Source: Sipunculus nudus (Eukaryota; Annelida; Sipuncula; Golfingiida; Sipunculidae). From it: a stretch of DNA of 64,000 nucleotides. Where the stretch lies: contig CM049320.1 of NCBI GenBank assembly GCA_026874595.1, positions 28,072,714 to 28,136,713 of the forward strand, read 5' to 3'. Positions 1 to 64,000 of the stretch are shown here, in pieces (the first letter of the stretch is position 1; each line of letters starts with the position of its first letter). The translations under genes and the position numbers were made by a program. The notes below the pieces were generated by a model. It ran no database searches and was not told where the DNA came from. It worked only from the letters and a program-made list of their open reading frames with translations.

Positions 1-1070
1 TGCAGCACAAATCCAGTAATTTTTTAGGGAGTTTTATAAAATGGTGTTGAGTGATAATAAAATCTTTTTTACGCCCCCACCACAAAGTGGCCTACTTTTG
101 ACCGTTTTACAGCTCCTAAACTTAGAAAATTTCATGAAAAATAGAAATTTTCATGACAAATACACATGTACGGACTTTTTTTCGCAATGCCTGCAGATAT
201 TGGCCTAATTTTTGGTGTGTCGGCAGATAATGACCAGTTACAGATCGAGTTCGCGTTTCATCCCGGTTGACCTATTTTTGACCGTTTAACGGCTCCTTAA
301 CTTAGAAAATTTCATGAAAAATAGAAATTTTCATGACAAATACACATGTTCAGACTTTTTATACAATGCTTGCAGATATTGGCCTGATTTTTTGTGTGTA
401 TGCAGATATTGACCAGTTACAGATCGAGTTCGTGTTTCCTCCCGGTTGACCTACTTTTGACCGTTTTACGGCTCCTTAACTTAGAAAATTTCATGAAAAA
501 TAGAAATTTTCATGACAATTACACATGTACGGACTTTTTTTCGCAATGCCTGCAGATATTGGCCTGATTTTTGGTGTGTCTGCAGATATTGACCAGTTAC
601 AGATGGAGTTCGTGTTTCCTCCCGGTTGACCTCCTTTTGACCATTTACCGCTCCTTAACTTAGAAAATTTCATGAAAAATAGAAATTTTCATGACAAAAA
701 CCCATTTACGGACTTTTTTTCGCAATGCCTGCAGATATTGGCCTGATTTTTGGTGTGTCTGCAGATATTGACCAGTTACAGATGGAGTTTGCGTTTCCTC
801 CCGGTTGACCTACTTTTGACCATTCACGGCTCCTTAACTTAGAAAATTTCATGAAAAATAGAAATTTTCATGACAAAAACACATGTACAGACTTTTTTTC
901 GCAGTGCCTGCAGATATTGGCCTGATTTTTGGTGTGTATGCAGACAATGACCAGTTACAGTTCGAGTTTGCGTTTTGTCCCGGTTTACGTACTTTTTGTT
1001 TTATGGCTCCTAAACATAGAAAATATCATGAAAAATATAAATTTTCATGACAAATGTACATGTACAGCCA
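1..1070. repeat. 179-bp tandem satellite
   Basis: About six head-to-tail copies. The landmark CTTAGAAAATTTCATG begins near 121, 301, 480, 659 and 838, with a diverged copy near 1015, giving a period of 177-180 bp. Each unit contains a short dyad, CATGAAAA then seven bases then TTTTCATG, and two related TGCAGATATTG blocks. No coding exon was seen in it. It probably lies in an intron or upstream flank of the following + strand gene. Confidence 0.9.
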
Positions 1071-2060
1071 TTTTTAGCCCTCAGCTCATAGACTGATGGG
1101 CTATTGTCGTCACCCAAGCTGTCCGTCTATCCGTCCATCTGTCTGTCGGGTGTCTGTCCGTCCGTCCGTTCTGCGTCTGTTTACTTTTACCTTGTGAGCG
1201 GGATATCTCTAAAAGGATTCACCGTTGGAATTTTATTTCATCAGTGAAGATGTATATCGATAAAATCTCGGTCAAGTTCAAAGATGGGTGACCTTGACCC
1301 ATTTTTCTACATTTTAGAGCTGATTATAGAAAAACACTCAGAAGCTTATATCTCAGGGACCATTGTGTGGTATTTCACAAAACTTACTATGATCATTGGG
1401 ACTGATGGTCTGTACGTTCTGCACAATTTTGGTGGCTTCACTTGCAATTTCTGATTTTTTAATGAAATTTTATTGGATTTTTCAATTTTGGCCTTTGTGC
1501 AGGATATCTCCAAAGGTATTCAACTAAGGAACTTCATTACTTCAGTGCTTTTGCATCATATTTACAAAATCTTGGTCAGGTTCAAAGATGGGTGGTCTTG
1601 ACCTACTTTTCAAGGTCACAGAGCTTAGTATAGAAAAAAAACTTAGGGGGATATTTCTCAGGAAGCATTTGGTGGATTGTTATAAAACATGGTACATACC
1701 TCTCCAATTTAAATTTATAACTGATTACCAGCTTTTGCTAATATTCCAGTTTCGCAATGCAATGCTTACAGATACTGGCCCAATGTTTGGTCTGTGGGCA
1801 CATAATGACCACGTACAGGTCGAGTTCGCGTTTCGTCCCAGTTAACCTATTTTTGACCATATGACAGATCCTGAACATAGAAAATTTCATGAAAGACAGA
1901 AATTTTTATGAAAAATGCACATGTATGGACTTTTATTTACAGTGCCTGCATACTGGCCTGATTTTTGGTGTGTTCCTTGATAATGACCTGTTACGGATCA
2001 AGTTTGCATTTTGCCCTTCTTGACTTACTTTTGACCATACAACACCTCCTGAACTTAAAA
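1071..2060. repeat. GTCC-rich dispersed repeat plus degenerate satellite copy
   Basis: The satellite gives way at about 1075 to a GAGCTCA-like hairpin tail and runs of GTCC/GTCT (1110-1180). This is followed by text with repeated 'caggatatctc' and 'caaagatgggtgaccttgac' blocks at about 1200-1320 and 1500-1620. A diverged copy of the 179-bp unit returns at about 1740-2060. This architecture is typical of lophotrochozoan DNA-transposon repeats; that attribution is from general knowledge, not a search. Confidence 0.6.
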
Positions 2061-2480
2061 AAATTTTACAAAATTTAACAAATGTTTCTAATTTGCCCCA
2101 GGCGGGGGCATTCGTGTCGTACCGACACATCTAGTTTTTTTTGCAAAGGTGGGTGTTGCTAGGAAGAATACAAACATTAAATAGTTGGTTTGGTTCATTT
2201 TAAGCGACAAAATACTTGAAGCAGTGAAAAAAAAAATCTTTTCTTTGCTGAGAGTTTCAGTGCTCTTTTCAGTATTGCTCATGCTGCCACTCTGGTATTT
2301 TTGCAGAGTTTTAAAACTACTGGTAATAAGGGAGTTAGAATTATCCTTCATAATTTATATATAAAGCATCATACTTATACACATTATTTTGCTCAATTTA
2401 TTATATATAAAGTGTTACATTATTGTCAAGCTAATAAGATCATGGTTGTTTTAAATAATGTTCTCATCATTTGACTTCAG

Positions 2481-2549
2481 GTGGAAGAAAACCAACAAGA
2501 GATGTCTTTATCTCCTACAAGGTCAACAAGGAGTCAGAAAACTACCTCA
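2481..2549 (+). CDS. repeat exon 1 (type VEENQQE)
   Basis: 69 nt, 23 codons, phase 0/0, between TTGACTTCAG and GTGAGT. Reads VEENQQE...LSPTRSTRSQK. It is nearly the same as the exon at 5022. Confidence 0.85.
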
Positions 2550-5500
2550 GTGAGTATCAACTACAATGATTTTAAAACAAACAGCTTAAATTATATCCAT
2601 CAGCAATAAATTATCGGGCTCCTTTGGTTACATGTATGGACCTAAAAAAAATTTTTAAAATTCATCTTTCAAACAGCAGTAATTAAACTCTTCAGCCATC
2701 CACAGGTTATCCTTAAGCAGCACAAGTCAGTGATGCATCTGTATCAACATTTCTCTTGAGTTGCACACTACTGAATTTCCCTTTTATTATACACCTATCT
2801 AAGATGGATCTTATTAGGGTATGGGAAGGGGCTGTCTGTTAACATATAGTGTTGCTGCAATAATTTATCAGGGATTTGATAATCTTCCACCAAACTGTAA
2901 CTTCTTACCAACAGATTATCTGTTTTAGACAAAATCCATGCTATTTAATGAGGTCAGAGGTCATTAGGCTACTTTTTGGTTTTGCTGCAATAACTTTCCA
3001 GGAATATGATGGATTTTGATGAAATTCTACAGAAATATTAACCAATATGATGTCTTGCCCTAGTTCCATTCTCCAACATCAATGCATATTTAATGAGGTC
3101 AGAGGTCTCCAAACTTTGGTGTGGGCTTATAAAATATCTGATGGATTTTCATAAAATTTGCTATAAATGTATACCCATAGAGTGTCTTATCTGACTACAG
3201 TTCTCTGCAAATTCCACACATATTTAATGCAGTCACAAGTCTCCAGACTTCTTTGTGGATTCTGGTATAACCATAAATTTCATGAATGTTTAACCATTGA
3301 AGGTTATCCCCTGGCTTTAGTTGTCTGCAAAATCTGTGCAATATTTAATATGGTCAAAGGTCACAAGACAGACGCATTATGCACTCCTGCAGTGCTCTTG
3401 TTGTCTTATCCCATTGTTAAGGGAGTAGGATGGGGGACGAGACTTGATTAGGCCTAACATGCTTTGCTTGAATGCTGTAATCACTTTAACATCAGGGTTA
3501 TCATCTCTTGACTGCTATGTTACCAAGTAGTAGTCTTTCTCTACTTCTTATATCAGTTACTGAAAGATTCATGTTACATCCGCAGAACAATGTCAGGTAA
3601 GTTACAAAAATGATTGTGGTTCAAAAACGGAATCCTACCCTTAATCTGAAACGGTTTACCATTATTACTTAAATCTGTCATTTGTATGAGATAAAAGGTA
3701 TGTATTTCAGGCACATTTTCTTTTGAATTTCAGGTCTGCGGGTATTTCTTTTTACCTTTTTATTAAAGTTTTGCTATAAAATTTCATTTTTATCAAATTT
3801 CTTCAAAATATATCAAAATTGTTTTGAACTTTTATTTTATATTCTTGAAAGAAATGTTCAAACAGCTGGAGCTTCAAATCTATTGAAAATTTTTTTAAAA
3901 ATTTGATGGGGTGTGTGTATCTGTGTGCAGATTTCAATATTAATGTGCGATGCCCGAGACAAGTACATTTTGCTTCGGCTGGATAAAATGATCTTTTCAA
4001 GTTAAAATGTATAATTTATGTTATCAATAGTGAATTTATATTTTTATTGGGATTTTAATTGTTCTTTATTGTCTTAAAGACACCTGCAACAGCAGCACGG
4101 ACAGAAGTTGAGCCGCCAGTATCACCGTCCAGGTCAACAAGAGGCAGGAAGTCACTTGCTGTGGTAATTATATTTATGTTTTAATTAAATACAGAAAATC
4201 TTTATATTTCTCCTGATTTATTATTAATGTAATGCCTAGAAGAGTTCCACCAGTGTTGTACAATCCCCAACACACTTTCTCATGTTGGACCACTAAGGCA
4301 GGCACAGAGCAAAGAATTGTAATTGGACCAATGAGAGCATAGTATTGCAATGTGCATCCAGCTCCAAATTCACCACTTCTGGCTCAAGGCCAAGATTTGG
4401 ACCAATGAGAGAGGGAGGTTCAGTGTAATCAGGCCACTTGAGAGCAGGTGTCACATGTTTAAAATTTTACTTCCTAAGGCCAAAATAAAAAAAAGGTATG
4501 GTTCTCGGGCACTTTTTTTCAGAAATCAATGCGGGCGGGCGTTTTTTTTTATTTTTAATTTTTTTGGTATGTTTCTATAAAAATGACAAATGATTAGGGA
4601 AAAGCATGATAATAACAGATTTATTTTGCTAAACAAGGAAAAACCCTACATAAAAAAGGAAATTGTATGATTTTATCTCCTTGAAAGAATTGTCCGAGCG
4701 GTTGCAGCACAAAATTGGTAAGTTTCTATTGAAAATCAAAATAAAAATTTTTGATGCGGGGGTTTAAAATTGATGCGGGCAGTGCCTGACAACCATACCT
4801 TTTATTTTTTTTGGCCTAAACAAAGCAGCGGTTAAACACAAAAAGAGACCTGGAGATATTCAGTGTTTAACTGCTGGGAGAGGAGCATAAGTGTTGTACC
4901 ACACTATTGCATTGATGTATTCAGGATTTCTTATTGCTGATCTAAAGTACTGAGCAAGTTCTCTAAAAACGGTCATATGATAATGATAATGTTATATCAT
5001 AATCTCATTATTTGGCTTCAGGTGGAAGAAAACCAACAAGAAGCGGAGTCATTATCCCCAACACGATCAACGAGGAGTCAGAAAGCTACCTCGGTGAGTA
5101 TCGTGTACAGTGCAGGATCATATCCAGGATTTTATGGAAAAGAGTGTTAACCATTTATGACAAAGATTTAATTCCTAAAAAGGACAAGTCAAGGAAGAGG
5201 GTGGGGTTTAACAGTGGAAAACTGCCAAAAAAAATTATATTTTCTCTGTTTTTTTTGGGGGGGGGACGAAAGAACAGCTTATTATACAACCATCTTCACC
5301 GGATCCGAGATCAGTTCTCAGAAAATGGGAAAACTGAACAAATTGGAATTAAAATAACATGAAAGAAATAAAAATAAAATGAATAGGAATTAGGTCCATA
5401 TGCACAGGTGACTTGTCCTGAAATTAAGAATCCCAGATTGCACACTCTCCAGAGTATTGCTCATTGGAAGTTGTTCTTGTTTTTAAATAGTTTACTATAT

Positions 5501-8500
5501 ATTCAGATTAGCCACACAGTGTTGCAACCAGCCGTGGAAAATGGTGGTGTAATTGTTAGGGCGCTGGCCTTGTAACCGCAAGGTTTTGGGTTTGAATCCC
5601 ATTCAGATAACTTTCCTCACTAAGACTCATAGCTAAAATCTGCACTAAAGGGGTGAGCCCTCCACCCAGGAGTGAAGGGGCACTGGTCATGTAGAATTTT
5701 CACCCACTTTGACAGTTGATGACAACTGATCTTACGTTTTAGGGAATACCCCAGGAGCAGAGAAACTACAGGGAGAGTTGGTGATCTGTGATTGTCATGA
5801 CAGTTACAAACAAGTTACATTTTTGCTACTTTATAAATTATTGATCGAACTGGAATTAAATAAAATTATTTTAATTAAATGGGAATTGATATCTTTGTCC
5901 AAGTGTTATTATCTCCCAGGATATTGAATTGAACTGGAATTAAAATCTCATAAAATTTTAATGGGATTATTTTTACTGTTTTGTATTGTTTCCAGAAATC
6001 GCCATCACCAGCAGCGAAGGAAATTGAGCCACCTTCATCTCCGTCCAGATCAACAAGAGCTAGGAAATCACTGGCTGTGGTATGAATACTGATGTTTTTT
6101 ATTATCAAAATTTAAAACTAAAGTCAGCTATACATTCCATAGGATTACATAGGACTAAAGCCATTTTGACCCTCTGACGTAAGAGAATCTATGACCAGCG
6201 TACTTGTGTCAGAGCCCCTTTACATCTTGCATCAAGGACAGCATTGTAATGCTTGATGAGGATGCGAATATTTTGGTAATTTGAAAAACGCTTTATGGTT
6301 TACCTGTACACTGTGACTTGACATAAATGTTTTTAGTATACTCTCTAACAACACCTACCATGTGTGAGAAAAATTGTTTTAACCCAGCATATCGCTAAAT
6401 TCAGCATGTTTGTTGAATTTCTGACGCTTGAATACAAACATGGCACGCGCAGGTTACTAGATAATAGCCAACTTTTATGCAATACCGGGAATAACTTGTT
6501 TATTTCTGACTGCTTGAATACAAGCATGGCACGCACAGGTTACTGGATGATAGCCAACTTTTATGCAATACCGGGAATGACTTGTTACCATTGAGACAGA
6601 TTTTTCAGTTTGGTTTGTGAGTTCACATGTATTCTTTTGTGTTGATTCATCATTTGTAGCCTAATGCTAAGATTATATGTGGTGCACCATGAAATCAATG
6701 CAACAGGTTGGATGACCATTGCAGTACATTCCCCCATATGGCTTGTATCACAGATCAAGTTAGGCTTTCCAGCCAAGTATATATATGCCTACTGAGTCGT
6801 GTATTCACGGCTACCATGGGACCTGATATCTTACAAGATCATAGAATTGACGAAGCATATGAGCTCATTCATGAACTCATTCTTGACATTTGATTTGCTA
6901 TGACAGTCTTGAAAAATTTATAACATGTTCAGCTTTCTAAGCTAGCATCGGAGCCACACAGTGCTGTTCAGGATTGCTCTTAATTGAGATCTGAAGTATC
7001 AGACACTAAGGCTTATTACTCATACAAATGCATACAGTGTTATGACAAAAGAAATCCAAGACAGAATATGGGTACCTTAAACATCTTAATGCCATTGGGA
7101 TCTAAGCAGACATCCCAGGCCTTTTGTAATATATTCATAATGTATATATTAAATCAGAATAACTGCTACTATAGTGCCAGAGTTAAAGTCATTAAATCAT
7201 GAACAACATCTAGGTTATCAAATGCTTATCAATATACCAAGATATAATACAATTAAAAGAGTATATGCATTGATATTATTGGAAATGCGAGCCACACAAA
7301 TTTTCATTGTGGATCATGTTCAACAATAGTAACAGTTCATGGTGAATTTCATACCTTCAGTGAAATAAGAATTAGTTCACGTTATCATTGTCCAGTCCGC
7401 TCTGACACTGTATTGACCAGATAAGATCCAACCAAACATTTAAAAACTTCCCTCATCTGCAGTATACAATGAGTTAGAAGAGTGAGTATTCTTCATAGTT
7501 TGATTAAAAAATATTTAATCAGATTGAGAGTTACAGTAATGTTGTTAATTTGTTGAAATGCCACATATTTGTTTACAAATAGAAACAGTGGCAGCAAACG
7601 TGTTTGATCCTGCAGCTGAAATAATGCAGGAAAAACCAAACTGACAGCTCATTTATAAAGATCAGAATTATGGCATTCATTGATTTTCTAAAACTCTGTT
7701 TTTGTAATGAAATATAAATTTGGTTAAACTACAGTGCCTGGTATCATTTCAGGATGTGTTACCTACAGTGTCTGAGGAGACGTCACCGACCTCACCTGGT
7801 CGCTCAACCAGATCCAGGAAATCTTCAGTCTCTGTGAGTTTTAATAGTTCTAACAAGATTTATGCCCTGGAATTTTAATCTCTGTGATATCTGTTTAATA
7901 TGATTTATGCCAAGGAATTTAGTACAGAGAAGGCCTTATGTAATATTATTTCTGCATAATTTGACACAATAAAGCTCATAGCCTTTCATCATAGGATACA
8001 ACACTTTTGTAATTTAACCAGTTTATAAAGTTGTAGATTCTGAGTGAAAAAGAAGATAATATATTTGAACAGTTTTAACTTTGCTTATTATCCATTTGCT
8101 GATGATCATTCTCAATGAAAGTTTTGACCACCTATACAATCAAGCATCAATTATATTCTTTTTGAAAAAGTCAAGTTGCATTATAATCTAAGCTGAGGCA
8201 AGTAGATTTCAGTTCAGATGAGTGTAGGCACTGTTGAGTTTTATTATCCTCTTACTGTTACTGTCCTAATATCAGATGAGTGACTCTGACAACCATGAAT
8301 ATTTTTATGACAAATAATGGCTAAACCTTTTCTATGTTACTGTTAGGATGCTCAACCTTCTGTGGCTGAGGAAACGGCTCCAGCATCCCCTTCCAGAGTC
8401 ACTAGAACCAGGAAATCCTCTGTCTCAGTAAGGATTTGTCATGTTTTATTCTAAAAATGTTGAACTAGAAAGCACCTGGTATATACCCACGCCAGCAAAC

Positions 8501-11500
8501 TGATCCTTAACTAGGTCCACCCAACACATTATCTAAGTAACATGCCCATAAAAATGTACAGTGACATCATAAGTGTTCATGTGATATCTTCCCTAATAAT
8601 GTCAAGATGTGACCTAGATTGTATAATACTGTCTTGAAGAATATACAAAAATGGGTAGACTTGGGTAGAATGGCACCTAGATCTATCTAAACTTTAACCC
8701 ATTGTTCCTTGGTCTGTATGACATCCTCACATAATAATGTCCCCTGTTCCTGGCATCTGCTTCCTAGGAACAGGGGACATTGATTTGGGGTTGTCTGTCC
8801 CTCTGTCTGTCTGTCTGTCAGGTTTTTGTTTCTGTGTGGTAACTTTCCTAAATATTATCCAATTTCATTCAAATTTTGGTCAGTGATTGCTGTCATGCGT
8901 ACCTTGGTTGAGATTGGTTTTGGAGTGTCTGTCTGAAAATGTTATTATCACCAGCTCTAAAACAAAACAAAATTTTTCCCTTTTGTTCCCAATTCATAAC
9001 TAAAACTATGACATGTGGAGACATCTTCAAGGTACAATGGAAACTAAAACTCAGGCACTATGACATGTGGAGACATCTTCAGGGGAAAATAAAAACTAAA
9101 ACATATTGAGAAGCATGAAGATCACAGGAACCTCAAATAACAAGAGGTGGAAGTGGGGGACATAAATTCCACAAATTTGTTTGTAAAATTTAATGCTGGG
9201 AACATTGTTAAATGAAATTCATGTGTATGCTGTTGTTCCTGTAGGAGACTGCTTCTAAGGTGACCGAACCCCCTCCTTCCCCATCTCGATCAACTAGAAG
9301 TAGGAAGTCTCTTGCATCGGTAAGTTGCCCATGCTTATTTATGTACTTCAATTATTTATGTACATTTTTAGGCCAAAAAATAAAAGGGTATGGTTCTCAG
9401 GCACCTTGTGCATCAATTTTTACCCCCTCCCCCCCCCCCCCCCCCAAATATAAAAAATTTTGATTTTCAATAGAATCTTATCAATTTTGTGCTCCAACTG
9501 CTCGGACATTTCTTTCAAGAAGATGAGATAATACAATTTTGATAAGATGTCCTTTGTTATGTAGTGTTTTACCTGTTTAGCAAAAAAATTGTTATTATCA
9601 TGCTTTTTGCTTATCATATTTTTATCAAAACATACCGAAAAAAATATTTTTAAAAATTGCCCGACCGCACTGATTTCTTGAAAAAAGTGCCTGAGAACAA
9701 AACCTTTTTTTTTTTTTTTTTTGCCTAAATTTTGGTTCACCAAACAAATTTTCCCCTGTTCTCCCATCTCGAAAAACCATAACGGTTACACATAGCAGTT
9801 AGAAATTGCTTGTATTAAATCCAATTAAATTAAATTAATTGTGCCTATCATCTTTTGGCATAGAATGTGCCTGTTTGGATGATGCAATACCGTGGTTGCC
9901 TTTTTATTCACGAGGGTTTTATTTTCACAATATTCGCGAATGTGAAATAATAGTGATTATGAAACCCTCGGGAATAAGATGTTCCATCAACTAAGATAAA
10001 CAAGAGGGGATGATGCATCTGCACAAACATAATGATTAGAAACAACCTAATCAGCAACCTTATATGAGCATGGTATCGAAGCTGACCAGGCATAGAAGCA
10101 TTAATTATTGTGAAAACATGCATTATTCACAAGGGATATATCGACTGTGACACAAATCATAAGCTAATGACTGAACTATAAATGAGTGAGATATTGTAGG
10201 TTTCATCCTAAATTTAAAATCAATTCATATACTGCTGTGTTTCGAATATATCGCGTCTGCTGCAATTGCGAAAAAGAAACCCTCCTGAAATGTTCAAAAT
10301 GAAGAAATCATGAAATTTCACCCTTGCGAATATAAAGCCAACCACATATATATACTTATGCATGCATGATTTTTGGTAAGATCTACGTTCATGTGTTAAA
10401 CTGTGTCTATGTGACTTTCATTTTGCAAGTGTTTGGCCATAAATGGACTTCTAACCATCAGCTTGTTCATGATTTATCCAATTTTATAAGTTAACACTGA
10501 TATAATTTAAAGTTTTAAATGACAATGTAAGGTTTCTAATGTCAGGAAACTATACCAGAAGAGCCAACACCTCCTCCCTCACCATCACGCTCCACGAGAG
10601 GCAGAAAATCTGTTGCATCAGTAAGTGTACATAGATATATCCCTTTATTATTTAAAATGCACAATAAAAAAAAAACTAGAAAACACTCCAAGACCCATCA
10701 TTCTGAACCATCCAACCCGAGAATAACATGTCTTGTGATTCACCAAACTGATGGTTGTATCACAGGTTAGTTCTGCTTGAAGAACAAAGGTGGAGCCAGT
10801 TAGGTCACACTTAAACATCCACATGAGAGGAAAATTTCAGCCCATTTGGAATTAAGCCATACAATTTCTGGATAATTCTGCAAAAAGTATGTTGCCCTGG
10901 GCCCCTTACAGGTCATTCCTGATGAAGTAGTGTTATTATGTCGCCCCTCCTTTGGGTAGTGTATGGTTTGTTGATGGAGTCTTCAACTTGTGTAGTCATT
11001 TTCATAGTTGTTGTCTGTATCATTTCTTATGAATGCGATAACTTTGGAACCACTCAATATATATTTCATGAAATTTGTAATTTGAATTGTTTCTACCAAT
11101 ATCTGACTGGTGACATAAATCTTCAAGGTCAAATCAGCTAAAAAAAAAAATTGTAAACAATAAAATTGCATAATTTTTTCCCAAAATTTGATACACTTGT
11201 TGTTTCATTCTAGTTTTTGGATGAGTTTGTGTCCTAGACCTTGACCTTCAAGGTCAAATCAGTGGAAATTTTAATTTTTTGTGAACTTTTTTTAGTAGAC
11301 CATTTACTTTTCTCCAAAGTAGGGGATAGGGGCTTAAAGGACGGGAGACATGTCCGTTTTTGTAGTCAGAAAAACAAACTTATTCTAGTATAATGGTATA
11401 GCCACAGGAGCAGCACTTCTTTATGATAAAGAAGATGATATTTAAAGGAATTTACATCTGATTTTTCATTACAGGAAACTATACATGAGGAGCCAACACC

Positions 11501-14500
11501 TCCGCCCTCACCAACTCGCTCCACGAGAGACAGAAAATCTGTCACTTCTGTAAGTTTTTACCTTGGATTGTTTACTTTTTTACTTTTTAAATATTTCTCT
11601 CTCTCTCTCATAATTATCGAAGGCCTTGAGAGGCTTCTCTTTGAGATGACGATAGAGATAAACTGATAAAAGATCTCGAATGGAGTTAAATGCCTCTAAT
11701 TGAAGATCAGTTGCAAATATAGAATTCATGTCTCCAAGGGACCTTAAATATATGTTTTAGCTCTAGCTTATTCTTTTATTTATGTTACCCACGTTAGCAA
11801 AACCCATTCATTGTTATTCAGGGTGTTAAATTTTAAGCTGCTCAGTATACTGACTGTTGGTTCTTGTCCTAGATGAAATCCTCCAATTCTTAACCTCAAG
11901 ATTAGTTATTAACAGAGAAATCAGAAAAACACTCTGTTTCGCAGTATTTTAAGAGTCATTCAGCAGGAAACTATAAATGAACCTCTCAAATTCTGTCCCA
12001 GGAGGTGCCTTTGAAGGAGCCTACACCTCCTTCCTCACCATCAAGGTCCACCAGGAGCAGGAAATCTGTTGTATCGGTCAGTATTTGATGACATGTCACT
12101 GATATATTAAAACAGCCTGTACTGTTTGTGGCTTTATGTTCGGGAAGGTTTGATATTTGCAATTAAGGCCAGACTTTTTTAATTCTTTGGTTTACGAACA
12201 TGATTGACAAAAGTGATAGGTAGGAGGTAGGAAAAAAAAAATTGGAACAAACCTGGATACTGGTGTTCGTGAATCCTGTATTGTACAGTTGGGTTATAAA
12301 ATTCATATTTAAATGGCTCCATATAAACCTGTATAAAATATATAAAATAATATATAAAAATTAAAATATTATCATCATCCTCTTGAGTTTTCCACATGAA
12401 TCTTGCATGTGCCATGTTATTTCAAGCCATTCAAATGTCATTGAAGGTAAATTAATGACAAATAAAAGTTTAAACAGTAAAACTTATGATTTCATACACA
12501 CCTGAAATAAAAATGAGGTCACTGTCCCTGCCATGTGAACTGCCTATTTTATAAAGTTTTACAAATTAAAGACCAGTCAAACACTTATACAAATACAAAA
12601 TATATATTTTTGTCAGATATGCAAGGAGAAAACTAAATATTCACTGCTAGCATGATAGACTGCAGTTTTTATTTTTCAGTCGTGAATGACAATAACAATG
12701 ACAATATGCGACTTGCAGCTATTCGCCTATTAAGTATTGTTTATCAAATGTCAACAACATGGAACTCGAGTTGTTTGATTCATGACCATGACCTTTCCTT
12801 TTTGGTGTTGCGCATGTTTGACAGTCCTTTGAATATACAACAACTGCTAATAAAGTGAGGTCTCCATTGGATATCACATTGAATTATTCAACTATTCTAA
12901 AATTTTAAAAAGTATTAATAACCTAATTAATTCATCTGCATTTCTTACCACGGCCGTGACAGTATGTACCGTACTCAGTTTAATATGCCATCACTTAGCC
13001 ACTGTCAGTCCGGATTGCTTTTCGGCATCCATACACATCAAAGCTTCCATCACATCCGTTTGGAACAATTAAATGAAACCTTTCAAAGTTTCTGCATTTT
13101 AAATGGCTTTCATTTTAGCTTGCTTTTGTTTTGACTATAAAAATATCCGCAAAGCTAACGCTTCACATAAAACCGCGCCACTAAGACTACGGATAGTCGG
13201 AAATACTGCAGAAACCCTGAGAATTCCTGGAGTTTTCAAAGAGTACATGACAACCTCATGCAGTATATAATTTCATCTGTTCAGTAATTTTGAATTTCTT
13301 TTAAGCGTTACAAGACTACGTTTTTAAGTTTTGACAAGTTATAATATTTTTTAAGAGTAAACTTGTGAAACTTGGCCAATTTGCAGAAATAAATAGCGTC
13401 TGACTTTGAGTGCAATAATTAGTCTTAAGAAGTAAATTTGTTTGTATATCCAGCAAGTTATTAACAGTGGCACGCTGGTAAAGCCGCTATGCAACCAAAC
13501 TAATTTTCTTTTCTAATTCACATCTATTTATAACAAATATGTTTAACAAATATGACCTAAACGCTGGTTTGAAAATGTACTGTGGTGCAGAAAAAGAACT
13601 TTGAAAACTCCAAGAATCCTCAATTTCCCTGCTGAATCTTTTGACTACTTGATGGCCAATCAATTGCATTTATGGCCATAGGATACCCTATTGTGATTCG
13701 CTTAAACCCTCCATCTGTCATTAAGAAAGTGGCCTTATTAGCCAATCATAAGAGTTCTAACATTTGAGGTGATCCAATATACACGGTCACTCATTTGTCA
13801 ACAACCGTGCTGGATTAGGCGACGCAATATAAAAGGGGAAAAAAAGTCAAAATGCAAATTTTATTTTTTTTCTGAAATGAGGAAATCGGAGGTCGGCGGG
13901 TTTGTAAACCGATAAAATTAAAAAAGTCTGGCCTAAAGAAAAATTATCATAAAAATTAAACCACCTTGAATTAGATTCACACAGGTGAACAGGAATTTTA
14001 ACTGTAGCATAAATGGTAACTAATGGAAGTTTTAAGGTCCAAAGTCGAAAGACAATTTTATTTTATTTTTAGAAATTATTTATGTTTACAAGTGTTGATT
14101 TTAATATTAACATTATGGATATATGATGTGTTTTATATCTGTCGATAATCAATAAGAACTTCTACTTGTGTAACCTTTTGTCCTTTAAGTTTAAAGATTG
14201 TATTTTTTTTGGTTGATTTATTAAATAATTCCCATACAAAATGTGTATGCTTATCTGTATATTTACAGTTTAAAGAAATTTTCCCAAGTTCAAGAATACC
14301 AATATTTTTACAGCTTTTAAGTACAATGGGTCATTCATTCAGGTATTTTATTTATGACTAAGAAACTGATAACTGCATAGGTTTTAGAAGTTTCACTTAA
14401 ATATGGACTTTAACTTTTCCACAGACGTCTGAAGTTGTTGAAGCGGCGGTCAAAGAAACCAAGACCCGAAGATCCAGATCTTCAACCAGTACAGCCAAGA

Positions 14501-17500
14501 AAACTGAAACTGACAATGTGAGTTCATTGAAATGGGAAACCCTGTACTTTAGTGAAACAGGAAGCCCTGCACATTAGTGAAACAGGACACCCTGTACTTT
14601 AGTGAAACAGGAAACCCTGTACTTAGTGAAACAGGAAACCCTGTACTTAGTGAAATGGGAAACTTTATACTTTAATGGAACAGAAAACCCTGTTCATAGG
14701 TGAATTTGAAAATCTGTACTTTAGTGAAACAGGAAACCCTGTACTTAGTGAAATGGGAAACTTTATACTTTAATGGAACAGGAAACCCTGTTCATAGGTG
14801 AATTTGAAAATCTGTACTTTAGTGAAACATGAAACACAGCACTTCAGTGAAAGAGGACCCTGTACTTCAGTGAAACATGAAACCCTTGACTTTTGAAATG
14901 TTTATTTTTCTGGAGACTGTTTCAGCAATGTGACTTGTGTCCGCTTAATGTAAGAGGCAGGTAGAGGTGTTTTTGGTAACCATTATAACTATGATGTCAC
15001 AGAATTTTGTAACGGTTGTGTTTAAACCTGCTCCCTGTGTGAAGCCTAAAATTGTGTTAATGAAACAGACCCCTTGAATCTTTTACTTGTGGTGAAAAAA
15101 GTATGCAAAAGAAGTTGTTTTTGTGGTTGTGTTTTATGAATTACCTATTGCTTTAGTCATGTTTCATATGTGGACCAAAGATTTGGCTAAATTTGCATGT
15201 TTCACTAGTTGTATAATAAAAGTGTTCTTTCATAATCATAAAAATATTGTATGTCAATTTGTTTCAGGAATCAGCTGATGTTTCCAAAGCCAGCACATCC
15301 ACTCGCTCAAGACGGAGTCAGAAAAAAAGCGAATCTGAAGCCGTGACAAAAGCCGCCGAACTAGACTCAAATGAAAAAGTTCAAGAAGAGGTAAAAAAAG
15401 CTGTTGAAGGTATGTCTCATTTGGAAATCAGCCGATATCTGATATCTACAAAGTGCCTTTTTGTACCTCATGTGTGTGCAGGAAATATGAAAGATTTTTC
15501 ATTGTGGAATAGGTGTTATACACACATATTACTGTCACAAACATGAAATACTGATACTTATACAAATATTTGATCATAAGAGGTTCCTGCATCTTTGATA
15601 GATAGCCCACAAAAGTGCACAGTATTAGTAACATATATTTAGTATTTGATTATCACCAGATACCAGTGCCATTTCCTTATAGCTTTTCAAATGTTAACAT
15701 ATATATATAAAACAACAGAAATCAATTTATTTTGCATTTGCTAAAATTTTACAAAATTCTGCTCAGGGTCAGGACCTATGGGTTCCTTGTTCTTTGCTTA
15801 AAATAGTTTGCAATTAATTAGTAAGTAAGAGAATACATGGCAGTGAATTTACTTTTGTTGGTGTTGATTATACAACAACGTGAATCACAGAAGGCAGTGT
15901 ATAATTATAATAATTTGATCACTTTGTCTATGGCACAAACCAATTACCTTATATCATTACTTGTTTATACTGATGTTTATTTATTTATATCTGTTTAATT
16001 GTAGAACCTGCTGTATCAGATGTCCCAGAAGAAACAGTACAGTCAGAAACTACAGCAGAAACAGTCCCAGGTATGTGTGCAGCATATGATATATAATCAA
16101 AATACAGTAAAACTCATTAACAGAGCCTTTTGTTGAACATTGTAACATCGGTCATTTTAGCAGGATAGTCGAGGAAGATATTGATGACAAGCCATCAAAT
16201 CCATGGATTGGAATAAAATTTTTGTCATGATCATCAAGGTTGGGTGATTCTCAAGTAGACCTCACGGAGTGCAATTGCCTATGATTTTCTGTCAATATCA
16301 GTTACAGTGAAGTCTAGCCTGACGACCACCCCACATTTTTATGACCACTCTGCTAAGATGACCACTATTTTTGGTCATAGGCTAATGTAAATCATCATAA
16401 ACACCTCCAATTAACATGACATTGTTGACATTTTCTATTGCAATATTCCTTATTTCTGCATCAGTGCATTTTGTAAAATTTTATTTTGTATATTTTACTC
16501 ATTTCAGAAGAAGATGCAGTTTTCACATTCTCAGAGCCAATGGAAATAGATGCAATAAAGGGTTAGTATTTTTTGTGTATTTTCCTGCATAAAAGTATTA
16601 ACCAGGTTTGTTCTAAATCTATCTAGATGGTCATAATCTTGAGCAAATTAAGTCAGATCTCACTTTCTACACAACTGCAAGTTACTTACCATTTCAAAGG
16701 AAATAATATTTAGAACTTAAACTATCAAAGCCAGCTATTCCCCTGCCTTATCTGTATGATTTATGTAATTACTAGCTTATTAGCAGAACATATAAATGTA
16801 TTCCAGGTAATTCCTGCATGATCTCTTGTGACAGAATTATGAGCTGGTTTATGTACAAGGTGTTTGTAAACATGGCACATATGCCCATGTTGACAAACAA
16901 AAAAAAGCATGTTTGTGGAGGGGTTTGATTGCATATAAATGCGGAAGTTTGAAGGTCAATAATTAATGATGGTGGGAATATATGAAGAATCTTTTTTTCA
17001 TTTGCAATACTCTAATTCGTCTGATTTGCCACCAGATGTCCTTGTTGGACTGTTTAGCTAAAGTCCAGCAGCCATTTTGTCAGCCCCCCACATGTTACAA
17101 ACACCCAAACATGTGGATATAAACAAAATGGACAGTCTGCAACTGTGGGACTTGTGCTTGTTTTGCTTATTCTTATTAAAGGTCCAAGGAATTATCTTTA
17201 TTTAATATTAGATGTCAGATATCAGATAGGCCCCTTTAAGATCATTTGTTTATTTACAGACAAGCCACAGTTTCAGCCCACAGTACCAGATTTTATCTTC
17301 TCACCACCACTGACGCGAACAAAAAGCCATCGTCAGTCATTGTCCCAGCCACTGCCAGGACCCTCCATATTGTTACCAGAGCCACCTAAGGACAAACCAG
17401 CAAAACAAGAAAAGGCAAAGCCAGCCAAGACTTCAAGGAAAAAGTAAGTGGTATAGGAAATTGATCAGGTTTAGGATTTATTATTAATCTTACCTATGAG

Positions 17501-18309
17501 ATCTTTATATTTCCTTTTTGAAAGTGCAATTTTGAGACCTTCCTGTCAGAATATGTATCCCATGTTTTACCCTAGGTTTTTTTTTCATCTATCTCAATGC
17601 TCCTCTTACAAATCAAGTTGTTACATCTTAAGAATCATGTCGTAGATGTTACTAAGGCTATATACATTATCTCACGATACAAAAAACTATACATTATCTC
17701 ATGATAAGAAATGTATCTACTTAACTCACAATACGATACATATATGATATGTTATAATTTAAGTTCCAAGCCAAATTTTCCCATGTTCATTGAAATGTTA
17801 ATAAGTTTACACTCATAAAATGCATTTCAAACTATAAAAAAAAAATGATCCATAATTAATTTATAATAAGGATGCCATTCAGCTTATTTCTTACTAGTGA
17901 AAATACACTTTTAACGTCTTAAATGAATCTTGAAGACTGTTTTATATAGCAGATGTCACTTTCATCGGACGATCAAATATCATCAGCATAGTAATACAGA
18001 GACATCTCACAATACTGATTCAGTATGTACTGGTGCACTGGTGATTCATTACAGCCTCAATTGTAACAATAAAAAATATTCTGAATTCACGGCATAAGTT
18101 TTGATGTAGTAATTATTTATATTTGCAGGCCTCGCACCAGCCGTTCACAAGCACTTGATGAGGTAAAGGTCGTGACCCCACCCGAAGGAGCAGACTCACC
18201 AGCGGAAACCATAGCGAGGAGGCCATCAACACGCAGCACGCGATCACAGTCAACCTCCTCAAACCCAACAGCTAAGAGAGGAAAGAGAAAGCTACTGAAA
18301 CTATGGTGA
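2481..18309 (+). CDS. 3' part of a basic, repeat-exon protein with CDK-type sites (possibly ELYS-like)
   Basis: Sixteen exons join into one open frame of 496 codons before TGA at 18307-18309; the 5' end lies outside the window. Exons: 2481-2549, 4080-4163, 5022-5093, 5996-6079, 7753-7833, 8347-8427, 9245-9319, 10546-10620, 11475-11549, 12002-12076, 14425-14517, 15268-15409, 16005-16070, 16508-16561, 17260-17443, 18129-18309. The first eleven are phase 0/0. The first ten are variants of one unit ending S-P-x-R-S/V-T-R-x-R/Q-K. Every copy has S-P-x-R, the full CDK consensus. The tail contains acidic stretches, a VFTFSEPMEID block, a DFIFSPPLTR block and a Ser/Arg/Lys-rich end (GKRKLLKLW). Composition suggests a nuclear, chromatin-bound protein. 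A nucleoporin ELYS/AHCTF1 C-terminus is a guess from the FSPP-type motif and basic tail; a Ki-67-like or other chromatin protein is equally possible. Confidence 0.8.
2860..3380. repeat. degenerate ~140-bp tandem repeat
   Basis: Four imperfect units marked by 'atttaatgaggtcagaggtc'-like blocks near 2944, 3088, 3220 and 3338, each preceded by a 'gatggattttcataaaatt'-like segment. Intronic in the + strand gene. Confidence 0.65.
3694..3976 (+). mobile_element. diverged copy of the TWA-flanked MITE family
   Basis: Starts with AAAAGGTATG...CAGGCAC. It contains the family core 'cttgaaagaaatgt...cagctggagc' and 'attgaaaattttt', and ends with a diverged GATGCCCGAGACAAGTA terminus. The terminal GGCC ends are lost. 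Intronic. Confidence 0.5.
4080..4163 (+). CDS. repeat exon 2 (type EPP..SPSRSTR)
   Basis: 84 nt, phase 0/0, acceptor TTAAAG, donor GTAATT. Ends VSPSRSTRGRKSLAV. Pairs with the exon at 5996 (same length, same ending). Confidence 0.85.
4478..4816 (+). mobile_element. MITE with GGCC termini and TAA target-site duplication
   Basis: 339 bp. The left end GGCCAAAATAAAAAAAAGG and the right end (reverse complement GGCCAAAAAAAATAAAAGG) are inverted repeats that continue into 'tatggttctcgggcac'. TAA lies immediately outside both ends (4475-4477 and 4817-4819). A TWA duplication is typical of the PIF/Harbinger superfamily. No transposase coding. The same family occurs at 9371, 45304 and 60965. Confidence 0.85.
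5022..5093 (+). CDS. repeat exon 3 (duplicate of exon 1)
   Basis: 72 nt, phase 0/0, donor GTGAGT. The first seven codons (VEENQQE) match exon 1. Contains LSPTRSTRSQK. Confidence 0.85.
5537..5820 (+). mobile_element. tRNA-derived SINE
   Basis: The head has a pol III A-box-like TGTTAGGGCGCTGG (5554-5567) and a B-box GGTTTGAATCC (5589-5599), with TGTAA in the anticodon-loop position. A non-tRNA body follows (cacccaggagtgaagg...). The 3' boundary is uncertain. Intronic. Too diverged and extended to be a functional tRNA. Confidence 0.7.
5996..6079 (+). CDS. repeat exon 4 (duplicate of exon 2)
   Basis: 84 nt, phase 0/0, acceptor TTTCCAG, donor GTATGA. Contains SSPSRSTRARKSLAV. Confidence 0.85.
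6413..6586. repeat. 86-bp tandem duplication
   Basis: Two copies of a segment containing GCTTGAATACAA, GGTTACT and TGCAATACCGGGAAT. The landmark starts at 6426 and 6512. Intronic. Confidence 0.8.
7753..7833 (+). CDS. repeat exon 5
   Basis: 81 nt, phase 0/0, donor GTGAGT. Contains TSPGRSTRSRKSSVS. Paired in length and ending with the exon at 8347. Confidence 0.85.
8347..8427 (+). CDS. repeat exon 6
   Basis: 81 nt, phase 0/0, acceptor CTGTTAG, donor GTAAGG. Contains ASPSRVTRTRKSSVS. Confidence 0.85.
8736..8781. repeat. perfect 16-bp inverted repeat
   Basis: AATGTCCCCTGTTCCT (8736-8751) and its exact reverse complement (8766-8781), separated by 14 nt. A short CTGT/CTGTCTGT run follows at 8795-8820. 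Probably the end of a dispersed repeat lying in the intron before exon 7. Confidence 0.8.
9245..9319 (+). CDS. repeat exon 7
   Basis: 75 nt, phase 0/0, acceptor TTCCTGTAG, donor GTAAGT. Contains EPPPSPSRSTRSRKSLAS. Confidence 0.88.
9371..9725 (-). mobile_element. MITE copy, minus orientation
   Basis: Begins GGCCAAAAAATAAAAGGGTA after TTA and ends with poly-T then GCCTAA. The internal 'gctccaactgctcggacattt' is the reverse complement of the core in the 4478 copy. It contains a C tract (9423-9445). The right terminal GGCC has become TGCC. Confidence 0.75.
10546..10620 (+). CDS. repeat exon 8
   Basis: 75 nt, phase 0/0, donor GTAAGT. Contains EPTPPPSPSRSTRGRKSVAS. Close duplicate of the exon at 11475. 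Confidence 0.88.
11475..11549 (+). CDS. repeat exon 9
   Basis: 75 nt, phase 0/0, acceptor TTACAG, donor GTAAGT. Contains EPTPPPSPTRSTRDRKSVTS. Confidence 0.88.
11967..11985 (+). pseudogene. relic of a repeat-exon start
   Basis: Just upstream of exon 10, CAGCAG is followed by bases reading E-T-I-N-E-P, like the E-T-I-x-E-E-P start of exons 8 and 9. Reading on in that frame runs into a stop inside exon 10, so it cannot be an extension of that exon. It looks like the decayed 5' end of a former exon copy. Confidence 0.45.
12002..12076 (+). CDS. repeat exon 10
   Basis: 75 nt, phase 0/0, acceptor TGTCCCAG, donor GTCAGT (unusual third base). Contains EPTPPSSPSRSTRSRKSVVS. Confidence 0.85.
12167..13933. 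mobile_element. 1.77-kb TIR element with TAA duplication, non-coding
   Basis: Left GGCCAGACTTTTTTAATT and right AATTAAAAAAGTCTGGCC are exact inverted repeats, with TAA outside each (12164-12166, 13934-13936). The similarity continues with mismatches to about 35 bp (GGTTTAC.AAC). A second internal inverted block centres on 'cctggagttttcaaag' (about 13225) and its complement (about 13600). No transposase frame is visible. TWA duplication and GG termini point to PIF/Harbinger. It sits in the intron between exons 10 and 11. Confidence 0.8.
14425..14517 (+). CDS. exon 11, basic Ser/Thr-rich
   Basis: 93 nt, phase 0/0, acceptor TTTTCCACAG, donor GTGAGT. Reads with TRRSRSSTSTAKK. No S-P-x-R site. 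Confidence 0.85.
14521..14890. repeat. ~30-bp minisatellite 'gtgaaacaggaaaccctgta'
   Basis: About twelve units of the type 'tagtgaaacaggaaaccctg', beginning just after the exon 11 donor. A longer block (GTACTTAGTGAAATGGGAAA through 'gaaaatctgtactt') is itself duplicated at about 14640 and 14738. Confidence 0.85.
15268..15409 (+). CDS. exon 12
   Basis: 142 nt, phase 0/1, acceptor TGTTTCAG, donor GTATGT. Starts ESADVSKASTSTRSRRSQKK, then a charged Lys/Glu stretch. Confidence 0.85.
16005..16070 (+). CDS. exon 13, acidic
   Basis: 66 nt, phase 1/1, acceptor TTAATTGTAG, donor GTATGT. Glu/Thr/Val-rich (PEETVQSETTAETVP). Confidence 0.8.
16508..16561 (+). CDS. exon 14, FTFSEPMEID block
   Basis: 54 nt, phase 1/1, acceptor CATTTCAG, donor GTTAGT. 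Reads EEDAVFTFSEPMEIDAIK. Confidence 0.8.
16730..17240. repeat. dispersed repeat, copy 1
   Basis: Shares ordered blocks with 35080-36100: 'ctgccttat.tgta', 'gtaaacatgg', 'attgca.at.aatgcgg', 'tgattTGCCACCAGATGTC', 'tatgttac.aacac..acatgtggat' and 'aaaggt.caaggattat'. Intronic, ending just before exon 15. Confidence 0.55.
17260..17443 (+). CDS. exon 15, FIFSPPLTR block
   Basis: 184 nt, phase 1/2, acceptor TATTTACAG, donor GTAAGT. Contains VPDFIFSPPLTRTKSHRQS, then a Pro/Lys-rich linker (KQEKAKPAKTSRK). Confidence 0.85.
18129..18309 (+). CDS. terminal exon 16
   Basis: 181 nt, starts phase 2, acceptor ATTTGCAG. Contains RRPSTRSTRSQSTSS and ends GKRKLLKLW then TGA. The phase agrees with exon 15. 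Confidence 0.85.
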
Positions 18310-21300
18310 AAAAACAGGCCATTGAGGCAAATATTGTGCCATTGATGGAGTTGGCAAGTAGCTAAGATCTGTACATCCTGCAAGGGATAAAGCAGACATG
18401 TAGTGGAGTGATGCATTATGGAATTGTGTGTACCAGAGCTGGATGGTTCTGGAATATCAGTGCCATCTTGTGGCTGGGTGCAGAACTACTCTTTGGAAAT
18501 GCCATGTTTTTAATTAGTTTGATATACAACTGTTGCAGTCATGGAAGCAGCAGACAATAAAACAGTCAAACAGTTCCTATTCTCCACAAGTGTCATACAC
18601 AGAGGTGTCACAGAAAAATTAAATAAGAAATTGTTATGTTTTCTCAATAGGAGATAGTATGGCTCATTGCATTGTTGAAACTACACTGAACAGCCAATGT
18701 ATCAGAATAGCTAATGTGACAGCCAACATATCAAATGTCTCCAAATTGTACAAGTATGTGTAATGTATTAAGTTGTCAGCGTTCCCATTCTCTGATCTGG
18801 GACACTTTTGATCAGTGTGTGCTTAAGTATATGAAAAATACCTGCTCTATTAAAGGAAGCCAAACTCCTGTAGTGGTCCAATAGAAAATGTTGACATCAA
18901 CAACTGCAGTCAACTGAAAGGTGCTCATCATATAAGTGAAATTATGTCCAGTTATCTAGTAAAATTCGAAGATATAGACTTCCACAATCTTAAAAACATG
19001 AGGAGACAAAAATATGTAAGAAACTAGAATCTATCAGCTGCAAAAAGCTAAAAAAACTGCTTCTAATGAAGGTCGTCTTCCAGAGTGTACCGGATATAAT
19101 AACATCATGGTCTATTTGATATCCGACCAAGGCCATTAATGATGTGGTATCGCAGCTCAAGCTGTGATTAGTGATGCTATAGGCCATTGGGCACTCAATA
19201 GGGCTAGCCCAGAATTAAGATATGAGACATGTAGTAAGTCCATTGAGACAGGTAGCAAGTCTATGGAGACGTAGCAAGTCCATTGGGACCTGTAGCAATC
19301 CATGGAGGGGTTAATAATGGAGAGATGTAGTCTCCATTGAGATGTTTGATCAAAATCTGATTGACCTGTTATATTCCCATGGATAATGGATAATGTATTA
19401 AATATAATTTATGCCACTTGTATTCTTTGTATTTATAATGTATTCAGATGTTATCAACAGTTTTAGAGAAAATATTTTATTTTCCATATTTTGCATCAAG
19501 CTCTGCTTTGGATCTCAACCATGTGGCATTGTACACTGCACTGAGTAACATCATTTAAATTGCCTTGTACCTTTTTTATGTATTGATTAGGGGACACTGT
19601 CAGTGTTTGAATATATTTATACTTATAGAAAGATACTAAAAAATGAAGAAGGCTGCTACCTTCATGCACATGAAGGTCAAAGTCATGCTTTAAGTTTTTT
19701 CCATGGATTATAAACGCTTATGGGAGACTGTTAAGTATTAGTCATGCAAACAACACTTATGGTAATTGGAATTGATGAACATAACTAGTTTGTAATGAAA
19801 TATATATTGCCTGCAAGTAAGATGGCTCCCTTGTCTTTATTTATAATGGAAATTTGGTAACTGGTAACTTGGATGACTATTTGTTGGCGAGGGGTTCAAA
19901 TTCACATTTTTCATGAATGGTTAAATGTCACAAAAATAAAACCTTTGTGAATAAGTTGCCACACCTTCACAGGTGAAAAATTATTTATACTGTAGCTTCT
20001 TTGGCATCAGACTATGTACATTGTATGCCTGTAGTATTTCAAGGCAAAATACTGATAACATGAATAATAACAAGGCTTTTATGGTATCTGTAAATCAAAA
20101 ATACCTGTAATTAATAATATGAGACCTTATTTGCTTATATAGAAAAATAATTTCCAGATGTTTGATGTTCCCCTGGGTCATATCGTTAAAATTGTTTGCG
20201 CCTATTAAATATTAGTATTTCATTAGATCATTTACGTACTTTATTTTTAACTGTATCGTGAAAATGGAACCCTCGCGAAACAATGAAAATTTAAAAGTGA
20301 ACATGGTGAAATTGAACCACACAAATATAACGCCATCTACAGTATAATTGTATATTTGTTCACATGCAAGGTTTGTGGACTCTTTTAAACCATATACCAC
20401 AACTTTGAGAACCCCTGGGCACTTGACTTTTTGAATAAGTTACATTTCAAATCCTGTAGTTAAAAGAGCCTCTGCCCCTCAACTTGATTTGTGTATTTGC
20501 CAAAATTTGTCAATTTGCTAAATTGAATGATCGGCCATCACAGTGATCTGGAGAATTTGTCACCTTATCATGTCAAGTTCTACTCTTTCCAGGCCTGCCA
20601 AATATTTAGGAATTACTGAAAATAACACTTAATTACTCTTTTTTTCATTTCTTTCAGAAGCACTCTTATTTATTTTTTCCCCTTGTGAAAAAAAATGATA
20701 AATACAATTTCTCTTCTGCTAAAACAGACCAGTTAGAACAAGAATGGGACACTTCCCAAGTTTTTGTGTGCAAATGTTCAGTATGTGACACAACATGTGG
20801 AAAATGCCCTAACCTTCATGCAGGGGCAAGTGCAGTGTATGTTTCGGACTCTTGGAGTGAAATATATGAACATGTTTATTCAGCTTGTGATTAAAAATGG
20901 TGAATTGCCGGAATTTTACTTTTTTTTTCACTCTATTTCAAAGAATACAACTTTTACCAGAGCACTTGCTCTTTAAGTCTTTAAAAATGGTACTATTGAA
21001 TCAGGGAATATTGAACAAGATATGAAAAATGTATAAAATATTAATTTCCCTGTTTGCAGTTTTTTTTAAGTACTCTCTTTCAGTCATAAAATCATTGTAA
21101 ATGAACTGCAAAATATCTCTCTTAAAACTGATTGGCAACCCAGGATGAATCTGATATTGGATAGTGGCAACAATGGTAACTGCAATCACTGTTTGTCAGG
21201 AACTATACATTTGAACTCCTGATCTCAATGGAGAATAAAAAATTAATTTGCCTTTATTTCATATATGTTAGCTATAGTGTAATTATTGCAGTATTTGAAG

Positions 21301-22190
21301 AGACACATGAGTTTCACATAAAATTTGTGCACATTATCATTTGAAAGGATGATTTATGAAAATAGTACAGTTCATGTATGTATGTAATAATATATAAAGA
21401 TTTCATCAAATATATATTTTGAAAATCATATCACTGGTCAGTGTGCTTGTCCTTCATTTAAATTATTATATTTTCTTGATTTAATGTAATATCCTTTGTG
21501 TAATATCTAGGCTTGATTATGTGTCATGTTATTACCAATGAAAAAGATCAATGTCTAATGAATGTAAGAAAATAAGAATTATGGGAATATGCCACTTTAA
21601 TGTTAATACTGACTACACTGTATATTAACATGCTGGAAATAAATGTTGGATTTTTCAGATACAGAAGCAGGTTTTATTTTGTTTTATATTGATGATATCT
21701 CCAGCAAAGGCTCACAAATGAACACATTTCCAAGATAACCCATTTACTTCTGCACACACACGCACACATACACACACATTTCCAATAGATCACATCTACT
21801 GCTTCTACTGTATTTAGGTCTATGTCTTTGATTGAACCACTGACCCCCACTGAGTGGTGGCCAAGGTTATGAAACAACAAAACTTGCGTTTGACAAAAAC
21901 AAATGAGAGTAAAAATAGGCTTTTGCAAATAATGCTGATGCACTTGAGTTTTCATGAAAATTTGAAATATCCTCTTTCGCTTGTTTTGAATTTGTTTGGT
22001 CAGAAATTACACATTTTTGGTAAACATTAAAAAAAACTATGAAAAGTAGTTTTCTTATGTTAATTTGTCCATTATTGAAATGAAATTAAATGTGTCTATT
22101 AGAAATCATTATTTACTAAATTTGCCAGCTGCAATTTCCTTTGAGCAAGCTTTCAATGGTCTATTTTTTTTGCTCCCATTTTATAATTTG
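18310..22190 (+). other. 3' UTR then unassigned sequence
   Basis: Downstream of the TGA no further coding exon was recognised. The sequence is AT-rich with several AATAAA hexamers (first at 18556-18561) and a short CA-rich run near 21755-21780. Open frames here are short, lack splice support and look random. Confidence 0.5.
18556..18561 (+). terminator. candidate poly(A) signal
   Basis: AATAAA about 250 nt after the stop of the repeat-exon gene. Others lie further on (for example near 19935), so the true 3' end is undecided. Confidence 0.35.
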
Positions 22191-22198
22191 TTTATAAT

Positions 22199-22220
22199 TC
22201 GACAAAAGCTAGATCGGATA
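22199..22220 (+). repeat. TTCGACAAAAGCTAGATCGG block, copy 1
   Basis: Identical 20-mer (plus ATA) to 34291-34313, same orientation. Both are followed by a diverged 'attacctg..gaacct..ggca' segment. The two copies bracket the whole satellite and transposon complex. Confidence 0.7.
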
Positions 22221-22369
22221 TGACTAATTACCTGTGGAACCTTTGGCAGGCGATGCTATACAATCTATAAACTAGTGACCCATGGGCGATGACGCTCGGC
22301 TGAATTCAAGGAATGTTGAACAATGAGCAAAACAACTGCCAGAGTGCTAAAAAATCATGAATTTTGTGA

Positions 22370-23040
22370 ATTGACATGCCAAATTTCAGACCAATATCTT
22401 GAACCACTCCTAAGATATGAGCAATTTTCACCCAAAGCAAGGCATGCAGATGGCACCACCAGTCTTGAGTACAAGATGGAGGAGTCCAAGATCTATGGGT
22501 ATGCACCAATTCAGGCCAATACAGACAATCACTCCTGAGGAAAGCGCATTTATTTATTTCACAAAACCAGGAAAGTATGTGGCGCCACCTGTCTGGTTTA
22601 CGAGAAAACTTTCCGGGATGGATGGGCATGCCAAATTTCAGACCAATATCTTGAACCATTCCTTAGATATGAGCAATTTTCAACAAAAGCAAATGTAGGC
22701 CTACCAATGGACGCCACGCGAAAACGACTGCAGACGGCGCCACCCATCTTGCTTACGAGATGTAGGTGTTAAGGATCTATGAACATGCACAATTTTAAAC
22801 CAATACATTGAAGAACCACTAAGACGAACAGATGGTAAATGCACAGGTGGACACTACGCAAAATGTATTGTAGGTGGCGCCACCAGTCGCAATCATGAGA
22901 TAGAGAGATCCAAGATCTATGGACATGCAAACATTCAGCACAATACATTGAGCCACTCCTGAGATATAGCCTGTTATCTAAAAGACACCCAGAATCATAC
23001 TGCACAGAAAGGACTGCTGGTGGTGCCACCTGTCTTTATT
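22370..23040. repeat. ~140-bp imperfect tandem array
   Basis: About five units marked by 'catgccaaatttcagaccaa' or relatives (about 22374, 22505, 22627, 22787, 22926) and by 'ggcgccacc' blocks. It passes directly into the ~330-bp array. Confidence 0.7.
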
Positions 23041-24050
23041 AGGCACACCAACATAGGTGAAAGAACAACTATGCTGGGTTTCGGAAAGATTGGTTTAAGG
23101 GTCTCAGAGAAGTTCTCTGGAAACTAACGCAGAGTTTTTGTATCACATTTTTAATTATTCTGGGGGGTATTTACGAGCCCCATAGCTTGGAGGATATGGG
23201 TAACAGAGACCGTATTTCAGATTTCTATAGAGACTTTTCGTAAACCCCTTTGATGTCAAGTTAGAAGATTCAAGGTCCAGCGGTTATGACTTGTGCCCTG
23301 TTAACACATGACATCTTCTTTGTAGGTATCAAAAATAGAGAAAAAAAAATCATAAAACTTAGAAAAATACACATGGCCCCACCAGTTTACAGGAACTGAT
23401 GGAACACTCTATGATCAATATTCATGCAAAGAATCATGGTTATCAAGGAAGATTTTATTCAGATACTGAAGCTTTTGTATCATTTTTTTTTTAATTATTC
23501 TTGGGGGTACTTCCAAGACCCAGCTCAGAGGATATGGGTAACAGAGACCTAATTTCAGGTTTCCAAGCTTATTGATATTTTATGGACCGCGCGGCCTCCC
23601 TTGATGTCAAGTAAGAAGATTCCACGATTTATGCCCTGTTAACAGATGACAGCTTCTATGAAGGTATCAAAAATAGATAAAAAAATCATAAAAATTAGAA
23701 AAATACAGGTGGCACCACTAGTTTGCAGGAACTGACGGAATTAACACTATGATCAATATTCATGCAAAAAATCACCATGGTGATCAATGCATTAGTTTTC
23801 AAGATAGTGCAGCATTTGTATCAATTTTTTAATTATTCTGGGGGGTACTTCTGCGCCATATAGCTCAGAGAATATGAGTAACCAAGACTTAATTTCAGGT
23901 TTCCAAAGAGATTTTTTAGGGATCTCTCTGGATGTCTAGTTAGTAGATTAAAGGCGGAATATTTACAATTTGTTCCTTGTTAATAGAAGAGCACTTCTTT
24001 CAAGGTCTTAAAATAGAGCAAAAGAAAAAGCGTAAAAATTCGACAAAATC
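23040..24050. repeat. ~330-bp satellite, left part
   Basis: Head-to-tail units with landmark GGYGCCACC...GTTTGCAGGAACTGA. Spacing between landmark positions 23375 and 23711 is 336. It stops at 24050 just before the expected GGTGGCGCCACC, where the TIR element begins. The array resumes in register at 29797. Confidence 0.85.
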
Positions 24051-24054
24051 CCCA

Positions 24055-24450
24055 GATAACACACATCTGTTGGCCCAACGGAGGCCCACTAGCTGCCCAT
24101 CTAGTGGGCCAACGTTGGCAGCCACTAGTGGACCGCCGTTGGCGTGTCCAGCCACCCAACGTTGGGCCACTAGTGGCTGCCAACCAAATTGCCACCGTTG
24201 GCCCCTTGTTGGCCCACTGTCATCATAAAGACCCTAGCCTTGCAGCTACCGGTGCCAGATTGCACATATCTGTTGGCCCAACGGAGGCCCACCAGCTTCA
24301 TATCTAGTGGGACAACATTGGCAGCCACTAGTGGACCGCCCCTAGCGTGTTCAGACACTCAGCGTCATATAACGACCTTTCGCTTGCAGCTACCAGTTGG
24401 CCACCTATGGACTGTGCCAACATCAGCTAAATCTGCAGAACTGGCATGAA
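24055..24450. repeat. left subterminal palindromic repeats
   Basis: Two direct copies (about 24055 and 24250) of a block starting CCAGAT..CACA..TCTGTTGG, then CCCAACGGAGGCCCAC. They are packed with short dyads such as CCACTAGTGG, CCAACGTTGG and GGTGGCCAAC-like words. Likely transposase-binding or snapback DNA rather than coding. Confidence 0.7.
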
Positions 24451-24687
24451 TATACCCTCCCCCCTGATGAAATTAATGCAGCAATTAATTCCATTATCCA
24501 GTTTCCTTTGCTAAAATAACATAAACCAAAAAGGTATCTTTTTATTCCACTTCTGAAAAGAATAGGATTCCAGTGATTAACAGGAATGTCAAAGAAATGA
24601 ACTGATACTCTATATACTGGTCAGCCAAGATGACCCATGGAACTTTGTGAACATAAAACAAAACTACAATGACTGCACTTAAGAACT

Positions 24688-24697
24688 TTTATTTATT
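24688..24697 (-). terminator. overlapping poly(A) signals of the DUF4806 gene
   Basis: On the minus strand this reads AATAAATAAA, about 30 nt beyond the TAA stop. Confidence 0.55.
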
Positions 24698-24725
24698 TCT
24701 CTAAACTATGTTTCAGTCCTCATCA

Positions 24726-24805
24726 TTAGTCCTCATCAGCCGATGTCTCTGAGGAGTCTGAGCTTGAGTCATCTCTTTGGGTCACTGTTTTGGTCTTCTT
24801 TTCAG
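24726..24805 (-). CDS. DUF4806 gene, last exon
   Basis: 80 nt, starts phase 1, acceptor TTTTTAG. Encodes EKKTKTVTQRDDSSSDSSET and an acidic end, stop TAA. Confidence 0.8.
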
Positions 24806-27516
24806 CTAAAAATTTAAATTACAATTGATAACGACAACTGCACATAAACCAAAAGTGTTAATTGTGGGTTTAAACTGCTAATGTATTTAAAATGTTAAAT
24901 GAGCACTAAGATAAAGAGTTATCTGTGACATAATTTTATTTAAATGGGAAATTATATGATGTTTGCTTCTGAATATCATAACCATAGTTTTATTATGAAC
25001 TGTTAAAGAGCAACATATAGTTTAAAAATGCATTGTTGTACCTGGTTTGTAGTAGAAAAGATCAAAGCCAGTCTTATTTACTTGGTTCTCAGTTTTGCTC
25101 AAGCATGCACCTCCCATAATATGCATGCCTATTTTTCGATTCACTAACAGCAGCACAGAGTAATATTTTTGAGATTTGAAAGAAAAGTAGCCAAGCTATA
25201 TAGTAAATTTTAGCCTGATTGTGCTGATTTAAGCGATACTGATGTAAATTGCTCATGTCATTAAATAATGATTAAATACTTGATAATGTTCACTTGCTTT
25301 TGATCATTCATTGATGCAACTGATTTGCATATATTAAAAACAACTAATTTTACATTCAATCCTGTTGATTCATATTTAAATCCGTTCCTGCTTATTTGTT
25401 TTGATGTGGTTGGTATATATACTTCATAATATAATGCTGATTCAGTGAGAAAACAACTGTACCAATTTACTGAAGGTAGATGAAAACGTGTGACACATTT
25501 CTAAGAAATTAACAGCAAGAGTCAAATTGAATGTTTAAGTTCCTATTAGTGTTTGGAATTGTGGAAAAGTACATGGCATCTTAATTTTAAAATGTAAGAG
25601 GCATTTAAGTATTAGAACGGAGTTACCGACTAGTTTTAGCTGATATAATTTTAAGAAACCTACCTTTCTTCTTTAGCAGCCGCCGTTTCCTCCCTCCGTC
25701 CCTGTCACTTGCATATTTAAGCCATTTTTTATGGCTTCCTCTGCCTGGCTTTCGGTCAGGTTGCTGCCCTTTGCTGCATCTGTTTCATGAGATAAATTAT
25801 AAAATAAATCAATATTTTGTTCTGTTGTTGTTTCACAATGTAATTGGCATAATATCTGACAAGGTCAATGAAATAATTCTGAAACAAAATGGTTTCCAAT
25901 ATGGAATTACATGTGTATTGTAATAGAAAAAAAAATACATCCAATATGCAATACACCTGCTATTTATTAATACAGAGACGAGGCATTTGGAGTAAGACGG
26001 TTTAAAATTTTCATTTCAGATTCAGTATTATTTTTAGCTTAATAGGTTGGCTTTTTGTCCCATCTGGGTCCCATGCTATATATACCACTGATATCAGTTT
26101 ATACAGACCGCCAAATTATGGTTAATAGTATTTAACAAGTTTTGAAGTTAGATATGAAACCATTTATGAAACTTATACTTTTTGTCTCATACCTTTAATT
26201 ACACCGGCCAGAAGCAGACTCCTGAGACCTATCTTGCTGCCTTTCCCCAGCCAGTTGAACTGGCTGGCAAGTGGGTTTGTCATCAGCTCTGTCATGATTC
26301 TGCTGATGACCTCTTTTGCATTAAACCCTCCGAGACTGCACAGGTAGCGAACCTATGGAACGATAATTTATTACAAATTAATACACACAGACTGGTTTGA
26401 GATTGGATGCTTTTCAGCTTCAGTCATGCTGAAATATATAAATGAGTCTTTTTTTCCCCCATCAGCCTTCTGTCAGGAAGTTTATTGAAAGGCACAAATC
26501 ATAACTGTTAGACCTTGTCAGTTCTTGCTTAACATGCCCTATTAAAATCATCTTGGATTCCCCGCATAAGATCACAGTGACCCATTCTGGGAGTTGAAGA
26601 AATACTTGGCCAATGATAATCAGGTCACTGATGTAGATGGAGCTTCTTTATTACCTTGATGCTGTTACACATGTAGCCAGCAGGATAGCTTGTACTCAAA
26701 TCCTTTATCTGACTGTATTACTACACATGCTATATATAGACTGTATAAATGCGATACATGATATAGTGCTGTATGTGTATCATATCACTACAGGAGTTAC
26801 ATAGTAAAAACATGTTTTTTTCACCATGAGAGTGGGCTCTCCTATTTATTGATGTGGAACAAACATTTCAAACAATTAACATTTAATAATGTACCAGATC
26901 ACAAAAATTTGTCCGACACATATATCCTAGTCAGAAAGCCAAATAGGAACAAAACTAGGTAGGGTGCCTTACCATACATGCAGATTTTCACCCGCGCGGG
27001 TACCGGCATGCGGGTGACTTATTAGTTGGGATAAACGCATGCACTAATAACAATATTTCTCAAATTTTAGTGTAATGTGTTTAGAAAATATTAAGTGTAA
27101 ACAGTTATACTAACTGATGAGGCATATTAAAGCGGATTAATATCTCATCTCACCAACCAGGCTTGAATGGTGGCTATTTCCTGTTACACTCTTAACTAAA
27201 TCTGGCCCCGGGCCGCATCGCAATGAAGACTGGTCGTATATTTTTTATGCAGTCTAATGAGCTCTATCAGCTCCTTTTTCTTTTCAAATACAAGGACACA
27301 TTACTTACAAGGGACCTCCGTTTCTCTTTGTCTTCGAGAAGTGTATTTATAGTAGCAACATCATTTTCTGACCTCAGTGGAAGATTGAAATCCTCTATAG
27401 CAACTTTAATGTCCACATCTGGTGTCTGTTGGTTCTCAAGAATTTTCTTGAGAAGTATGGTGTTTGAACGTATCATGCCCTTGATTTTTTCAAGTTCTAT
27501 TAGGACCTTTTTGTCC
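24726..27516 (-). CDS. DUF4806-domain protein, one-base frameshift
   Basis: Minus-strand exons: 27309-27516, 26193-26352, 25664-25779, 24726-24805; a possible first exon is 27900-27924. The order of motifs matches the DUF4806 pattern as I know it: an Ile/Leu-rich helix (KKVLIELEKIKGMIRSN), FNLPLRSENDVATINTLL, VRYLCSLGGFNAKEVI, LMTNPLASQFNWLGKGSK, a TESQAEEAIK helix, then KKWLKYASDRDGGRKRR and an acidic Ser-rich tail ending SSETSADED. Exon 3 is 116 nt. The frame changes in a six-A run (plus 25725-25730). One more A would make 117 nt and would restore both the motif and the phase needed by the last exon. So it is either a one-base assembly error or a broken gene. Function unknown; DUF4806 proteins are often multicopy. 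It lies inside the TIR element 24051-29793. Confidence 0.75.
25664..25779 (-). CDS. DUF4806 gene, exon with A-tract frameshift
   Basis: 116 nt, acceptor GAAACAG, donor GTAGGT. The first part reads DAAKGSNLTESQAEEAIK in the entry frame. The second part, WLKYASDRDGGRKRRLLKKK, is in the next frame. Confidence 0.75.
26193..26352 (-). CDS. DUF4806 gene, central domain exon
   Basis: 160 nt, phase 0/1, acceptor TTCCATAG, donor GTATGA. Reads VRYLCSLGGFNAKEV...LMTNPLASQFNWLG. The upstream acceptor was chosen over CTGTGCAG because only it keeps phase 0 and the VRYLCSLGG motif. Confidence 0.8.
27309..27516 (-). CDS. DUF4806 gene, N-terminal domain exon
   Basis: 208 nt, starts phase 2, acceptor AATTGCAG, donor GTAAGT. 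Encodes DKKVLIELEKIKGMI... and IEDFNLPLRSENDVATIN. Confidence 0.8.
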
Positions 27517-27899
27517 CTGCAATTATAACAGAGCTCAAGGACCAAAAACTCACATGTGAATGTTTCCAATATGATAAAACTGTAAAAGCATAATCTGTAT
27601 ATTTCATAAGGGAAACTTCTTGAAATTTAATAATTCCAGCTGAACATCTGCAGAGAATTCTAACAGGATACAGGAACTTTAGGCATAAACTACTATTATG
27701 CTGAACAGTTTGCAACTTTGACATGGCTGCTATGTTGAGATTTTACAAATATATTCATGTCAGTTAAGAAGGAAAAAAAAAGCTGAATGGACTGTCCTTA
27801 AAACTTTTATATGATTACAGTAATAGTATAGGGAATAATGAACTCTCTGTTACTTCTTTACTGGTATTCATGATGCCTGTATAAAAGCTGAACACTTAC

Positions 27900-27924
27900 T
27901 GAGAGCTTCGAATACACAACATTC
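27900..27924 (-). CDS. possible first exon of the DUF4806 gene
   Basis: 25 nt between TTTTATGAG and GTAAGTG. It contains an ATG (27922-27920) whose frame reads MLCIRSSQ into DKKVLIE with the right phase. Supported only by phase and splice consensus; a longer 5' part may be missing. Confidence 0.3.
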
Positions 27925-28594
27925 CTCATAAAATCAGAGAAAAAAAATCTAGCTACAAAAGTTTGTATTAATACTGACAGCAGTGGCGTCAATTTATCAT
28001 CGGGGGGGGGGGGGCTCACACACACACACACACATACACACATACCTATATATTATAAATATATATATAAATACCCTTTTAGCGTCTGTATGACACATAT
28101 ACTTGATCATATATACTTGAACAAATATACATTTCAAATATGTTAAAATTAAGAATAAGGTTTTAAAAATAAGGCATTATGTTTCCAGCATAAGTTAATT
28201 CTAAACCAGGTTTCACTATATTTCATTGTTAACTCATAAATGGAACCAAAGTCTTTATTTCTATTTATTAATATATTTCATTTGCAATATATAAATATTA
28301 TTCTCTAAATAGTTCGGGAGGGGGTGATTACATTGATCACCCACACCCCCCTCCCCGCCACTTAACTGTACTGCCAGCTTGAAAAATAAAAATTAGTGGA
28401 CAAATTTCTTTCATCTTATGCACATGCATATGTATGGGTCATGGGTATCACCCTTAAAAAGAAATTACTCCTTGCGCGTGCCGAAGGAAAAGATTACTGT
28501 CCTGACAAAGTGACGGACAGGCTTGCCTTTGGTTTAACGTGGTAAAGCATATATAGATGGCGTGTTTGTGTGTGTGCGTGTTATTTTATTGCAC

Positions 28595-29420
28595 ACTCGG
28601 ATGCCGAAATCGGGCCGTCGACTGATATTTAACGAACTTTATTTGATTCTTGAATCAACAAAATTGTATGCTTAGGCCCCATGATTATTTATCGGAATTC
28701 TTGGACTGTGATAAAGTTTGCTAATGCCAGCCTAAAACTAATAGGCCCTTTCCTGTGTTCAATATAAATAATCCCTAACCTTATCATGCCGACGTCAGGC
28801 CGAAATTGGGCCGATGACTGATATTTAACAAACTTTAGGCCTATCGTGGTTTCTCAAAGCAACCCATTTAAAGATTATTTATCGAAAACCGTGGACAGTG
28901 ATAAAATTTGCTAATATAGATCCCTACTAACTATAATAGGTCCTTTCCTGTGTTCAGTAGGCATATAATAATTCCAAACCTTTTCATGCCAAAGTCGGGA
29001 ATGAAATCGGGCTCACGACTGATATTTAACGATCTTTGTTTCGCGAAGCAACACAACACAATTAGGCCTATAGCCTTAAAGATTACTTATAGGAAACCTT
29101 GGACTGTGAAAAAAAATTGCTAATAACAGACCTAATGTAATAGGCCCTTTCCGGTGTTCAATATAAATAATTCCGAAGCTTATCATGCCAACGTCATGCT
29201 GAAATCGGGCCGACGACTGATAGGGCCTATTTAAATATAACGAACTTTATTTGTTTTCGAAGCACCGCAATTAGGCTTATGATTATATTTATCGGAAACT
29301 TTGGACTATGGTAAAATTGTTATAGGCCCTGTGTTCAATATTGACAATTCCCAACCTTATCATGCCGACGTCAGGCCGAAATTGGGCCGACAACTGATAT
29401 TTGGTAAATTTGCCACTTTC
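28595..29420. repeat. ~195-bp tandem array inside the TIR element
   Basis: About five units marked by 'catgccgacgtcaggccgaa' or relatives (near 28600, 28789, 28984, 29187, 29360). Each is followed by 'gactgatatttaacgaactt' and 'ggcccttt'. Confidence 0.85.
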
Positions 29421-29559
29421 TTGAAGTTATGCGATTATAAATTATTTATGTGATAATTTTGTTTATGGTTTTGCTTGTTAATTGTATATAAATTAATACA
29501 ACGGGGGTGAAATATTTGGAGCCATATCTTGAGTGAATGACTGAATTATTAATGAATGG

Positions 29560-29793
29560 GAAAGCATATTGGTCTTCATGCAAAGTCTTCAAGTGGCACT
29601 AGATCAAGCGCGAATGGACACTGCTGCGCTGACGTCGGCCCCACAGCTCTGGTCGACGGCGACCATGCCGATCAAAACAGACGGAACACGCGCTTATGGA
29701 CGCTTCTTAGCCGACGTCGGCACGACATTTCTGGCCGACGGCGACCGTACCGACCAAAACAGACGTCGGTACGACAGAGCTGTGCTATCTGGG
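29560..29793. repeat. right subterminal repeats
   Basis: Two copies of a GC-rich block with CTGACGTCGGCCC or CCGACGTCGGCAC, GACGGCGACC and CGAYCAAAACAGACG. It contains the palindrome GCCGACGTCGGC. The open frames across it are by-products of the repeat. Confidence 0.7.
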
Positions 29794-29796
29794 ATC

Positions 29797-30319
29797 CACG
29801 TGGCACCACCAGTTTGCAGGAATGAATGAAACACTCCATGATGAATACCAATGCAAAAAATCATGGTCATCAATGCTTCAGTTGTCCATGTAGTGCAGTT
29901 TCTGTATCAAATTATTAATTATTCTGACGGGTATTTACAAGCCCCATCGCTCGGAGGATATGGGTAACAGAGACCTAATTTCATGTTTCCACAGAAATTT
30001 TTCATGGACCTCCCTGGATGTCAAGTTAAAGATTCCAGGTCCAGCGGTTAAGATTTCTTCCCTGTAGACAGATGACAGCTTCTTTGAAATTATCAAAAAT
30101 AGAGAAAAAAAATTGTAAAAATTAGAAAAAAGTACAGGTGGCGCCACAAGTTTGCAGGAACTGATGGAACCTCCATCAATATTGATGCAAATAAATCATG
30201 GTGATCAATGCAGTAGTTATTCAGATAGTGCAGCTTTTGTATCAAATCTTTGATTATTCTGGAGGGTACTTGCGAGCTCCATAGCTCAGAGAATATGGGT
30301 AACAGAGACCTAATTTAAG
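29797..30319. repeat. ~330-bp satellite, middle part
   Basis: Resumes at the GTGGCACCACCAG landmark. Landmarks at 29802 and 30140 are 338 apart. Interrupted at 30319 by the hAT-like element. Confidence 0.85.
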
Positions 30320-31030
30320 CAGACCTGGGAGCCAGCCGTTGACCTGTAAATCGGATGGCTGGAAGAAAAACTGACTGGCTAGCCGGCTGAGCCGGCTCAG
30401 GTCTAAGAAAAATGATGATGGCTGAGTGGACAACGTTGTGGCTGGCTAGCCGGCTGAGCCGTAAAGATGAGGCAAATATCTTATGGACAAAATGTTGTCT
30501 CAGTCTAATGCAATTATATTTATAAGTACAATAATATGAAACAAACTTAAAGAATATTTTGACAAGGTAATTACCCATTGGATAAATAAATTTTATTCAA
30601 TATCACGCCGGGCGTGTACAAGGACAGTGAGTGGTTACGTGAAGGATGGGGAATCCCCCACTCTGTTTTCAGATCTGACAATATAGCTTGTTTTGGTGAA
30701 GCTGAGCGCTTATTTGATCAGATGAAAATTGTTATGATTTTCCTCATTTCTTTTGACAGACGTTGGGTACACATGATTTATTTGATCTCAACTGATATAA
30801 CGTTACATTGCTAAAAGCATCTTGAAAAATCGAAGGTTTCAATTCAGCTATTGAGATATAGATATCATTGTTTGCATCCCCTAAGCAACTGTTTTCGTGC
30901 GCTCACTTGCATGACAGTTCAACCAGATAATCGTTTTTCGTGTGCCGAACTTAGTGTCATGGCTTGACGTACTGTGTGCTTCTTTTTTAACTTTATCACA
31001 TGAGATTATGTGAAAGGGCGAAAATTTTGT

Positions 31031-31092
<62 letters not shown>

Positions 31093-32373
31093 TACGGAAA
31101 GTCATGCTTCACCTGCGAGTGTCTCTAAATTAATCAAAACATTTGGTAACAATCTGTCATTTGAGGAGGGAGAGCGGTGACATAACGTACAAAATCGAAC
31201 CCCAGCCAAAGAGTTTTTATAATAATCATGAAAATTTGATTACTTTAAACATATTTTGAATTCTTCTTGATGTAATGTGAACAGACCAACTCACTGCCAC
31301 AACCACGAAATCTCTAATTCCTTTTAGCCTAGCCTCTGATCGACATGTTTTTTTTTTTCCTGCGCTGAACATTCCCGGTTGCAGTCGTGTACGTAATTTG
31401 TCACGTGTCTTAACTGAAATAGGAATGCTGTCATGAATTTTCGCAGTGTCAGCCTCAATCATTCCCGTGACCTGTGTGACCCTTAATATGTTCATGCAGC
31501 AATATGTTTGTCAGTGGTTGAAGCAGCCGGTGTCTGCAGCTGTTTGACACTGATTTGGTCTCGCGTTTTGAATTCAAATTGCTAACCAATCAGTCTCGCT
31601 TAAAAGTGTAGTTTCTACTCAAGGATTTTATGACATTTATCCATGTGTTTACGCGAATGACATTTGTAGCATGATTATAATATGAGGTAGTTATGAGCGG
31701 TCGCTGGCTGCCGACATCGTTTCTTTGTTATACGTACACTAAAATGTCATATATTGGCTGAAAACAATGATAACAAAAATGCATGCATATTTTTTCCATA
31801 CATATAACAGCTTTTCCCTATGGTTTCCGTTCATTTAATCCTGAATTTTAACCGAGCAGTATATGATTTTTTTTAAATATTGCACATCAACCTCAACAAC
31901 TTTAAATGATCAAGCATCAGTATCACACTGAATAAACTTGTGAATGATCTGGATTCTGGTATATTTTGAGCAACCAGGGTTAGACAAACGCCCTTGATCA
32001 AACGGGGAATATACCAGTTATCCGGTCTGAAAAAAAGGGGCTTGCGGGAACCTTGTTGACTGTCTAACATAATGACTTACAACTTCCATAAAATTAATCA
32101 TGCATTACCATTGCGAAGCCATGCAGCTCGATGATATCTGCTTGAGACGGGTTTGTGTTTATATGTTACTGTAGTAACTATTTACAAGCTGACGACTGCA
32201 AGCGAATATCCCTTTTGTCATCAGCTTATCAGTATTTCGCCGGCGGCTGAGCCGGTGTTTAATAATCGGCGGCGGCTGGCGCAATTCGACGGCTCAAGAA
32301 AACTATCGGCGGCGGCTTGCTTATAAAATAAACGGCGGCGGCTGGCTCAATTCGGCGGCGGCTCCCAGGTCTG
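30320..32373. mobile_element. hAT-like non-autonomous element, 8-bp target-site duplication
   Basis: Termini CAGACCTGGGAGCC (30320-30333) and GGCTCCCAGGTCTG (32360-32373) are perfect inverted repeats. AATTTAAG is duplicated at 30312-30319 and 32374-32381. CA.. ends and an 8-bp duplication are hAT hallmarks. Subterminal regions are full of GGCTGGC/GCCGGCTGAGCC words (left) and CGGCGGCGGCTG words (right), like transposase-binding clusters. 2054 bp with no transposase frame; an (AT)n tract lies at 31033-31089. Confidence 0.88.
31033..31089. repeat. (AT)n microsatellite
   Basis: 57 bases of uninterrupted AT inside the hAT-like element. Confidence 0.95.
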
Positions 32374-32381
32374 AATTTAAG

Positions 32382-33205
32382 GTTTCCTAGGAGCTATTTC
32401 ATGGACCTCTCAGGATGTCACGTTTAAAGATTCCAGGTCGAGCGGTTACGACTTGTTCCCTGTTGACAGATGACAGCTTCTTTGAAAGTATCAAAAATAG
32501 AGAAAAAAAATCGTAAAAATTAGAAAAAGTAGGTTACGCCACCAGTTTGCAGGAACTGATGGTACCTCCATGATCAATATTCATGGAAAAATCATAGTGA
32601 TCAATGCAGTAGTTTTCAAGATAGTGCAGCTTTTGTATCAAATCTTTTATTATTCTGGAGGGTTTACTTACGAGCTCCATAGCTCGGAGAATATGGGAAA
32701 CAGAGACCTAATTTCATGTTTCAACAGAAATTTTTCATTGACCTCTCAGGATGTCAAGTTAAAAGATTCCAGGTTCAGCGGTTACGATTTGTGCACTGTT
32801 GACAGATAACAGCTTCTTCAAAAATACAGAAAAAATCGTAAAAGTTAGAAAAAGTACAGGTGGCGCCATCAGTTTGCAAGAACTGATGGAACACTCCATG
32901 ATCAATATTCATGCAAAAAATCATGGTGGTCAAGGCAGTAGTTATAAAGGTACTGAAGTTTTTGTATCAATTTTTTTATTACTCTGGGGGGGGGGAGGTA
33001 GTTTCGAGACCCATCGCTCGGAGAATATGGGTAACAGAGACCTAATTTCAGGTTTCCAAGGAGATTTTTTATGGACCTCCCTGGAGGTCAAGTTAAAAGA
33101 TATCAGGTCCAGCTGTTACGATTTGTGCCCTGTTAACGGACGTCCGGACGGACGACGGACAAAGAGTGATCGCTATAGCTCAGATGACTTTCAGTCAGCT
33201 GAGTA
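32382..33205. repeat. ~330-bp satellite, right part and hairpin tail
   Basis: Two and a half units (landmarks 32535 and 32862). The region ends in GGACGGACGACGGAC followed by a GCTCAGATGACTTTCAGTCAGCTGAG-type hairpin split over 33178-33203. Confidence 0.8.
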
Positions 33206-33214
33206 AAAATCTAG

Positions 33215-33560
33215 CCTTTTTAATATTTTGCGACTTGCATATTGCGCCAGTTACAAAAAAATATGCAATACTGGAGAGTACTTCTCATTAACCATACGTG
33301 TAGCTGTGCAGGATCGTTTGCTGAAACCTTATTGGTTAAAATTGGCACGTGGGCAAGGACGAACAGCCGAACATATGTAGTTAGTGACAGACCAGGCTGG
33401 CGGGTAAATTAACCGCGGGCGTCTGTATCATTTTATGAAAGGCTCATACATACATCCCCAGAGACATCTGTGCGCCTATGTTTAACAAAAACATCTCATG
33501 TTAGAGCCAGGGCTGCCGCCGGCCGATACTTGTTGAAGCCGAGTCGACCTACAATCGGCT
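33215..33560. repeat. ~345-bp duplicated segment, copy 1
   Basis: Shares ordered blocks with 34410-34760 in direct orientation: 'gcatattg', 'ggatcgtttgctg', 'attggttaaaa', 'ccacgtgggcaa'-type, 'gacagaccaggctggcggg', 'aacaaaaac', 'gccgatact'. Confidence 0.75.
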
Positions 33561-33788
33561 TGACTTTATTACTGGTAAACGTGAGCCGACTTTGTATGGT
33601 ATGATTTGAGAAAAAATAATCGATTTATTATAGTAATTAAGCATCTCCCTTTTTTTAAGCAGATCATCTCTGATGAATTGAACAACAGTGTTCAGTATAT
33701 TATTTCTGTCTGGTCGCTTAAAACACATGGTCGTTAAAGTTTGCAGTGGCGTCAATAGGGGGAGGGGGAAGGAAGGGGGTGGTATATA

Positions 33789-33820
33789 TACCCCCCCCCC
33801 CCCCCCCACACACACACACT
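33789..33820. repeat. poly-C/CA microsatellite
   Basis: A C tract followed by CACACACACAC. Confidence 0.9.
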
Positions 33821-33861
33821 TATTAGCATCAGGGGATGACCATTTTAAAAATATTAGAATA

Positions 33862-34179
33862 AAGCCGCGTGTCCTCTTGTACGGATGCGGTGCGTGTGCG
33901 GTGCGGATACGTATGCGGATATTTTGTGCGTGTGTGTCCATTTGATAGGTTTTTCAGTGCGTTTTTAGGTCTTTCACTCTCTTTCACCTCTACAAAATGG
34001 CACTTTCCGCATGCGTTTCCGCATACGGTTTTCAAAAAACGTATCCGTTTCCGCTCGCCGCACGCACTCCGCACCGCATAAGTGGACACACTCCTTCTTT
34101 ATTTCATATGTGCGATTTAAAACGCGTCCGCATCCGCATCCGTATCCGTATCTATACCGCATAAGTGGACACGCAGCTT
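33862..34179. mobile_element. MITE with AAGCYGCGTGTCC termini and TA duplication
   Basis: 318 bp. Left AAGCCGCGTGTCCTCTTGTA and right (reverse complement AAGCTGCGTGTCCACTTATG) are inverted repeats, with TA outside both ends. The interior is built of GCGGAT/CATCCG hexamer runs on both arms. No coding. Confidence 0.75.
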
Positions 34180-34290
34180 TAGATGTCTTACCAACCACGC
34201 TCACAAATTTGTTTGCTGACAGTTTGCATACGTTTTAGCTTTCTAGTCTCTTAACTTTTGCCTTTCATTATATTATTTATTTAATTACTA

Positions 34291-34313
34291 TTCGACAAAA
34301 GCTAGATCGGATA
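34291..34313 (+). repeat. TTCGACAAAAGCTAGATCGG block, copy 2
   Basis: Exact partner of 22199-22220, followed by a related ATTACCTGATGAACCTTAGG. Confidence 0.7.
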
Positions 34314-34409
34314 AAAATATTTAGAATTATATATATTTCCTGATTACCTGATGAACCTTAGGCATGGCCGCCTCATGCGCGGTAGACGGTAACGCGACAA
34401 TCCAGTCTC

Positions 34410-34760
34410 TTTTTTAAAATTTTAAGTTGCATATTGGGGCAGACGCTAAAAATATGCAACAGGAAAGAAGGTTCTCATGGGCTACATAAGTGACGAGTAG
34501 GATCGTTTGCTGTAATCTGATTGGTTAAAAGTGCCACGTGGGCAATGGAGAACAGCCAATAATATAGAGTAAATGACAGACCAGGCTGGCGGGAAAATTA
34601 ATGTCAATTGACAACTTAACCGGGCATCTGTATTCTTTAATAAGGAGTTTATACATATATACACGGAGACGTCTGTAGGCTTATATATAACAAAAACGTA
34701 TATTTGAGCCAGGCGCCGATGGCCGATACTGGTTATCTAAAGCCGACTCGAAGTTGCCAA
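34410..34760. repeat. ~345-bp duplicated segment, copy 2
   Basis: Direct diverged copy of 33215-33560, about 1.2 kb away. It could be a segmental duplication or long terminal repeats of a small element. Confidence 0.75.
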
Positions 34761-34906
34761 GTGATTAATGTTACCTCAAATCGGTTGTCAGGGGAGGTCA
34801 AGCAACGGACCAAGTGTAACGGTTACACATTCTTTCCAAATATATCCTAAATATTGGCACCAGTGTACACGTTGGTCTTCTCTATTACACAATAAATATA
34901 GGCCAA

Positions 34907-34909
<3 letters not shown>

Positions 34910-34984
<75 letters not shown>
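34910..34984. repeat. (AT)n microsatellite
   Basis: About 74 bases of AT. Confidence 0.95.
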
Positions 34985-34989
<5 letters not shown>

Positions 34990-35079
34990 CTTCAGTACAC
35001 GCCCCGCACGAAGCTATAAATAGATTCATGTATGATCCATAAGTCTAATCTTATCATTTCCAGTTTTCACCATTAAAAC

Positions 35080-36100
35080 CAGCTAGCTATTCACCAGACA
35101 CCTGCCTTATTTGTAGATTTACTGTGATTCCTGGCTTTACCTACTCTATGTGTAATTAATGAACTGCAAGTAATTTCTGCCAATAAAAGATCTTATAACT
35201 GCCATGTAAAGTGCCCGTGGACACACATGTTTGTCTACAAGCTATTAATTAGTAAACATGGTAGACGCGCTCATATTGACGCAATGAAAATAATATGACC
35301 CGAGGTGGTCGATTGCAAATGCGGTAAAAGGTGAAATCTCACTATAGTTTCTTTGTGAGAACTCAGCAGGGAAGATATATCTATATATGGTCAACGATAG
35401 ACCCCTGAAAGCGATCACACAGGTTTCGTGCTATTTCGCGCACGACTTGTGAAATATAAAGTTTAATTAAGTAAATTTATAGAGCAGAAAGGCCTATAGA
35501 GTAGGCCTAAGTGCATTGACAACATCTGTTCCAAAAATAAATTTATGTATTTGGTGGAAAAACGTAGGCCCCCTATTTAATCTTTTTTTAAACCTTTAAA
35601 ATTTGGATCTACTTTATAATATCCATGACGCGGCACTATGAAAATAAACAGAAAAATGATTGGGTTACGTGCTAGCTTGCTCGGTGATATTTCGTTTTAC
35701 AACTGTTTTCAAAAGTATGCTTAAGCATTCCCAAAGGCCTAAGTTGTTCACAGTGCTGACAATGTATCGGGGTCAGAATTTAGGTCAAAAGTTTGGATTA
35801 GCACGCATCAATCTGTGGGTGTCAGCAGGGGCCCATCATTTTCTCCAGTCGATCTTGCCCATGCATGCGTAGAGGTTGAGTGAGAGCTCGTCAGATTTGC
35901 CGCCAGATGTCGTTGTTTTGATAAGTTTGGGTTATAATCGGCGCTGCCCCTATATGTTACCAACACGTGGATAATATTATACACAAAATTATACACATCT
36001 TTTCTACACCCGTTGGATCAGCTCTTCATTTTGGCTTATTTTATAAAAGGTTCAAAGGATTATTTCATATACGAACTGGGAACTGGGAACCATTTCCACC
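35080..36100. repeat. dispersed repeat, copy 2
   Basis: Shares the ordered blocks listed for 16730-17240, including GATTTGCCGCCAGATGTC (about 35895) and 'tatgttaccaacacgtggat' (about 35952). No gene seen. Confidence 0.5.
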
Positions 36101-36324
36101 GTTAAATGCATGAATTAATAGGCTGCTTCCTACTACAGATCCCTGCGCGGGCCCCGCTCGCTCAAATTAAGGTCACAGGTGCGTAATAAGAACCCCTCTC
36201 GGCAGGAAATGTCTATAGTTCTAAAATATGTGTGCAGAGTAATATATTAATTCTACGAAAAAGTGGGTCAATAGTTGGCTTTAATAAAAGAAAACACATG
36301 AAGCCATATAAAATACATACAAGG

Positions 36325-36330
36325 TTTATT
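36325..36330 (-). terminator. candidate poly(A) signal of the EF-hand gene
   Basis: Minus-strand AATAAA about 540 nt beyond the TAA stop. The stretch 36331-36873 would be the 3' UTR. Confidence 0.35.
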
Positions 36331-36873
36331 CACATCGTTTACATCACTTTGCGCCCTGAATTTTAAATATACATATGTATACCATCTCGTGATACAGCCT
36401 GCATCGTAACGCCACAAAGGATTAAATAACATGCCCATACATAAACTTCTTTTAAGAACTGAAACAGCAGGTAAATTAATTTACTGAATATTATGAATAA
36501 ATAAAATGCCGAGTAATACTGATTGCATGCATAAGGACTGAGGCATGCTTAAATCAAATTAATATTGTGTATCAGTTGCAGAAATGATGTATAATAATGA
36601 AAACCAGCATATTCAAGCGTTATACTAAGTTTATATATGAATTTATGTGGCGTTTACGTTTGGAATGACATAATCCATCAAGTGGCGCCATCTATATGCT
36701 GTACTTGTGCGCTGGTGGTGCCCCATGGTGACGGAAAGATACATCAATATTTCCCGTGCTCTCTTTTTCAGGGCTTTGTGCGTATTTTCCTATCTTTCAC
36801 TTATCAAACTGTTGTGCATCTTCAAGTTTATCTGGTTGTCTGTCTCTAGGTTAAATGCCATTATGGAGAGTTA

Positions 36874-36996
36874 TTAGTTTAAGTTTTCTTGGAGCGGACC
36901 GAAGGCGTATTTTCCGTATGATCCATCCTTGCTTCCCCAAGTAAAATCGGTATAACAGTCCCTGAACCTGTCCAAGGTCAGCTTGTATTTTCCATT
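36874..36996 (-). CDS. EF-hand gene, terminal exon
   Basis: 123 nt, phase 0 start, acceptor CATTTCAG. Encodes NGKYKLTLDRFRDCYTDFTW...YGKYAFGPLQ, stop TAA. Confidence 0.9.
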   Translation of the reverse strand, partial: NGKYKLTLDRFRDCYTDFTWGSKDGSYGKYAFGPLQENLN

Positions 36997-39847
36997 CTGA
37001 AATGAAAAGAGGCAGAGAATACAATATCTTTACCCAATCAATCATATGTCGTGTTTGGGGTCACGTGGTTTAGCAAGAAAATAAATAAAAAGTAGGTCTC
37101 TTAGGGACCGCGCATCAATTTTGCCCCGCATCAAATATTGTTGTAAAAATAAATATATCTAGGAATTTACTTCTTTAGAGACAGCTACTCGGACACATAA
37201 TAATAAAAATTTCGATACAGTTCACATTGTTATGTTGTGCTTCTATCTTTAAAATCATTTCAATTCTGTTGTAAATATTTTGTTATTTGATCATATATGA
37301 TTTTTTATCGATAACCCGTCATAGAAATATCCCAAACCTTTTGTTTTATATTTTCTTCAATTACATTTCTTTCTACACTTAATATTGAACTAAAAAAGTA
37401 TGATTTAATAAAAATTGTCAATTAATTGTTAAACAAGAAAGAAACACGGTGGGGGGGGGGGGCAGTTTTGAGATAATGTAATATAGTTTGATATTTGCCC
37501 ACTGAAAGTTGTTTGTTGTTACTATTTGCTTAAAATCGTGAGCAGTTAAAAAAAACTAAAATTGTCTAAAATATTAAAATACGATATTATTTTCTTCAAT
37601 TATTTTTTGTCTATACTTAGAATTGAATTTTAAATTTTTGATCTAATGAAAGAATCAAGTAACACGGTAGTCGAGACAATTTTGAGATAATGTTATAAGT
37701 TTGCTGTTACTCTTTGCTTAAATTATGGAGTTTTAAAAATATCAAATTTTCATATATATTAAAATAAGTACATATAGCTTTAGAAAGATCACTACAGTAG
37801 GCTTATTATGATATCTTCATGGGTTTAATGTTAATTCTAAATGACTTTTGAACTGTTTTAATATCTAGGGTGTTTGCAACCTGAATATTACAGCCGTACC
37901 TCTGTCATATGTGCGATGTGCTGACGCGCCTCCTCCAAACTGATGGCAGGAGGATCCCACTGACCCCAGAACACTCTGTATTCCTCCGCGTCAATCATTC
38001 CGTCCTCTGGTAATTAAATAAAAAAAAGTTCTAATAAAGGTAAACATTCTCCAATCAAAATCATTTAAACGCATGAATAATGTTATTATACCCTCGAGTG
38101 GCTTAATGTTTATAGATGGGATCGGTAAATACGAGTGAATCGGGAGAGGGTCCAAAGTGGGGGGGGGGGGGGGGGGGGGGGGACTTATGGTAAGGGTTAC
38201 CCATCACGGATAATTGATACATTTTGAATATTTAGGGCGTAATGCTGCAATCAGGAGTAGTTTTAATGTATGCACATGATGCAAATTCCGCCCCTGCGCA
38301 TGGCAGATACTATAACTTACAAATAGATGACCACAAGATGTTTTTATAGATTATTACACGTTAGTTTGTAATTTCTGTAAACCTATACACATGAAACGTT
38401 CAAGTGGAATCAACGAATATTATATAGTTCAAATCAAGCTTCTGGGAATGTTTCGTTTCTTGTATCAGGTTTATATTCGGTTACCTCAGAAACAGCATTT
38501 TTTATGAACAAGGATTTTAGGCAGGTCTTCATTGGCTGAGTTATGATTGTATGAGGTTCAAATGAGGTTCTCCTGATGTTGTTGCGGATATACACGAGAT
38601 TCTCTTGAGGTTTCGGGGGTTGCAAAATACGAGGTTCTATCGACGTTTAGGTGGTGAGTGCGGATATACGAGGTTCTACTGAGGTTGGGGTGGTTGGTAC
38701 GGATTAACGAGGTTTTACTGAGGTAGATGTGGTTGGTACGGATATATGAGGTTTTTCATGAGGCTGGGGTGGTTTACGGATATACAAGGTTCTACTGAGG
38801 TTGGGGTAGATGGTACGGATATACGAGATTCTACTGAGAGTGGGTTGGTTGGTACAGACATACGAGGTTCTACTGAGGTTAGGGTATTATTAGTTGATAA
38901 TAAGAGAAACTCACTTTTCTCGTCAATGAGAGTAAACATTGCATCAGCCATGGTCTTCAAGAACTCGGGAAGGTTTTCAAACGATTTGGCACGTGGTGTT
39001 CTTGTGATTCTGTAAGTAAAATACATTTTTATTAGTTTACACCGATCCCTTCATGTTATATAAATAACAATTATTCCAGCTAATGACATGCAAGCTTATT
39101 ATATGTTTTTTATCTCTAGGGGTCATATTTTCATTGGTTATTAATATAACGGAAGAGAGCACCGCAAGAGCGCATTATACCTGCGTTGTAAGTCTTGTTA
39201 CCTCTAGCCTCATTTAGCATGCGCATTCATTTTTCCGAGTACGGAACTTTGGTAATATACTTTATCGGTTAACTTTCAAACTGAGTTTCATCAAAATTCA
39301 GCAGTTCCTTGTAATATATCTTGGCGACAGGAAGTCTGGTAACCTTTGACCTCAAATTAATATTCATGGAGTTGAAAAAAATCGAATTCAGGCGATATAC
39401 TTAATGATAAATATTCATTGAGCATTTTATGAAAATTTATCAAATTCCTGGTGAGTTTTCTCGGCGACAAAAAGGGTTAACGGACGGAATCACAGACGAG
39501 CGTTATCGTAAGAAGTTATAAAAGGAATATCGTTACACTCTGATTTTCTGACGATAGGAGGCGCTGTGTTTCAACAGGCGGCGAATTAACGAGGCTTTAC
39601 GGTACCTTGGGTAGTATGCCAGCCATTCCTCCAGAGACAGGACGCCATCTTTGTTTTCATCCATGAACTTGAGCATGCGCGACCAGTGAGCTTCGAACTC
39701 TTGTTGGAACGCATATAGTAAGTCGTCGCCTTCTTTCAAGCCGTAACAAACCTTGATTTTCTGAGGAAATTAATTCAATGATTAGGATGGATGTTTGTGA
39801 AAACTGTGTTATTAACATGGGAATCTACCACCAACAAAAACAAGTTC

Positions 39848-39890
<43 letters not shown>

Positions 39891-42800
39891 TCTCGAACTG
39901 TTAACACTTATTCAGTGACAGCAACCCCCCCCCCCCCCACCCCCCAAAAAAATTAAGTTTTCTTTATTTCCATATTGGCTTCCTTATTGGAGTAACTTAA
40001 ATGAATAATTCATAGCATTATGTTCCATTTTATCGCTTGGATACACTTTATTTTCAAGTAAACAAACACTAAACTTATAACTCGATAATAAAATTATTTA
40101 AAAGAAATTGAATAATATCAGCTTCACTCAAAACACACTAATAATATTCATATTCCTGTTACACAGACATCTTCTCTTTATTATTAAGTGATTGTGTTTA
40201 TTTGTTTTCTGTCATAACATGTGACAGATTAATCATTAAACCTGGTCTGTCCCAACCAGAAATTCTTGTTCGTTCAAAACACGTTGAGTTTGTTATATTA
40301 TTCTCCAGCAGGTGGCAGCAACTATGGTCTCAACCAGCACATTGCGCAGAATCGGACGCTCAAGAGAGTAAAAGCTGGTCAGGGATTGTGGGTAAAGAGT
40401 TAAGACATCCTTCCCCCACAATTCACTTGGGCGGCGGTGTAGGTATAAATGTGAGGAAGAAGTCGATGTGCAATATGTTGGATCATAATCGTGGTGGTAT
40501 TTTCATTTCCTACTATTAAATTCGGATTTAGGCGTGGACGTAAAAAAAATCGTTATTCCGCTTTTAAGGCAGCCGATACACGTCCCTTAGTCACCAATCT
40601 CTCCCCGTAGATACATTCCCGCCTGAATGATGTTCTGGGAGTACTTTTTTTTATCCCATCCCAGCGCCCTTTTTGAACCCGGACTGGTCTGTCCTCCCAA
40701 ATATTGCCCCTGTCAGGGGCGCCATTTCATACATACTAAACCCCGGGTGACGGAGATTAAAGTCCGAGTTTGCAAATGTATGAATTTACTGGTTCATCTT
40801 ACATTATGAATGACCATCTTACCTCTATGTACTCGGTATAATCTTCATGCTCAATGGCGCCATCACCATCGATGTCTGTAACCAGCATTTAAATAAAACA
40901 AATGACGCCTGGTACAGTTATATCAGTCACCCAAGCTGGAGGGGGCAAGCAAACAGTTAGAAGCACACGTAGTTGCTGCAAGCCAATGATTGGTAACAGC
41001 TCTATATACTTAGCGTGCCAGAGGCAAAAGCGTGAGTCGTGGTTTGAAAAAAGCATTTCCTTACCTCCCACCTTGTACACATAACCTGACCAAGGATTAT
41101 TGTGTTATCACCGGAGTTCGCTGCCTTTGATTTTATTATTTTGTTAGCAAGATACCTCAAAGCAATTTCAATAGAATTTGGTAGGGGTCGTTGGTGATTT
41201 TTTAAAAAGTAAAGTTTGGGTGTAAGCTGATTTATTATGTTGCATATCCCGTGATGCAATAGAATCTGAGAAAATGATTCGATGCATTCTTAATGTTTCT
41301 TATCATTCTTGGTTGGGGGGGGAATACATGTGCAGTCTTATCCTCAGATCAGAAAAACCTCCTATCAGAGTTCAAATTGTTGTATCCGGTTCTATATTAT
41401 CATTGCTCTTTGGTGAGTTTGGCTGTACATAATCTTATCAGTGAATATCTCCAATACTGCATATTGGTGGAGGGATTTCCCTTCATTATATAATACACAT
41501 TGGTGGAGGGATTCCCCGTCATAATAATGCACATAGTTGGAGGGATTCCCCGTCATTATACCGCGAGTTTGTGGACTGGGAAGCCAAGATTCGCCGGCCA
41601 GTCAGTTCTGATTTCTCAATTAGTATATATCAGCCCGTAAAACCCAAGAAATAGTGCGTTTTGTCCAGGAAATTGTTGTAAAAATCAAGGGCCGAAAATG
41701 AGTGTTTATGAGATTAAATAAAAAGAGTACTAAAGGTGACCCCAAATAAATATACCCATAAACAGAGGATTGTGTTGTAATCCCTGTAGCAAAATACCTG
41801 TCTTACCTCCACATAAAGGTCATAATCTTTATGTTCGATGCATCCATTACCGTTAACATCTGGAATAAGTATGGTGGATATTAAAATGTGATATTATTCA
41901 ACCCGGACTTCTGGATGAAGATCCGAAAGTTGCAGACAGGTCTAGTAAAAGCTTCAGAAAGTAAAAGCTGCTACTTTTGCGGAAATTGCAGAACTATTCA
42001 CTACATCACATTTGAACTTGTTAGAGTCCATGGTTTTATGGGCCCTTTTATTTGCCTTATTTCGGCATCAGATGAAGTGCATGTTCAGGCATGCTGAGAT
42101 GGCAGTATCAAGGATATGAAGATAAACTTGATATTCTACAAACCTCCAAATATTTTTCATAATCTTCATGTTCTACCTCACCATCCCCATCAACGTCTAA
42201 CAGAAATAAAGACAGAAACAAACATGCAGCAGACACAGGGAGGCAAAGCGACAGAAGAAAATACAGAACACCTTGCTTATATAATGTTTGATCGATCAAT
42301 TACTACAGTGTTATGAGTGATTCTCTGGCAGTATTTACCAATTTGTAATGTAGAACATATCCTGGCAGCTACACTTTGCTTTATTTGCATAGCACTTGCT
42401 TTGTCGAGCCGTTCTGGCGTCTATTTCATGAACAATAAAGAAGGTTACTACACCAATCAAATGACCCACCTGCACTTTCTCTACGCGGCAGCCGAAGCAC
42501 ATATATTGCTATTCTAAGATCTTAAGTTTCACATTGCCAGAAAAGGCACCGACCAGTGAAATAAAGGCTAGTAAATATATCCTATTTCTGGTGCATGTGT
42601 TTTTGTTCTAAAATTTGTTTACTATTGTGTATTGTTTACACTTGATACGCTTGATTTCATTGGTTATAATGATTTCGAGCACGATCATATGCATGCAGGA
42701 TTGTTAATTATTCGTGAAATAGATATATATTAGACAGACTAAATAAAGCAAGGTCTCTGTAAGCGTAGCTGCCAGCGCCATGCTTACATAATGATGTATA

Positions 42801-45800
42801 ATGTTATATACATTTTCATCGACGTCATCTGATTGGTCCATTTTCCAGTGCTCTCCTTATACATGGAGTTAAAATTTTGTATTCGGTGCGCTTTTTTCTT
42901 AATTTGTTTATACAATATTGCAAATAGTATCACATTCAAAATAATGCAAGTTCCCTTTCCTGTGAATCTGATTGTGAGGCGTCAATGGTTAATAAATTAC
43001 ATTATTGCATTTCGTAACAACTTAAAGTTTTGGAAAAAGTGATCATGTAATATAATAAGTGTATTAGATACCAAAACAAAATATTTAATTTTCATGCAGA
43101 CAGTTAAGAAAGCAGGATTGAAATATATGCGAAATACATGTAAGCAATAAGAAGAAAGATCAACAAGCAAACGTTAATTAATAACATATAGAATATACAC
43201 ATTAAGACATGGTGAAAGAGAACAACTTTGAAGTAAAATATGGTGTCAAAAGTATCCATGAAAATAATGTAGATAGCTTATATGAATTTAATCAGTATTA
43301 CAGGCATCTAATTCTTAAAAATATACAGTTTATTAAAGCAACATAAATATACAAATCATAAAGTAACTTTCTATACGCATAAGATATATTAACTAAATAC
43401 TTTACATTAACAATTTACATTCCTTATGATATCACAAACATTTATTACAAGATATCTAATATATGCATTAATGGCGCACTTGGAACATTGCACATTATAA
43501 TTTGAATGGAAAACATAATAACTGAACTGAAGTGTGAATATAATTGTATATTTTACAGACTTGGTGTGATTGAATTGCTCTGGTTTCAAATTAAAAAAAA
43601 AAGTCAGAGCTTAAAATCACATTTTTAATGTTACCGTATTATTTGACATTTCCCTATCTTTTTTTTGTAACTAGTACTTACATTTATCAAGGACGGTTAA
43701 CTAAATAGTGTGATGTGTGCATAGGAACACATAATTTTTCATTATTCTAGTTTGATTTTGATACTTTTCCAAAGAGAGAAAAAAATAAACTCTGTAAGTT
43801 TGACGCTTAACTGCTATACAATATCAAGCTGGCTAGCTAGATCTTGCTCTTAAAGTCACTAGACTGACACGGTTGAGGTGATCTGGGATCACCGCCCCGG
43901 TTGTCTCTTTAGACTATTTTGCTGAGCCGATAGACGAGACGCCACAGACAAGCCAAGCCTCCAAAAGCCAGGAGAGGTCGCCACCTACCCGCACCGGGGA
44001 CCAGGAAGGCAGGGAGGAGTCGAAGAGGAGAGAGACACTTACAGCGCCACACCCTCACAAAGTAATATCATCATCAGCAATTTCATCATCAGCAAATATC
44101 CAGCTGGTGAGAGTATCATTTATTATTTATGCTTTAAACAAGAAAAAAATCAGGTTTAAGATATAGGCCTGAATTCTACGGAGGTCATACATTATTCTCC
44201 TAATACATTGCATTATTCACTGCACAATATTCAGTCATATTATGTTTACAAAATTTTAACAGATGCATCATATTGATTTTAGCAAACACCAACAGTCTGA
44301 ATATTACAAACAGAGCAATTTATTCTGACTTTCAGTGTGAGATAAAAGGCACAGTTGCCTAGTTTTTTACACAAACGCAAGGTGGCGCTCCGCTACAGCC
44401 GGTGGTTGGCCTGTGGAAGAGGCTGGCAGTGTCCTGGCGCTAGGGCTCAAGCGAGTCGGTTCATACCTAGGTTCGAGGTTTCTTATCTGATTTCGAAAGT
44501 AACATCGGACCGGCCTGAACCGGGGAGTGTACTCTCCTTCTATGTTACCACTCCATGATTTGACAAAAATATTAAATATTGTATTCAATATACATGTATT
44601 TTTGTATACAGTATAGAAAAATATGGCTTTAAATGATGTTGATTCCACAGTCCCCATCAGTCTGATATGTAGAACTGATTACTTACCATACATGGAGAAT
44701 TTTCTCATAAGTTTCCTCTTCTCATAATCGTTAAGTTTTTCTCCTCTTGCGATCTTAATGTCGGTTGGAATGTCTGACGCCAGAGTCAGGACCCTAGCAC
44801 TCTGTGTAAAGGCACGGACTGGAAGATATACATAAAGGTACGTCTTTTATTTATTCGAAAGTCTCTTTATATAGATAAGGCCAACAATTTTAAAATGGCG
44901 ATGGCCAAGTCTAACAGAAAACCTCCATTTGTAGCTAAAATCTTCCGTTTGTAATTAATCTCTACCACTGAAACCACAATCCACTATCCCCTCTTCCTCT
45001 TCTTCCGATAAAAAAATTCTCTGTTCTGCATCCCAGCAAGCCACTGTGCCATTATATTAATCTGTGATTTTTTTTTATCCAATCCTCTCTCTACATAACC
45101 TAAACCATTATCATCAGTGTGTAAACAACTGTCATTAAGTGAACTTTTGTCAATACTTTCAATAATCAATAATTCTATATGTTAAGGGAACGGGCAAACC
45201 TAAGCCTTCAGGCTGGCACTCAATCCCTTTGATACTCTGCATGATCACCATGTATTTAGTACTATCTTGTATAAAAAAATCTTTCAAACAAACAGATAGA
45301 TAAGGCCCCATAAAAGGTTGTTTTCGCGGCATCGGGTATCAATTTTAACCGCCCACATGAAAATGTTTTTTTTTTTTTTTCATTTTCAGTAGAAATTTAC
45401 CGATTTAGTGCTCAATCCACCTGGATATTTCAACAAAGAACATAAAATAATAAAATTTCGTTTTGTAATGATGCGCTTTTATCTGTTTAGTATGTGAAGA
45501 GTATATAAAACAATTATGTTTTTTATCATGTTGTGTCCTGATCATATGGAATTCGTAGCGTTAATTTATCAAAAGAGTAAAATATCCACGCTGATTTATG
45601 TAAAAAGTGCATGAGAACCCAACTCCTTTTGTTTTTTTTGTTTGTTTTTTTTTTTGTTTTTTTGTTTTGCTTTATTATTGTTTTTTATTGAAACCATGGA
45701 ACTTGATTGACTTAATTTGCTTCTTTATTTAGCTACATGGCTGTCAGTCTCCGGATTTAAATCTGTCTTCACTGAGCATCTCTTTAAGACACACACACAC

Positions 45801-45859
45801 GTATACGATATGTATATGTGTGTGTGTGTTTTAATAATGATTACTCAAAGGATCACTGA

Positions 45860-45912
<53 letters not shown>

Positions 45913-47216
45913 GTACCTAGACCTGTGGAGTACCTTAAAATAAGATCATATTCACAAGCTCCCGCCTGTGTGTAAAGCCTGTGTGTACATGGGGGTACAC
46001 TTAGGGTGCGGGGCCATCTGTCAGAGCGTTCTATATTGATAGTAAGCGGGGGATTTGATATAAATATATATCAGGGGCGGGTCTAGGATCTGGGAGGATG
46101 GGTTTTACTGTTACTGGTAACATCGATGGACTAATGCCCTTAAAGAGGTCCACAACTTCTGCATGTTTTTTTTTTGGGGGGGGGGGGAAGGTTGCTTAAA
46201 ATTATGGTTAAAAACCCTGCAAAAAAATATAATTCATCTAAAAAGAGGTTTAAACCCTCTTATCTCAATCCCACCCTGGCTCCGCCCCTGAAAAGAGCGA
46301 GGGGGCCGTTTCGAAGAAAACCCAGTGGCCGTCCCGATTCAGACCGAGAGGTCAGGCAAAGGGCAAATGCACACCGTGACAGCTAATGCCGATCAAGGTC
46401 ACTGTGGCCGGCGGGTCAAATGGTACACTAGGCAACACGATATATCCGGCCAGCCAATTTTCAAGTGTGCTTGTATGTAAAGGACAGCTACATGCACACA
46501 GCGTGGACCAGCCGAAGGGATTTAAACGGGCCTGAATTAATGTAGGCCCAGTTTTGTTAGCTCTGTATGTATAAACTCAAATGAAGCTTATGAGGACAAA
46601 CAGAGTTACTCTCCACAGTCGCACATTGTCCACTCATAAAGTTTACGTTTCGCCACAGGTCCAGACATACACAAGGCATATGTATAGTGAGTGTGTTCTT
46701 TCTGAAGCGGGAAACCAGCAGTGCCCCAGCGGTCTCTTCATTTACACGATCGACGGTGTACACTCGGTTTTCACGCAGCATTCATGTGAAGTGTTTCAAC
46801 AGGAGGCGTAGAGCCAGTGGCTAGTGAAGGGGGCCAGATTGCTGTTTGGTGCAATATTCACCTTGTGCGTATACATATACATTTATAATATATATATATA
46901 ATTTATATGTATAAAATATATATATTATAAATGTATATGTATACGCGCAAGGTGAATTTGAAATCACAGAAGGTTAAATTCATCCTATATGTTTTATATT
47001 CAAAAATGAAATGGAAAAAAAATAATAAATACTCGTACACAAAAAAAGGTGTGATTTAAAAATATGATACACCAAAATTTAATAATATAAGCCCATCATT
47101 CTCACATTGCAAGGTATTTCTAAAAGAGGATACGATTTTAGAAAAGGTTTCACTTTCATAAAAAAAGTGTCTGTACAGTATCTACATACAAATTCATATT
47201 GGCAAATACCAGTGTA

Positions 47217-47255
<39 letters not shown>

Positions 47256-47976
47256 AAATGCACATATTTTTATCTGTCCAAAGCATTGACAACGTATTAC
47301 GTACGTACTAATAATCAAGATATGTGAGGCGAGTGGACAATTAGAAATAATCAATCAAGGAGAATCATATTCCCATGAAGTATACCAACGGTACAGTCTA
47401 AACGTACGGTACTTTATTTTATTATTAGGGATAACGCAGTGTCAGTATTTATAAATGCCGTAAGGAGCATATATACCGCTAACAAGACGGGAACCTTGTA
47501 TTCATCTAATTCCCACGTTCCAGTGCTGTATAATGTAATTGTTCTTAGCTAAACAACAAAAGCATGTAGCACCTACTTGTATACATGTAGTGGTTCGAGT
47601 CACACAATATTTTCACAACTGATACGTCTCCCATGCCAAGGACAATTATAAATAAATAATCAAATTCTATGAACTTGAATCCCATTTGAGAAATGTTCCC
47701 CAATTTACGATGGCATTATCTCAGGAAATAGCCAAAACATGGATGGTGATTAGATCAATTTTGTCAAGGCTGTTACGCTCATGCACAAACGTTCAGAGTA
47801 TACTACCGAGAAATAATTTTTTACAAGCGTAATAACACTTCAGATTATGCAAATATATGGACAAGCGAATCTCCATTTCCACCAATCACTGAACCGTGTA
47901 TGGAGGTTCATGTAATATATATGTGACGTAAAGGATAAGTCTCTCTCTTTCACTCTCTCTCTCTTTTCATACACCG

Positions 47977-48032
<56 letters not shown>

Positions 48033-48129
48033 CGTTTTGTATACGTTTATACCGACCTTGTGAGGACTGTAACGTGACAGTTGGCAATCTGGGCAACAGC
48101 CTGCACGCTGATCTCCACAGTGACGTCAT
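36874..48129 (-). CDS. sarcoplasmic calcium-binding-like EF-hand protein with alternative EF1 exons
   Basis: Minus-strand exons: 48057-48129, 44687-44818, one of 42144-42196 / 41807-41859 / 40823-40875, 39606-39760, 38915-39009, 37900-38006, 36874-36996. With one EF1 exon the total is 738 nt: 245 residues plus TAA, all phases agreeing. Residues 1-40 are Arg/Ser/Leu-rich without acids before D41 (MTSLWRSACRLLPRLPTVTL), like a mitochondrial presequence. EF1 loop 69-80 (variable), EF2 120-131 (DENKDGVLSLEE), EF3 167-178 (DEKKDGMIDAEE), and a degenerate fourth hand around GKYKLTLDRF. The end GKYAFGPLQENLN resembles the FWGPL-type ends of annelid sarcoplasmic calcium-binding proteins. Likely a Ca2+/Mg2+ buffer. 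A calexcitin-type sensor is the alternative. Confidence 0.9.
37450..37462 (+). repeat. poly-G tract
   Basis: Uninterrupted G run in the last intron of the EF-hand gene. Confidence 0.95.
37900..38006 (-). CDS. EF-hand gene, EF3 second half
   Basis: 107 nt, starts phase 1, ends phase 0, donor GTACGG. Encodes DGMIDAEEYRVFWGQWDPP, then a helix (LEEARQHIAHMTE). Confidence 0.9.
38159..38182 (+). repeat. poly-G tract
   Basis: About 24 consecutive G, the longest of the window, in an EF-hand gene intron. Confidence 0.95.
38580..38890. repeat. ~47-bp minisatellite
   Basis: About seven units of the type 'ggatatacgaggttctactg' + 'aggttggggtggttggta', ending just before the donor side of exon 38915-39009. 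Confidence 0.9.
38915..39009 (-). CDS. EF-hand gene, exon before EF3
   Basis: 95 nt, acceptor TTTACAG, donor GTGAGT. Encodes ITRTPRAKSFENLPEF...AMFTLIDEK, so the EF3 loop is split by the next intron. Confidence 0.9.
39606..39760 (-). CDS. EF-hand gene, EF2 exon
   Basis: 155 nt, phase 0/2, acceptor TTTCCTCAG, donor GTACCG (weak). Encodes KIKVCYGLKEGDDLLYAFQQ and the EF2 loop DENKDGVLSLEE. Confidence 0.9.
39848..39888. repeat. (AAT)n microsatellite
   Basis: About 13 trinucleotide units, intronic. Confidence 0.95.
40823..40875 (-). CDS. alternative EF1 exon c
   Basis: 53 nt, phase 1/0, acceptor GTTACAG, donor GTAAGA. Loop and helix: DIDGDGAIEHEDYTEYIE. Confidence 0.9.
41458..41562. repeat. 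~35-bp minisatellite, three units
   Basis: Three copies of 'cattggtggagggattcccc' plus 'gtcattataatg'-like sequence, in the intron between EF1 exons c and b. Confidence 0.8.
41807..41859 (-). CDS. alternative EF1 exon b
   Basis: 53 nt, phase 1/0, acceptor TTATTCCAG, donor GTAAGA. DVNGNGCIEHKDYDLYVE: Asn replaces Asp at loop positions 3 and 5, and Cys sits at position 7. Confidence 0.9.
42144..42196 (-). CDS. alternative EF1 exon a
   Basis: 53 nt, phase 1/0, acceptor TCTGTTAG, donor GTTTGT (weaker than in b and c). DVDGDGEVEHEDYEKYLE. Confidence 0.9.
44687..44818 (-). CDS. EF-hand gene, exon before EF1
   Basis: 132 nt, phase 1/1, acceptor ATCTTCCAG, donor GTAAGT. Encodes RAFTQSARVLTLASDIPTDI and the EF1 entering helix (DYEKRKLMRKFSMY). 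Confidence 0.9.
45304..45630 (-). mobile_element. diverged MITE copy
   Basis: TAA then GGCCCCATAAAAGGTTGTTTTC... with 'catcgggtatcaattttaacc' and 'tttagtgctcaatccacctgg'. The order matches the minus-orientation copy at 9371. The right end fades into T-rich sequence. It lies in intron 1 of the EF-hand gene. Confidence 0.55.
45862..45910. repeat. (AT)n microsatellite
   Basis: 49 bases of AT; a CA/GT dyad lies just before it (about 45790-45830). Confidence 0.95.
46072..46290. mobile_element. CAGGGGCGG-ended short element
   Basis: Left CAGGGGCGGGTCTAGG and right (reverse complement CAGGGGCGGAGCCAGG) form inverted ends of the hAT-like CAGGGGCGG type. No clear 8-bp duplication. A related CAGGGGCGGACC end stands alone near 52330. 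Confidence 0.5.
46856..46957. repeat. 41-bp near-perfect palindrome
   Basis: Arms 46856-46896 and 46917-46957 are reverse complements with one mismatch (ATTCACCTTGYGCGTATACA...), around a 20-nt AT-rich loop. Possibly a snapback MITE. Confidence 0.9.
47219..47252. repeat. (AT)n microsatellite
   Basis: Intronic AT run. Confidence 0.95.
47941..48030. repeat. compound (CT)n(AC)n(AT)n microsatellite
   Basis: Lies 26 nt from the exon 1 donor of the EF-hand gene, on its intron side. Confidence 0.95.
48057..48129 (-). CDS. EF-hand gene, start exon
   Basis: 73 coding nt ending phase 1, donor GTCGGT. Start ATG at 48129-48127. The exon probably begins at 48141 after the acceptor TTTTATATTGTAG, which implies an upstream non-coding exon. 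Chosen because it is the only ATG exon found with matching phase and a presequence-like reading. Confidence 0.7.
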
Positions 48130-48141
48130 GATGGTTAGCTA

Positions 48142-49880
48142 CTACAATATAAAAACACGAACTACATCAGTGTCAAAACACCAACAACAGACAATAGTAA
48201 TCATCCGAAACATGAACCAGTTGTCATTAACTGATCATGTCAAGGCCTTTGTGTGAATAACCATGATGTTTAATCAAGCAGAAAGTATGTGATCAAAAAT
48301 AGTTAAGACGCATCCCCATCTAGTCTGAACGATTCATAGCTTTTGGCTGAATGTATGTAATAAAAAGTTACAAATTTTAAACAAATCACGAATATTATCG
48401 GCCTAATTCAAATACTTCCTCCCATGCAAAAAAACTGGAGATGCCTAGTTTATATTGAGGCCCAGTTAATATACGGGTTACATCAGCCTGGCAGACCTGT
48501 ATCAGCTCACCTGATCATGGACCTGACACAAAGATCTCCTTTCATATGTTAGCACCTCAGGGCCGAATGAGTTAATTTATCTTCGTATCCAAATATAAAC
48601 CGTTTTAAAATTTGTGTCAAAATATATATTTATCTGGCCAAAAACCACAGCTCAATAGGTTTCAAGGTTAAATAAGGTGTTTGTACTGAAACAAAAAGTC
48701 ATTTTTTATCCAGACTGTGGCAGCCCGGGATGCCCATTGCTTAATACAGCAATGTAAGCTCTAGTATAACTTACGAACTCCTCTTTTATATCCTTTTATC
48801 GTTAATATTGGCTGATTTTAAAAACATGAAAATTATATTTGAAAATTCAGTTAATTTATATTTTAAGTACTCAAAACCAACATCGCGCTTTCAGATGCGT
48901 TTTCGTACTTCTTTATTTAAAAAAATGAAATGAAAACTCCAATTATAACCATTCCATTATATACTTTCAGACGTTCCACCACTCTTGAACCTCCTTGGTG
49001 AAACATTATCAGTTGAATATTTCAGTAGCTACAGTGAAACTCAGACCCCTATTCTGATAAATATGGTTGGAATTCCGCACTTCGAGAGCGGCTTCACAAA
49101 TAAATAACCTATATTGTCTATGTAAAATGTCATTTTGCCCCTGAAAATTCAAGACCGAATACATCTTGGTTTTCAAAACTGGCTCATATATATAGTGCTC
49201 GTGTCTATGTACGGATGTATGTTGGTACATGTGTGTGCATGTGTTGGCGATTTACTTTCAACATCTGTTGGGCCAGGTCAGTCATCATGTGCATAGAATG
49301 ATATTAACCATACCGGGTGTCACCTAATGGCGGATTTATACGGTCTTTATATTTAACGGATGCGAGATCCACAGGTGAGTGGTTTTATATACGCGTGGCC
49401 ATTGTTTTCCTGACAAGTGCATGTTCCTCATCAGCGCATCCATGTACCCTCACGTGTTATGGGATACAACATGTTGGGGGGGGGGGGGGGGGCAATGGTC
49501 AAGCGTCCAAGTGATGTCGGGCACCTGTTGATAAGACAAATGTTTATCTGATGCTAATTCGTAGGCAGGTCCATTCCTCACATACGGTGGTCAGTATCGC
49601 TATGGAATGCATGACAGTGTACTTTACACGGGCAGGTGGCCCCTAGCTATCTTTATACCGTTTATCAGTATACAGTCTACAGACCTTGTTTCCTAAGAAA
49701 ACGTGGAGGGCACAGTCCACAGGAGTACAGACAGGAGCTCCCAAGAATGTTTCTTCATTTGTGACACATTTCATAAGAAGTTTTAAACGAAGCCTGCAGA
49801 GATGAGCTTTCTAATCAATATTAAGTAATTTTTGGCAATTAAGGTCAAATTAAAAGAAAATTACTACGGCGATAAGCCTA
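48142..49880 (-). other. upstream region of the EF-hand gene, no promoter recognised
   Basis: No coding exon seen. A 5' non-coding exon and promoter are expected here or further up. The only clear structure is a G tract at about 49476-49492. Confidence 0.3.
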
Positions 49881-49889
49881 GACAGTGCT

Positions 49890-50690
49890 CAGCCTACAGC
49901 CCTGTAATTGGAGTTCAATTTCTAAAGGTCACCCAGTTGAACCCTCTGTATTACGACCAATTTTAAAGTCAAATTTCGAACGGTAAATGTGGGGGCGTTA
50001 ACAAACAAGAACTTTTCCAAGTCTAATTCCAAGACTCCCTTAAACTGACCGCCCTGTGTATCATTAGATCAATTTTAAAGTATAATTCCCAAGGGTCAAT
50101 TGGTTGACCGGGATGTAATTAGATTAATTTCAGAGTCTAATTTCCAAAAGTCACTCAGTTGACCCCCGCCGTATATAATTATATTAATTTAAGTCTAATT
50201 TCCATGAATCATTTAATTGAGCGTCCTCTAATTGAATTAATTTAAAAGTCTTATTTTAAAGAGTTACTGAGTCAAGCGTCCCCTAACTATAAATCATTAT
50301 TTATGTCTTATTTCCAGGAATCAATGATTTGATCACCTTCTCAACATGATCCATTTAAAAGTCTTATTTCCGAAGGTCACGGAGTTGAGCGTCCTCTAAT
50401 TTGATTAATTAAAAAGTCTGATTTTGAGAAGAGTCACGGAGTTCAGCGTCTTGTAACTAAATATTAAACTCAAATTTCAAGGAATCGCTGAGTTGCCACA
50501 CTCTAACTGGTTCAATTAAAACGTCTTATACCTAAAGGTCACAAAGTTGAGCATCTCGAAAGAGGTCAGTCATAAAGTCTATTTTCCGGTTGTCACCGAT
50601 TGAATTGACCGCCTTCTAATCTGGCTCAGACATAAATTCTGATTATACCACTGAAGGATCACTGAGATGCCGCCCTTAGTATCCCATTAC
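49890..50690. repeat. degenerate ~64-bp minisatellite
   Basis: About twelve imperfect units of the form 'aaagtctaatttccaaaggt' + 'cac..agttgagcgtcctct' + 'aattagattaattt'. Period about 60-67. Units are strongly diverged but keep the same order of blocks throughout. Confidence 0.8.
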
Positions 50691-50699
50691 AGTAAAAAT

Positions 50700-53600
50700 A
50701 AAGGTTAAGAGGGAGGTGTGGTTTTCACATTATTATCATCAACCAGTAAAGTGTGTTTCATCAAGTGGGTCAATTTATTCTCATTTTATCCTAAATAATA
50801 CGGGGGGGGGGGGCGGTAATGACTTTCAGGTCTGGGAAAGTAATCAAATGTTTGGACAACGTTTTTCTATAAAATTATTAATATTTAAAAATAACTTATA
50901 ACCCTGTACTGACACCCCTGGTCTTATCCGGCTTCAGATTTTACTCCCTGGCCTTAACTGGGTGATATCTTCCGTGTCGTTCATCCATATTAAGCGCTAG
51001 ATGGTTATCTGTTCTTGATTTACATGCCGCCCATTTTCTTGGATGCTGAGCGGGGCGTTTGCGGTGAGGACCTTGGCCAGTGGTATAAAGCAGTTAGGGT
51101 GACCCGAAAGAGATGCGGATCTAACAGGACCAGGAGTACAGAGCCCTTTTCTATTAACTCCAACGCGTCATGTTCCATAACATTTTTTAGTTATAAATTA
51201 CATGAAAGTAGTCAGAGACCACCAACCTCCGCCAGAATCCTCATGAAAATTCACAGGAATGTTCGTTCAACATCTTCATTCATTGATTACCTCAATTTAT
51301 AACGATGGCTCTGGGTCTAAACAGAAACAGAAAACCAAGCCGTATGCCACAATGGAAAGGAAGCATTTGAATGGGAAAGACAAACAAACAAACTGTTAAC
51401 ATAAGGTGATCAAGATTGTCCTTTAGGGGTTATCCTAGCCCGAAGTTTTATTTCCATAAATTGGACACAGACAAACCAAATAACAATACCTTTCGCCACC
51501 TGATGGAGGTATAATTAAGCCATCTTCTGGTGGGAGGAGGGGAAGCTGAAAAGGGTTTGATGAGTTTTTATATATAGAAATAAACGAGGGTCATTTATTC
51601 TGGGCCGGGGGGGGGGGGGGGTGTTAGTAGGTGTCTTCCTTCTTCTGCCTGTATTTGCGTTAGAGCTCCAATATAACTGATTTTCTAAAACTCACTTGTT
51701 ACTGACCATGGGACACAGTATTATAAACAGGTGACAGATTTGCACCTGATATTTACTTTGACCTTGACCCGATTGTCAAGGTCGTTGATGGGGTGAGGCA
51801 GTTGCGTCTGTTTGCGGTTGTGTCTGTGTGATCCCCAACCTTGTGTACAAGGCCATGTATAATTCCTGAAATAGACTGCTTTGAACATCGCTCTCACTAT
51901 CCAGGTAAGTAATAATAACATGTGACTTCTGTGGTAAACAACCCATCTCACGGGATTGGGGGGGGGGGGGGGGGATGATAGCAGGTGCATGGTTATGGGA
52001 GGCACCTGATCTATGAAGGGGCGATGATCCATGATCACACTTGACAGGTGAACGGAGTCGAGCTCCGAATGCGATACGGGTCATAGCAGATTACAGTGTG
52101 TCTGGCTACGAGTGCACATTAAAGGGTCGTGGACACAGGGGTTGGTGAATGCTTGTTTGTGCGACAGGAGGGATGAGATAAAGACTTGGGGGGGGGGGGA
52201 TAGAGAGGGAATGGTTGAGGGGCTATTATCCTCCCCGCACCGTGGTCTGTGTACCTTCCACAGGGCATGTGTCGAGAGTGATTAGCTGTTGTCAACAATT
52301 CACTCCATCCGAGGTCGCTATTCGTTACCAGGGGCGGACCAAGGGTTATGTATTGCTGTTGTTGTTTTTTTTTTTTTTTGGCTTGGCTTTACCGTTTACA
52401 TTGATGGCATAAATCCCTAAAGGACCAAAGACTTTAGATTGGGGTTATTATATAAAAAATTAGATTTAGACATGTTCTCAGTCTGGACATTTATAACATT
52501 AATGTAATACCAGCTTTAGTTGTATCTTTACCAGATTTTCAACAGCTACTACAAAGATTGTTTGCTTTAGTCCAACGGGAACCTTTAAAACTGAAAGGAA
52601 ATGTGCATGTTATTCGAACCCAGTCTGATGAGGTGGTTCCAACTGTCGATCTGCAGTGCTCTTAAATGGCCCTCTGGACAGTGAAGGGTTAAGGGCAGGG
52701 GGGTCAATACAAAAGGGGGTTATATTCAAATTTTAGCGGGGGGGGGGGGGGGGGGGTTGGATGGTCAATGTAATCACACACACTATAGCCACCGCACCCT
52801 ATGCAGGTAATAATATGTTTATATTTGAAATTAAATATATCAATAATTAGAATTTCAGACTTTGGTTCCATTTTCGAGTTTATAGAAAAATTGTACATAC
52901 TTTGATTATCCTCCCGTCCCGGGACATTCCAGACCCTTGAAGATAAATTGACGCCACTATTTAAGGGGAGAGAGTCTACCAAATATTGGGGATAACAATG
53001 TTCCCAGTAAGACCAGATTTAAACACCCTCAAGCCATTCCGATCTGGATCCGTCCTTATGTCCGCTTATAAAATAAATTTTAAGCTTAGGTATTCATTGT
53101 AACTTTCATATTCTGCACATTAAACCATCAACATATTTACTTTATATCTGTTTATTTTGTCAGATATAAACATAAAATACTGGGCGCATACATGTCTCTT
53201 TAACTGTAAACTCCAACATTCAATATTGCATATATATATAATTAAAGTTCAACTTTAATATAAAAATTATTTGGGTCAACCATATGTACGTAGATTGAAA
53301 GAACAGTTTTATTTGCAAATATATTCGTATTTTTTACCCCCTAGTTTTATAAATATGATTTCATCGGGTATCATGCTAAGATTACCATATTGCAGTGCCT
53401 TCAACTGTGTATATATATTAGCTATATAAATATTATACATCTAGCGATCTCAGTGTATGTCATATAAATGTTATATATATGGCTCCACATTGGTGACTGG
53501 TCCGATACAGTATTACTTCTTCAATGAGATGAAGCAGCTCTGCATAGACAGTAATGAAACTCCAGTTTGTTTACTTTTTAACAACTGGTGTGCCTGCAAT

Positions 53601-56600
53601 AAGTTTTGCAGTGTGCTGTATAGGTCCCTTAAAAGAGCAAATCAGGTCACCATGACCTAATTGCGTATTATATTTTCAGCAGATAGCAGTTAAGTTTTAT
53701 GGACCAAACTGTTAGGCCTAAACAAATGTACCCTATTAATGATGCAAAATCGGCCAAATTCTCCTGACCGCCTGGGTCACTTGAGTTAAGTATGTGTACA
53801 GATAATAACCAGCTGTCACGCTAAACCTCCACACATGCGGCATATCTGGTCAATACATGTGCATGCAGCATATTGTTCTGGGTCAGATAATGTACGGCTC
53901 AAGCGATATATAGGAAACATAGGGATTTGTCAGATAATTCCAGAAATTAATTTACAGTATAAGACGTCTGAAACCATAATCCGCTAAATGTATAGTTTGC
54001 AAGATGAGCTTATACTAATGCCTGACAAGGTTTGAAAAGTATAAACACACGCGTATACTTACATAAACATAAATCCACACTTTGTTTAATACGTTTGTGG
54101 ATTTTATCTGAAATGTAGCCTACGGCTACGTTTTGGTCCACTGAACTCCTCTGTCACCTCCTTGCACTAAATCCCTACCTCATACGTATCCTCTACATAT
54201 CAAATATGGGGTATACAACATGTAATGGATATATCTGATGCGCAAATATTATTAATATTTTGGTAATCACATGGTTGACATATTAGGGTTCGTAAAATAT
54301 TCCAGGAACTATTCGCCCATGTATGCTTTGATTTCGACGAATATATATATATATATTATTATTATTATTATTATTGTTATTTTATTATTATTAAAACATT
54401 CCAAAAACTAAAACATGTACTCATAGTATCAAAAGATACCATCCCTATTACTAACCATCAGACGTCACGCAATATTCAACATGATTACATGAAAAACAAC
54501 ATGGAAAAGAAAATGCATTGTCCTTTGTCTACTTCTGCTGTAAGTCAACAGAAATATTACCTGGTTTACCTGAATTAAGCTGAGAAAAATATATCCATTC
54601 ATTATATTAACCGTTGATGGGACTTGTTACAACGCTTGATTTAATCTCTGGTATTGATTCAGGTGGGATATAGGCACAAGTTTAAAAATAAAAATACAAT
54701 AAATATAGTGCTAACCCAGTAATGTAACCTCCTTTTTATTATTATCGAAAAATTCGATAAACCCTGCAGGCTTCATAGTCCATATATCAAACAATCTAGA
54801 CACAACTACTGTGTATAACTGCTTTACATGAAAAATCATCATCCTCATTATATAATCACTGGCATCTTAAAAGAGAACACCGAAGACGTATACAAGAGGT
54901 GGAGGTAAAATTGCATGGAGAAAATTGTCTTAGAATGTCACAGAAAAGTGGACTCCCTCTTGAAATGAAACAATTTTTCAACAAAATATGGTCAGTTGAA
55001 ACCATCTTTCATGTCTAATTCAAAAAAGTGATAAACATTGCAAAATTGCATGCAGAAAAAGGGTTTTTAAATGTGTATATAAGATAATAAATATTCCTTC
55101 TGTAAATAAGTCTCAACAAAAGCTAAATAAAGATGATATCAAAGACAAGAAACATTTTGCAGCGCTCAAATACAAAACACCTCGTGAATTCGTTAATTGC
55201 TCCACCCTCAGAGGTCTTATGATACAGGGAGGCGGACAGAAACACAAAACAGCCGAGCAGCCCGCCATTTTGCTGGTCTCCCCAACATGGCGCCCCACAT
55301 ATCATGACACCTGTTGTGTTCAATATTAGATTGGCTACCTTCATAAAATCTGGGCTGTATTTAGAATATATAGACTGGGTACCTGATGCATATGCTGCAG
55401 TTAAGTTCATTGTACGTCATGTTTGCTAAACACATGTTTGCAAGACAGCACTGTCGACTTTGTGGCTGTTATGCATGTGAACAAAATGGCGGGTTCACAA
55501 ATATTAAATCAGACTGCAAATTCAACATACTAAATTCTAGATCGAACTGGATATCAAACATTATATGTAGTTCATAATAACAATGGCTTAAATTTCACAG
55601 TCATATGACCTTGAAAGTTTGTGAACGTATTTATATTTGAACCTTCTGTATATACCCGTATAAGGTGATGACACATTATGACCTTGGGCAATTTATGAAA
55701 TGGCAACATCATTTTCTAAAAAGACTTTTATATATAATAGCCGATCTGTATTAACTAAACGAGTTCCTGAGTTGGCCTAAATTTCTGATTTGTTATTCAA
55801 AATGATCTTGAATCTTAAAAGTAAATTTACGAAGTCGGGTTAAATTCAAGGTTATTTATCAGGGGAAGGGTATACACGTGGATTTGGTATGGCTGATTCT
55901 TATTAATTATAACCCTTGAATATCTGGAACCTAACGTTTCATACTTTGTCATTCATCAGTTTCATATTTAACTTTTACAATGATATATTTATATACGAAA
56001 ATATTGTTTATAAGGATTGTTATAAACTTTCCACATACCTTATTATTTCCAACGCCACTCACTCCCTACAGTCCAACAGAGCGAAAGTCCACGCATGGGA
56101 CAGAACACATGAATATTAATCATATGGAACGGTCCATTTTTCCCAGAAGAGGTGGCATACGCATGCTCAACTATCAAACATAACACTGAGGATTAACCAT
56201 ACACATCTATGCAATAATCATATGAAAAGTTTAATCTTATTATTGTAAATTTGCGTATGAAAATTGCAATAAGAAAATTGACAATGTTTCATTTTACAAA
56301 ATTTTAAATATACCCATCTGACACCCCCATTTACAATAATGGCATGATCCTGCGTTTTAGCCTTTTCTTGCCGGGACCCTGGTCGTTCACCTCGTCCTGT
56401 AGGGGAGACATCTATGGCTTTGTGTCCTAGATGCAACTGTGCACTTGCTTCAGACCAGTGACATTTGATGTTATTAACATTTGGAGGGAGATCGGGTTTA
56501 TTACAGTAACACTTAGGTACACTCGATACTTGATCTAATACATGGTATTACAGCCTTATCAAATTACAGCTGTGAAATTGCTTATCATATTTAGTTTTGT

Positions 56601-57206
56601 AAGTCACTTTAAAGCACCCTAAAATTAATAACAAAATCACGCTTGACGGTTTACTTTAAGACTTTGACGATGATTTAACATTCATTAATATGACCATGCA
56701 AAGAATGATTTTATCTACGCTACACCGGTGGTAAAAGACCAGTGCTAACTGCCCAGTATCCATAGATACACGTGTTCATGCGCGTGATATGATCTGGATG
56801 CGATCTGAATGCAATGTATATTTCTTGCCCTGGCAACCACCACGTCAGCCGCCACGTACGTGAACTATGACCTGCCAGCGGCTACTGTCACTGGGGGCCG
56901 GGGAGACCTTTAGTGACCCCAAGTGACCCCGCGCACAGTAATCTGGGAAACCCGAACCACTTGCCTGCCCTCGGCTTATCAGTCAGTGACACTGACAATC
57001 CCGTGTAACTGAACATCAGTTTTGGGATTGAAGCCATAAGATGTATGTGCATGGGTGCCGGGTTGGATCTGGCACCCGTAAAAAAACTCCCGCTCTATAA
57101 ACGTTAGAAACCTGCTTAACAACCTCTCCGATGTCACGACCACCAACCTAACATAACCACTAGCTCTGATCAATCTTGTTTGGTCGTTAATTGTAAACAC
57201 GACCGC
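50700..57206. other. no recognised gene; poly-G tracts
   Basis: Reading both strands gave no family match or phase-consistent exon chain. It contains plus-strand G tracts at about 50801, 51604, 51957, 52188 and 52738, a T tract near 52361 and an ATT run near 54356. The GC-rich stretch 56820-56960 with repeated AGTGACCCC could be regulatory but nothing supports it further. Confidence 0.4.
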
Positions 57207-57214
57207 CTCGCTAG

Positions 57215-57625
57215 TAGGGCTGAAACGGGTACAAATTTTTGGACTCGAGTACCCGTTAGCCATTACCCGACTCGGACGCGAGTACTCGTTACCATGGCAA
57301 CGCTGTAAGATAAAACGGACATCTGTTTACCGATGCAAAATATGCATATATTTGACTTCGTGACGACTTAACTTTATCCAAACGAAGAAACAGATATATG
57401 TCATAATTAACAAGACCTTTGTTGATTTGACTAGCATATGTTTATAGCCCTATGTCAGGCTATTATAATGAATAAATAGGCCTTCAGACTGCCCGTAAAT
57501 TTGCAGTAATATTCAGATATGCATGCATACATGTACATATACGAGTACTCGAGTCCAAATTTTGGACTAGAGTACTCGGTAAATATTACCCGGACTCGAG
57601 TACTCGAGTACTCCTTTCAGCCCTA
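57215..57625. mobile_element. hAT MITE, Ac-like ends, 8-bp duplication
   Basis: 411 bp. Left TAGGGCTGAAACGGGTAC and right (reverse complement TAGGGCTGAAAGGAGTAC) are inverted ends resembling the TAGGGATGAAA end of maize Ac. CTCGCTAG is duplicated at 57207-57214 and 57626-57633. Both arms contain repeated CGAGTACTCG words. Confidence 0.92.
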
Positions 57626-57633
57626 CTCGCTAG

Positions 57634-60600
57634 TACAGTATTTATTTGTCAAAAGGATTCTTGCGGTAATATTTTCCTGTATTTTTTTTTTCAAATGTAA
57701 GGACACAGGTACCGCTCAGGCCCCTTCCCACCCCAACCCGCACCAAAATCTGATTAAAATCACCAATATTACATTATGTTAAATGCACTTGTTTGACATT
57801 GTGGGAATTAATATAACGGTAAGATGATGGACCGATGCGCATGCTCACCGCTTGCACTGATCGTCTGCTGTGTTCTCGTCATATGTTATAAATGTTATCA
57901 CATGTACATCAAATGAAAATATATAATTAGAACCTTGTCTTAAAAGGCAAGGTAGGTTTTGACTGGTATGAAGAATCGTATTAATAAATTAATAATTATG
58001 GTCTTATTTTTGAAAATATTGAACCCGAAGACTCAGTGTCACTCGTCTTCAACAGATGTCGTTAGCGTATTGCGATGGGTCTATTTTTAGGTTTTGGTGC
58101 TATGCTGTCATAGCGAGAAGCACTCTTTTATTGAGTGATGGTCACGTACGTTCTAGTATTAAATTTACAAATACTCTGTCAGCCTTTTTAGATATATAGC
58201 GTGCCTGTTTGAACCTCTAGCGTGTTTTATATGATTATTTTTAAAATTTTATTTCATTTTTTTTTCATAAACATTCTGAAGAGGTCCTAATAGTATTATA
58301 CTCAAATGTTTTCCGCATAGACCATAATTCTAATCAGAAGTGCTACGTGTTCTGCCTGTTATGTTTAACCAATACATAAATCAGCCATAATTAAACCACT
58401 TACCGAGACTCTAATCAGTTTCCCTCAGAAGGTCATTTACTTAATTATAAATAAACAAAATCCAAGGAGCATGTAGCATCCAGGGGTAGGAGTGGGGGGT
58501 TGGGGGTTGGTAGGGGTCTATATCTTCGGCGAAGGGGCAAGTGTGGAGAGGACTTTTTTATGAGTATAGAATAATAGAAATACATGCATTCAACTTATTT
58601 TACATTAGTAAACAATGAAAAAATTATGCTATATCAGAAAATATCTTCCTTTATTTAGAGAAGTCTGTGCATTTAAATAAATCCTCATATATATAGGTGC
58701 TTACATCAGTATCAATAGAGATGGAGCTGCATCCATATAAACAGCGCACCCTAGCGGCTTCCGTCAGCAGTCTTTAGTGAATAAAAATAAATGCACCTTC
58801 TACTGCATTCACCTTGGGTTCAAACTTCATGAAAGGATAATAATATCAAGCGTATTACTGATATTTACAGGCCTAAGCTAGTTGCGACTTTAAAAAAATG
58901 GGATATCAGCTGGCCATCCCTATCCTGCACTACTCAAAGCTGTTAAAAAATGTTCTCGCAATGCCTGCGTTCAAATCGTTGTATAGTTTTAGTAGTATCG
59001 GCATTTGATATATCGTACTACATTTGTTATTAACAAGAAACCTCAAGTTTCAGCTCCTGTTAGGTAACTTTATAACTAAATTCTGAAACAGAACTCATTA
59101 ACCCGGAGACTCAAACTATTACAAGTAAACGTAAATAATAACAGGAAAAGGAGTCATTTCTGAATGTAATTTTCTCACACTTTTTATTCGAAGAATATGG
59201 TGTAAAATCCACTTCAGATGTCTTGAACATTGTACCAACGAATATTGCACCAACTGGTTGCACCATGCACTGGCGACATCTGTTGGCATTGACTGACACT
59301 AGGGTTTTAGGCTGTTATATCAACAAAATAAATGTAAGATATTTGCTATATTTCTCATTAAATGTGAAAGATACGAATGGCCCCTGTCTCATAACGATAA
59401 AATACATTAGAACCAATCAAGGGAACTTTGACTCGATCGTAATAAAACACTTAAGGATTTTTCCATGGCTGATAGTAATGTGTTACAACAAATGTTCATA
59501 CTGTATAAGCAGTTATATTGTGAGACAGCTAACAATATGATTAAAATTGTAATCACTGTATTTTGACATTTTAAATAAAAATCATTGAATGGAAAAAGGA
59601 AACCGTATTTTTTATTATAAAATTCTATAATTTATACCAATTGATATTTATACATCATCAATCAACAAAGTGACTTAATGTTTATATTTCCTTTACTTCT
59701 ATTTATGTATTACTTTTACTTAATTGCCCCTTAAAGCGTGCAAGATATGGTCCAAAATATGCATTCCATGAATATATAATAAAGATATCTAAATTAGCAA
59801 ATAAGATATGCAAAATACCAAATAGCCTGCATGACTCCCCGATTAGAAACTGTCAAACTGCACAGAAAATTATTTTGTACATTGCAGTTTAAACCAGTCC
59901 ATACACATTAGCACATTAGGTCCTACTACGTCAAATATGCCACTCAATTACGAATTCACTGTTAAAACAAAAGGGTTATAAAAGGTTTTTTTTAGAGAAA
60001 AAGGTTTATTGCACAATAGTAAACCCTATCGGATTATTCAAAGGGTTTATTGTAGAATTTTTTTGCCTTTTCCCCCCAATAAACCTTTTCGCTTACCGCA
60101 CAGTTTCACCGCCAGGGGTACACCACGTATTACCGGCAATCTGTAACGTAACCTATGCTCAACAGTATTTGAAACAGCAGCAAAAAGCAAGTGCCATTTA
60201 GTTCAAAGTTTTCAGCCGCAAGGACGTTTGATTCCATTCTCTTTATGTGTTCAGAAAACGGATTGTCCAGGTAAGACAATTTTATAAACTTTACATTTTC
60301 TATATTCATAAATAGTTTAGAATAAATAAAACGTTTAGGATATTAAATGTATAGTCCCTCTGATTTATGCTGCTTAAGATGATAGTTTTTAGGATGACTT
60401 TGTCAGAAAGAGGCATGTATTGTCGGCAGGGAAAAATCCACATTTAAAGAAGCTCTCGGAAAAAAAGATTTTTTACATGTCGCCTTGGAGACCACACTGA
60501 ACATTTTGTGTGTACATCTCAATTAAGCATCTAAAATAACTTGGAAACGCTGTATGTTTCGATCTTATCAGTATCTGACAATCCATGCAACGTACGTCAA

Positions 60601-60690
60601 CAAATTAATGATGTTAATTCTTTATTTCAGGTTATATTACAAAAATATATAGCTATCTAGCTATGATAGAGTTGCATTCTACCTAGTGTT
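57634..60690. other. no recognised gene; one hairpin
   Basis: Only short unsupported frames. A 13-bp perfect inverted repeat AAAAGGTTTATTG (59999-60011 with 60077-60089) stands out. The stretch 60150-60270 ends TTGTCCAG/GTAAGAC and could be a non-coding first exon of a + strand gene. Confidence 0.35.
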
Positions 60691-60729
60691 AATTAATATT
60701 ATACACCTTAATACCTGATATGAACGTCT

Positions 60730-61985
60730 CTCAAGTATACGTGGAGGTCACAGAACGGTAGTAGGTCCTCTTCTATTTCTGTAACACATATATGATCTAC
60801 CATCGGAAGTTAATCCCGGAACAACCGTAACACTGTTTGCTGATGATGCTCTAATATATAGAACCAAAAATAAATTCGCGAAGATCAAATTCCTCCGCTG
60901 CAGAACCTCAATAGATGAGATCAGTGGGCTACTACATCGGACATGGTATTTAATTTATGTGTTAGGCCAAAAAAATAAGGTTTGGTTCTGATGCCCTTAA
61001 TTTCATAAATCAACGCCAGCGGGCTGTTTTTTATTTTTTATTTTTTTTTTGTGTTTCGATAAAAATGTCAAATGATAAGGGGAAAGCATGATAGTAACAT
61101 ATTTATTTTGCTAAACAAAAAAAGCACTACACAACAAAGGAAATTTTATCAAAATTGTATGATTTTATCTTCTTGAAAGAAATGTCCGAGCGACTTGAGC
61201 TCAAAATTAGTTAGTTTCCATTGAAAATCATAATAAAAATTTTGATACGGGGGTTTAAAATTGACGCGGGCGGTGCCTGAGAACCATACCTTCTTTTTGG
61301 CCTTATATGATTCATTTACGTGTATCTCGCTCGCCAACAAGCCGTTTACATTTCAATGATCTATGTGCTGTATTATCTACGGTCTCGAGTGAAAAATACC
61401 TTGGGGTACATATAACTCAAAACTTAAAATGGTCGACGCATGTTGACCAAGTATCTTATAAAGCAACTCATAAACTCGGTTTCATTAGACGGAATCTAAG
61501 GGGGGCTTCTATAGAGAATGTAAAAAAATGGCGTATATTTCTTCTGTCCGCTCCGGCATTGAATATGCCTCTGTAATCCGGACCCTCACAAAGTAAGCTC
61601 TGTTATAATCTAGAGCGAATACAACGTCAGGCCGCGGTGGATTACATCCTCCTTTTAACCAAGGGCTAGTGTTACCTCTATACCGAAGGATTTAAAGCTG
61701 GAGGCGGAATCAAAGACTATTATTGATATATAAGACACTAAAAAAAAAAAAAAAAAAAAAGGGGGCGGTGACGGCAGCTTGTATTGATATTATATTTTCA
61801 AATAGGCCTTTACATGGTACGGAAACGAATCAAAATAAAATCAGAGTCATATGAGCCACATCAAGAGAATTTAAATATTCATTTAGTCCTCGGACAATGT
61901 TAGAGTGGAATGCTCTGCCACAGATCATAGTGTCAGCCGGTTCTGAAGCACAATTGAAGAAACGGTTAGCGCCAGTGTAAAAACC
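60730..61985 (+). mobile_element. decayed LINE reverse-transcriptase fragment
   Basis: 60751-60880 reads VVGPLLFL, stop, HIYDLPSEVNPGTTVTLF and FADDALIYR: the region around the catalytic FADD/YADD motif of a non-LTR reverse transcriptase. After a nested MITE, MIHLRVSRSPTS, YLGVHITQNLKWSTHVDQV and KLGFIRRNLRGAS follow. The fragment ends with FSPRTMLEWNALPQIIVSAG near 61950. Stops and frame changes make it non-functional. An A tract at 61741-61760 is internal. The family is CR1/Jockey-like by overall pattern; not resolved. Confidence 0.88.
60965..61302 (+). mobile_element. MITE nested in the LINE fragment
   Basis: 338 bp. Ends GGCCAAAAAAATAAGG and CCTTCTTTTTGGCC, with TTA on both sides (60962-60964, 61303-61305). 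Interior closely matches the copy at 4478. It interrupts the LINE coding text just before MIHLRVSR. Confidence 0.92.
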
Positions 61986-62384
61986 GTAAGCGCACAATTC
62001 CAGTGGTGTGATGCATCAAGATTGGGGGCTCTACCCACCATCAGCCAGAACCAGTAGATGACCCGAACCTTGCTCAAAACGCGCAGTGCACATGCTCGTG
62101 GAAAAGGTCTATTGCATCATAAAACTAAGAATAGGTGTCAGTGGTGGATCCAGAGGGGGCGCCCGCCCCCGCACCCCGTTGAGCTGTAACATCTCTCATT
62201 TTTTAAATTTATTTTCCAAGGAATTCGTAATTAATTTTTCTTTTTAGATATTTTTCCCTAGCAGTTAAATTATTAATTTATCCACGGTTTATTACATTCT
62301 TATGCATAAGTTGAGAATATTATTGAACAGCCCTGTGATTCAGATAGCATCCAAATGTGTCTATGCTGAGGGAGGGAGTCTTTC

Positions 62385-62465
62385 CGGATCTCACGGCTCC
62401 TCGTCTAATACTCGAACTCACGACCTGTGCTCTGTTGAGTCAGGTGCCCTACTTAGACCACAGAA
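62385..62465 (-). mobile_element. possible tRNA-derived SINE remnant
   Basis: The minus strand reads a B-box-like GAGTTCGAGTATT (62407-62419) about 35 nt after a GTAGGGCACCTGACT A-box-like block. Weak. Confidence 0.35.
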
Positions 62466-62469
62466 GGCA

Positions 62470-64000
62470 GTAAATGCAAAGATTAACATGCGAACCAATG
62501 GCCTACCTAGCCTCATTTCCGCCCGAGGCGGTCTTAGAAATTGCCGCCCTTTTAACCAAACATTACAAAATTTGACAATATATAGAAACACATCATGTTC
62601 GATTTCCTTGTCATAGGCTTTTTAGTTGACAACAACACAATTATATGGAGGAAATCATTAGCAGGAAAGTCCTGCAAGAAGTATATTTCATGATAAAATG
62701 CACAGAAAAGAATAAATTGTAACTACGATTTATAATTATCACAACCTTAACATGAAAAAATTCATTTGATGAGTGTTATTCAGTTCTTAACGCATATTTA
62801 CATCCTTTTTACTTCTGTTATTCCACCTCTTGCCACCGCATATGACAGCAACTATACAGAGCGCTGTGGCATGCTAATACAGCTAGCAAGGCATGTATAC
62901 TTAAGTCTTACTCAAAACGCGTAACCAGAGTTGTATGTAGGCAGGGCATGTTTAATGTTTCCAGATAAAAAAATCCAATGTTTGGATAACTGTGGCTTTA
63001 ATTTTTAATTAAAATTTCCTCCTAGTAGAAACATGCTTTATTTTAAGGTTACATCAATTTCATTTTAGAATTAGTGATTATGTTTCTACACTTTGTGAGG
63101 TTTTATTTGAGAACACATATGATTATTTGTTTTCCATAAAGGATTTGAATAAATTTCAAGTAATTATTTAATTGAAATAAATATTAACTGGAAATAATTT
63201 GTCACAACATACAGTATTTGTCTGTATACAGGTAGTGGATCATTAGACGGTTAATAACCTTTCAGACAAATATATCTTTATTCCAGTTTTGACTCACAAA
63301 AAGTAACACTGACACCTCATACCTATATTGAACGTGTGGCATTACGGGTCGGCGGATACATCCCGCCGGACATTTACAAAAGATTTATATTTGAAATACG
63401 AGATCAAATGTCTCCTATATAGGTCTGGGTAAAAGATTGTTATTATTCACCTTACATTAAAGAATATGCAGGTCATTTTAACATTAAATTATAGGCAGTA
63501 CATGTACAAAATATAGTCACGATAGTATAAACATTGTATTTTGACGAGACTGTTGTAAGAGTATTGGGAATCATGGAAAAGGCCATTTCAGGTTGTTTAT
63601 GGCTGTTGTAATATCATAGAATTTAAGGAAATTCAAGAGTTCCAGAGTAAAACACTTTTTCTTATATTCGAAGGAAAGAGAAACAAAATTCGTCATAATA
63701 TTTTATATTATGTAACAATGTGTATAAGACAGGCAGACCCACCACAGCCATTTTGTGTTCTGTCAGGAACCCCCCCCCCCCCCCCTTTGAAGTGCCCCCT
63801 AGGGATTTTTGCAGACGTATACATCCCTGAAATACATGCTTACATGACTGGTCAGATTATTGATGGCATTCTGACATTGCAATAAAGAATAGCAACAGAT
63901 CTGTAGTTCTTCTTGCGTAGCTTGCCTCCATAGACATCGTTCGCAGATCATTAGGTTGGTCCCACTGCCAAGTTTATATTTCCTTAAAACCTTGAAATGA
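62470..64000. other. no recognised feature
   Basis: AT-rich; a C tract at about 63770-63785. No exon chain or repeat family seen. Confidence 0.4.

What the first reader, a model, noticed from the sequence alone, without database searches (positions are those of the whole stretch)
40823..42196. Three frame-locked, mutually exclusive exons encode alternative EF-hand 1 loops
Exons at 42144-42196, 41807-41859 and 40823-40875 are each exactly 53 nt, start in phase 1 and end in phase 0. Splicing two in series would break the frame, and skipping all three would too. Exactly one must be used. They encode the same loop-plus-helix unit with different metal ligands. Alternative splicing near EF1 is known for some crustacean sarcoplasmic calcium-binding proteins, so there is precedent. 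A three-way cassette at the loop itself looks notable.
Basis: partly seen in the sequence, partly recalled or inferred. Interest (0 to 1): 0.9.

Follow-up and report, generated by a model that had tools for sequence, protein, structure and literature searches.

The report
Three swappable exons for calcium loop
A calcium-binding protein gene in this animal, probably a mollusc, carries three interchangeable versions of the small exon that encodes its first calcium-binding loop, and the reading frame means a full-length protein can use only one at a time; it looks like a well-preserved new case of a known way of tuning calcium proteins.

Summary
On the minus strand a gene model of seven coding exons gives a 245-residue calexcitin/SCP-type EF-hand protein. 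Its third coding exon exists in three 53-nt copies (42196-42144, 41859-41807, 40875-40823), each between AG and GT, entered in phase 1 and left in phase 0. Each copy alone gives an open 245-residue protein; zero, two or three copies give early stops 253-397 nt before the last junction. The copies are homologous (33-36 of 53 nt), while their flanking introns are no more alike than shuffles.

Two corrections. A and C have the same residues at the side-chain ligand positions; only B differs (Asn at 3 and 5). And the frame lock is inherited: two calexcitin-type paralogues on another chromosome each have one 53-nt EF1 exon at the same place and phase. So this is a tandem triplication of an ancestral asymmetric exon.

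Not shown: transcripts, tissue use, conservation in other species. Precedents exist (alpha-actinin, CaV2, OGDH, crayfish SCP variants). The least expected feature is a mitochondrial-type N-terminus, untested. Verdict: real, most likely a new member of a known kind.

The parts
48057..48129 (-). Coding exon 1: ATG plus the first part of an Arg-rich, acid-free N-terminal extension (MTSLWRSACRLLPRLPTVTLQSSQ)
   Evidence: Read; modelled; an in-frame TAG lies 4 codons upstream of the ATG; followed by AAG|gtcggt. A model from sequence, no transcript; exon 1 was not in the genome-search queries.
44687..44818 (-). Coding exon 2: rest of the presequence-like region and the incoming helix of EF-hand 1; ends in phase 1
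42144..42196 (-). Alternative exon A, 53 nt, EF1 loop plus start of outgoing helix: DVDGDGEVEHEDYEKYLE; by eye the weakest 5' splice site of the three (gtttgt) and the longest AG-free stretch upstream (73 nt)
41807..41859 (-). Alternative exon B, 53 nt: DVNGNGCIEHKDYDLYVE; Asn at loop positions 3 and 5
40823..40875 (-). Alternative exon C, 53 nt: DIDGDGAIEHEDYTEYIE; same residues as A at loop positions 1, 3, 5, 9 and 12
39606..39760 (-). Coding exon 4: starts in phase 0 (AAAATCAAG...), carries EF-hand 2 (DENKDGVLSLEE)
38915..39009 (-). Coding exon 5: linker and start of EF-hand 3
37900..38006 (-). Coding exon 6: rest of EF-hand 3 (DEKKDGMIDAEE across the junction)
36874..36996 (-). Coding exon 7: C-terminal region and stop codon (...KYAFGPLQENLN*)
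   Evidence: the C-terminal end aligns with calexcitin 'FGTL' and the 7wbo SCP 'FGPLKE'

Best explanation
This is a functional calexcitin/SCP-family gene in which an ancestral 53-nt EF1-loop exon was tandem-duplicated to three copies, and each mRNA that makes full-length protein contains exactly one. Because the exon is asymmetric (phase 1 in, phase 0 out), no copy, two copies or three copies shift the frame into an early stop that should be removed by nonsense-mediated decay. The choice leaves the rest of the protein unchanged and swaps the EF1 loop and the start of its outgoing helix. B would make a less acidic, probably weaker or faster metal site; A and C would differ mainly in loop position 7 and helix surface. 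Shown here: the anatomy, the homology of the copies, the frame consequences, the single-copy exon in two paralogues, and fewer amino-acid changes than a neutral simulation gives for two of three pairs. Inferred: use of all three copies in transcripts, removal by decay, and altered metal affinity.
For: Exons, splice sites and frame arithmetic. Homology beyond 20,000 shuffles per pair, and no comparable cassette elsewhere in the window. Flanking introns (200 nt each side) show no similarity above shuffles: 137 to 489 of 500 shuffles reach the observed local score in the six comparisons, so the copies are old while the exons stay alignable. Amino-acid differences A-C 6 against a neutral mean of 10.6 (6 and 7 of 5000 simulations as low), B-C 8 against 11.9-12.0 (40 and 18 of 5000); A-B is weak, 8 against 10.6 (289 and 314 of 5000). 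Both calexcitin-type paralogues on C4 have one 53-nt EF1 exon with the same phases. A, B and C are closer to one another (10-12 of 18 aa) than to either paralogue (5-9 of 18). Closest solved proteins: calexcitin 4ndb E 2.1e-17, SCP 7wbo 1.8e-13, SCP 2sas 3.9e-13. PMC7969005 names reading-frame incongruity through NMD as one way such exclusivity is enforced (passage).
Against: No RNA data. Exon A's 5' splice site (gtttgt) departs from the consensus, so it could be rarely used. The A-B pair shows only weak evidence of purifying selection. The neutral simulation ignores saturation and ancestry. No other species could be compared. The gene model, exon 1 above all, rests on splice consensus and homology.
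Confidence: 0.82

Rival explanations
1. Only one or two of the three exons are used; the rest are relics of old duplications that keep an open frame by chance or slow decay.
For: Exon A's 5' splice site is, by eye, the weakest of the three. The A-B comparison is only mildly below the neutral expectation (289 and 314 of 5000 simulations as low). No transcripts seen.
Against: All three keep AG/GT, the 53-nt length, an open frame and 7 of 7 loop positions of the consensus. A stop codon appears in 38-51% of neutral simulations at the observed divergence (1893 to 2558 of 5000). The flanking introns have diverged beyond recognition while the exons have not.
Confidence: 0.12
2. Exclusivity is imposed during splicing itself, by competing RNA structures (a docking site pairing with one selector per exon) or by a distant branch point, in addition to the frame and decay.
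For: The best docking candidate was matched or beaten in 1 of 34 intron shuffles. Exon A has a 73-nt AG-free upstream stretch against 22-46 nt at the other seven acceptors examined, and the highest pyrimidine fraction (0.73 against 0.43-0.70).
Against: The best docking candidate lies in a poly-G tract near 39946, i.e. low complexity. Introns of 284 and 931 nt between the copies are too long for simple steric exclusion (general knowledge). All sites are GT-AG and, by eye, U2-type. One species gives no covariation test.
Confidence: 0.25
3. The three exons belong to separate overlapping or duplicated genes rather than to one alternatively spliced gene.
For: None found.
Against: The genome search with the spliced protein returned exons 2, 4, 5, 6 and 7 once each, at this locus (exon 1 was not in the query).
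Confidence: 0.01

Closest known systems
Crayfish sarcoplasmic calcium-binding protein variants pcSCP1a-c (White et al. 2011, known here only through passages of PMC3927571)
   Same: Same broad family (SCP/calexcitin); three variants that share sequence on either side of one variable region (passages).
   Different: The original paper is not held, so the place of its variable region and its gene structure could not be compared. The gene here scores best against calexcitin and has a mitochondrial-type N-terminus.
Alpha-actinin EF-hand exons (ACTN1, ACTN4; Waites et al. 1992 as cited in PMC9741552)
   Same: Tandem duplicated exons affecting EF-hand residues; [quoted passage not shown]
   Different: Two alternatives, of which one keeps calcium binding, in a structural protein; here three copies in a small calcium-binding protein, all with a complete loop consensus.
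OGDH exons 4a/4b (PMC7969005, PMC9177970)
   Same: Mutually exclusive duplicated exons that switch calcium sensitivity; combined length not a multiple of three (passages). A mitochondrial enzyme (recalled).
   Different: The calcium site is a DADLD motif, not an EF-hand; two exons; exclusivity is ascribed to a short intron with distant branch points.
CaV2 exon pair 37a/37b (PMC5818475)
   Same: Mutually exclusive exon pair at the channel's EF-hand F helix (passages).
   Different: A pair, in a channel tail; the passages discuss kinase regulation rather than metal affinity.
Calexcitin (4ndb, 2ccm; squid, recalled)
   Same: Best match in solved structures; EF1 loop also ends in Asp at position 12.
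   Different: 26% identical to isoform A in alignment A1; the N-terminal extension of the window protein lies outside the match (query residues 51-240 of 245).

Membership tests
Calexcitin/SCP family of EF-hand proteins | Sequence similarity over nearly the whole protein to solved members | tested here: met
   4ndb E 2.1e-17 over residues 21-210 of a 215-aa query; 7wbo 1.8e-13; 2sas 3.9e-13. Five Pfam EF-hand models above their cut-offs.
Calexcitin/SCP family of EF-hand proteins | Asp at position 12 of the EF1 loop, as in the three solved proteins aligned here | tested here: met
   D12 in A, B, C, both paralogues and the calexcitin, 2sas and 7wbo loops. Three solved proteins only.
Calexcitin/SCP family of EF-hand proteins | 53-nt EF1 exon, phase 1 to phase 0, as in the two paralogues of the same genome | tested here: met
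   C4:79656454-79656402 and C4:79563976-79563924, one found in each; upstream exons end ..G|GTGAGT, next exons start in phase 0. Other species not tested.
Calexcitin proper (orthology rather than family) | Closer to calexcitin than to SCPs | tested here: inconclusive
   26% to calexcitin and 27% to amphioxus SCP in alignment A1; better phmmer score to calexcitin. The genome has two clearer calexcitin matches on C4. No tree was built.
Mutually exclusive tandem-duplicated exons | Homologous neighbouring exons of the same phase, in one gene | tested here: met
Mutually exclusive tandem-duplicated exons | One and only one copy in each mature transcript | not testable with these tools
   No transcript data. 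Of the eight combinations tested, only the three single-copy ones stay open.
Mitochondrial matrix proteins | Basic, acid-free, amphipathic N-terminal presequence with an MPP-type site | tested here: inconclusive
   Residues 1-38 have 5 Arg, no Lys, Asp or Glu; hydrophobic moment 0.62 for residues 1-18, no background control run. The RA|FTQSARVL pattern fits the R-10 (MPP then Oct1) motif as recalled. No targeting predictor or experiment was available.

The most novel reading that the evidence does not exclude
A calcium-binding protein of the calexcitin/SCP family has been moved into the mitochondrial matrix, and its first metal site is exchanged among three settings by splicing, so that tissues or states tune mitochondrial calcium buffering or sensing without changing the rest of the protein.
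Probability: 0.3. Interest if true: 0.72.

Novelty: new member of a known kind. Interest (0 to 1): 0.45.

Why it matters
It is a natural series of three EF1 loops in an otherwise constant protein, useful for asking how single EF-hand substitutions tune a calcium buffer in vivo. The comparison with the paralogues suggests a simple general route: when an exon whose length is not divisible by three is duplicated in tandem, exclusive use at the protein level comes for free. If the mitochondrial presequence is real, it would add a splice-tuned EF-hand protein to mitochondrial calcium handling.

Tried and rejected
Fourth or decayed copy: an ungapped scan of the minus strand of the gene span (48200-36800) found no further match above 29 of 53, against 33-36 between the true copies.

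RNA docking/selector structure: duplex energies against 34 intron shuffles; the best site is a poly-G tract, so I count it inconclusive. Rfam at gathering threshold: no match in the window.

Other family members: the amphioxus SCP query gave one weak hit, at a C4 calexcitin exon. Two weak C13 hits lie in stretches whose translations showed me no EF-hand pattern by eye and were dropped. A crab SCP query did not complete, so a muscle-type SCP is not excluded. The genome search is blind to single short exons: exon B itself was not returned at E up to 10, so a lone EF1 exon elsewhere could be missed. Viral contigs held no relative of exon 4.

Structure prediction was not run: a spliced protein is not a letter-for-letter translation of the window DNA, which the tool asks for. 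No tree was built.

Literature: searches (2 papers; 8; 275, 20 listed; 17, 15 listed; 3; 539, 15 listed; 780, 15 listed; 47,070, 15 listed; none) and 64 (none) listed no title or abstract that I recognised as describing this cassette. Apart from the papers named in the report I saw listings only, and the library lacks most subscription journals. PMC9100110, which held all three terms, mentions SCP once in a table and splicing once in methods (passages).

Full report
What was checked. The window lies at C15:28072714-28136713 of a 1.43-Gb genome. Four of six stretches matched by calexcitin in this genome are 51-58% identical (the others 45% and 27%); calexcitin 4ndb/2ccm is from squid (recalled), so a mollusc is likely, which is inference. 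I modelled the rest of the gene from the sequence: exon 1 at 48129-48057, exon 2 at 44818-44687, one of A, B or C, then 39760-39606, 39009-38915, 38006-37900 and 36996-36874, giving 245 residues with any one of the three. With none, two or three of them the frame breaks and a stop follows at codon 103-112, 253-397 nt before the last junction, where nonsense-mediated decay is expected from general knowledge.

More than chance. The copies share 36 (A-B), 36 (A-C) and 33 (B-C) of 53 bases; 0 of 20,000 single-base shuffles for each pair reached these values. On both strands of the window 151 stop-free AG-53-GT stretches were found (71 and 80); the three exons score 7 of 7 on an EF-loop consensus of my own and no other scores above 4. 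Flanking introns (200 nt each side) are no more alike than shuffles in any of six comparisons (137 to 489 of 500 shuffles as good), so the duplications are old. In a neutral simulation at the observed nucleotide divergence the amino-acid changes would average 10.6 to 12.0; observed are 6 for A-C (6 and 7 of 5000 simulations as low), 8 for B-C (40 and 18 of 5000) and 8 for A-B (289 and 314 of 5000), so the case for A-B alone is weak.

Correction on ligands. Loop positions 1, 3, 5, 9 and 12 read D, D, D, E, D in A and in C, and D, N, N, E, D in B. Position 7, which binds through its backbone in a canonical loop (recalled), is Glu in exon A, Cys in exon B and Ala in exon C. Acidic residues in the 12-residue loop number 7, 3 and 6. 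So B is the outlier in expected metal binding, and A and C differ mainly in position 7 and in the start of the outgoing helix. All three keep Asp at position 12, as do the calexcitin, amphioxus SCP (2sas) and crab SCP (7wbo) loops (organisms recalled, 7wbo named a Scy p 4 isoform in PMC12907440).

Where the frame lock comes from. Searching the same genome with calexcitin found matches to two calexcitin-type genes in tandem on C4. I fetched 130 kb around them. In each, one EF1-loop exon of exactly 53 nt between AG and GT was found: C4:79656454-79656402 (DINNDGVIEWEDFEIAVE) and C4:79563976-79563924 (DVNKDGKLQWKDFEMARE). The exon before ends in phase 1 (..G|GTGAGT) and the exon after starts in phase 0 in both genes. 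No further 53-nt stretch with 7 of 7 was found in the 130 kb; two others score 5 of 7 and do not read as EF loops. The window copies are closer to each other (10-12 of 18 residues) than to these (5-9 of 18). The parsimonious reading is that the family had one 53-nt exon here and this gene multiplied it to three. Since 53 is not divisible by three, exclusive use at the protein level follows without further invention.

How exclusion might work. Introns between the copies are 284 and 931 nt, too long for simple steric exclusion (general knowledge). All sites are GT-AG. Exon A has, by eye, the weakest 5' splice site of the three and a 73-nt AG-free, pyrimidine-rich stretch upstream, against 22-46 nt at the other seven acceptors examined, which would suit regulated use; this is a lead only. 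A search for a docking site pairing upstream of the three exons gave a poly-G tract near 39946, and 1 of 34 shuffles did as well: inconclusive. Reading-frame incongruity through decay is named as one enforcement mechanism in PMC7969005 (passages).

The N-terminus. The predicted protein starts MTSLWRSACRLLPRLPTVTLQSSQVRAFTQSARVLTLASD. Residues 1-38 contain five Arg and no Lys, Asp or Glu, with a hydrophobic moment of 0.62 over residues 1-18, without a background control; an in-frame stop lies four codons before the ATG. This looks like a mitochondrial presequence, and RA|FTQSARVL| fits the two-step cleavage motif as I recall it. The targeting is untested. Whether the C4 paralogues have anything similar is open: their first Met in frame lies 22 and 39 residues before the exon end (MGDFKLSDFQ...; MDDIRSFFVKIGDF...), but both frames stay open upstream, for 52 and 83 residues in all, and the second reads several Arg there, so an upstream exon is not excluded.

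What is known. PMC9177970 (abstract, passages, section 17) states that alternative splicing of calcium-binding proteins often arose upon exon duplication, naming actinins, P/Q-type channels and OGDH. PMC9741552 (passages) describes ACTN1 and ACTN4 EF-hand exons, only one version of which keeps calcium binding. PMC5818475 (passages) mentions the mutually exclusive pair 37a/37b. PMC3927571 (passages) reports three crayfish SCP variants with shared sequence on both sides of one variable region; the original paper is not held. PMC10742822 and PMC12907440 (passages) gave background on SCPs only. The finding therefore belongs to a known kind; a three-copy cassette in a calexcitin-like gene with a presequence-like N-terminus is the new part, as far as my searches show.

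Limits. One genome, no transcripts, no relatives outside it. The gene model rests on splice-site consensus and homology. The neutral simulation is simple. The genome search misses short lone exons (exon B was not returned). The interest score reflects a solid but precedented phenomenon with one unusual, untested feature.

Noticed in passing
window 48129-48057 and 44818-44687, minus strand: Predicted N-terminal extension of the protein resembles a mitochondrial presequence (5 Arg, no Lys, Asp or Glu in residues 1-38).
   Followed up: partly
G000 C4:79555580-79662346 (L020-L022, L029-L037): Two calexcitin-type genes in tandem on the minus strand of another chromosome, in each of which one 53-nt EF1 exon was found; their 5' ends are not resolved.
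   Followed up: partly
window 38627-38885: A 39-nt tandem repeat of 6.7 copies (78% matches) in the intron between exons 5 and 6 of the gene.
   Followed up: no
window 39925-39945, minus strand: A poly-G tract in the intron before exon 4; it dominated the search for RNA pairing.
   Followed up: partly
window 27267-27626, minus strand: An open stretch with a charged, helix-like reading (DKKVLIELEKIKGMIRSN...), possibly an exon of a neighbouring gene; no Pfam match (the query carried three wrong residues at its start).
   Followed up: partly
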